From the NCBI GenBank assembly GCA_021833365.1, contig JAKBFV010000021.1, forward strand, positions 1-34,886: DNA of 34,886 nt, in the 5' to 3' direction. The DNA comes from Pseudomonadota bacterium. GTDB taxonomy: Bacteria; Pseudomonadota; Gammaproteobacteria; Pseudomonadales; Moraxellaceae. Position numbers and translations under genes: made by a program. Below, piece after piece: positions 1 to 34,886 of this stretch. A model generated the notes under the pieces. The model saw only the letters and a list, made by a program, of their open reading frames with translations. It ran no database searches and was not told the DNA's origin. Every line of letters begins with the position of its first letter. Position 1 is the first letter of the stretch.

Positions 1-117
1 GATAATTCGACCTTCAGCCACCGGCGACCTGCCCTTCAACCTTACCGCCGATGCGCCCACTGCGCAGCAGAGTGACACCGTTTTCATACTCGGGGGCGTC
101 GGCCTGCCTTCATGGCA
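1..117. mobile_element. Possible foreign junction that truncates the sensor kinase
   Basis: Recognisable kinase coding sequence ends at base 118, directly after the H-box. The junction lies beside a small perfect inverted repeat (CTGCC and GGCAG, 104-118). The remaining 117 bases match nothing I recognise, and no transposase reading frame can be seen because the window ends. An insertion-element terminus or a deletion junction would both explain it. The call rests only on loss of coding similarity. Confidence 0.25.
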
Positions 118-639
118 GTTAAGTTCGTGAGCTAGACCCGCTACCAGCGCCCCAAGTGCTGACTGTTTCTCCCGTTCAACCAACTCCCTGCGTGTTGCAT
201 TCAGGGTATCGACTGTCTGCTTTAGGCTGGCGATGCTTGCATTCAAATCTTTTTCGCTAGGAATACGCAGTGCATCCGGGAGGACTCGCCAGATAGCAAG
301 CGCAGTCCAGACCGAAATCATAGCAGTCGACATCAGTAATACATCCTGCAGCCAGTAGTTGGGATGCCAGATAATCCAGACATCCATGACATGCGTCAGA
401 CCACAGGAAGCAATAAAATAGACGAACAGATAAAAAATACCGAGATGACGCACATCCTTGCGCTTCGATAGAAAGTAGACAATCGACAGAGGAATGGAAA
501 AATAGGCAAGCGCAATCAGAACCTCGCTGAAGACCATGCTCCAGACCAGACTCGGCTTCCACAGATAGCACATACCATGCGGCATGAACCCATCCGAACT
601 GAAAAATTTAGCAAGAGTACGCACCGACTGTATCCTCAT
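1..639 (-). CDS. Ethylene-receptor-like membrane sensor histidine kinase, N-terminal part
   Basis: The frame opens with ATG at 639 and stays open to the window edge. Residues 37-125 match the three-helix transmembrane ethylene-binding domain of ETR1-type receptors: LIALAYFSIP at 41-50 and the copper-site pattern CGLTH at 79-83. Cys79 and His83 correspond to ETR1 Cys65 and His69. Glu39 sits where ETR1 has Asp25, and the 40- and 4-residue spacings are the same as in ETR1. A linker that is probably helical follows, then an H-box (LVAGLAHELN) with phosphoacceptor His171. After Asn174 (base 118) the protein no longer resembles a HisKA domain: the TPxG-type continuation is missing and the residues look like out-of-frame or foreign DNA. 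The gene is therefore probably broken at about 117. In bacteria such domains are known in cyanobacteria and some proteobacteria. The ligand here is unproven. Confidence is high for the domain, low for an intact kinase. Confidence 0.75.
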   Translation of the reverse strand, partial: MRIQSVRTLAKFFSSDGFMPHGMCYLWKPSLVWSMVFSEVLIALAYFSIPLSIVYFLSKRKDVRHLGIFYLFVYFIASCGLTHVMDVWIIWHPNYWLQDVLLMSTAMISVWTALAIWRVLPDALRIPSEKDLNASIASLKQTVDTLNATRRELVEREKQSALGALVAGLAHELNCHEGRPTPPSMKTVSLCCAVGASAVRLKGRSPVAEGRII

Positions 640-760
640 TTTCAGCCGTCTGTCCCACCCCAGAATCATAGCATTGCGCAGTCAAACTGATACACCTTCT
701 ATCTGATCGACTATAGTGAATTATGAATCTTAGATACTCGTTTTTATCATCACTGAAAGG

Positions 761-1019
761 ATGGTCCATGAGGAAAGGCAACGCCCGGGGCACACGACTG
801 ACTTCAAGGTCAGCCTGGCTGCGGTACGGGGGAAGCGACCATGATAATCGCGACGTGAAGTACACGGATGCACATCTGAAAGGGTACGCCAACATGGCGG
901 AATTGACGGTGGACTTGGCGCAGTATTCCGTGTTCTACAACGCGGAGCGCCGGCACCAGGCACTGGGCTAGCAAACGCCCAGCCCCGTTGACAGCACCGG
1001 GGTTGGCGGCAATCTACCT
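761..1019 (+). pseudogene. IS3-family transposase remnant with internal deletion (OrfA start joined to OrfB end)
   Basis: Two frames on the plus strand hold the two ends of one IS3-type element. From ATG 761, preceded by an AAAGG ribosome site, the frame reads HTTDFKVSLAAVRG, the usual start of an OrfA helix-turn-helix protein, and stops at 842-844. From about 850 a second frame reads NRDVKYTDAHLKGYANM and then FYNAERRHQALG, the conserved C-terminal end of the OrfB DDE transposase. A TAG at 969-971 replaces the usual Tyr of the LGYQTP motif, and the frame continues as QTPSPVDS. Everything between the OrfA start and the OrfB end, about 1 kb including the catalytic core, is missing. No convincing terminal inverted repeats were found. 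It cannot encode a transposase, and with 1-117 it shows repeated mobile-element activity beside the kinase. Confidence 0.75.
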
Positions 1020-1139
1020 AAGTTAAGGAATACCCTACGTAACGCATTGAAAAACCATGGAATAGTTCTTGATGAAAAAATCAGCTTTGTGTGGCCCGCT
1101 CCGCTGACCTCCCTTTTTGAAGAAGCCGTGGAGCGGTAG
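1020..1139 (+). other. Unassigned open tail following the IS3 remnant
   Basis: The OrfB frame stays open beyond the transposase similarity and ends at TAG 1137-1139, reading protein-like sequence (KNHGIVLDEKISFVWPAPL). I do not recognise it. It could be the C-terminal scrap of another gene fused to the insertion remnant, or chance. There is no independent start or ribosome site. The rest of 640-1211 shows no other gene. Confidence 0.2.
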
Positions 1140-1211
1140 CCCATGAACTTCGTTTTTGACCTCACGAGCTCACTATCAGGCGGTGCACCGCACCCCGCCC
1201 ATGCGCTCACC

Positions 1212-2030
1212 TCAGTGCATGCTGACCTTGATCGAGGTATTGCCCATATTGACGTTGACCAGAGCGACATCGCCCATGGCCGGCCCTGATGCCGCCGAGC
1301 CCTGCACCTGAATGTTCTGGAAGACGATGGAATCGATGTGGGTGGGGACGGCGATCTGGATATCGCCATTGGCGTCGATCGGCAAACCGGTCGCCGGCGT
1401 CGCCGCACCGTTGGCGTAGACGGCACCATTGATCGAGATATTGGCCTGTATCGGCAACACGCTCTTAACCGCATTGATCGCCATGCTGACTGCATCAGTG
1501 CCACCCTGCGGCGTCAGCGCCTGCGCCAGTTGTGCAAGATTACCACCTTGCACCTGCCCGGTCGCTGCGCTCGTCGCCATCGCCTGCTGCGTCATGACCG
1601 TGCTGACAGCACTGTTGGCCGGCGTCGCCGCATGCCCGACCGCTGAAGACAGCGCTGCCGCGACATTGATGCCACCCTGACCACTGACCGACTCCAGCCC
1701 CTCATCGTCGATCGACTGCAGACCACTGCCGCGCATCTGCGCTGCCACCGCCATCTCCGGTGCCGCCACCGCCGCCATCGGCGCCAAGGGGGCAGCCACG
1801 GCAGCGGCCATGGTGATCGCCAGACGATAACGCTTCTGCCGCTTCAAGGCGCGCTCGAGCTGAGCGGCGGTCAACCAGCCCTGAGCCTGCAAGACCTCGC
1901 CCAAACGCAGACCAGATGTCGATTGAACGAGCAGTGCCTGATCTAGTTGCGCACGGGTGATCAGGCCCTTGTCGATCAGCAATTCCCCCAGGCGTGAACG
2001 CTGGATGGCTACCTCTTTCTTGAACATCAT
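1212..2030 (-). CDS. MshEN-motif protein with FilF/DUF6160-like C-terminal part
   Basis: The product has 272 residues. Residues 13-36 and 42-65 are two copies of the 24-residue MshEN consensus (RLGxxL..xG....xxLxxAL..Q), beginning RLGELLIDKG and RLGEVLQAQG and ending in Gln36 and Gln65, with a five-residue linker. In MshE-type ATPases and related proteins this tandem motif binds cyclic di-GMP. A hydrophobic Ala-rich segment (about 70-90) follows and could be a membrane anchor or late signal. Next comes LQSIDDEGLESVSGQGG, the 'D-E-L..VSGQ' signature near the start of mature FilF/DUF6160-type surface proteins. The remainder is rich in Ala, Gly, Asn, Val and Ile, as in secreted beta-rich proteins. 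ATG codons lie at 2030 and 2027, with GGGG upstream. The gene is divergent from the patatin gene. A cytoplasmic c-di-GMP sensor joined to a surface domain is inferred. Confidence 0.7.
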   Translation of the reverse strand: MMFKKEVAIQRSRLGELLIDKGLITRAQLDQALLVQSTSGLRLGEVLQAQGWLTAAQLERALKRQKRYRLAITMAAAVAAPLAPMAAVAAPEMAVAAQMRGSGLQSIDDEGLESVSGQGGINVAAALSSAVGHAATPANSAVSTVMTQQAMATSAATGQVQGGNLAQLAQALTPQGGTDAVSMAINAVKSVLPIQANISINGAVYANGAATPATGLPIDANGDIQIAVPTHIDSIVFQNIQVQGSAASGPAMGDVALVNVNMGNTSIKVSMH

Positions 2031-2306
2031 CGATGCCCCTGTCGCCGTCGGTGTGCTTTAACTATGCGCCATGAAGAGCGATTTACCAGCGACACTCATC
2101 TGTTTTTCAGAAGTATTGGTTATGAATCCCGCGATTGATAATCTAAATGGCCGTCTATCACCGTCCGCAGACTCGCCCGCCAACCATTCCGTGAACAACT
2201 GTTTTTTGACGACAAATTATTGGCACAACAAGATCGGCGCCAGGATGCCCGGCAACGTGCTAGAGTAAAAGCTCTGCACCACCAACCACGCAAGGGAGGC
2301 TCCTTC

Positions 2307-3800
2307 ATGCTGCTGAAAACACGCATCAGCCAGCTGCAACGCGCCCTGCGGGAATCGACGAGCTATAGCCAGTGGCAGGAACGCTCGCAAGAGCTCGACG
2401 CCGCGACCGGCCTCGATCTATGGCGACTGGAGATGGAATCGGAGGACTATGACTTCCGCCTCATCCGTGAGCGGCTGCAGCAGTTACGTACCTACCAACG
2501 CCAGCCGGATCTTGGTGATCTCGTGCGCGCCCTGCGCGAAGGCCTGCACCATGATCTCGGCAATATGGGCAATCCCATGCTCTACGGCCGCGCCTATCAC
2601 GGCACCAAACACCTGATTGAAGACTACATCGACCAAGTCTGCGAAGCCCTCGAGTACGTCGCCGCCCATGAGATCGCCTGTTTGCCGATCGATCAGAAGA
2701 TCAAGTTTTTCCGTGAGACGGCACAGAGCTTTGGACAACCGGCCTTGATGCTATCGGGGGGGGCCACCCTCGGCCTGTTTCACATCGGCGTCTGCAAGGC
2801 CCTGCAGGAGCAGGACCTCCTGCCCGAAGTGATCTCGGGTTCGAGCGCCGGCGCCCTGATGGCGGCGATGATCGGAACCCACACCGATGATGAATTGCGT
2901 GCCCTCTATGATGGCGATGACTTTTTCATGCACGCCTGGGACTGGCGTCACTGGTACCGCGGCTTTTGGGGCGAAGGTTTCGCCGAGCAGGCACAGCTGG
3001 AACGTTTTTTACGCCACAATATCGGCGAACACTCTTTCGCCGAGGCTTATGCGCGCACCGGACGACACATCAATGTCACCGTCTCACCGGTCAATAGGTT
3101 GCATCAACCGCGCCTGATGAATGAGCTGACTTCGCCCTATCTCTTCGTCTGGAGCGCCGTCCTCGCCTCCTGCGCCGTACCCCTGATCTTTCCGCCGGTG
3201 ACTTTGACGACACAGGACGGCGATGGCCGTGATCAGCCCTATATGCCCGGCCAGCTCTGGGTCGATGGCTCGGTCAAATCCGATCTGCCGCGCACCCGCC
3301 TGACCCACCTCTACGACGTCAATTTTTTCATCGCCGTACAGGTCAATCCGCACGTCGTCCCCTTCATGCTCGATGACCGCGACCGTCTGGAGCGTGACCG
3401 TCTGATGTCCTGGCCGGCACGTATCCTGCGTGAGGAGCTCAAATTCCATGGTAGCGGCGTGCTCAATTTCCTGCGCCACCAGATGAAGCATGAGGCGACG
3501 CGACAACTCTTCGATCACGCCTACTCAATCATGTCGCAACGCTACAATGGCGATGTCACCATCATCCCGCCCGGCTATCGCCTGCGCCACTATCGCCATA
3601 TGCTGCGCGATCCCAACCCGCAAATCTGGCGCCAGTTTCGCCTCGATGGCGAGCGTGCGACCTGGCCAAAGATGGCCATGATACGCAGCCATATCCGTAT
3701 CGCGCGCACGCTCAAGCGCTGCCTGCAAGGACTCGAGAACAACCGGCAGCGCCGTCAGAGCGATGTCATCGACCTCCATCGCGACCTCGGGCAACACTGA
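2307..3800 (+). CDS. Patatin-like phospholipase with DUF3336 N-terminal domain
   Basis: The product has 497 residues and belongs to the patatin family of lipid acyl hydrolases. The N-terminal 140 residues match DUF3336, which precedes the patatin fold in bacterial and fungal lipases of the TGL type. The patatin domain has the oxyanion glycine loop GGATLG (151-156), the nucleophile motif GSSAG with Ser180, and the Asp of the catalytic dyad in VDGSV (Asp320). No signal peptide is seen, so it is probably cytoplasmic or membrane-associated and acts on phospholipids or acylglycerols. ATG 2307 is chosen because AAGGGAGG lies at 2292-2299. An in-frame extension to 2220 has no ribosome site and is basic and low in conservation. 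The gene converges with the hydrolase gene at 3825. Confidence 0.9.
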   Translation: MLLKTRISQLQRALRESTSYSQWQERSQELDAATGLDLWRLEMESEDYDFRLIRERLQQLRTYQRQPDLGDLVRALREGLHHDLGNMGNPMLYGRAYHGTKHLIEDYIDQVCEALEYVAAHEIACLPIDQKIKFFRETAQSFGQPALMLSGGATLGLFHIGVCKALQEQDLLPEVISGSSAGALMAAMIGTHTDDELRALYDGDDFFMHAWDWRHWYRGFWGEGFAEQAQLERFLRHNIGEHSFAEAYARTGRHINVTVSPVNRLHQPRLMNELTSPYLFVWSAVLASCAVPLIFPPVTLTTQDGDGRDQPYMPGQLWVDGSVKSDLPRTRLTHLYDVNFFIAVQVNPHVVPFMLDDRDRLERDRLMSWPARILREELKFHGSGVLNFLRHQMKHEATRQLFDHAYSIMSQRYNGDVTIIPPGYRLRHYRHMLRDPNPQIWRQFRLDGERATWPKMAMIRSHIRIARTLKRCLQGLENNRQRRQSDVIDLHRDLGQH

Positions 3801-3824
3801 GCCCGCCGAGTGCCGATCCGTCGT

Positions 3825-4709
3825 TCAGGGCGCGAGATGGCGTTTGAGAAAGGCCTCCTGTGCGCTGACCACCGTCTCGAACAGCGGCGGCACATAGGGA
3901 TCGAAATGGCCGCCCGGTAGTTCAAAGACTTCGGCATGCGGCGTCTTGCGGGCAGCGGCATAGGCTGGCCGCGCCGGCGTCACCTGATCCGCGGCGGCGA
4001 TAGCATAGAGAACCGGCGCCTGAATCTTGTGCACGCTGCGTATCGGCCGATACAGGGGCAGCTGCAGGACGATGCGCGCCGCCACTTCATTCTCCCAGAC
4101 GCATCCGGCGCTGAGCCGTCGATAGCCGGGCTCGGCATCCGGCGATGACAGGGCCGCCAGACTGCCCGGCTGGCCGACCACCTTGATCATGTGCGGCGCC
4201 CGACCGAGCAGGGCCTGCGCCATGTCCAGCGCACCGGCCAGGCCCAGGCGCAAGGCCTGCCAGGGGTGACCGATCTGGTACAGACCATCGACGAAGGGCA
4301 CCTGCGCTACCACCGCCTTGAGAGCACGATCGCGCGCCGCCAGCTTCAGGACATGCCCCCCCGAGAAGGAGGTGCCCCAAAGTGCCAGGCGCGTTGCGTC
4401 GAGATACGGCTGACTGCGCACGAAAGCCAAGGCGGCTTGCCAGTCCTGCAACTGCCGCTCGATATCGAGCAGATGGCGTGGCTGACCGCCACTTTTGCCA
4501 AAATGGCGATAGTCCCACATCAGAACGGCCATGCCGGCGCGACAGAAGCGATCGGCATAGGCCGGCAGACGCGCGTCCTGCACGCCAGCAAAGCCATGTG
4601 CCATGAGCACCACCGCATGTGGCCCGGCTTGTGCTGGCAGATAGAGGGTGGCGGCACAGACGTCGCCGTGAGAAGGGAATTGTGTCGTCTCGACCGCATA
4701 AGGCTGCAT
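3825..4709 (-). CDS. Alpha/beta hydrolase
   Basis: The product has 294 residues and a serine hydrolase fold. It shows an oxyanion turn HGFAG (38-42), the nucleophile elbow GTSFSG with Ser114, a probable acid in AAADQVTP and the catalytic His in GGHFDPY near the C-terminus. This resembles the dienelactone hydrolase/acyl-peptidase-like group; the substrate cannot be read from the sequence. The start at 4709 is preferred over one 16 codons upstream because AGGAT lies about 7 bases before it and the extra residues are low-complexity. It is the last gene on the minus strand before the convergent patatin gene, with 166 bases separating it from the upstream receptor gene. I see no terminator in that gap. 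Confidence 0.85.
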   Translation of the reverse strand: MQPYAVETTQFPSHGDVCAATLYLPAQAGPHAVVLMAHGFAGVQDARLPAYADRFCRAGMAVLMWDYRHFGKSGGQPRHLLDIERQLQDWQAALAFVRSQPYLDATRLALWGTSFSGGHVLKLAARDRALKAVVAQVPFVDGLYQIGHPWQALRLGLAGALDMAQALLGRAPHMIKVVGQPGSLAALSSPDAEPGYRRLSAGCVWENEVAARIVLQLPLYRPIRSVHKIQAPVLYAIAAADQVTPARPAYAAARKTPHAEVFELPGGHFDPYVPPLFETVVSAQEAFLKRHLAP

Positions 4710-4875
4710 AGATCCATCCTCGCCAAAGATTTGCGGTGACGAAGACTGTCCCTGCATCCACAGACCCGCACTCGCGCAGACACCAAAGTGAGGCTCCGGG
4801 CCCGTGCCGTCAATGATGCTGTTGACCCGAAGAGGATGGCAGATCGGTCATCCCGGCACTGTCTGGCCTCGTGCT

Positions 4876-6204
4876 TCAGAACAACTCGATCTTAGGTCGC
4901 GCGCTGGTCGCCTCAGCCACACCCCCGCCGGTGACGGATTGGTGCGCTTGCCGCTGGCTATCCATGGCGTAGCCGGCAAACAGCGACTCCAGAGCTTGCG
5001 TCAGGCGACTCATCGCGATGGGCTGCACCAGGGCCTGCGGCAACTGCTCACATACCTGCACTGCGCATTGATCGAGGGCATCGAGAGCGACCTTGACATG
5101 CTCCACCTGCTGGCGGGTGATGTCCTGAAACTGCAACTCGCTGAGCATGGCCAGGATCTGTGTATCGACCGCGGCCGAACCTTGATCGAGCACCTGAGTG
5201 AACTGGATGACATGCTTGGCGAGCTGATGAAAATTGTCGCCCGCCTGCTTCAACTGATCGGCGATATGACCGAACTCGGTGAGCTGCTTTTCTCCCGAAT
5301 TGATGCCCATTCTTTCATTGAGCTCATCTTGAATGGAGTGGCTCACCGCATCGATACCCTGGGTGATCTTGGAGGCCGCCTGCCCCGTCTGTTCGGCCAG
5401 GGCGCGGACTTCCTCAGCCACCACCGAGAACCCACGCCCGGCTTCACCGGCGCGTGCCGCCTCGATGGCGGCATTGAGAGCGACGAGATTGATCTTTTTC
5501 GCCACATCCTGAATCAGCGCCGCCAGCGGGGTCAGCGACGTCACCTGACTGATGATCAGCTCGAAGGTGTGATGCGCCTCTCTGATGTCCTGGGCGCGGC
5601 TCTTCTGATAGGACTTGAGGCTTTCCAATGCCTCGATGTTCTCGCGGACTTGGCCATCCATGGAACTCGACAGATCTTGCGAATAGAGCTTGGCGCGTGC
5701 CACTTCCTCGAGTACCTGGCGCAGTGCTCCCTGAATCACATTGATACGCTCGACGATGGCGGTCGCCGCCTTCTCAGAAGCATCGGTCACCTGACCGAGA
5801 TGCGTGCGCAGTACGCGATTGAAGGTGGGCATATCCTGCAGCCCCTGCTCCACCTCGTCGAAATTGCGCAGGGCGAGTGCCTGCATGCGCGCCATCATCT
5901 GCATACTTCTGACATGGCTGCCATCCATTCTATCGATGACCCAATACTGGATCAGCGCATGATAGAAAAAAGTCAGTGCTGCCATCAGCAAGGCGATGCC
6001 GATGACGATATAGGGGTTTTCCCAGATATCCAGCATCGATAACGTTGAGTGCTTATGCACGAAATGCACGCCCTGCAGAAAGACCAGGACGAGCAGAAAT
6101 TGCAGGATGAAGACGCCTGCACCGACATATTTACGCAAGGCCCAACCGGAGCTGTACTGCAACATGTCGGGCACTAGATCGTTGCTTTGACGGGGACTAA
6201 CCAT
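4876..6204 (-). CDS. Methyl-accepting chemotaxis protein, two membrane helices, no HAMP
   Basis: The product has 442 residues, with membrane helices at about 27-49 and 64-86, a very short outside loop, and no recognisable sensor or HAMP domain. The signalling hairpin tip is at about 236-262 ([19 protein letters not shown], then [16 protein letters not shown]), which docks CheA and CheW. A second coiled-coil region contains [13 protein letters not shown]. The short ectodomain suggests sensing in the membrane or by a partner. The C-terminus is KIELF, sharing its last four residues (IELF) with CheD two genes upstream; the NWETF-type CheR tether is absent. It is the last gene of the operon, 7 bases after the hemerythrin stop codon, so the hemerythrin is a plausible partner. 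Function as a receptor is well supported; the signal is unknown. Confidence 0.88.
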
Positions 6205-6211
6205 GACGATC

Positions 6212-6637
6212 TCACCTCAGCTCGATGCGGGGTGGCAGTGCACGCAAGGCCTGCCCCAGCCGCTTATCCCAAACCAGAACGTGCCGCGACCACCAGGAAC
6301 GCAAGAAGCTGGCGACCTCCTCGCGATCCTGCCTTGTATGCATACCCATGACCCACTCCCAATACCAGCGGTGTTCGCGGAGATGGCCAGCACGCTCCGG
6401 CCAGTCGGGCAAGGACTCCTCCATCAAGGACTCCTCGAGCAAAAAATGCTGGGCAGCATAGCGATTGAACTCCTTTTGCCAGGCGCCGACATTCCAGTTT
6501 CGGTCATTCTCCAACTCGACCAGACTCTTATCGAGAAGGCGGAACAACTGACGATGGTCCTCGTCCATGACTTTGATGCCGGTGATGTAATCGTCCTTCC
6601 AGGTCGACAAAGAGGAAGCTTGCTTGGGCATATCCAC
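6212..6637 (-). CDS. Bacteriohemerythrin
   Basis: The product has 141 residues and is a single-domain hemerythrin that should bind O2 at a non-haem diiron centre. All seven ligands can be placed: His28 (DEDHRQLF), His64 and Glu68 ([10 protein letters not shown]), His85 and His89 (HLREH), His119 and Asp124 (SRHVLVWD). Intervals within the ligand pairs match other bacterial hemerythrins. No membrane segment is seen, so it is cytoplasmic. The start is GTG 6637 or ATG 6631; AAGGGG lies 4 or 10 bases upstream respectively. It sits between cheD and a receptor gene, both within 10 bases, so it is co-transcribed with the chemotaxis genes. Oxygen delivery to, or sensing for, the neighbouring receptor is an inference from position; simple O2 storage is the alternative. 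Confidence 0.9.
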
Positions 6638-6646
6638 GTAACCCCT

Positions 6647-7255
6647 TCAAAAAAGTTCGATATTTTTTGTCTTGCTGGCTGGCGCAGCACGGCCCTGGTC
6701 TTCCTGCCAGCGCCACTCCTGCTCCAGCACCTGTTCCAGCACCTCAGTTTGGGCCGAGAGCCGTCGGCAAAAAACGTCGCCATTTGGCAGGGCGATGACC
6801 TTGCGCGACCAGGGGCCACCGAGATCCTCGGCGAGGAGCGGGATACCTTCGCGCCGCAACCAGTTTTGTGCAAAGCGGGCATTGTTTTCGCCGATCATGG
6901 TGTGCAAGGAATGCACGACCGTGCCACCACCGAAAGCCTTCGCCTGCAAGTGCTGCTTGCGACAGCCGCGCGCCATCATGGCATTGACCAGAACCTCCAT
7001 GGCATAGTCACCGGCCAGCACGGTATCGTGATCTTCCGGCAAGGTATGGGCGTGATGCCGTTGCGGCAGCATGAAGTGATTCATGCCACTCAACTGCTGG
7101 CGAGGATCATGCAGACAGACCGCGACGCAAGAGCCGAGTACCGTCGCCAGAGGACGCTCCCCCTCCACTGCCCAGCCACCAGGATGCAAGACCTTGGCCT
7201 GACGCTCGAGCAGTCTGGGATCGAGCACGTCTGCTTTTTTCGCGTCATGGTGCAT
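6647..7255 (-). CDS. cheD: Chemoreceptor glutamine deamidase CheD
   Basis: The product has 202 residues. CheD converts specific receptor glutamines to glutamates and can bind phosphatase partners. The catalytic Cys43 (LGSCVAVCL) and His60 (GMNHFMLP) are present, and the conserved FGGGTVV and IGENNARF segments follow. The gene overlaps the end of cheB by 11 bases, so the two are translationally coupled. An extension of about 35 residues beyond the core ends in KNIELF, sharing the IELF tail with the receptor two genes downstream. The tail could be a docking peptide; this is inference. The ATG at 7255 is the only sensible start. Confidence 0.93.
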
Positions 7256-8297
7256 GGCTGAACCTCACCAGGGTGTCAGCGATCGCCGGCAGCGGCACAA
7301 TGCGATCGACCGCACCGCGCTTGATCGCTTCTTGCGGCATGCCGAAAACGACACAGGTGGAAGCATCCTCAGCCACCGTCTGCGCTCCGGCTTCATGCAT
7401 GCTCAGCAGGCCGCGCGCGCCATCGTCGCCCATCCCCGTCATGATCACTCCCAAAGCATTGCGCCCTGCCGTCTGCGCTACCGAACGGAACAAGACATCG
7501 ACCGAGGGTTTGTGGCGATTGACGACGGGACCATCGCTAACCTCGACATAATAGCGGGCGCCACTGCGGCGCAGCTGCATATGCCGACCACCGGGAGCGA
7601 TCAGGACCTGGCCGGTGATGACGCGATCACCGTGGCAGGCCTCCTTGACCTGAACCTGGCACAGGCTATTCAATCGTTCGGCGAACAGGGCGGTGAATTT
7701 CTCCGGCATATGCTGAACGACGACGATGCCACAGACCGAGCGTGGCAGGGGCACCAGTACCGCCTCCAGGGCCTGCGTACCGCCTGTAGAAGTGCCGATG
7801 GCGATCACCTTCTCCGTCGTCTGTGCCAGGGCGGGCGCTTGCGCCATGGCCGGTATCGTCCGTGCGACCAACGCTTTCGGCCGCAAACGTCGCCCCTCGA
7901 CTTGCGCAGCGGCCTTGAGCGTCGCGATGAACTGTGCGGACTCCTCTTCAAGAAAACTGTTCAAGCTCAGGCGCGGCTTGGTGATGATGCTGACGGCGCC
8001 TGCCGCCATCGCTTCGATCGCCATCTGCGTGCCCTGCTCGGTCAAGGATGAACAGATCACCACCGGCGTCGGCCGTTCCGCCATGATTTTGCGCAAAAAA
8101 GTCAGGCCATCCATGCGCGGCATCTCGATGTCGAGGAGCAGAACATCCGGCCACTCCTTATTCATCGCCTCCATGGCGAACAGGGGGTCGCTCACCGCAG
8201 CGAGCAGTTCGATCTCGGCATCACGAGCGATCAGCGTGCGCGCCGCACGACGCACTACCGCCGAATCATCCACCACCAACAAGCGAATCTTGGCCAT
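7245..8297 (-). CDS. cheB: Protein-glutamate methylesterase/response regulator CheB
   Basis: The product has 350 residues. It removes methyl groups from receptor glutamates when phosphorylated by CheA. The receiver domain has Asp10/Asp11 and phosphoacceptor Asp56 ([12 protein letters not shown]). After a linker, the esterase domain shows the triad Ser170 (IGTSTGG), His196 (VVVQHMPEK) and the Asp at about 292 (GMGDDGARG). ATG 8297 ([11 protein letters not shown]) is preferred because it gives the usual family start. An in-frame GTG at 8306 would overlap cheR by 7 bases and is the alternative. It lies directly after cheR and overlaps cheD. Confidence 0.95.
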
Positions 8298-8299
8298 CT

Positions 8300-9115
8300 T
8301 CAGCACCGTACACGCGTGTAGATGGTCGGCCGCACCGCCGTCAGGCCGCTGACCAATCCATTCAGGGACTCGGAATGTCCGACGATGAGATAGCCCTCAG
8401 GCTTGAGCCGACTGAGCAGATGCTCGATCACCCGCTTTTTGGTTGGAGCATCGAAGTAGATCATGACGTTGCGCAAAAAAATGACGTCCATGGCCATGAC
8501 CTGGGGCTGCGCTTGCAGAAGATTCAGCACCTGGAAGCCGACATGATCACGCAAGCGCCGATCGATCAAAAAAGTTCCCTGCTGGCGCCCCACCCCCTTC
8601 AGGCAATATTTCTTTTTGTAGGCCTCCGGCAAGCCCCTCACCCTGGCCTCGTCATAATGCGCCGCTTCTGCCTGCGCGACCGCCGCTGCCGAGATGTCCG
8701 TCCCATACACGCTCCAGGGCGCGTCAAAACCGAGCACATCGGCCAAGACCATGGCCAGGGTCCAGACTTCCTCACCGCTACTGCAGGCGGCACTCCACAG
8801 ACGCGGCGCGTCGACATCGCCAGAGCGCAGCCACTGCGTCAGCCAGTGGAAGTGCTGTTCTTCACGAAAAAAATAGGTCTCATGCGTGGTCAGAAGATCG
8901 ATGAGGCGCTGCCGCTCCGCCCCATCATCGCCATGACTGACATAGCGGTAATAAGCAGCAAAATCAGGCAGATCGAGTTGTCGCAGACGATGACTCAGGC
9001 GGCCGATGACGAGCGGTTTCTTGACATCGCTCAAGACCACTCCGGCGCTTTGATAAATCAGCCGCTGAAACAGCTGAAAATCATGATCCGACAGCTCCGT
9101 CAGAGCGTCTGTCAC
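8300..9115 (-). CDS. cheR: Chemotaxis protein methyltransferase CheR
   Basis: The product has 271 residues. It transfers methyl groups from S-adenosylmethionine to receptor glutamates. The N-terminal helical domain (about 1-80) has the conserved RL..RLR pattern. The SAM-binding domain contains [21 protein letters not shown] and [13 protein letters not shown]. No TPR tail is present. The start is GTG 9115, whose GTGA overlaps the cheW stop. Both receptors in the operon lack an NWETF-type C-terminal tether, so this CheR is expected to bind receptors directly at the methylation helices. Confidence 0.95.
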
Positions 9116-9666
9116 GCCGTCTTCTCCCGTCCGTCCGCCTCCAGCGACTGCCCCTGCTCGCGGGCGCTGAGCAAGGTGGCGATTTCATCGATCGACAGCA
9201 CCCGGTCGATATTGAGAAGAATGACAAAACCGCCGTTGATCTTGCTCATGCCATGAATGAAATCAGCGCGGATCTTGCTGCCAAAAGCCGGCGGTGGCTC
9301 GATATCACTGGCCGGCACGTCGAGCACCTCGGAGACCGAATCGACCACCATGCCCATGTCATGCCGCCCCTCCTCGCTGTTGAGCTCGACGATGACGATG
9401 CAGCTGCGCTTGCCGATCTGCTGCCGCTCATGGCCAAACCGCGCACCGAGATCGATCACCGGCACGACACTGCCGCGCAGATTGATGACACCGCGGATAA
9501 ATGAGGGCATGAGCGGGATCTCGGTGACCTGCCCGTACTCGATGATCTCCTTGACGTGCAGGATGCCGACCGCGAACATCTCGCCGTGCATCCAGAAGGT
9601 CAAGACCTGCACCGCTTCGGCCTTGACCATGTCCTGTGAACCTCGCACCTGACTCAGGGTAGCCAT
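9112..9666 (-). CDS. cheW: Chemotaxis coupling protein CheW
   Basis: The product has 184 residues and consists of one CheW domain that links receptors to the CheA P5 domain. Typical segments are present: LTFWMHGEMFAVGILHVKEI, LMPSFIRGVINLRGSVVPVID and IHGMSKINGGFVILLNID. The ATG at 9666 has a strong GGAGGGAGGA ribosome site just upstream. The gene follows the receptor gene by 15 bases and overlaps cheR by four, so it belongs to the same transcript. The acidic C-terminal extension after the core is short and unremarkable. Confidence 0.95.
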   Translation of the reverse strand: MATLSQVRGSQDMVKAEAVQVLTFWMHGEMFAVGILHVKEIIEYGQVTEIPLMPSFIRGVINLRGSVVPVIDLGARFGHERQQIGKRSCIVIVELNSEEGRHDMGMVVDSVSEVLDVPASDIEPPPAFGSKIRADFIHGMSKINGGFVILLNIDRVLSIDEIATLLSAREQGQSLEADGREKTA

Positions 9667-9681
9667 GTCCGATCCTCCCTC

Positions 9682-12417
9682 CTAATAGCGGACAAATTCA
9701 CCTTCATCGAGAGAGGGCGCCGATGGCGGGCGCGCCGCTGAACGCGGTTTGTTGTTGCTGCTAGGGGACGACGGACGTGTCGCGCTCATCTGACGATGGC
9801 CATCGGTCTTGAAAAAGCTGACCAGCTGTTGCAGCTGGCTCGACTGCGCCCCCAACTCCTCGGCCGTCGCCGCCAGTTCTTCCGAAGCCGAGGCATTCTG
9901 CTGCGTCGCTTTGTTCAGCTGCCCCATGGCGCCGTTGATCTGCGCCACGCCGCTCGACTGCTCATCCGAGGATGCCGAGATCTCCTGTACCAGATCCGAG
10001 GTCTTCTTGATGGAAGGCACCATGGCGCCGAGCAGAGAGCCGGCTTTTTCCGCCAGATCCACCGACGAGCCGGCGAGATTGCCGATCTCCTGCGCCGCCA
10101 CCTGCGAACGTTCCGCCAGCTTGCGCACCTCGGCTGCGACCACGGCGAAGCCCTTGCCATGCTCACCGGCGCGCGCCGCCTCGATGGCGGCATTCAAGGC
10201 GAGGAGATTGGTTTGATAGGCGATGTCATCGATGATGCCGATGCGGTCAGCGATCTGCTTCATCGCTGCGACCGTCTCGGAGACCGCCTTGCCACCTTCC
10301 TGTGCCTCGCTGGCGGCCTGGGTGGCGATATTGTTGGTCACTTTGGCATTGTCGGCATTTTGATTGATCGATGAAGTCATCTGCTCCATCGCCGCCGTAG
10401 TCTCCTCGACCGAAGCGGCCTGTTCCGAAGACGACTGCGACAGCGACTGGGCGGTCGCCGAGACTTGGCCGGCGGCATTGCTGAGATCATCGGCGGCGAC
10501 ATTGATCTGCACCAGAGTATCCGCCAGCTTCTCGACCGTGCTGTTGATGGCGGATTTCATGATATCGAAATCGCCCTGATAATTACGCGTGATTCTTTGT
10601 GTCATGTCGCCTGCGGCCATCGCCTCCATCACCCGCCTGACGTCGTTGAAAGGAACGATGACTGAATCGAGGGTGGCATTGACGCCTTCGACGATCTTGC
10701 GGAAGTCACCGCGATGCGCCGTCGCATCAGCGCGTGTCTCCAACTGCCCGGCCAGAGCCGCAGCACTCAAGCGTTGCGCATCGACGATGAGCGCCTTGAT
10801 ATTGGCGCGCACCTGTTCGACGGTGACATTGATGAAGGCTTTTTTACCGGGGAATTGTTCCAGCTCAGCGTCGAGATTGCCTTCGCCAAACGATTGAATA
10901 CAGGCCATCGCCTTCTTCTTCACCGCGATATGGCCAAAGACCATGGTGTTGACGCCGCGCGCCATGGCGGCAAAGTCACCCTTGAAGTGCGACTCCTCGA
11001 TCTTGACGTCGATATCGCCGAGGTCATGCTCGCGCGACATGTGATTCATCTCGCTGATGAAATCCTTGATGTTGCTGCGCATGGTCTCGATATTGTCGTT
11101 GATGAAGGACTTCTTGCCGGGGAACTTCTCCAGCGGCGCGTCAAAATTACCTTCACCGAACTCCTTGATGCAGGCCATCGCCTTTTTCTTCACCGCGATG
11201 TGGCCGAAGACCATGCCATTGACGCCGCGCGCCATGGCGGCAAAATCGCCCTTGAAGTGCGACTCGTCGATCCTGACGTCGATGTCGCCGAGGTCATGCT
11301 CGCGCGACATGTGATTCATCGCGCTGATGAAATCCTTGATGTTGCTGCGCATGGTCTCGATATTGTCATTGATGAAGGACTTCTTGCCGGGGAACTTCTC
11401 CAGCGGCGCGTCAAAATTACCTTCGCTAAACTCCTTGATGCAGGCCATCGCCTTTTTCTTCACCGCGATGTGGCCGAAGACCATAGCATTGACGCCGCGC
11501 GCCATGGCTGCGAACTCGTTGTGAAACAGAGATTCATCGATCTTGACGTCGATATCACCGGCGTCATGTTCACGCGACATGCGGTTGAGTTCACCGAGCA
11601 ATTGCTGCAAGGCCCCTTGCAGTAAGTGCATCGACGCCAGGACGCTGTGCGCGGGTATCACGCCATTCGCCTGCACCAGACTCAGATCGCCCTCTGCCAG
11701 TTTGCGCGCCATCTGGCTCAATGCAGCAGGCTCGGCGCCCAACTGCGCCAGGAGACTGCGTACCGTATTCCAGCCGAGCAGCAGCAGTGATAAGACCGCC
11801 AAAACGGTCAAGACGATCATCGCTTCCATGATGCTGGACTGGCGTTCCTGCCCCTGTGCCACCTGCGCTGTGGCCTGCTCATCACTATGGCGGATCAGCT
11901 GCAGCATATTCTCATCCGCCGCCGCATAGGGGATGGCCGCGGCATTCAGATCTTTGGTGATGGCGGCGATCATATCGCTGCGGCTGGTGACGCCGCTGGT
12001 ACTCACTTGGCTGAGCAGACCGAGCGTTGCCAGTGATGCCGTATGATAGGCAGCCAAACTCGACTGTGCCTGCGACCAAGTCGACTGTTCGGCGTCAGAC
12101 AAGCTCCCCTGGTAACTGTTGGCTGTCTCATCGAGATCCTTCCAGGCGGCCTGCGCGTTGCTCACAGCGTCGGCATCGTCACGCCCTTGAATCACAGCGA
12201 TATAAGCGGTCATGATGTTGCGACGGATCTCGATCAAGTCGAAACGCAGATGGTTGAGCTTTTCCAGCTTGCCCATCTGTACCTTGCCGACCTGATTGAA
12301 GACTGCTTGATCGCTCTGAAAACCGTGCAGGGCCATGCCGGATAAAGCCAACATGACCACCAGGGATACGGCGACCAGTAGATACAGCTTACTGCGCACA
12401 CTCATCGTTTCCATCAT
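9682..12417 (-). CDS. Methyl-accepting chemotaxis protein with 4HB sensor and tandem poly-HAMP array
   Basis: The product has about 911 residues. A first membrane helix lies at about 9-31 and a second at about 208-232. Between them is a helical region of about 170 residues resembling the four-helix-bundle (4HB_MCP) ligand domain. A long HAMP-like array follows, including three near-identical 90-residue units ([11 protein letters not shown], then [11 protein letters not shown]), and a further HAMP pair ([13 protein letters not shown]). The signalling domain has the tip [21 protein letters not shown] and a C-terminal linker ending DEGEFVRY, with no NWETF tether. The start is ATG 12417, with ATG 12405 or GTG 12450 as alternatives; none has a strong ribosome site. 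It lies between cheA and cheW and is the main receptor of the array. The ligand is unknown. Confidence 0.92.
10771..11580 (-). repeat. Three 270-bp tandem repeats encoding HAMP-like units
   Basis: Within the receptor gene the sequence repeats with an exact period of 270 bases (90 codons), with units ending at 11580, 11310 and 11040. The two central units (11041-11310 and 11311-11580) are nearly identical at the DNA level over long stretches; the third (10771-11040) has drifted in its 5'-most part on the plus strand. The frame is kept throughout, so the repeats add or remove whole signalling modules. Such high DNA identity points to recent duplication or ongoing homogenisation by recombination. 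Confidence 0.9.
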
Positions 12418-12481
12418 ACACCCCGATTCGATTCGCCCATCAAAGAACACGCATGAACATCAGCCTGGAGACTCGTCAACA

Positions 12482-14644
12482 TCAACGCTGCGCCATCTCC
12501 GTCAGCAGCGCCTTCGGCATCCCTTCCCGCCCGACCACCAGACGTGCCAGCGCCTGCACATCGAGAATCAAAGCGACCTCGCCCGAGCCGAGAATGGTTG
12601 AACCACTGAGGCAGCGCTCATGACGAAAGAGCGCACCGAGCGGCTTGATCACCGTCTGAAACTCGCCGAGTAGACGATCCACCACCAACCCGGCCCGACC
12701 ACTGTCATGCCGGATCACCACGACATTACGCCGCCGTGGCGCCTCTCCAGGGATAGCAAAGAGGCGGCGAATATCGATCAGCGGCAGTACTTCACCACGC
12801 AAGTTGAGAAAAGAGTCGCCGCGTTGTGTCTGATTGAACTCGACACATTCGACGACGCAGTCGAGGGGAAGGACATAGGTGGCCTCGCCAGCGCCGGTGA
12901 GAAACCCGTCGATGATGGCGAGGGTCAAGGGCAGTCGGATGGTGAAGGTCGATCCCTTGCCGAGACTGCTGTTGACCTCGACCGTACCGCGCAGGGCCTG
13001 GACATTCTTACGTACGACATCCATCCCGACGCCACGCCCGGAGATATTGCTGACCTGATCAGCGGTACTGAAGCCAGGCTCGAAGATGAGGTTGATGATT
13101 TCCTTGTCGTTGAGCACCTGACCGGCATGGATGAGACCGCGCTCGATGGCCTTGGCCTGTACTCGCGCCGTATCGATACCGCGCCCATCATCGCTCACCT
13201 CGATGACGATGCTCCCTGAGTCATGGCGCGCCGACAAGCCGACCTTGCCCATCGCCGACTTGCCGCAGGCGATGCGCTCACTCCCGGACTCGATGCCGTG
13301 ATCGATGGCATTGCGGATCAGATGCATCAAAGGATCGGCGATCTTCTCGACCACCGAGCGATCGAGTTCGGTGTCACCACCGCTGACGCTGAGATCGATC
13401 TCCTTGTTCAACTCCTTGGCGACATCCCTGACGACGCGATAAAAGCGGCGAAAAGTCTCGCCGATCTGCACCATATGCAGCTGTAGAGCCGAGTCGCGGA
13501 TATTTTCCACCAAGCGACCGAGCAAGGACGTCGCCTCGACCAGACTCCCTTGTCCTGACTGGCGCGCCAGCAGACTAGCGGATGCACCTGCGATCACCAG
13601 TTCTCCGACCAGATCGATGAGCTGATCCAGCTTGTCGGCTTTGACTCGTATCAGGCGCGCATCGGCATTGAGTTTATCCTGAACCTGTCTTTGCTTGCTG
13701 ACGGCGGCTTCGACCAGTTCAGGCTGCACCACCTGCTGCTGCACCAGAATCTCGCCCAGGGGCGGCACCTCGGCATCCATCGCCGACCAATTTTCCTGAC
13801 CACGCAGACCTTGCGCCAGTTCATCCTGGGTGAGAACACCACTGCGCACCAGCATTTCACCGAGGCGCATGCCCTCCTCAGGCAGGGCCTGCAATTTGGC
13901 GACAAAGTCATCGATGCGCGCTGGCGGAGGCAGAATGCTCAAAGAGCACTCATCGCGACAAAACATGAAAACTTTTTCGAGCTCATCCTTGCCGACCTCG
14001 GTGCGCAGAACGATGGCGAAACCGAGGTAGCAGGACTCGACGTCAAAATCCACCGCCGTGGGCAACTCATCGACCAGGGGCTGCATGAACAAGACCGTAC
14101 CCAGCGAGGCGAGATGGCGCAAAAATGCCAGAGGCTCCATGCCGCTGCGCAGCATGTCGCGACCGAAGCGCACCTGTACCAGCCAGCCCTCCGAAACCGA
14201 TTCCGGCAATTGCACCTGCGGGCGCCTTTCAGTGCGACTGGGCGGCGCGATGCCATCGACGAGCGGCGCTGCGCGCAGTTCGGCCAGGCATTGCGCCAGC
14301 AGTGCCTGCTCCTGCTCATCGGCCTGCATCTGTCCGCTGGCGAGGCGATTCAGCATGACCCCGAGATGGTCGCTGGCGCGCAGCAAGGCTGAGATCAGGG
14401 AACTGGAAATGGCGCAGCGATGGTTGCGCACATCATCGAGCAGGGACTCGAGCACATGGGTGAATTGTTCGATATCGGTGCACTGGACAACGCCAGCGCC
14501 GCCTTTGATGGTGTGAGCCGCGCGGAAGATGGCGTGTACCGTCTCCTCATCATGGTCACCCGCTTCCAGTCGCAACAAACCTTCCTCGAGCACCTCGAGG
14601 AGTTCGAGGGCTTCCTGGATGAAGACCGTATAGATGTCGTCCAT
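12482..14644 (-). CDS. cheA: Chemotaxis histidine kinase CheA with an MshEN-like insertion
   Basis: The product has 720 residues. It phosphorylates the operon's response regulator and CheB. In order: HPt domain (1-120) with phosphoacceptor His44 (AAHTIKGGAG); a P2-like region (about 150-240); a tandem MshEN-type motif (260-318); the P3 dimerisation region (about 330-395); the ATPase domain with N box HLIRNAIDHG (441-450), DDGRGID (485-491), FEPGFS (521-526) and GRGVGMD (536-542); and a CheW-like P5 domain (about 570-705). The first MshEN motif (260-283, RLGEMLVRSGVL to RGQ) matches the cyclic di-GMP consensus in full. The second (295-318) has Pro for Arg and Gln for Gly. Ribosome site GGGAGG precedes ATG 14644. 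It is 2 bases from the STAS gene. Confidence 0.95.
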   Translation of the reverse strand: MDDIYTVFIQEALELLEVLEEGLLRLEAGDHDEETVHAIFRAAHTIKGGAGVVQCTDIEQFTHVLESLLDDVRNHRCAISSSLISALLRASDHLGVMLNRLASGQMQADEQEQALLAQCLAELRAAPLVDGIAPPSRTERRPQVQLPESVSEGWLVQVRFGRDMLRSGMEPLAFLRHLASLGTVLFMQPLVDELPTAVDFDVESCYLGFAIVLRTEVGKDELEKVFMFCRDECSLSILPPPARIDDFVAKLQALPEEGMRLGEMLVRSGVLTQDELAQGLRGQENWSAMDAEVPPLGEILVQQQVVQPELVEAAVSKQRQVQDKLNADARLIRVKADKLDQLIDLVGELVIAGASASLLARQSGQGSLVEATSLLGRLVENIRDSALQLHMVQIGETFRRFYRVVRDVAKELNKEIDLSVSGGDTELDRSVVEKIADPLMHLIRNAIDHGIESGSERIACGKSAMGKVGLSARHDSGSIVIEVSDDGRGIDTARVQAKAIERGLIHAGQVLNDKEIINLIFEPGFSTADQVSNISGRGVGMDVVRKNVQALRGTVEVNSSLGKGSTFTIRLPLTLAIIDGFLTGAGEATYVLPLDCVVECVEFNQTQRGDSFLNLRGEVLPLIDIRRLFAIPGEAPRRRNVVVIRHDSGRAGLVVDRLLGEFQTVIKPLGALFRHERCLSGSTILGSGEVALILDVQALARLVVGREGMPKALLTEMAQR

Positions 14645-14646
14645 CG

Positions 14647-14973
14647 CTACCCTCCCGTCGCCGGAAGCACCAGTGGATCGCCAAAGAAAGCCGCCAGATT
14701 GAGAAACTCGAACACACCGACGACGGCATTGGAGTGCGCGACGATGCTCATCTCATGACCGAGGCGACGCGACTCCTGCTTGCACACCATGAGCAACTGC
14801 AGGCCGGCCGTGTCGAGATCGTCGACCTGGGACAGGTCCATCTCGACGCGCTGAAAATCCTGTACGGCAGCCAGCAAGTCCGGCCGCATGGCCGCCACTT
14901 CATAAACCGTGCAAGCGCCATACAGGCGCAAGCGCGTCGTCGTCGTGCTGAGATCCTCCTTCTCTATGGCCAT
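14647..14973 (-). CDS. STAS-domain protein
   Basis: The product has 108 residues and consists of one STAS domain, as in anti-sigma-factor antagonists. The phosphorylatable position of the DSAGL motif is Thr55 here (LDTAGLQLL), which can still accept a phosphate in principle. No cognate kinase or phosphatase of the SpoIIAB/SpoIIE type is visible in the window. GGAG precedes the ATG. It is wedged between the response regulator and cheA with 12- and 2-base gaps, so it is part of the chemotaxis transcript. STAS proteins are known in several alternative chemosensory operons. Its partner here may be CheA or a receptor; this is inference. Confidence 0.85.
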   Translation of the reverse strand: MAIEKEDLSTTTTRLRLYGACTVYEVAAMRPDLLAAVQDFQRVEMDLSQVDDLDTAGLQLLMVCKQESRRLGHEMSIVAHSNAVVGVFEFLNLAAFFGDPLVLPATGG

Positions 14974-14985
14974 CTCTGCGCACTC

Positions 14986-15351
14986 CTAACGCAAAACCAT
15001 GCCCAAGGTGGCGATCAGATCCTCGGCTGTCACCGGCTTGACCAACCAGCCGCTGGCTCCCGCCGCCTTGGCCTCGGCGCGCTTGCTCTGCTGCGATTCG
15101 GTGGTGAGAAATAAAATGGGCATGAACTTGTAAGCCGACAGGGCGCGCACCTTTTTGATCAGCTCGATGCCATTCATGCCCGGCATATTGAGATCGGTGA
15201 TGAGAAGATCAGTCTTCTTGCCTGCCTCGAACAAGCGCAAGCCCTCTTCTGCGCTGCGCGCCTGCTCCACGGCGTAGCCCGCCTTCATCAGGATGTTCGA
15301 AACTGACAACAAAATCGTGGCGGAATCATCCACCAGCATGATGGTCTTCAT
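14986..15351 (-). CDS. cheY: CheY-like single-domain response regulator
   Basis: The product has 121 residues and is a stand-alone receiver domain, the likely output of the CheA in the same operon. Key residues are Asp8 and Asp9 (LVDDS), phosphoacceptor Asp53 (ITDLNMPGMNG), Thr83/84 (LFLTTES) and Lys105 (LVKPVTAED). ATG 15351 is chosen because the receiver fold begins there and GGGAAA lies upstream. A 27-residue extension to 15432 is unlike any family member. It is the first gene of the ten-gene operon. Whether it acts on the flagellar motor or another target cannot be told; no flagellar genes are in view. Confidence 0.92.
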   Translation of the reverse strand: MKTIMLVDDSATILLSVSNILMKAGYAVEQARSAEEGLRLFEAGKKTDLLITDLNMPGMNGIELIKKVRALSAYKFMPILFLTTESQQSKRAEAKAAGASGWLVKPVTAEDLIATLGMVLR

Positions 15352-15703
15352 CGTTTCCCACCCCACGTCAGGCTGCTTGGATCGCGAAGAAGTCATGCAC
15401 ACCACGCTGCAGACTGGCCCACATCCATACATCGAGCAGATCTACCATAGAAGGCATCTCTAACCGGATCTTGGATCGCCAAAGACGGCGCGTCATGACA
15501 GAGATCGCTCTACAAATCTAGCCAAGAATAGGAAACTTGCCAGAAACCCTCTGAGTCATGGCAGATTGAGTTGATGCAGGTCAAGATGGCGTCAAGTGGA
15601 CGGCGTGATGCGACGCTTGGCACAGGCGCCGTGGTGGGCGATATGGACCAAGATCGCCCGATCAGTCAGGTCAGCGAAGATGAGGACACGGACGGAGGGA
15701 AGA
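15352..15703. other. Intergenic region upstream of the chemotaxis operon
   Basis: This 352-base stretch separates the operon's first gene from tRNA-Lys and must hold the operon promoter. I could not find a convincing sigma-70, sigma-28 or sigma-54 promoter facing the operon. No T-run terminator is visible after tRNA-Lys. The only open frame here runs into the tRNA on the other strand and has no coding character. Confidence 0.5.
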
Positions 15704-15779
15704 TGGTGGGTCGTGCAGGATTCGAACCTGCGACCAATTGGTTAAAAGCCAACTGCTCTACCGACTGAGCTAACGACCC
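15704..15779 (-). tRNA. tRNA-Lys (anticodon TTT)
   Basis: The minus strand folds as a cloverleaf of 76 bases: acceptor GGGTCGT paired with ACGACCC, anticodon loop CTTTTAA, T-loop GGTTCGAATCC, and encoded CCA end. It lies 41 bases downstream of tRNA-Pro and probably shares its transcript. Confidence 0.97.
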
Positions 15780-15820
15780 TGAAACTTGTTTTGGGTCGAA
15801 CCGCGGTCCGACCGGGAGAT

Positions 15821-15897
15821 TGGTCGGGGTGAGAGGATTTGAACCTCCGACCACCTGCACCCCATGCAGGTGCGCTACCAGGCTGCGCTACACCCCG
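15821..15897 (-). tRNA. tRNA-Pro (anticodon GGG)
   Basis: The minus strand gives a 77-base cloverleaf: acceptor CGGGGTG paired with CACCCCG, anticodon stem CCTGC/GCAGG around loop ATGGGGT, T-loop GGTTCAAATCC, and encoded CCA. It reads codon CCC and is first in a two-tRNA unit with its own promoter. Confidence 0.97.
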
Positions 15898-15909
15898 AAA
15901 GAGGCGACC

Positions 15910-15937
15910 ATTCTATACAATTATCAGCGTCTGTCCA
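15910..15937 (-). promoter_or_regulatory. Sigma-70 promoter of the tRNA-Pro/tRNA-Lys unit
   Basis: On the minus strand TGGACA (5 of 6 consensus) and TAGAAT (5 of 6) are separated by 16 bases. The predicted start falls just before the mature 5' end of tRNA-Pro. The site lies between the merR stop and the tRNA. Confidence 0.7.
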
Positions 15938-15944
15938 GACTTAT

Positions 15945-16361
15945 TCACGACAAGAGCAGGACCACCTGCTGCAATTCTGCGATCATGTCATCGAGGACGA
16001 CCTTGAGCATGCTGTCGGCCTCCAGTCCCGGCAGGCCGCGCAGTTCGATGACGTTGCTGGCGGTACTGGTAGCGGCACTGACGCTCTCCGACATGACATC
16101 AACCAGCTGCAGGCGCGCACCGCCGATGGTATAGCCCTGATCGTAGAGCAGACTGCGGATCTGGCGGATGACGAGCACATCGGAACGCTGATAATAGCGA
16201 CGGTTGCCGCGCCGTTTCACCGGACGCAACTGCGTGAACTCCTGCTCCCAGTAGCGCAGCACATGCGGCTTCACGTCACACAGCTCGCTCACCTCACCGA
16301 TGGTGAAATAGCGCTTGCTGGGAATCTCCGGCAGGATGGAGTTATTGCTGGGTTCTAGCAT
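15945..16361 (-). CDS. MerR-family transcriptional regulator
   Basis: The product has 138 residues. An N-terminal MerR winged helix-turn-helix (about 16-85) includes [15 protein letters not shown] and [21 protein letters not shown] short coiled-coil and effector region follows without the metal-binding cysteines of true MerR proteins. It overlaps the 3' end of ihfA by 20 bases and is therefore co-expressed with it. An orphan MerR-like gene in this position after ihfA is common in gammaproteobacteria. Its targets are not known. Confidence 0.9.
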
Positions 16362-16644
16362 ACAACTCCACCCGTTGTTTGAGTTTCTGGCCGGGCTTGA
16401 AGGTGACTACACGGCGCGCCGTGATCGGAATCTCTTCTCCCGTTTTCGGGTTGCGCCCCGGACGCTGACGTTTATCACGCAGGTCGAAATTACCAAAACC
16501 GGAGAGCTTGACCGGAACATTGTCGCCGAGTGCCTGCGCCAGTTCTTCAAAAAATGACTCGACCATGTCCTTGGCCTCACGCTTGTTGAGACCCAGTTCC
16601 TCAAACAGTCTTTCAGCCATATCGGCCTTGGTCAAAGCGCTCAT
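16342..16644 (-). CDS. ihfA: Integration host factor subunit alpha
   Basis: The product has 100 residues and is the alpha subunit of the DNA-bending heterodimer IHF. It has the HU/IHF fold with [21 protein letters not shown], including the conserved beta-arm Pro that intercalates into DNA. The length is typical. It starts one base after the pheT stop codon and overlaps merR. This pheST-ihfA linkage is conserved in gammaproteobacteria. Confidence 0.97.
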
Positions 16645-16645
16645 C

Positions 16646-19015
16646 TTACTCCCTCAGGACGGCGGCATAGGCTTCTTTGAGGGCCGTCACGACGGCCTCG
16701 ACGTCCTTTTGCACTTCATCATCCTGCAATGTCCTTTCATCATGCTGCCAGAGCAGGCTCAAGCCCAGGCTTCTTTGTCCTGTCGGCACACCCTGCCCCT
16801 GATACACGTCGAACCATTGTAGATCACGAAGCCAGGGACCGGCAGCTTTTTTTGCCGTTTCCAACACACGCGCGGCGGCGATATCAGCGGCGATGAGCAG
16901 AGCAATATCGCGCCTGACCTCGGGAAAGCGTGACAGCGGCCGCGCTGCCGGTTTTCTCGCCTGCAGGATGGCTGGCAAAGACAGCTCAAAGACCAAAACC
17001 GGTCCATTCAAACCCATGGCCTGTTCGATGTCCGGATGCAGACGCCCATAGACCCCGAGATCCACTCCCGCCCGCCGCACGGTGGCCGACTGCCCCGGGT
17101 GCAGGGCGGCATCGGCATGCACCTCATGTTCGACTGTATCAAAATCACCAGCCAAGGCCAACAAGTGTTCAACGTGCGCCTTGACGTCATAGAAATCGAG
17201 CGCATCGCGCGACTGGCACCAGCCTGGCGCATGGCGCGTCCCGGCCAGAACACCGGCCAGGCGCAGTTCCTGCGACAGGCCTGTCGCCGTCGGACGAAAA
17301 CATAGACCCGTCTCGAACAGGCGGATCTGCGTCTGCTGGCGATGCTGATTGAACTGCAGCGCCTGCACCAGTCCTGGCAACAGGCGCGTGCGCATCACCG
17401 ACAGCTCGCTCGAGATCGGGTTGCGCAAGCGCAGAGGCTGCAACTGCGGATCAAAACTCTGCTGCAACTCCGGCGCGATGAAGCTGTAGGTGATGGCTTC
17501 CTGATACCCGAGGTCAAAAAGTGCAGCGTGCAGACGCTCGCGCGGCAGTTCCTGCTCCGGTGCACGACCGAGATGCAGAGCCGCCTGCGGCGTCTCCACC
17601 GGCAGATGATCATAGCCATAGAGGCGGGCGACCTCTTCGATGAGATCGACTTCCTCATGCACATCGAAACGCCAACTCGGCGCCTGCACCTGCCAGCCCT
17701 CAGCGACCGCATCGACCTGCATACCCAGGCTTTGCAGGCTGGCGACGACGGTATCAGCCGCTGGCATGAAACCGAGATAGCGCTGCAACTGCGCTGCGCG
17801 CAAGCGTATCGCTGGCCGGGCGGCCTGTTCTGCGGCGCTCACCTCCTGACAGGGTCCGGCGTGGCCACCGCAGATGGCCTGAATCAGGCCGACCGCTCTT
17901 TGCATGGCGCGCACCGGCAGCTCAGGATCGACGCCACGCTCAAAACGATGCGAAGCATCGGTATGCAGACCATGGCGACGCGCCTTGCCCGCGAGGGCGA
18001 CAGCATCAAAGCTCGCCGCCTCGAGAAGAATGTGACGGCTCTGTCGCGTCACCGCCGTCGCCTGCCCGCCCATGATGCCGGCCAGCGCCTGCGCCTGCTT
18101 GGCATCGGCGATGACGAGGTCATCGGGATAGAGCGTCACGGTCGAGGCATCGAGCAGGGTGAGCGACTCTTGCGGGTGCGCGGCGCGCACCGTGATACCA
18201 CCGTGCAGCGCGTCGCGATCGAAGGCGTGCATGGGCTGACCGAGTTCGAGCAGGACATAGTTGGTGATGTCGACGACAGCGTGAACGCTACGCACACCCG
18301 AGCGTTCCAGACGTCGCCGCAGCCAGTCCGGCGTCGCAACACTGGCGTCGACATCGCGCACCACCTGCGCAACATAACGCTGACAGGCCGGATGCTGGAT
18401 CGATACCGCCACTTGATCATCACTTGTTACCGCCGGCGGCGCTATCGCCGCCGCCTGCCAGGGGCGTTGCGCGATGGCTGCCAGCTCACGCGCCAGACCG
18501 GCGACACTCAGACAGTCGCCGCGATTGGGGGTGATACCGAGCTCCAAAATAGCGTCATCGAGCTGTAAATAGTCCTGCAGATCGCCTCCCAAAGGCGCCG
18601 TCGGCGGCAGCTCCATGAGCCCGTCACAGCTCACCTCGAGACCGAGTTCGTCCTCGCCACAGAGCATGCCTTGCGAAAGAACGCCGCGTAGCCGGCTTTC
18701 CTGAATGAGGCGATCACCGACACGCGCGCCCGGCAGAGCCAGGGGACAACGCAGGCCGACGCGCACATTGCTGGCACCACAGACCACCTGGCGCGACTGA
18801 CCATCGCCGATGTCGACTTCGGTGACGCGCAGACGATCGGCCTGGGGATGCGCCTGTACCGCCGTGACCTGGGCGATGACGACACCAGCAAAACCACCCG
18901 CCAAGGAGCGATAAGCGTCGACCTCGAGGCCGGCCATGGTCAGTTCATGACAGAGACGCTCACCATCCCAATCGATCTCCACCCATTCACGCAACCACCG
19001 CTCACTGAGCTGCAT
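16646..19015 (-). CDS. pheT: Phenylalanine--tRNA ligase beta subunit
   Basis: The product has 789 residues, close to the usual 795. It pairs with PheS to charge tRNA-Phe in the cytoplasm. In order: an EMAP/Myf-like tRNA-binding domain (about 38-150), B3/B4 editing region (about 210-390), B5 domain (about 405-475), catalytic-like core, and C-terminal FDX-ACB domain (about 695-788, with [14 protein letters not shown]) that grips the tRNA anticodon. It begins 23 bases after the pheS stop. No defects are visible. Confidence 0.97.
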
Positions 19016-19038
19016 GCCCTACTCCCCCGCTTCGATGA

Positions 19039-20524
<1,486 letters not shown>

Positions 20525-20536
20525 GATTCAGTCTCC

Positions 20537-20731
20537 TCAGGCGTAGGGAATCAGACGTGAGACTTCACGCACGTCGCACTCGGCGACCATGGTGCGCGGG
20601 CGCAGCTGACGGATGCGCTTGGGGGACTTTTTGGTCAGGATATGACGCTTGAACGCCTGCTTGCGCTTAAAACCGTTGGCGGTCTTCTTGAAGCGCTTGG
20701 CGGCGCCGCGACAGGTCTTGATTTTTGACAT
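20537..20731 (-). CDS. rpmI: Large ribosomal subunit protein bL35
   Basis: The product has 64 residues ([16 protein letters not shown] start). The start at 20731 fits the family; a longer frame to 20770 does not. The 87-base gap after infC contains a perfect GGACGC/GCGTCC hairpin. In E. coli the infC-rpmI region carries the L20 operator; whether this hairpin plays that part is not shown. Confidence 0.97.
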
Positions 20732-20818
20732 GTGCAGACACTCTCTACTTCGTTGATGGAACCCTTGCAACTGGCGCCGTGACCGGCCGTCTGGGGGTAG
20801 AAACGGGACGCTGGCGTC

Positions 20819-21367
20819 CTATTTCTTTTTCTTGGGGGCGATGACCATGACCATCATCTTACCCTCCAGTTTGGGATGTTGTTCAACTACCCCAAATTCG
20901 CTCAGGTCGGCCTCGATGCGTTGCAGCATCTTCAGACCGAGATCCTGATGAGCCATTTCGCGACCACGGAAACGCAAAGTCACCTTGGCCTTGTCGCCAT
21001 CTTCGAGAAAACGCGACAGCGCTTTCAGCTTGACGTGATAATCCGCTTCTTCCGTCCCTGGACGCAGCTTGATTTCCTTGATCTGGACCTGATGCTGCTT
21101 CTTTTTGGCTTCTTTCTGCTTCTGTTTCTGCTCGAAGCGAAACTTGCCATAGTCCATGATGCGACAGACCGGCGGCTCGGCATCACCGACGATCTCGACG
21201 AGATCAAGACCCGCTTCCTCAGCAGCCGTCAGGGCTTCGCGCAGGGATACCACACCCACCTGCTTGCCATCGACGGCGACCAGACGCACTTCACGGGCAC
21301 GAATGTCGGCATTGATCGCCGGACGCTTCTCTTTCGTTTGCTGTTTTTCCAACTTGCTCTCAGTCAC
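20819..21367 (-). CDS. infC: Translation initiation factor IF-3
   Basis: The product has 182 residues. It has the N-terminal IF3 domain ([13 protein letters not shown]), the helical lysine-rich linker and the C-terminal domain ([14 protein letters not shown], then [15 protein letters not shown]). The start is GTG 21367, preceded by GGCGGA and 7 bases after the thrS stop. The rare ATT start used by E. coli infC for self-regulation is not seen at this position, and the only ATT in the first 22 codons lies inside the conserved domain. Confidence 0.96.
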
Positions 21368-21374
21368 TCCGCCC

Positions 21375-23309
21375 TCACCTACCTCTGCTTGCCGCTTGCA
21401 CAGCCATACGTTGCATCAGGGCATCGAGACTCATCTGTCCGAGATCCTCCCCTTCGCGCGTACGCACGCTCACAAACCCTTGTTCCAGCTCTTTGTCCCC
21501 GAGTATCAGAAGATACGGGACACGCTGTAGAGTAAACTCACGGATTTTAAGGCCGATCTTCTCATTTCTCAAGTCCAAATCGACACGCCAGCCGGCTTCA
21601 GCGCACTTTTTCTGCACTTGCCGGGCATAATCGGCCTGCCGATCGGTGATATTCATGATGCCCACCTGCACCGGCGCCAGCCAGAGTGGGAACCACCCAG
21701 CATAGTGCTCGATGAGGATACCGATGAAGCGCTCGAACGAACCGAGCACGGCGCGATGCAGCATCACCGGCGTCTGTCGATCGCCACGCTCACTGACGTA
21801 CTCCGCCGACAGTCGCTGCGGCAAATTGAAGTCGAGCTGAATGGTGCCGCACTGCCACAGGCGGCCGAGGCAGTCACGCAGGGTGAACTCGATCTTGGGC
21901 CCGTAGAAAGCTCCCTCGCCCGGCTGCAACTCGTAATCGACATCGTGCTCACGCAAGGCCGCTTCCAGGGCCTGCTCGGCCTTGTCCCAGAGCTCATCGC
22001 TGCCGACGCGGCTGTCCGGGCGCGTCGACAACTTGTAGAGGATGTCCGTGAAACCGAAGTCGGCATAGACGGCGCGCAGCAACTCGATGAAAGCGCTGGT
22101 CTCAGAGCGCATCTGCTCTTCGGTGCAAAAAATGTGCGCATCGTCCTGCGTGAAGCCGCGCACACGCATGATGCCATGCAAGGCTCCAGACGGCTCATAG
22201 CGATGGCAGGAACCAAACTCGGCGAGCCGCATGGGCAGATCGCGGTAAGAGCGCAGGCCCTGATTGAAGACCTGGATATGACAAGGGCAGTTCATCGGCT
22301 TGACGACAAAATCACGCACCGCCGATTCCGATCCCGAAGCCTCATCGACGGAGGTCACGAACATCGCCTGGCGATAGTGCTGCCAGTGTCCGGAACGCTC
22401 CCAGAGGCTGCGATCGACGATCTGCGGCGTGCGGATCTCCAGATAGCCGAGGCGATCGAGCTGATCACGCATATACTGTTCGATGATCTTCCACAAGGTC
22501 CAGCCCTTGGGATGCCAGAACACCGCCCCCGGAGCCTCTTCCTGCAGATGGAAAAGTTCGAGCTGGCGACCGATCTTGCGATGGTCACGCTTTTGTGCCT
22601 CTTCGATGCGCTGCAGATAAGCGGCGAGATCCTTGGGGCTCGCCCAGCAGGTGCCATAGATGCGCTGCAGCTGCTCGCGGCTCTGGTCACCGCGCCAGAA
22701 GGCGCCGGCGACCTTGGTCAGCTTGAAGGCTTTCAGACGCCCGGTCGAAGGGATGTGCGGCCCACGGCAGAGATCTTCGAAGTCGCCCTGACGATAGAGG
22801 GAGACCTCCTGATCCGCCGGGATGTCGGCGATGATCTCAGCCTTGTAGCGCTCACCGATGGCGAGAAAGTGCGCCACCGCCTCATCGCGCGGCAGGACAC
22901 GGCGCTGCACCGGATGATCAGCGGCGACGAATTCCTGCATACGCGCTTCGATGCGCTGCAAGTCCTCAGGGGTAAAGGGGCGCTCATAGGCGAAATCGTA
23001 GTAAAAACCATCCTCGACGACCGGTCCTATGGTGACCTGGGCGGTCGGATACAGCTGTTTGACCGCCATCGCCAGCAAGTGCGCACAGGAGTGGCGCAAG
23101 ACCGCGAGCGCCGCCGGATCCTTGTCGGTGACGATGCTGACCGCCGCATCGTGATCGATGACGAAGGACAGATCGACCTCACGACCGTCGACACGTCCGA
23201 TCAGAGCGGCCTTGGCGAGGCCGCTGCCTATGCTGCGCGCCAGATCGAGCACGCTGAGCGGCGCCGCGAATTGGCGCTGACTTCCATCGGGGAGGCTTAT
23301 GACTGGCAT
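21375..23309 (-). CDS. thrS: Threonine--tRNA ligase
   Basis: The product has 644 residues. It charges tRNA-Thr and edits mischarged Ser-tRNA. In order: TGS domain (about 1-60), editing domain with [12 protein letters not shown], class II catalytic core with zinc-site residues ([10 protein letters not shown], then [15 protein letters not shown]) and motif 2 ([17 protein letters not shown]), and C-terminal anticodon-binding domain. ATG 23309 is favoured because AGGA lies 7 bases upstream; ATG 23312 is possible. A TATGAT -10-like element lies at 23345-23350 on the minus strand, without a clear -35. It begins the thrS-infC-rpmI-rplT unit. Confidence 0.97.
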
Positions 23310-23377
23310 CATCCGTCCTGGTTTACACCTTTATCGAGCCGAACATCATACCGTATTCAGGAAAAACTGCACCCGTC

Positions 23378-26300
23378 CTAAAACTTGAAGGTATAAAACA
23401 TGTCGATGGCATTCTGAAAAGCCGATGCCGCCTGCAGATAAAAATGCTGATTGATCCGGTACCGCAGGGTCAGGCTGTTGACCGGGGTGAAAACACCGAC
23501 ACCGTAACTCAGATAGAGATTGGACGAAACGTAACCACCGAGGGCGACCTGCGTTTCCGTGCCGGCGCCTTCCGTGGTCAAGGCCAGATCGCGCACGCCT
23601 ATCGTCGCACCGACCGTGTCGGCGACTTTTTGCCCGCCAAAGGCGCCGATCTGCAGCGCTGCGATCTTGCTGTCGGAGACCGGAGCGCCGAGACCGGGAA
23701 TGCCGCCGGGCGGAATATTGGTATTGTTGTTGACACCGAAGAGCGCCTGCTGCCGCTCCGGCGCATGACCGAAGATCAGATAGCTGGAAATTTCATCGGG
23801 GGAGAGTCCGTTGTCGGAGATGAGCGTCGACTGCAGCTGGTTCGACCATCCCTGCACCTTGACCCCGACGGTGATATCCGGATCGAATTCCTTGATCGCC
23901 TCGACGTCGACCTGAGCCGTCGTCGGCGGACCGACGAACAGCAGGCGCCCTGTGCGTATGCGTAGATTCTGCCCATACGCACGAAAGGAGGACTCGGGGT
24001 CGAGATCGATCTCGCCGTGTGCGGTGCGCAAGCCCTGCCCATCCTGGGTGAGCTCGACGTGACCGTGCAGCCGGCCATCGGCGCCAAAGCCCTTGAAATC
24101 GACATGATCACCGAGCTGCAAGCGCAGATCGTAGAGGAGATGCCAGGGTTGTGCCGAGGAAGGCAGCGTCTCGCCTAGGTGAACGACGTCAGAAGAGGCT
24201 TGCAGCGAGCCGTGTGCCTGATCGATGATTTGAATGTCTGCCGCGCTGACCTGCACCTGACCGGTCAGCTCGAGCTGGCGCGGATGCAGATAAAAATCGA
24301 TCTGCGGTGACAGGCGCGAGTGCAGCAGAGGCGGATGGATCAACTGCAGATCCTCGCCACTGAGCTGGCCGCGCAAGGACCAGTTCTGCCCCTGCCAATC
24401 GGCGCGCCCCTGGATCTTCCCCTGGCCCTGGCCACTTTGAAAATGCGTACTGAAGTCGGCATGGTCGCGATCAAAGCGCGCCTCACCCTGCATATTCTCG
24501 AGATTGAACAAGGCGTGCTGGTCCTGCAGACGCCCCTGCTGCCAATGTGCCGTGCCGGTAAAAATCGGATGCAGGACATCGCCGGCCAGCTGTGTGGAAG
24601 CATCGAGAGTACCGCCGATCTCGCGTACACGCGGCAAGAAGGGCTGCAGCAAGCGCAGGTCGAGATGCTCGATGGCCAGATGACCGGCGAGGGCGTGCGG
24701 CGCTGCTGGCAAGACATGGGCGACGAGATCGAGCTGGCCGAGCAGTTGTGATGCCAGATCGGCGTGCACATCGACGCCCTCTGGCAACATGGCGAGCGCC
24801 ACATGCGCCTGTTGATAAGGCAGCAGCAGGTCGCTGCCATGGTCGCGATGTAAGGCCAGCTCTCCGGCCGAGCTGGCCAGATCAGCCTGGATATGCAGGG
24901 GATGGGCATCCTGCCAGCTGGCGTCACCCTGGCCTTGCAGCAGGCCACGCCACAGCACCCCCGCTGGCATCCAGCCTTGCAGGGCCTGTGCTGGCAGATC
25001 CTTGAGCTGCCAGCTCAACTGCCCCTGACGGCCGAGAAGGGCCGGGTGCAGGAGACAGAGCGCGGCCTGAGCCTGTGTCCAGCAGTGCGGCGCTATGCTG
25101 AGCTGGGCCGGCTGGCGCTCGTAACTCCAGGCGAAAGGCGCGCGCAAGGACCAATCCATGCTGCGGTCATGGATGCGCCCCGTCAGCATCTGACCCTGCC
25201 AACCTTGTGGCGTCGCCTGCAGATGCGTCTGCCCCTGCCAGAGCAGCGTCGCGATCTGCGCTGTATGATGGACATCGGCGTCGCGCCAGGAGCCGTCGGC
25301 GCGACTCGCGATGCGATCGATGTGATAGCCATGCCACTGCATCTTGTCGATTTCGAGGTGTGCCTGCCCGGCGCTGGCGGCGTCGACCTGCCAGAGTGCC
25401 GTCGCCCAAGCCAGGTCGGCGCGCTGCAGATGCTCGAGCGTGATACGCCCGTAGCCACCCCAGGCATCCGCCGAGCGCAGATGCCAATCCATGTGCAAAG
25501 CCCCGCTCTCCTCCCCCCCCAGCAAGGATAGATCCGGAGCCTCGACTTGCAGATGACCTTGCAGCTGACGGTCGAGGCGAAGGTCGATGTGGGCATGATC
25601 CTGCCCCCACTGCGCCTGCAAATCCTGCAGGGCTCCCTGCCAATGCCCAGCGCGCTGCAGCTGCAAATGCTCGGCACTGACGACGATGCCTTGCCCGCGC
25701 AGCACGCCGGTGAGACGCGCTTGATCAGCGATGAGATGCGCCTGCGCATGCTGCCAGTTGCCTTGCACCGCCGCCTGCAGGCGCATGCCCCCCGGCAGAC
25801 CGGCGATCCAGCCCGGCGCGCTCAAATCTTCCCCGGTGAGTGCGCCCCGCCAGCTCGGCCCCTTTTGCCAGATGGCGCGACCGACAAAATCCAGGCGCCC
25901 GAACTCACCCTGCAAGTGCGCACGCTGCAACTCGAGGTGCAGCCCGTCACCCCTGCCCGCCGCCTGCAACTGCGCCCGTGGCCATGTCGCCAAGGCGAGA
26001 TCGGTGTGCAGGTGCCAGTCGTGGTGCCGCCATGGCCCGGCCCATGCACCGCGCACATGCTGCAGGATGAGTCGACGTCCGGCGACCTGGCGCTGCAGCT
26101 TTTGAATCTGCACCTGCATCTGCAAAGGCAGATCCTGGCGCGCCAGCGCCCCGGGCTGGGCTGCCTGCAAATGCCAGATCTCACCACCACCGGCATCGCC
26201 ATCGACCTGCCAGGACGAAGCTTGCAGTGTCGACAGACCCTGACTGCGCCAACGCCCCTGCAGACGCGGCAACAACCATTGTAAAGCCGGCCAACGCTGA

Positions 26301-27370
26301 CTGAGGTGAACGTCACTGGCCTGCAGATCGAGTTGCCAGCGCAGGTAGGCGGGAGCAAAGGCGACCTCGCCTCGCGCCTGCGCGTGCCCGGCCAGGCCAT
26401 CGTAATCGAGCGCCTCGAAGACGAGATGGTGGCGGTCACCGTGTGCCAAGCCATGCCAGTGACCCGGCCACAGATAGCGTCCCTGCGCCTGCAGATCGAA
26501 GGCCATGCGATAACCTTGCGTCGTGCCCTCGACATGGAGGAGAGCTTGCTCCGAGGACAATTGCTGATGCGGCCACCAGGGCCAGGACAGCTGTCGCCAG
26601 GATACCTGCAGATGATAGGGTAGGCCCGGCGTCGTCGCGTTCACCTCGAGCCGCGCTTGCCGCACGGCGGCGCCGCTGCCGCTCCAGCCGTGCACCTGCA
26701 GATCCGCGACACTCTGTGTCAACTCCAGAGACCAGGGCGTCATGCCATGCGTGGTCAACCACTGTCCTGAGCAGCGACCGAAGGCATGGACGCGATAATC
26801 ACCCTGCAACTGCAGGCGCCCGGAGAGAGTGAGATGCCAGCCCGGCGCGTGCAGCGCCAGCTGCCGTATGCGCAGGTCATGCCCGATCCAGCGCAGGTGT
26901 GCAGCGCGCAGATCATCGGCGGTATAAAGATGATCGACCTTACGCAGGCGCAACTGCCCGATGTAGAGCTGATCGATACTCAATTCGATCGGCGTCCACA
27001 AGGTTTTCAACAAGGTCTTGTGCGGCGGCCGCCAGGGCAGATCGAGCTCAGCGCTGGCGATGGACAGGCGACGGATGGGCAGGCGCGCCTGCAGCAGACG
27101 GGAGAAGTCGGTCTCCCAGGCGAGCCCATCGAGCTCGAGGCGGAAGTTGCGACTGCGCCACTCGAAGCGCTGTAGACGCAGTTGCCCATCGATACTGCCA
27201 GAACGCCAGACGACGGCAAAATGGTGCCGCCAGGGCAGGATCTGTTCAAGAAAAAACCGGCTGCCTCCCGGCGTCACCAGCATGACGACGAGGGGCGTCA
27301 GCAACGCCGCCAGCAACAGACTGGCGAGCAGAAGCAGGCGCCAGAGGGAGACCCACAGATGACGGATCAC
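23378..27370 (-). CDS. tamB: Translocation and assembly module subunit TamB
   Basis: The product has 1330 residues. An N-terminal membrane anchor (about 6-33) holds a very long periplasmic beta-helical domain that bridges to TamA and is linked to outer-membrane protein assembly and lipid transport. The C-terminal DUF490/TamB domain is recognised by NGLSPDEISSYLIFGHAPE and a final FYTFKF. The body is unusually rich in Gln, Trp, His and Leu. The start is GTG 27370, overlapping the tamA stop by four bases, so the two are coupled. The length is typical of TamB. No break is visible. Confidence 0.95.
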   Translation of the reverse strand: MIRHLWVSLWRLLLLASLLLAALLTPLVVMLVTPGGSRFFLEQILPWRHHFAVVWRSGSIDGQLRLQRFEWRSRNFRLELDGLAWETDFSRLLQARLPIRRLSIASAELDLPWRPPHKTLLKTLWTPIELSIDQLYIGQLRLRKVDHLYTADDLRAAHLRWIGHDLRIRQLALHAPGWHLTLSGRLQLQGDYRVHAFGRCSGQWLTTHGMTPWSLELTQSVADLQVHGWSGSGAAVRQARLEVNATTPGLPYHLQVSWRQLSWPWWPHQQLSSEQALLHVEGTTQGYRMAFDLQAQGRYLWPGHWHGLAHGDRHHLVFEALDYDGLAGHAQARGEVAFAPAYLRWQLDLQASDVHLSQRWPALQWLLPRLQGRWRSQGLSTLQASSWQVDGDAGGGEIWHLQAAQPGALARQDLPLQMQVQIQKLQRQVAGRRLILQHVRGAWAGPWRHHDWHLHTDLALATWPRAQLQAAGRGDGLHLELQRAHLQGEFGRLDFVGRAIWQKGPSWRGALTGEDLSAPGWIAGLPGGMRLQAAVQGNWQHAQAHLIADQARLTGVLRGQGIVVSAEHLQLQRAGHWQGALQDLQAQWGQDHAHIDLRLDRQLQGHLQVEAPDLSLLGGEESGALHMDWHLRSADAWGGYGRITLEHLQRADLAWATALWQVDAASAGQAHLEIDKMQWHGYHIDRIASRADGSWRDADVHHTAQIATLLWQGQTHLQATPQGWQGQMLTGRIHDRSMDWSLRAPFAWSYERQPAQLSIAPHCWTQAQAALCLLHPALLGRQGQLSWQLKDLPAQALQGWMPAGVLWRGLLQGQGDASWQDAHPLHIQADLASSAGELALHRDHGSDLLLPYQQAHVALAMLPEGVDVHADLASQLLGQLDLVAHVLPAAPHALAGHLAIEHLDLRLLQPFLPRVREIGGTLDASTQLAGDVLHPIFTGTAHWQQGRLQDQHALFNLENMQGEARFDRDHADFSTHFQSGQGQGKIQGRADWQGQNWSLRGQLSGEDLQLIHPPLLHSRLSPQIDFYLHPRQLELTGQVQVSAADIQIIDQAHGSLQASSDVVHLGETLPSSAQPWHLLYDLRLQLGDHVDFKGFGADGRLHGHVELTQDGQGLRTAHGEIDLDPESSFRAYGQNLRIRTGRLLFVGPPTTAQVDVEAIKEFDPDITVGVKVQGWSNQLQSTLISDNGLSPDEISSYLIFGHAPERQQALFGVNNNTNIPPGGIPGLGAPVSDSKIAALQIGAFGGQKVADTVGATIGVRDLALTTEGAGTETQVALGGYVSSNLYLSYGVGVFTPVNSLTLRYRINQHFYLQAASAFQNAIDMFYTFKF

Positions 27371-29109
27371 AGGGGGGGACCCATATAAAAGTGCATGCGC
27401 ACCGGGTGATTGGGATCGGCGAGCCCAAAGCCGAGATCGACGCTCAAAGGACCCACCGGAGAATGCCAGGAGACACCAAAACCCGCTGATTTGTAAGTGG
27501 CGCCATGCAGGCTGTCATAAGCGTTGCCGGCATCCATGAAGATGTGTGGTCGCCAGCGCGGTCGCCATTGAAAGCCGTACTGGAGGCTGCCGACCAGAAG
27601 ATAGTGTCCACCGAGGACATTGCCGTGGCTGTCGGTCGGTCCCAGGGCATTGAATCCGTAACCACGAATGCTCTGGTCGCCACCGGCGAAAAAACGCAGG
27701 GTCGGCGGAATATTCCCCCAGTTGCTGGCGGCGATGGCACCGCTGTCGAGTCGAAAGAGCCACTGATGGACATCCGATACAGTCCGTAAAAGACGCCAGC
27801 TGGCGTGCACATCGACGACGTTGGCATCCGAGCCGAGGGCGGTATTCGCCGCTTGCAAAAGATAGACCTGCTGATCCCCCCAGCTCGGATCGACGCCACC
27901 GCGACTGCGCGTGCGCGTCCAGGTGATGCCGGGCAAGAGCAGATTCGAGCGTCCCGTCGTCCCATCGGCCTGGGAGAAATCATCGCGCGTCCAATGCAAG
28001 TAGAGCGTATCACGCCACTGCGTCGCCGTGACGACGACATACTGCGGCCCCAAGATCGTACTGTCCGTGATCGTATTGATGATCTTGTAGCGCTGAAAAC
28101 CATACAGCCACTGCAGGGTATCGTCGTGAATCTGTGACAAAGGCACACTGTAGGTCGCCTGGATACTGCTCTGGATAGGCGAGAACTGCGTTTGCACGTC
28201 GATGCTGTGCCCGGCCTTCGTGAGCAGGGGGCGGCTCCAGTTGAAGATCAAGCGCGGCCCGATGTCGGTGGCATACCCGACGCCCATCGCCACGGTATTG
28301 CGCTGCCCTGCTGACAATAGCACGCGTACCGGGATGACGCCGTCGACCGCCTGTGTGTGCTCGGCTTGCACCTCGACGTGCGTAAAATAGTGGCTGTCGA
28401 GCAGATTCTGGTTCAAACGCATGAGCAAGGAGGCGTCGTAAGGGGTGCCAGCGCTGAAAGGCACCAGAGTACGTAGCAGCTTTTCCGCCACCGGCGCCCG
28501 CACGAAACTCACGGCACCGAGACGGTAACGCCGCCCCGCCGCATAGACGAGGACGATCTTTGCCTGATGTTGGGCAGCATCGATGAACAACTGATGCTGT
28601 GCCCAGTGCCCATCAAAATATCCACGCTGGCTAGCCAGGGTCTCGACCTGTTTTTTGAAGTCTTCATAGAGTGTCTGATCGAGGCGCGCGCCGACGTGCA
28701 GGGGCATGGACTTGAGTAGATCGGTCATGGCGGCATCCTGACGCGCATCACCCTCCATTGCGACCTGCAGGTGGGTGATCAGCGTCGGTGTACCGGCATC
28801 ACCCTGGATGCGACAGACATCGCGCGCCAAGGTCACGTTGACCTGAGCCTGCGCGTAGCCGAGAACGTCCAGTCCCTTGCGCGCCAGATCAGCGATCTGC
28901 TCGTCCTGTCCGCGCTCAGGCACCTGACCCTTGCCCGGCACATAGGCCTGCAAGCTGGCGAGCAACTTTTTGCCATCCGCCTCATCAAGCCCGGACAACT
29001 GCAGATCGCAAGCGAATGCCGGCATCATGAGCACGATGCACAGTAGCGCATAGAGACAGCCAGACGCACGAACTGTCAGCCAACCCCACCTCTCCACGCC
29101 CTTCCTCAC
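27367..29109 (-). CDS. tamA: Translocation and assembly module subunit TamA (Omp85 family)
   Basis: The product has 580 residues. A signal peptide (about 1-33, cleavage near AFA-C) precedes three POTRA-like domains (about 35-270) and a C-terminal 16-strand Omp85 barrel. The lid-loop motif is present as SIRGYGFNALGP. It sits in the outer membrane and works with TamB. The start is GTG 29109, or GTG 29097 with AGGAAGG just ahead of it. The araC-type gene ends 64 bases upstream on the same strand. Confidence 0.94.
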   Translation of the reverse strand: MRKGVERWGWLTVRASGCLYALLCIVLMMPAFACDLQLSGLDEADGKKLLASLQAYVPGKGQVPERGQDEQIADLARKGLDVLGYAQAQVNVTLARDVCRIQGDAGTPTLITHLQVAMEGDARQDAAMTDLLKSMPLHVGARLDQTLYEDFKKQVETLASQRGYFDGHWAQHQLFIDAAQHQAKIVLVYAAGRRYRLGAVSFVRAPVAEKLLRTLVPFSAGTPYDASLLMRLNQNLLDSHYFTHVEVQAEHTQAVDGVIPVRVLLSAGQRNTVAMGVGYATDIGPRLIFNWSRPLLTKAGHSIDVQTQFSPIQSSIQATYSVPLSQIHDDTLQWLYGFQRYKIINTITDSTILGPQYVVVTATQWRDTLYLHWTRDDFSQADGTTGRSNLLLPGITWTRTRSRGGVDPSWGDQQVYLLQAANTALGSDANVVDVHASWRLLRTVSDVHQWLFRLDSGAIAASNWGNIPPTLRFFAGGDQSIRGYGFNALGPTDSHGNVLGGHYLLVGSLQYGFQWRPRWRPHIFMDAGNAYDSLHGATYKSAGFGVSWHSPVGPLSVDLGFGLADPNHPVRMHFYMGPPL

Positions 29110-29173
29110 CTGAGATATGCAACAGCGACGGCTAAAGCCATGCGCGGATCATGCCTGCAAAGGGGGCTGCGAA

Positions 29174-30247
29174 TCAATCATCCGCCGCTGATATCGTGCC
29201 ATCCTGACGGCGGCGCAAGCGAAATTCACCGGGTGTTGCGCCCTGCAAGGCTTTGAAGTGGCGGATGAAGGAGCGACTCTCGGAAAAACCCAGGCGCCGA
29301 CCGATGTCCTCGACGCTCCAGCTCTCCTCGCTGAGGTATTTGAGCGCCAGCTCATGGCGCAGCGTATCGAGTATCTTCTGATAGGAGCTGCCCTCTTCGC
29401 TCAATTTGCGATGCAGGGTACGCACATTCAACCCCAATTGCTGAGCGATGAACTCCTTGCGCGGCGCTTGATCGGCGATCATTGAACGCAACAAATTTCT
29501 TACCTGATCGCTGAGACGATAGTCATCCTTGATATTTCTGAGCATCTGCTGAGCGTGATTTTCCAGGGTATCACGCAGCAGGATGTCGGGTTGACGCAGG
29601 CGCAGATGGTACAGAGCCGGCGACAACAGCAGTCCGGAACACTCCGCCTCAAACTCGATGGGGCAACGAAAGATCTGCTGATAGTGGCGCAGCAAGGAGC
29701 GATCCTCCGGTGCCGCATGCTCGAAGCGTACCGCCAAAGGCGAGCGTTCCGGTTCATCGGCGATCCAGCGCGTATAGGACAGCCAGGAGGCGAGGACATT
29801 TTCGATGATGTGGCGGCGCGTGCGCGCATCGCGAAAACGACAATTCCAGCTCACCAGCAGTCCGCCCGGTTGCGGATCGACGCGCGACGTCCCCATGTCG
29901 CCGACCAGCTTTTCATACTGCATCATGCGAGCGATGACCTCGGACAGCGTGCTGGATGTCATCGCGATGTAGCCCATGATGCTGTAGGAGCCGGGCTGGA
30001 TGAATTGCGCCGTGTACAAGCCATAAAGAGGATTGGCGCAGCGCGGCAGGACGTAATCGAGCAGCCGCTGCAAGGTCTCACCGGGCAGACGGCCATTGTT
30101 ATCCACCAGCATGTCCGCGGAAACACCGCACTCGCGTAGCAGGCGCTCACGCGCCAGACCGCAGGACTCGGCGCTGCGCAGATACTGCAGCAAGGCGGGT
30201 ACCGAGATATAACCCAAGCCCATCCATTCATCGCCGCTCATAGGCAT
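29174..30247 (-). CDS. AraC-family transcriptional regulator (Arabinose_bd/OruR type)
   Basis: The product has 357 residues. The N-terminal 220 residues match the Arabinose_bd-type effector domain (PF12625: YSIMGYIAMTSSTLSEVI). The C-terminal AraC double helix-turn-helix (about 260-345) contains QQLGLNVRTLHRKLSEEG and IGRRLGFSESRSFIRHFKA. This subgroup often controls lipase, fatty acid or amino acid genes next to it. It is divergent from a lipoprotein lipase gene with a 104-base gap, so it may regulate that gene; this is inference. The start is ATG 30247 or 30241, both with weak ribosome sites. Confidence 0.9.
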   Translation of the reverse strand: MPMSGDEWMGLGYISVPALLQYLRSAESCGLARERLLRECGVSADMLVDNNGRLPGETLQRLLDYVLPRCANPLYGLYTAQFIQPGSYSIMGYIAMTSSTLSEVIARMMQYEKLVGDMGTSRVDPQPGGLLVSWNCRFRDARTRRHIIENVLASWLSYTRWIADEPERSPLAVRFEHAAPEDRSLLRHYQQIFRCPIEFEAECSGLLLSPALYHLRLRQPDILLRDTLENHAQQMLRNIKDDYRLSDQVRNLLRSMIADQAPRKEFIAQQLGLNVRTLHRKLSEEGSSYQKILDTLRHELALKYLSEESWSVEDIGRRLGFSESRSFIRHFKALQGATPGEFRLRRRQDGTISAADD

Positions 30248-30295
30248 TCCGCACGCATCGCATCGGACAAATCACCTCACCTATGCTGCTATATG

Positions 30296-30323
30296 TTGCA
30301 AATGTGTATCAAGTCTCTAAGAT
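30296..30323 (+). promoter_or_regulatory. Sigma-70 promoter of the lipase gene
   Basis: TTGCAA and TAAGAT are separated by 16 bases, which puts the start site about 22 bases before the lipase ATG. The site lies in the divergent gap with the AraC-type gene. No AraC half-sites could be defined by eye. Confidence 0.5.
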
Positions 30324-30351
30324 AGACGAGATCTTCACAGAGAGCATCGTC

Positions 30352-31914
30352 ATGACAAAAATAAAGACAGGACTGATGGTCGCCATGAGCCTTCTCCTCG
30401 GCGCCTGCGGTAATCAATCATCGACTTCTTATCCGGGTAGCGGTACCGCCAATACCCTGCTCAGCGGTTCGATCACCAGCACCGGTAACTTTACCGCCAG
30501 TGACCTGCAGGGTAGCAGCTGGCTGGCCGCCTACCCCAGCGATCAGCAGGCCCTGATCAGCACCCCCGTATGCGGCGTCAAGATGCTGCGTATGGAATAC
30601 GCCACCGTCGGCGGCGTCGGCGAGCAGACCACCGCCAGCGGCGTGGTCATGTTGCCGACCGGCACGGCCGCTGCCTGTCAAGGCGGACGGCCGATTCTGC
30701 TCTACACCCACGGTACGGCGGTGACGCGTTCTTTTGATCTCAGCGTCACCAATGACTCGACCAATGCCGCTTACAGCACGATGCAGCATCTGGCGCTCAT
30801 CTATGCCGCTCAGGGCTATATCGTCATCGCCCCCAACTATGCCGGCTACAACACTTCGACCCTCCCCTACCACCCCTACCTGAACCCGATACAGCAGTCG
30901 CAGGACAGCGTCGACGCCCTCACCGCCGGACGTCAAGTCATCGCGCAGCAGGGATCAGGCGCGCCCACCGACAATGGCAAGCTCTTCGTCGCCGGCTATT
31001 CGCAGGGCGGTTATGTCGCCATGGCCACCCTGCAACATCTGCAGCAGATCGGCGCCCATGTCAGCGCCGGTGGTCCGATGTCCGGCCCCTACGCGCTCGA
31101 AGCCTTCGGCGACCAGATCTTCTCCGGTCATATCGGCGTCGGCACCACCGTCTTCTCCTCGATGATGCTGAGCTCTTTTGAGCACCTGCCGAGCGGCTCG
31201 CTCAGCGGCGCGAGCATCCTCAATCCGAGCTTCAGTGACGCCGATCAGCTCTTCCCCGGGCAATACACTTACAGCAACCTGCCACCGAGCTCGATGCTGC
31301 CGGCGACCGCCTTGTTCCAGTCGAGCCCGACCGGCTACGCCAACCTCGACGCCATGGCCCCCGGCCCTTTCATCTATGGCCTGGGCTTCGATGCGACCAA
31401 CTACCTGATCCAGACCAACTATCGTGAAAACTACGTCAACGACATGAGCGCGTATCCCGATGGCGCCGTGCCGACCCTGACCAGCAACCCGGTGGTCGCC
31501 AGCGCCAGCAACAACGGCTTGCGCGCGGTGCTGCGGCGCTTCGATCTGCGCGCTTACCAGCCCTCCATGCCGATCCAGATCTGTGGCGGTAACGGCGATC
31601 CCACCGTCTACTTCGCGCAGAACAGCGTCGTCATGAATGCCATGCTCAACAATGCCGCAGCCAGCAACAGCACCCTGCAGTTCGCCCTGCTCGACCTCGA
31701 TACGCGCGGTACGCCCGGTAATTTCACCAGTCATGGCTTCACCGCTAGCCAGCAGGCGACGATGAGCGCGGCGGCGACAGCGGCGGAGACCGCTTTCACC
31801 ACCTATCAGAGCGCGCAGCAAGCCGCCAATCTGGTCACGGCGATCGAAAACTATCACGACAATGAGCATGTCTATTGCAGCGTCGCCGAGCGTTCATTCT
31901 TCAATATGTACTGA
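30352..31914 (+). CDS. Secreted lipoprotein lipase/esterase (alpha/beta hydrolase, LIP-like)
   Basis: The product has 520 residues. A lipoprotein signal peptide ends in the lipobox LGAC with Cys19, followed by Asn20-type residues compatible with outer-membrane targeting, and a Ser/Thr/Gly-rich linker to about 45. The hydrolase domain has LLYTHGTA (117-124) for the oxyanion hole and GYSQGG with nucleophile Ser217. The acid is probably in [10 protein letters not shown] and the catalytic His in SHGFTA. This resembles the secretory lipase family PF03583. ATG 30352 fits the lipoprotein start; a 23-codon extension has no signal character. The substrate is probably a triacylglycerol or ester at the cell surface. 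Confidence 0.87.
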
Positions 31915-31928
31915 AGATACGGTTGATC

Positions 31929-31957
31929 TTGCCAATCGCGGGGGCTTTCGCTAAGAT
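31929..31957 (+). promoter_or_regulatory. Promoter of tRNA-Ser with GC-rich discriminator
   Basis: TTGCCA and TAAGAT lie 17 bases apart, followed by a C-rich discriminator (CCGCCCCCC), the pattern of growth-rate-controlled stable RNA promoters. The predicted start is about 5 bases before the tRNA. Confidence 0.75.
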
Positions 31958-31968
31958 CCGCCCCCCAA

Positions 31969-32058
31969 GGTGAGGTGTCCGAGTGGCTGAAGGAGCACGC
32001 CTGGAAAGTGTGTATACGTGAAAGCGTATCGAGGGTTCGAATCCCTCCCTCACCGCCA
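31969..32058 (+). tRNA. tRNA-Ser (anticodon GGA)
   Basis: A 90-base class II tRNA: acceptor GGTGAGG paired with CCTCACC, anticodon loop CTGGAAA, long variable arm (GTATACGTGAAAGCGTATC region), T-loop GGTTCGAATCC, and encoded CCA. A truncated integrase gene follows 177 bases downstream, so its 3' end is a likely attachment site. Confidence 0.97.
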
Positions 32059-32095
32059 GATCAAGTCCAACATGGTTGGCAATACCCCTAGATAA

Positions 32096-32141
32096 CCCCC
32101 GCAAAGCCCAGTATTCTCAAGGCTTACGGGGGTTTTCTTTT
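32096..32141 (+). terminator. Rho-independent terminator of tRNA-Ser
   Basis: CCCCCGCAAAGCC pairs with GGCTTACGGGGG around a 13-base loop and is followed by TTTTCTTTT. It ends the tRNA-Ser transcript. Confidence 0.9.
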
Positions 32142-32192
32142 GCACGATAGCCCTCGCTTCACCACCGAAATCCACGGTTCACCACAGCCAGT

Positions 32193-32214
32193 CTGTAGGT
32201 ATTGCTGTAGGTAT
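32193..32214 (+). repeat. Short direct repeat upstream of the integrase
   Basis: CTGTAGGTAT occurs twice with a 12-base period, 22 bases before the integrase ATG. It may be an integrase arm-type or excisionase site, or part of the integrase promoter region. This is inference from position. Confidence 0.5.
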
Positions 32215-32235
32215 GAATCGGGAGAGGGCGGCACG

Positions 32236-32460
32236 ATGCCTACAAACACCTTGACCGATGCCCGTTGCAAGGGCGCCAAGCCCGCCGAGAAGCCCTACAA
32301 GCTCTTCGATGGCGGTGGTTTGCATCTCTATGTGTCCGCGACAGGCTCGCGCACCTGGCGTCTGGCCTATCGTGTGGCGGGCAAGCCGCAGACCATGAGT
32401 CTGGGGCCGTACCCAGAGGTGTCGCTGCGTGACTCCTGTGGAGCGGCAGTTCCTCGATGA
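32236..32460 (+). pseudogene. Truncated tRNA-associated tyrosine integrase (DUF4102 N-terminal domain only)
   Basis: From ATG 32236, with GGAGAGGG upstream, about 66 residues match the N-terminal DNA-binding arm of P4-type integrases: DARCKGAKPAEKPYKLFDGG, then MSLGPYPEVSLRD. Intact members have about 400 residues and carry the catalytic Arg-His-Arg-His-Tyr domain; here the similarity ends at about 32433, followed by 8 unrelated residues and a stop. The protein cannot recombine DNA. Its place just after tRNA-Ser is typical, so it marks an island that has lost its own integrase and is now fixed. Confidence 0.9.
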
Positions 32461-32700
32461 GCCTGGGGTTATCAACATGATGCTGCAGGACACCTATCCT
32501 GATATTAGAGCATCACACTCTGGCCTGACGCATGTGCCTCAGGCGATTGTGCTGATTACCAGCTTTCTCGATACCCCTTAGACGATGCCTGTGTGGCATT
32601 CGCTGTTCTTGGGGGCGCTCCAGCGCAGGAAATCGTAAAAGATCGTGCCCAAAATCGTGTGCAAATGCTGCACGCGATAGATTTCAAGGCATTGATTTAA
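32429..32700 (+). other. Decayed coding region after the integrase break
   Basis: Two overlapping frames look protein-like but lack good starts. One runs 32429-32581 (GTG start, PVERQFLDEPGVINMM). The other is open up to TAA 32698-32700 (YPLDDACVAFAVLGGAPAQE, then DFKALI). They could be one gene shifted in frame, joined to the integrase by a deletion. I recognise neither. There is no ribosome site. Confidence 0.3.
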
Positions 32701-32719
32701 TTATTAAATCTGCTTTTTT
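32694..32719. terminator. AT-rich inverted repeat between convergent frames
   Basis: GATTTAAT and ATTAAATC form a perfect 8-base inverted repeat around one base. On the plus strand it is followed by TGCTTTTTT. It overlaps the stop codons of two convergent frames and could end both transcripts, although the stem is weak. Confidence 0.4.
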
Positions 32720-33203
32720 CATCAATGCTGGCTTGTTGAGGGTGTGGGTAGCCAAAAGCCAGCGTCCAGTTATCGCACCCTGGTTCTACCCCGTTGTCGG
32801 CTGCATCCTCGAACTTAATGCGAGCGCTTGCTCTCGTCTTGATGAGCTTCATGGCTACCGCTGGGGCAAACTCAGGAGCAAGCCGGAGGGTATCGTTGGG
32901 CATGGTGTGCATGCGCTCCAGATACTCGACGGTTCCTTGGTGCTTTTCGGTGTCGCCCTTGAGGTACGCGAGGCCCTGAGAAAGAGTCGTAGGAGCCAAA
33001 AGGTGCGACCAGTTCACGCACCAGCTCTCAGTCGGCGGGGTGGTACTCTTTTTGAATGGTACAGGTACACGATGGATCGGAGCCGAAACAGCAAGGCCGC
33101 TAGCCGGTATGCTGCCTAGCAGCGTTTCGACTGCCAGCGCTTCAATCTCGGGCAGCAGCGTGCATCCTGTCCACTGTTGGTTGTCTTCTTCGGGCTTCAG
33201 ATT
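32697..33203 (-). pseudogene. Unrecognised hypothetical protein lacking an upstream start codon
   Basis: A minus-strand frame of 168 codons is open from 33203 to TAA 32697. Its composition looks like a real protein: TLLPEIEALAVETLLGS, then WSHLLAPTTLSQGLAYL and DNWTLAFGYPHPQQ. In-frame TGA 33204-33206 precedes it. The first usual start is GTG 33017, which would discard 62 plausible residues. The gene may have lost its 5' end by a frameshift or deletion, or may use a rare start such as CTG 33200. No membrane helix or known domain was recognised. Codon use is less GC-rich than in the core genome. Confidence 0.4.
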
Positions 33204-33333
33204 TCAACCAATGGTTAAATTTCTCTGAAAAATCTAAACATTTCCTAAGGTGCTAGCGAGTCGTAAGACCCATTCATATTCAAAAACAATCACTTGTTGT
33301 CGGTTGATGCATATGATCGGGGGGAGATGGCTC

Positions 33334-33349
33334 GGTGCCGCAAGGCACC
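33334..33349. other. Perfect hairpin with GCAA tetraloop
   Basis: GGTGCC and GGCACC pair exactly around GCAA, a GNRA-type tetraloop, 69 bases before the antitoxin start. It could be a structured leader or part of a small RNA. The rest of 33204-33387 shows no gene. Confidence 0.4.
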
Positions 33350-33387
33350 CGTGCTGGTCAAAACCTGTTCGGTCTGTTATCTTTGAT

Positions 33388-33414
33388 GCATGAATTTTCA
33401 ATGAGAAATCATGC
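33388..33414. promoter_or_regulatory. Candidate AbiEi operator
   Basis: GCATGAATTTTC is an imperfect inverted repeat of GAGAAATCATGC (10 of 12 positions) and ends just before the abiEi start. AbiEi proteins in characterised systems bind inverted repeats in their own promoter and repress it. Confidence 0.5.
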
Positions 33415-33417
33415 GTG

Positions 33418-34017
33418 ATGGCCGATCATGAGCAGCCCAGTGCGTTGAAGCAAGTCCGGCAGGTCCTGAAGCCTGGGCGTGTGTACCGTCGCGCTGATTT
33501 GTTGGCGGTCTCCAATGCAGTCGACAGACACCTGCAAGCGTTGGTGCAGGCAGGTGATCTACGGAAACTGGCGCCTGGGCTCTACTACGCGCCTCGCAAG
33601 TCCGTGTTTGGCGAGCTGCCGCCTGACGATGCCGAGCTGGTGCGCAGCTTTCTGCGGGATGATGACTTCCTGCTTTTCTCTCCCTCTGCTTACAACACGG
33701 TCGGGCTGGGCACCACGCAGCTCTACAACCGCACGGTCGTCTACAACCGTAAGCGGCATGGGCACTTCAAGCTGGGCAATCGCGAGTTCGATTTCCGGGT
33801 GAAGCCCCGATTCCCGCATGCCTTGTCTGCGGAGTTTCTGTTTGTGGACCTGCTCAACAATGCAGATGAGCTGGCTGAGGATGTATCGGCTGTCTGGGCG
33901 CGCGCGGCAAGCAAGTTGAAGCAGTTGGATAGCGATGGCCTGAGTCAGGCGTTGCGTGCCTATGGCAATGTGACCACGCGCAAGCGGCTGGAGGGCGTTT
34001 TCCGTGCTGCTGCATGA
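33418..34017 (+). CDS. AbiEi-like antitoxin/transcriptional regulator (DUF6088 type)
   Basis: The product has 199 residues. An N-terminal winged helix (about 10-60) reads RVYRRADLLAVSNAVDRHLQ, then LAPGLYYAPR, which fits type IV antitoxins of the AbiEi/DUF6088 group. The C-terminal part contains SPSAYNTVGLGTTQLYNRTV. Such proteins neutralise AbiEii without direct binding and repress the operon. ATG 33418 is taken as the start; GTG 33415 is adjacent. It overlaps the toxin gene by 14 bases, so the two are coupled. GC content and codon use differ somewhat from the core genes, in line with acquisition by the tRNA-Ser island. Confidence 0.85.
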   Translation: MADHEQPSALKQVRQVLKPGRVYRRADLLAVSNAVDRHLQALVQAGDLRKLAPGLYYAPRKSVFGELPPDDAELVRSFLRDDDFLLFSPSAYNTVGLGTTQLYNRTVVYNRKRHGHFKLGNREFDFRVKPRFPHALSAEFLFVDLLNNADELAEDVSAVWARAASKLKQLDSDGLSQALRAYGNVTTRKRLEGVFRAAA

Positions 34018-34886
34018 CCATCCTGATTTCGAGGGTCTGCTGGGCTTGGTCGCGTCCGAGCGCGGGCTTGATCCGGTACTGGTCGAGAAGGACTACTGGA
34101 TCATGCATTGCCTCTGGGGGCTGCAGCAGCAAGGTTTTCGCTTCGAGCTGAAGGGCGGCACATCACTGTCCAAAGGGTTCGGTGTCATTCACCGCTTTTC
34201 GGAAGACATTGACCTGCGGATCGAGCCTCAGCCTGGCCAGGATGTGAAGCAGGGGCGGAACCACAGCAAGCCAGCACATGTGGAGAGTCGTCGGATTTTT
34301 TACGACGAAACCGCCAGGCGCATTCGAATTCCCGGGATCGAGCAGGCGATTCGCGATACCGAGTTCGATGACATGCCCCAGTTGCGCAGTGCAGGCATCC
34401 GGCTGGTCTATCGGGCGCGTGCCGGCAGTCTGGCGGGCATCAAGGATGGCATCTTGCTGGAGCTGGGCTTTGATGACACGACACCCAACCGGCCAGTGAC
34501 GATATCGTCCTGGGCCTGGGAGACAGCGACGAGGGCAGGGGTGCCAGTCACCGACAATCGTGCTCAGGATGTGCCGTGTTACGCCCCCACCCACACGTTC
34601 GTCGAGAAGTTGCAGACGGTATCGACGAAGTACCGCACGCAGTCGGGCAGCATGGCGTTGCCCAGAAACTTCATGCGGCACTATTACGATCTGTACTGCC
34701 TGCTGGCGCTGGATGAGGTTCATGCCTTCATCGGCACGCCGGCCTACGAGGTGCGCAAGTCACAGCGCTTCCGCCAAGGGGATGAGTTGATCATCGCCAA
34801 GAATCCTGCCTTCCTGCTGGATGATCCAGCTGAGCGAGACCGGTTCCGGCGGGCGTATGAGCAAAGTGCTGCGCTTTACTATCAGG
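34004..34886 (+). CDS. AbiEii-family nucleotidyltransferase toxin, partial at window edge
   Basis: The frame starts at GTG 34004 and is open through the last base, giving 294 residues. The nucleotidyltransferase motif is clear: KGGTSLSKGF (50-59), then RFSEDIDL (64-71), carrying the metal-binding Asp pair. Further family motifs are FVEKLQT and RHYYDLYCLL. In characterised type IV systems AbiEii modifies tRNA acceptor ends or other targets with nucleotides and gives growth arrest and phage abortive infection. The C-terminus lies beyond the window. The overlap with the antitoxin gene confirms the pairing. Confidence 0.9.
   Translation, partial: MLLHDHPDFEGLLGLVASERGLDPVLVEKDYWIMHCLWGLQQQGFRFELKGGTSLSKGFGVIHRFSEDIDLRIEPQPGQDVKQGRNHSKPAHVESRRIFYDETARRIRIPGIEQAIRDTEFDDMPQLRSAGIRLVYRARAGSLAGIKDGILLELGFDDTTPNRPVTISSWAWETATRAGVPVTDNRAQDVPCYAPTHTFVEKLQTVSTKYRTQSGSMALPRNFMRHYYDLYCLLALDEVHAFIGTPAYEVRKSQRFRQGDELIIAKNPAFLLDDPAERDRFRRAYEQSAALYYQ

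Follow-up and report, generated by a model that had tools for sequence, protein, structure and literature searches.

Histidine kinases on which cyclic di-GMP (c-di-GMP) acts directly are known from Caulobacter, namely CckA and ShkA, which are not CheAs and whose sites are unrelated to the GSPII domain. For GSPII domains themselves (MshEN-type domains), the features that matter for binding have been described in MshE and PilF. The isolated MshE N-subdomain binds c-di-GMP without the C-subdomain, high-affinity binding needs Gly3, and Ile in place of Leu at positions 17/21 causes merely a 2.4-fold loss (PMC12002112). In PilF GSPII-A, the positions needing restoration included Gln24 of both motifs, one construct with Ser at position 1 of motif II did not bind, and perfect motifs did not suffice for binding by the full-length domain (PMC12002112). 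In PilF GSPII-C, which binds c-di-GMP, Pro335 occupies position 1 of motif II (PMC11731258). Wang et al. 2016 (PMC5013675) hold that perfect motifs are possibly unnecessary, and they name an association of MshEN with CheA in one sentence, without experiment.

Here we describe such a pairing in the window, by which we mean the whole stretch of 34,886 nucleotides that was analyzed. The open reading frame at 12482..14644 (minus strand, as are all features of this gene) translates into a complete CheA histidine kinase of 720 aa, as its core domains (Hpt, H-kinase_dim, HATPase_c, and CheW) score above their Pfam cut-offs and its catalytic motifs are present, with AHTIKGG, RNAIDHG, DDGRGID, and GRGVGMD all found in the sequence. 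The P1/Hpt domain with its phospho-His motif spans aa 4-93 (14366..14635; Pfam PF01627, E 3.2e-13), the P3 dimerization domain aa 330-388 (13481..13657; PF02895, E 8.8e-10), the P4 ATPase domain with its ATP motifs aa 437-574 (12923..13336; PF02518), and the P5 CheW-like domain aa 582-701 (12542..12901; PF01584). An MshEN N-subdomain (GSPII-N) with an exit helix occupies aa 258-330 (13655..13873) and adjoins the P3 domain as delimited by Pfam. The sequence-only reading had placed this segment between P2-like and dimerization domains, of which the position before P3 stands; the “P2-like” label for aa 150-247 (13904..14197) rests on the b-a-b-b-a-b order predicted in a low-confidence model, and Pfam gave no P2 match there at E<=1. 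That model, of aa 150-399, is too poor for domain geometry, and a fold search with it returned no match at E<=0.001, just generic ferredoxin-like folds.

Within the segment, motif I (RLGEMLVRSGVLTQDELAQGLRGQ, aa 260-283, 13796..13867) agrees with the published 24-residue consensus at all 11 fixed positions, as the sequence-only reading had stated, and it is followed by a linker of 11 residues instead of the usual five (aa 284-294, 13763..13795), again as described, whose length differs between orthologues. Motif II (PLGEILVQQQVVQPELVEAAVSKQ, aa 295-318, 13691..13762) had been said to fit most of the consensus except at Pro295 and Gln304. Both deviations are real, and two more had been missed, Val311 and Val315, which stand where the consensus has Leu, so that the count is 7 of 11 fixed positions with Pro1, Gln10, Val17, and Val21 off consensus.

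The resemblance was carried further by profile searches, which bore out the MshEN assignment, with a score above the curated NCBIfam cut-off and matches in the PDB, Pfam PF05157 being silent. The NCBIfam model of the MshE-related c-di-GMP motif (NF053729) scored 38.5 bits against whole CheA (curated cut-off 38; E 7.4e-10) and 46.7 bits against the segment alone. On CheA the match falls into two separate stretches, probably on account of the long linker, and a six-frame genome search scored these stretches separately, each alone below the cut-off. All 24 CheA segments in our alignment (A4) match NF053729 at E<=0.001. A profile built from them had 14 matches at E<=1 among all PDB sequences, every one an MshEN/GSPII protein (PilF, E 4.8e-17; PilB, 6e-8; MshE, 1.4e-4), and the CheA segment as a single query was enough to find PilF (E 6e-7). 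Comparison by hhalign of the CheA segments with 29 GSPII domains of other proteins gave a probability of 99.4%, the set having mostly been collected with the CheA profile and hence not being independent. The genome's own PilB, found via its C-terminal subdomain, provides an independent check on homology at the sequence level, with the CheA profile matching just upstream of that subdomain (E 4.9e-4).

Could short amphipathic helices have produced this likeness by chance? Pfam might seem to say so, as scans of whole CheA, the segment, and the single motifs yielded no MshEN (PF05157) match, not even at E 1 for whole CheA. This silence is uninformative, however, because in the genome's own pilus-type ATPase PilB (L001) PF05157 matched only the stretch downstream of motif II, and the NCBIfam, PDB profile, and fold searches are concordant and dozens of orthologues have the same segment. 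None of 2000 shuffles of the CheA protein exceeded 9 fixed positions, and we ruled out chance resemblance on this control together with the PDB profile matches and the NF053729 score; it is extremely improbable, and the resemblance of the segment to MshEN is, on these sequence comparisons, homology. DUF4388 was also considered for the segment and dropped, its Pfam score lying only under its cut-off. Since no PF05157 match (E<=1) marks a C-terminal MshEN subdomain and P3 comes directly after the segment, we claim the N-subdomain only.

The predicted fold agrees with this assignment. AlphaFold2 was applied to CheA aa 242-331 with three orthologues, and of five models two were good and three poor. 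In the model of aa 242-331 (pLDDT 82), helices lie at model positions 20-27, 32-46, 55-61, and 67-89. In Foldseek against the PDB, the first eight matches are all c-di-GMP-bound PilF-GSPIIB or MshE (probability 0.97-1.00, E only 0.27-0.7), and in a VIA comparison the model superposed on residues 7-65 of c-di-GMP-bound MshE with Z 9.3 and 1.8 A over 59 residues. A Z of about 9 for a helical bundle would be insufficient taken alone; the first nine chains in the VIA ranking are all of the MshEN/GSPII family and the next, an unrelated chain, has Z 3.5, and this gap, with the sequence evidence, makes the predicted MshEN-type fold convincing. The expectation of an MshEN-like fold, raised by the sequence-only reading, was thus borne out by the predicted fold.

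We then asked of the segment what published work asks of a binder. Counting the window's family once, Gln24 is kept in 38 of 39 CheAs in motif I and 40 of 41 in motif II, and Gly3 in 39/39 and 39/41, respectively. Pro stands in the place of motif II Arg1 in 19/41 CheAs, but also in 17/31 other GSPII domains, and Gly10 of motif II is retained in just 21/41 CheAs, the genome's own PilB having His at that position. As far as its residues tell, CheA has what is strictly required. Binding is likely on several lines taken together, namely the passed NF053729 cut-off, PDB matches that are all MshEN/GSPII, a predicted fold like c-di-GMP-bound MshE and PilF, and the conserved Gly3 and Gln24, and we regard it as quite probable that the CheA segment binds c-di-GMP.

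A different outcome would be a GSPII fold that was kept while c-di-GMP binding was lost, leaving a structural spacer or a module on which other proteins dock (e.g., the STAS protein, CheY, or the receptor array). Motif II has degenerated at 4/11 positions, and non-binding GSPII domains exist (PilF GSPII-A, PMC12002112; Xanthomonas GspE, PMC5013675). Moreover, the segment co-occurs with a STAS gene beside cheA, and the N-domain of Xanthomonas PilB, one of the fold matches, was solved in complex with a PilZ protein. Docking, however, would not need Gln24 and Gly3, which are nearly invariant in both motifs, and the published non-binder PilF GSPII-A lacks both Gln24 residues. We therefore consider a spacer or docking role unlikely, if still a serious contender.

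The explanation that we put first, and hold to be somewhat probable from sequence and model, is an MshEN N-subdomain that clasps c-di-GMP and biases the kinase in one direction or the other. CheA residues ~258-325 would form the four-helix GSPII-N between the P2-like region and the P3 helix, with the two motifs clasping one c-di-GMP in the fashion of MshE. Arg260 would stack on one guanine and Leu/Val clusters on both, the backbone amides of Gly262 and Gly297 would contact the Hoogsteen edges, and Gln283 and Gln318 would contact ribose and phosphate. Because the last helix of motif II leads into P3, the ligand could shift the joint between them: a bundle clamped by c-di-GMP may stiffen or re-orient this joint, and the changed reach of P1 and the P2-like region to the P4 ATPase domain may in turn bias phosphotransfer in a STAS-linked chemosensory pathway. 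Control of the kinase by c-di-GMP is somewhat less probable than binding. The explanation also draws on the c-di-GMP-binding PilF GSPII-C, with Pro and Val at motif II positions 1 and 17, on binding by the MshE N-subdomain alone, and on the 26 GGDEF matches of the genome. Against it as a whole stand the absence of Arg1, Gly10, Leu17, and Leu21 from motif II, the PilF GSPII-A results given above, a linker longer than that of MshE, and the decay or loss of the segment in part of the clade. A perfect motif I beside an imperfect motif II and a linker of variable length might also suit c-di-GMP bound for other ends than kinase activity: the ligand might act on how the array is assembled or positioned, or the motifs might be half sites, each pairing with its partner in the other CheA subunit, the segment adjoining the dimerization domain. 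We judge this quite unlikely, as the isolated monomeric segment is predicted as a complete MshE-like bundle.

The segment is not peculiar to this genome. Searching 369 genomes of the class with a profile of 10 CheAs gave 38 places in 31 genomes at >=46 bits, in frames of 720-880 residues, and every fetched frame but the divergent L092 has the CheA kinase motif; kindred CheA segments are also present in the phylum beyond this class (L210, L211). In a tree built by a quick method from 76 CheA cores, with an arbitrary root, the segment is present in 33/39 rows of one branch (support 99). Some of the remaining rows have remnants only, and such decay or loss within the clade means that CheA can do without the segment. 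A STAS gene lies beside cheA or one gene from it in 21 of the 23 segment-bearing loci whose surroundings were read, which are related and not independent, compared with 3/20 loci fetched as lacking the segment with such a gene beside or near cheA, one of which retains motif I. Most loci that carry the segment have a relative of the second chemoreceptor upstream of cheY. Among plasmids, a search with the CheA segment returned two named carriers only, Aeromonas sp. BC14 and Pseudomonas sp. HR96. From these sequence comparisons, the segment is an old, clade-marking, sometimes lost module of gammaproteobacterial CheAs, found mostly beside STAS and CheY genes. Similar repeat segments also precede P3 in three CheAs outside the main clade (L098, L160, and L089), suggesting that the module was gained more than once or is of older origin. 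Taken together, sequence and modeling establish homology, a predicted fold, and clade-wide conservation for the CheA segment; that c-di-GMP directly switches the whole clade of STAS-linked gammaproteobacterial CheAs, acting through an MshEN N-subdomain built into the kinase, is a tentative extension, which we see as almost evenly poised. If true, the CheA kinase itself, beyond its receptors, would be a c-di-GMP sensor, giving STAS-linked systems an input from this messenger.

In the window, cheA adjoins a gene for a STAS-domain protein, its conserved neighbor (14647..14973, minus, like the rest of the operon; PF13466, E 4.4e-12), next to a CheY-like response regulator (14986..15432; PF00072). 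On its other side lie genes for a multi-HAMP chemoreceptor (9682..12450; Pfam HAMP_N3, McpB_HAMP_2, and MCPsignal), CheW (9112..9666; PF01584), CheR (8300..9115; PF01739), CheB (7245..8306; PF01339 and PF00072), and the second chemoreceptor (4876..6204; PF00015). The cheR and cheB genes overlap (window 7245-9115), so there is no cheD between them; the relative in Pseudomonas sp. HR96 has cheD there. The genome holds 26 GGDEF matches, flagellin, and other CheA paralogues, one of them in a cluster with CheR, CheD, and CheB. The suggestion that c-di-GMP control of this CheA would couple motility directly to the messenger went too far, given these paralogues and nothing that links the STAS-associated operon to the flagellar motor.

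NF053729 matches three proteins in this genome, namely CheA, the PilB-type ATPase, and a 272-aa protein encoded in the window (1212-2030, minus; 64.2 bits). The last carries the second MshEN-type tandem motif of the window, at aa 13-65, its linker being of the usual 5 residues. A hydrophobic stretch resembling an export signal comes next, then a long tail, and relatives of the protein, of 237-241 aa, have the same order. At the other end of the window, two overlapping genes (33415-34885, plus) have the look of an AbiE-type toxin-antitoxin pair (a weak DUF6088 match and AbiEii), near an integrase-type Arm-DNA-binding domain at 32140-32460.

The open-access literature yielded no experiment on a CheA with an MshEN-type domain, and the word MshEN is absent from the main text of a 2023 survey of CheA architecture (PMC10782961). 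A Pfam-based survey would overlook the domain, PF05157 having matched, where checked, only the C-terminal subdomain. The MshEN-CheA pairing was known before, and we did not find the clade-wide pattern described in the open-access literature; the MshEN-CheA fusions in Wang et al. 2016 (PMC5013675) pair domain and kinase as here. If c-di-GMP binds the segment, a CheA would sense the messenger itself. Compared with MshE of Vibrio cholerae (5HTL; Wang et al. 2016, PMC5013675), CheA has the same tandem 24-residue motifs, four-helix bundle (as predicted), and twofold Gly3 and Gln24, but it has no C-terminal subdomain, its linker runs to 11 residues, its motif II is weaker, and it is a kinase rather than an ATPase. 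The best sequence match of the segment is PilF GSPII-C of Thermus thermophilus (PilF 303-360; PMC11731258, PMC12002112), a reported c-di-GMP binder which, like CheA, has Pro at motif II position 1 and, in the A4 profile alignment, Val at position 17; unlike CheA, it has a 7-residue linker in that alignment, keeps Gly10 and Leu21, and carries a further motif. By gene order alone, the operon resembles the F7 stage 1 clusters of Ortega et al. 2020 (PMC7184735), which comprise STAS (anti-sigma-factor antagonist), cheY, cheA, Aer2-like receptor, cheW, cheR, cheB, and McpA-like receptor genes, but in this operon the STAS gene separates cheY from cheA, and cheR-cheB has no intervening cheD; CheAs of CheY-CheA-CheW-Aer2 clusters are mostly without the segment. 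Ancestral F7 systems, with clusters similar to the present one, have a role described as unclear, for which the CheA segment offers a direct test.
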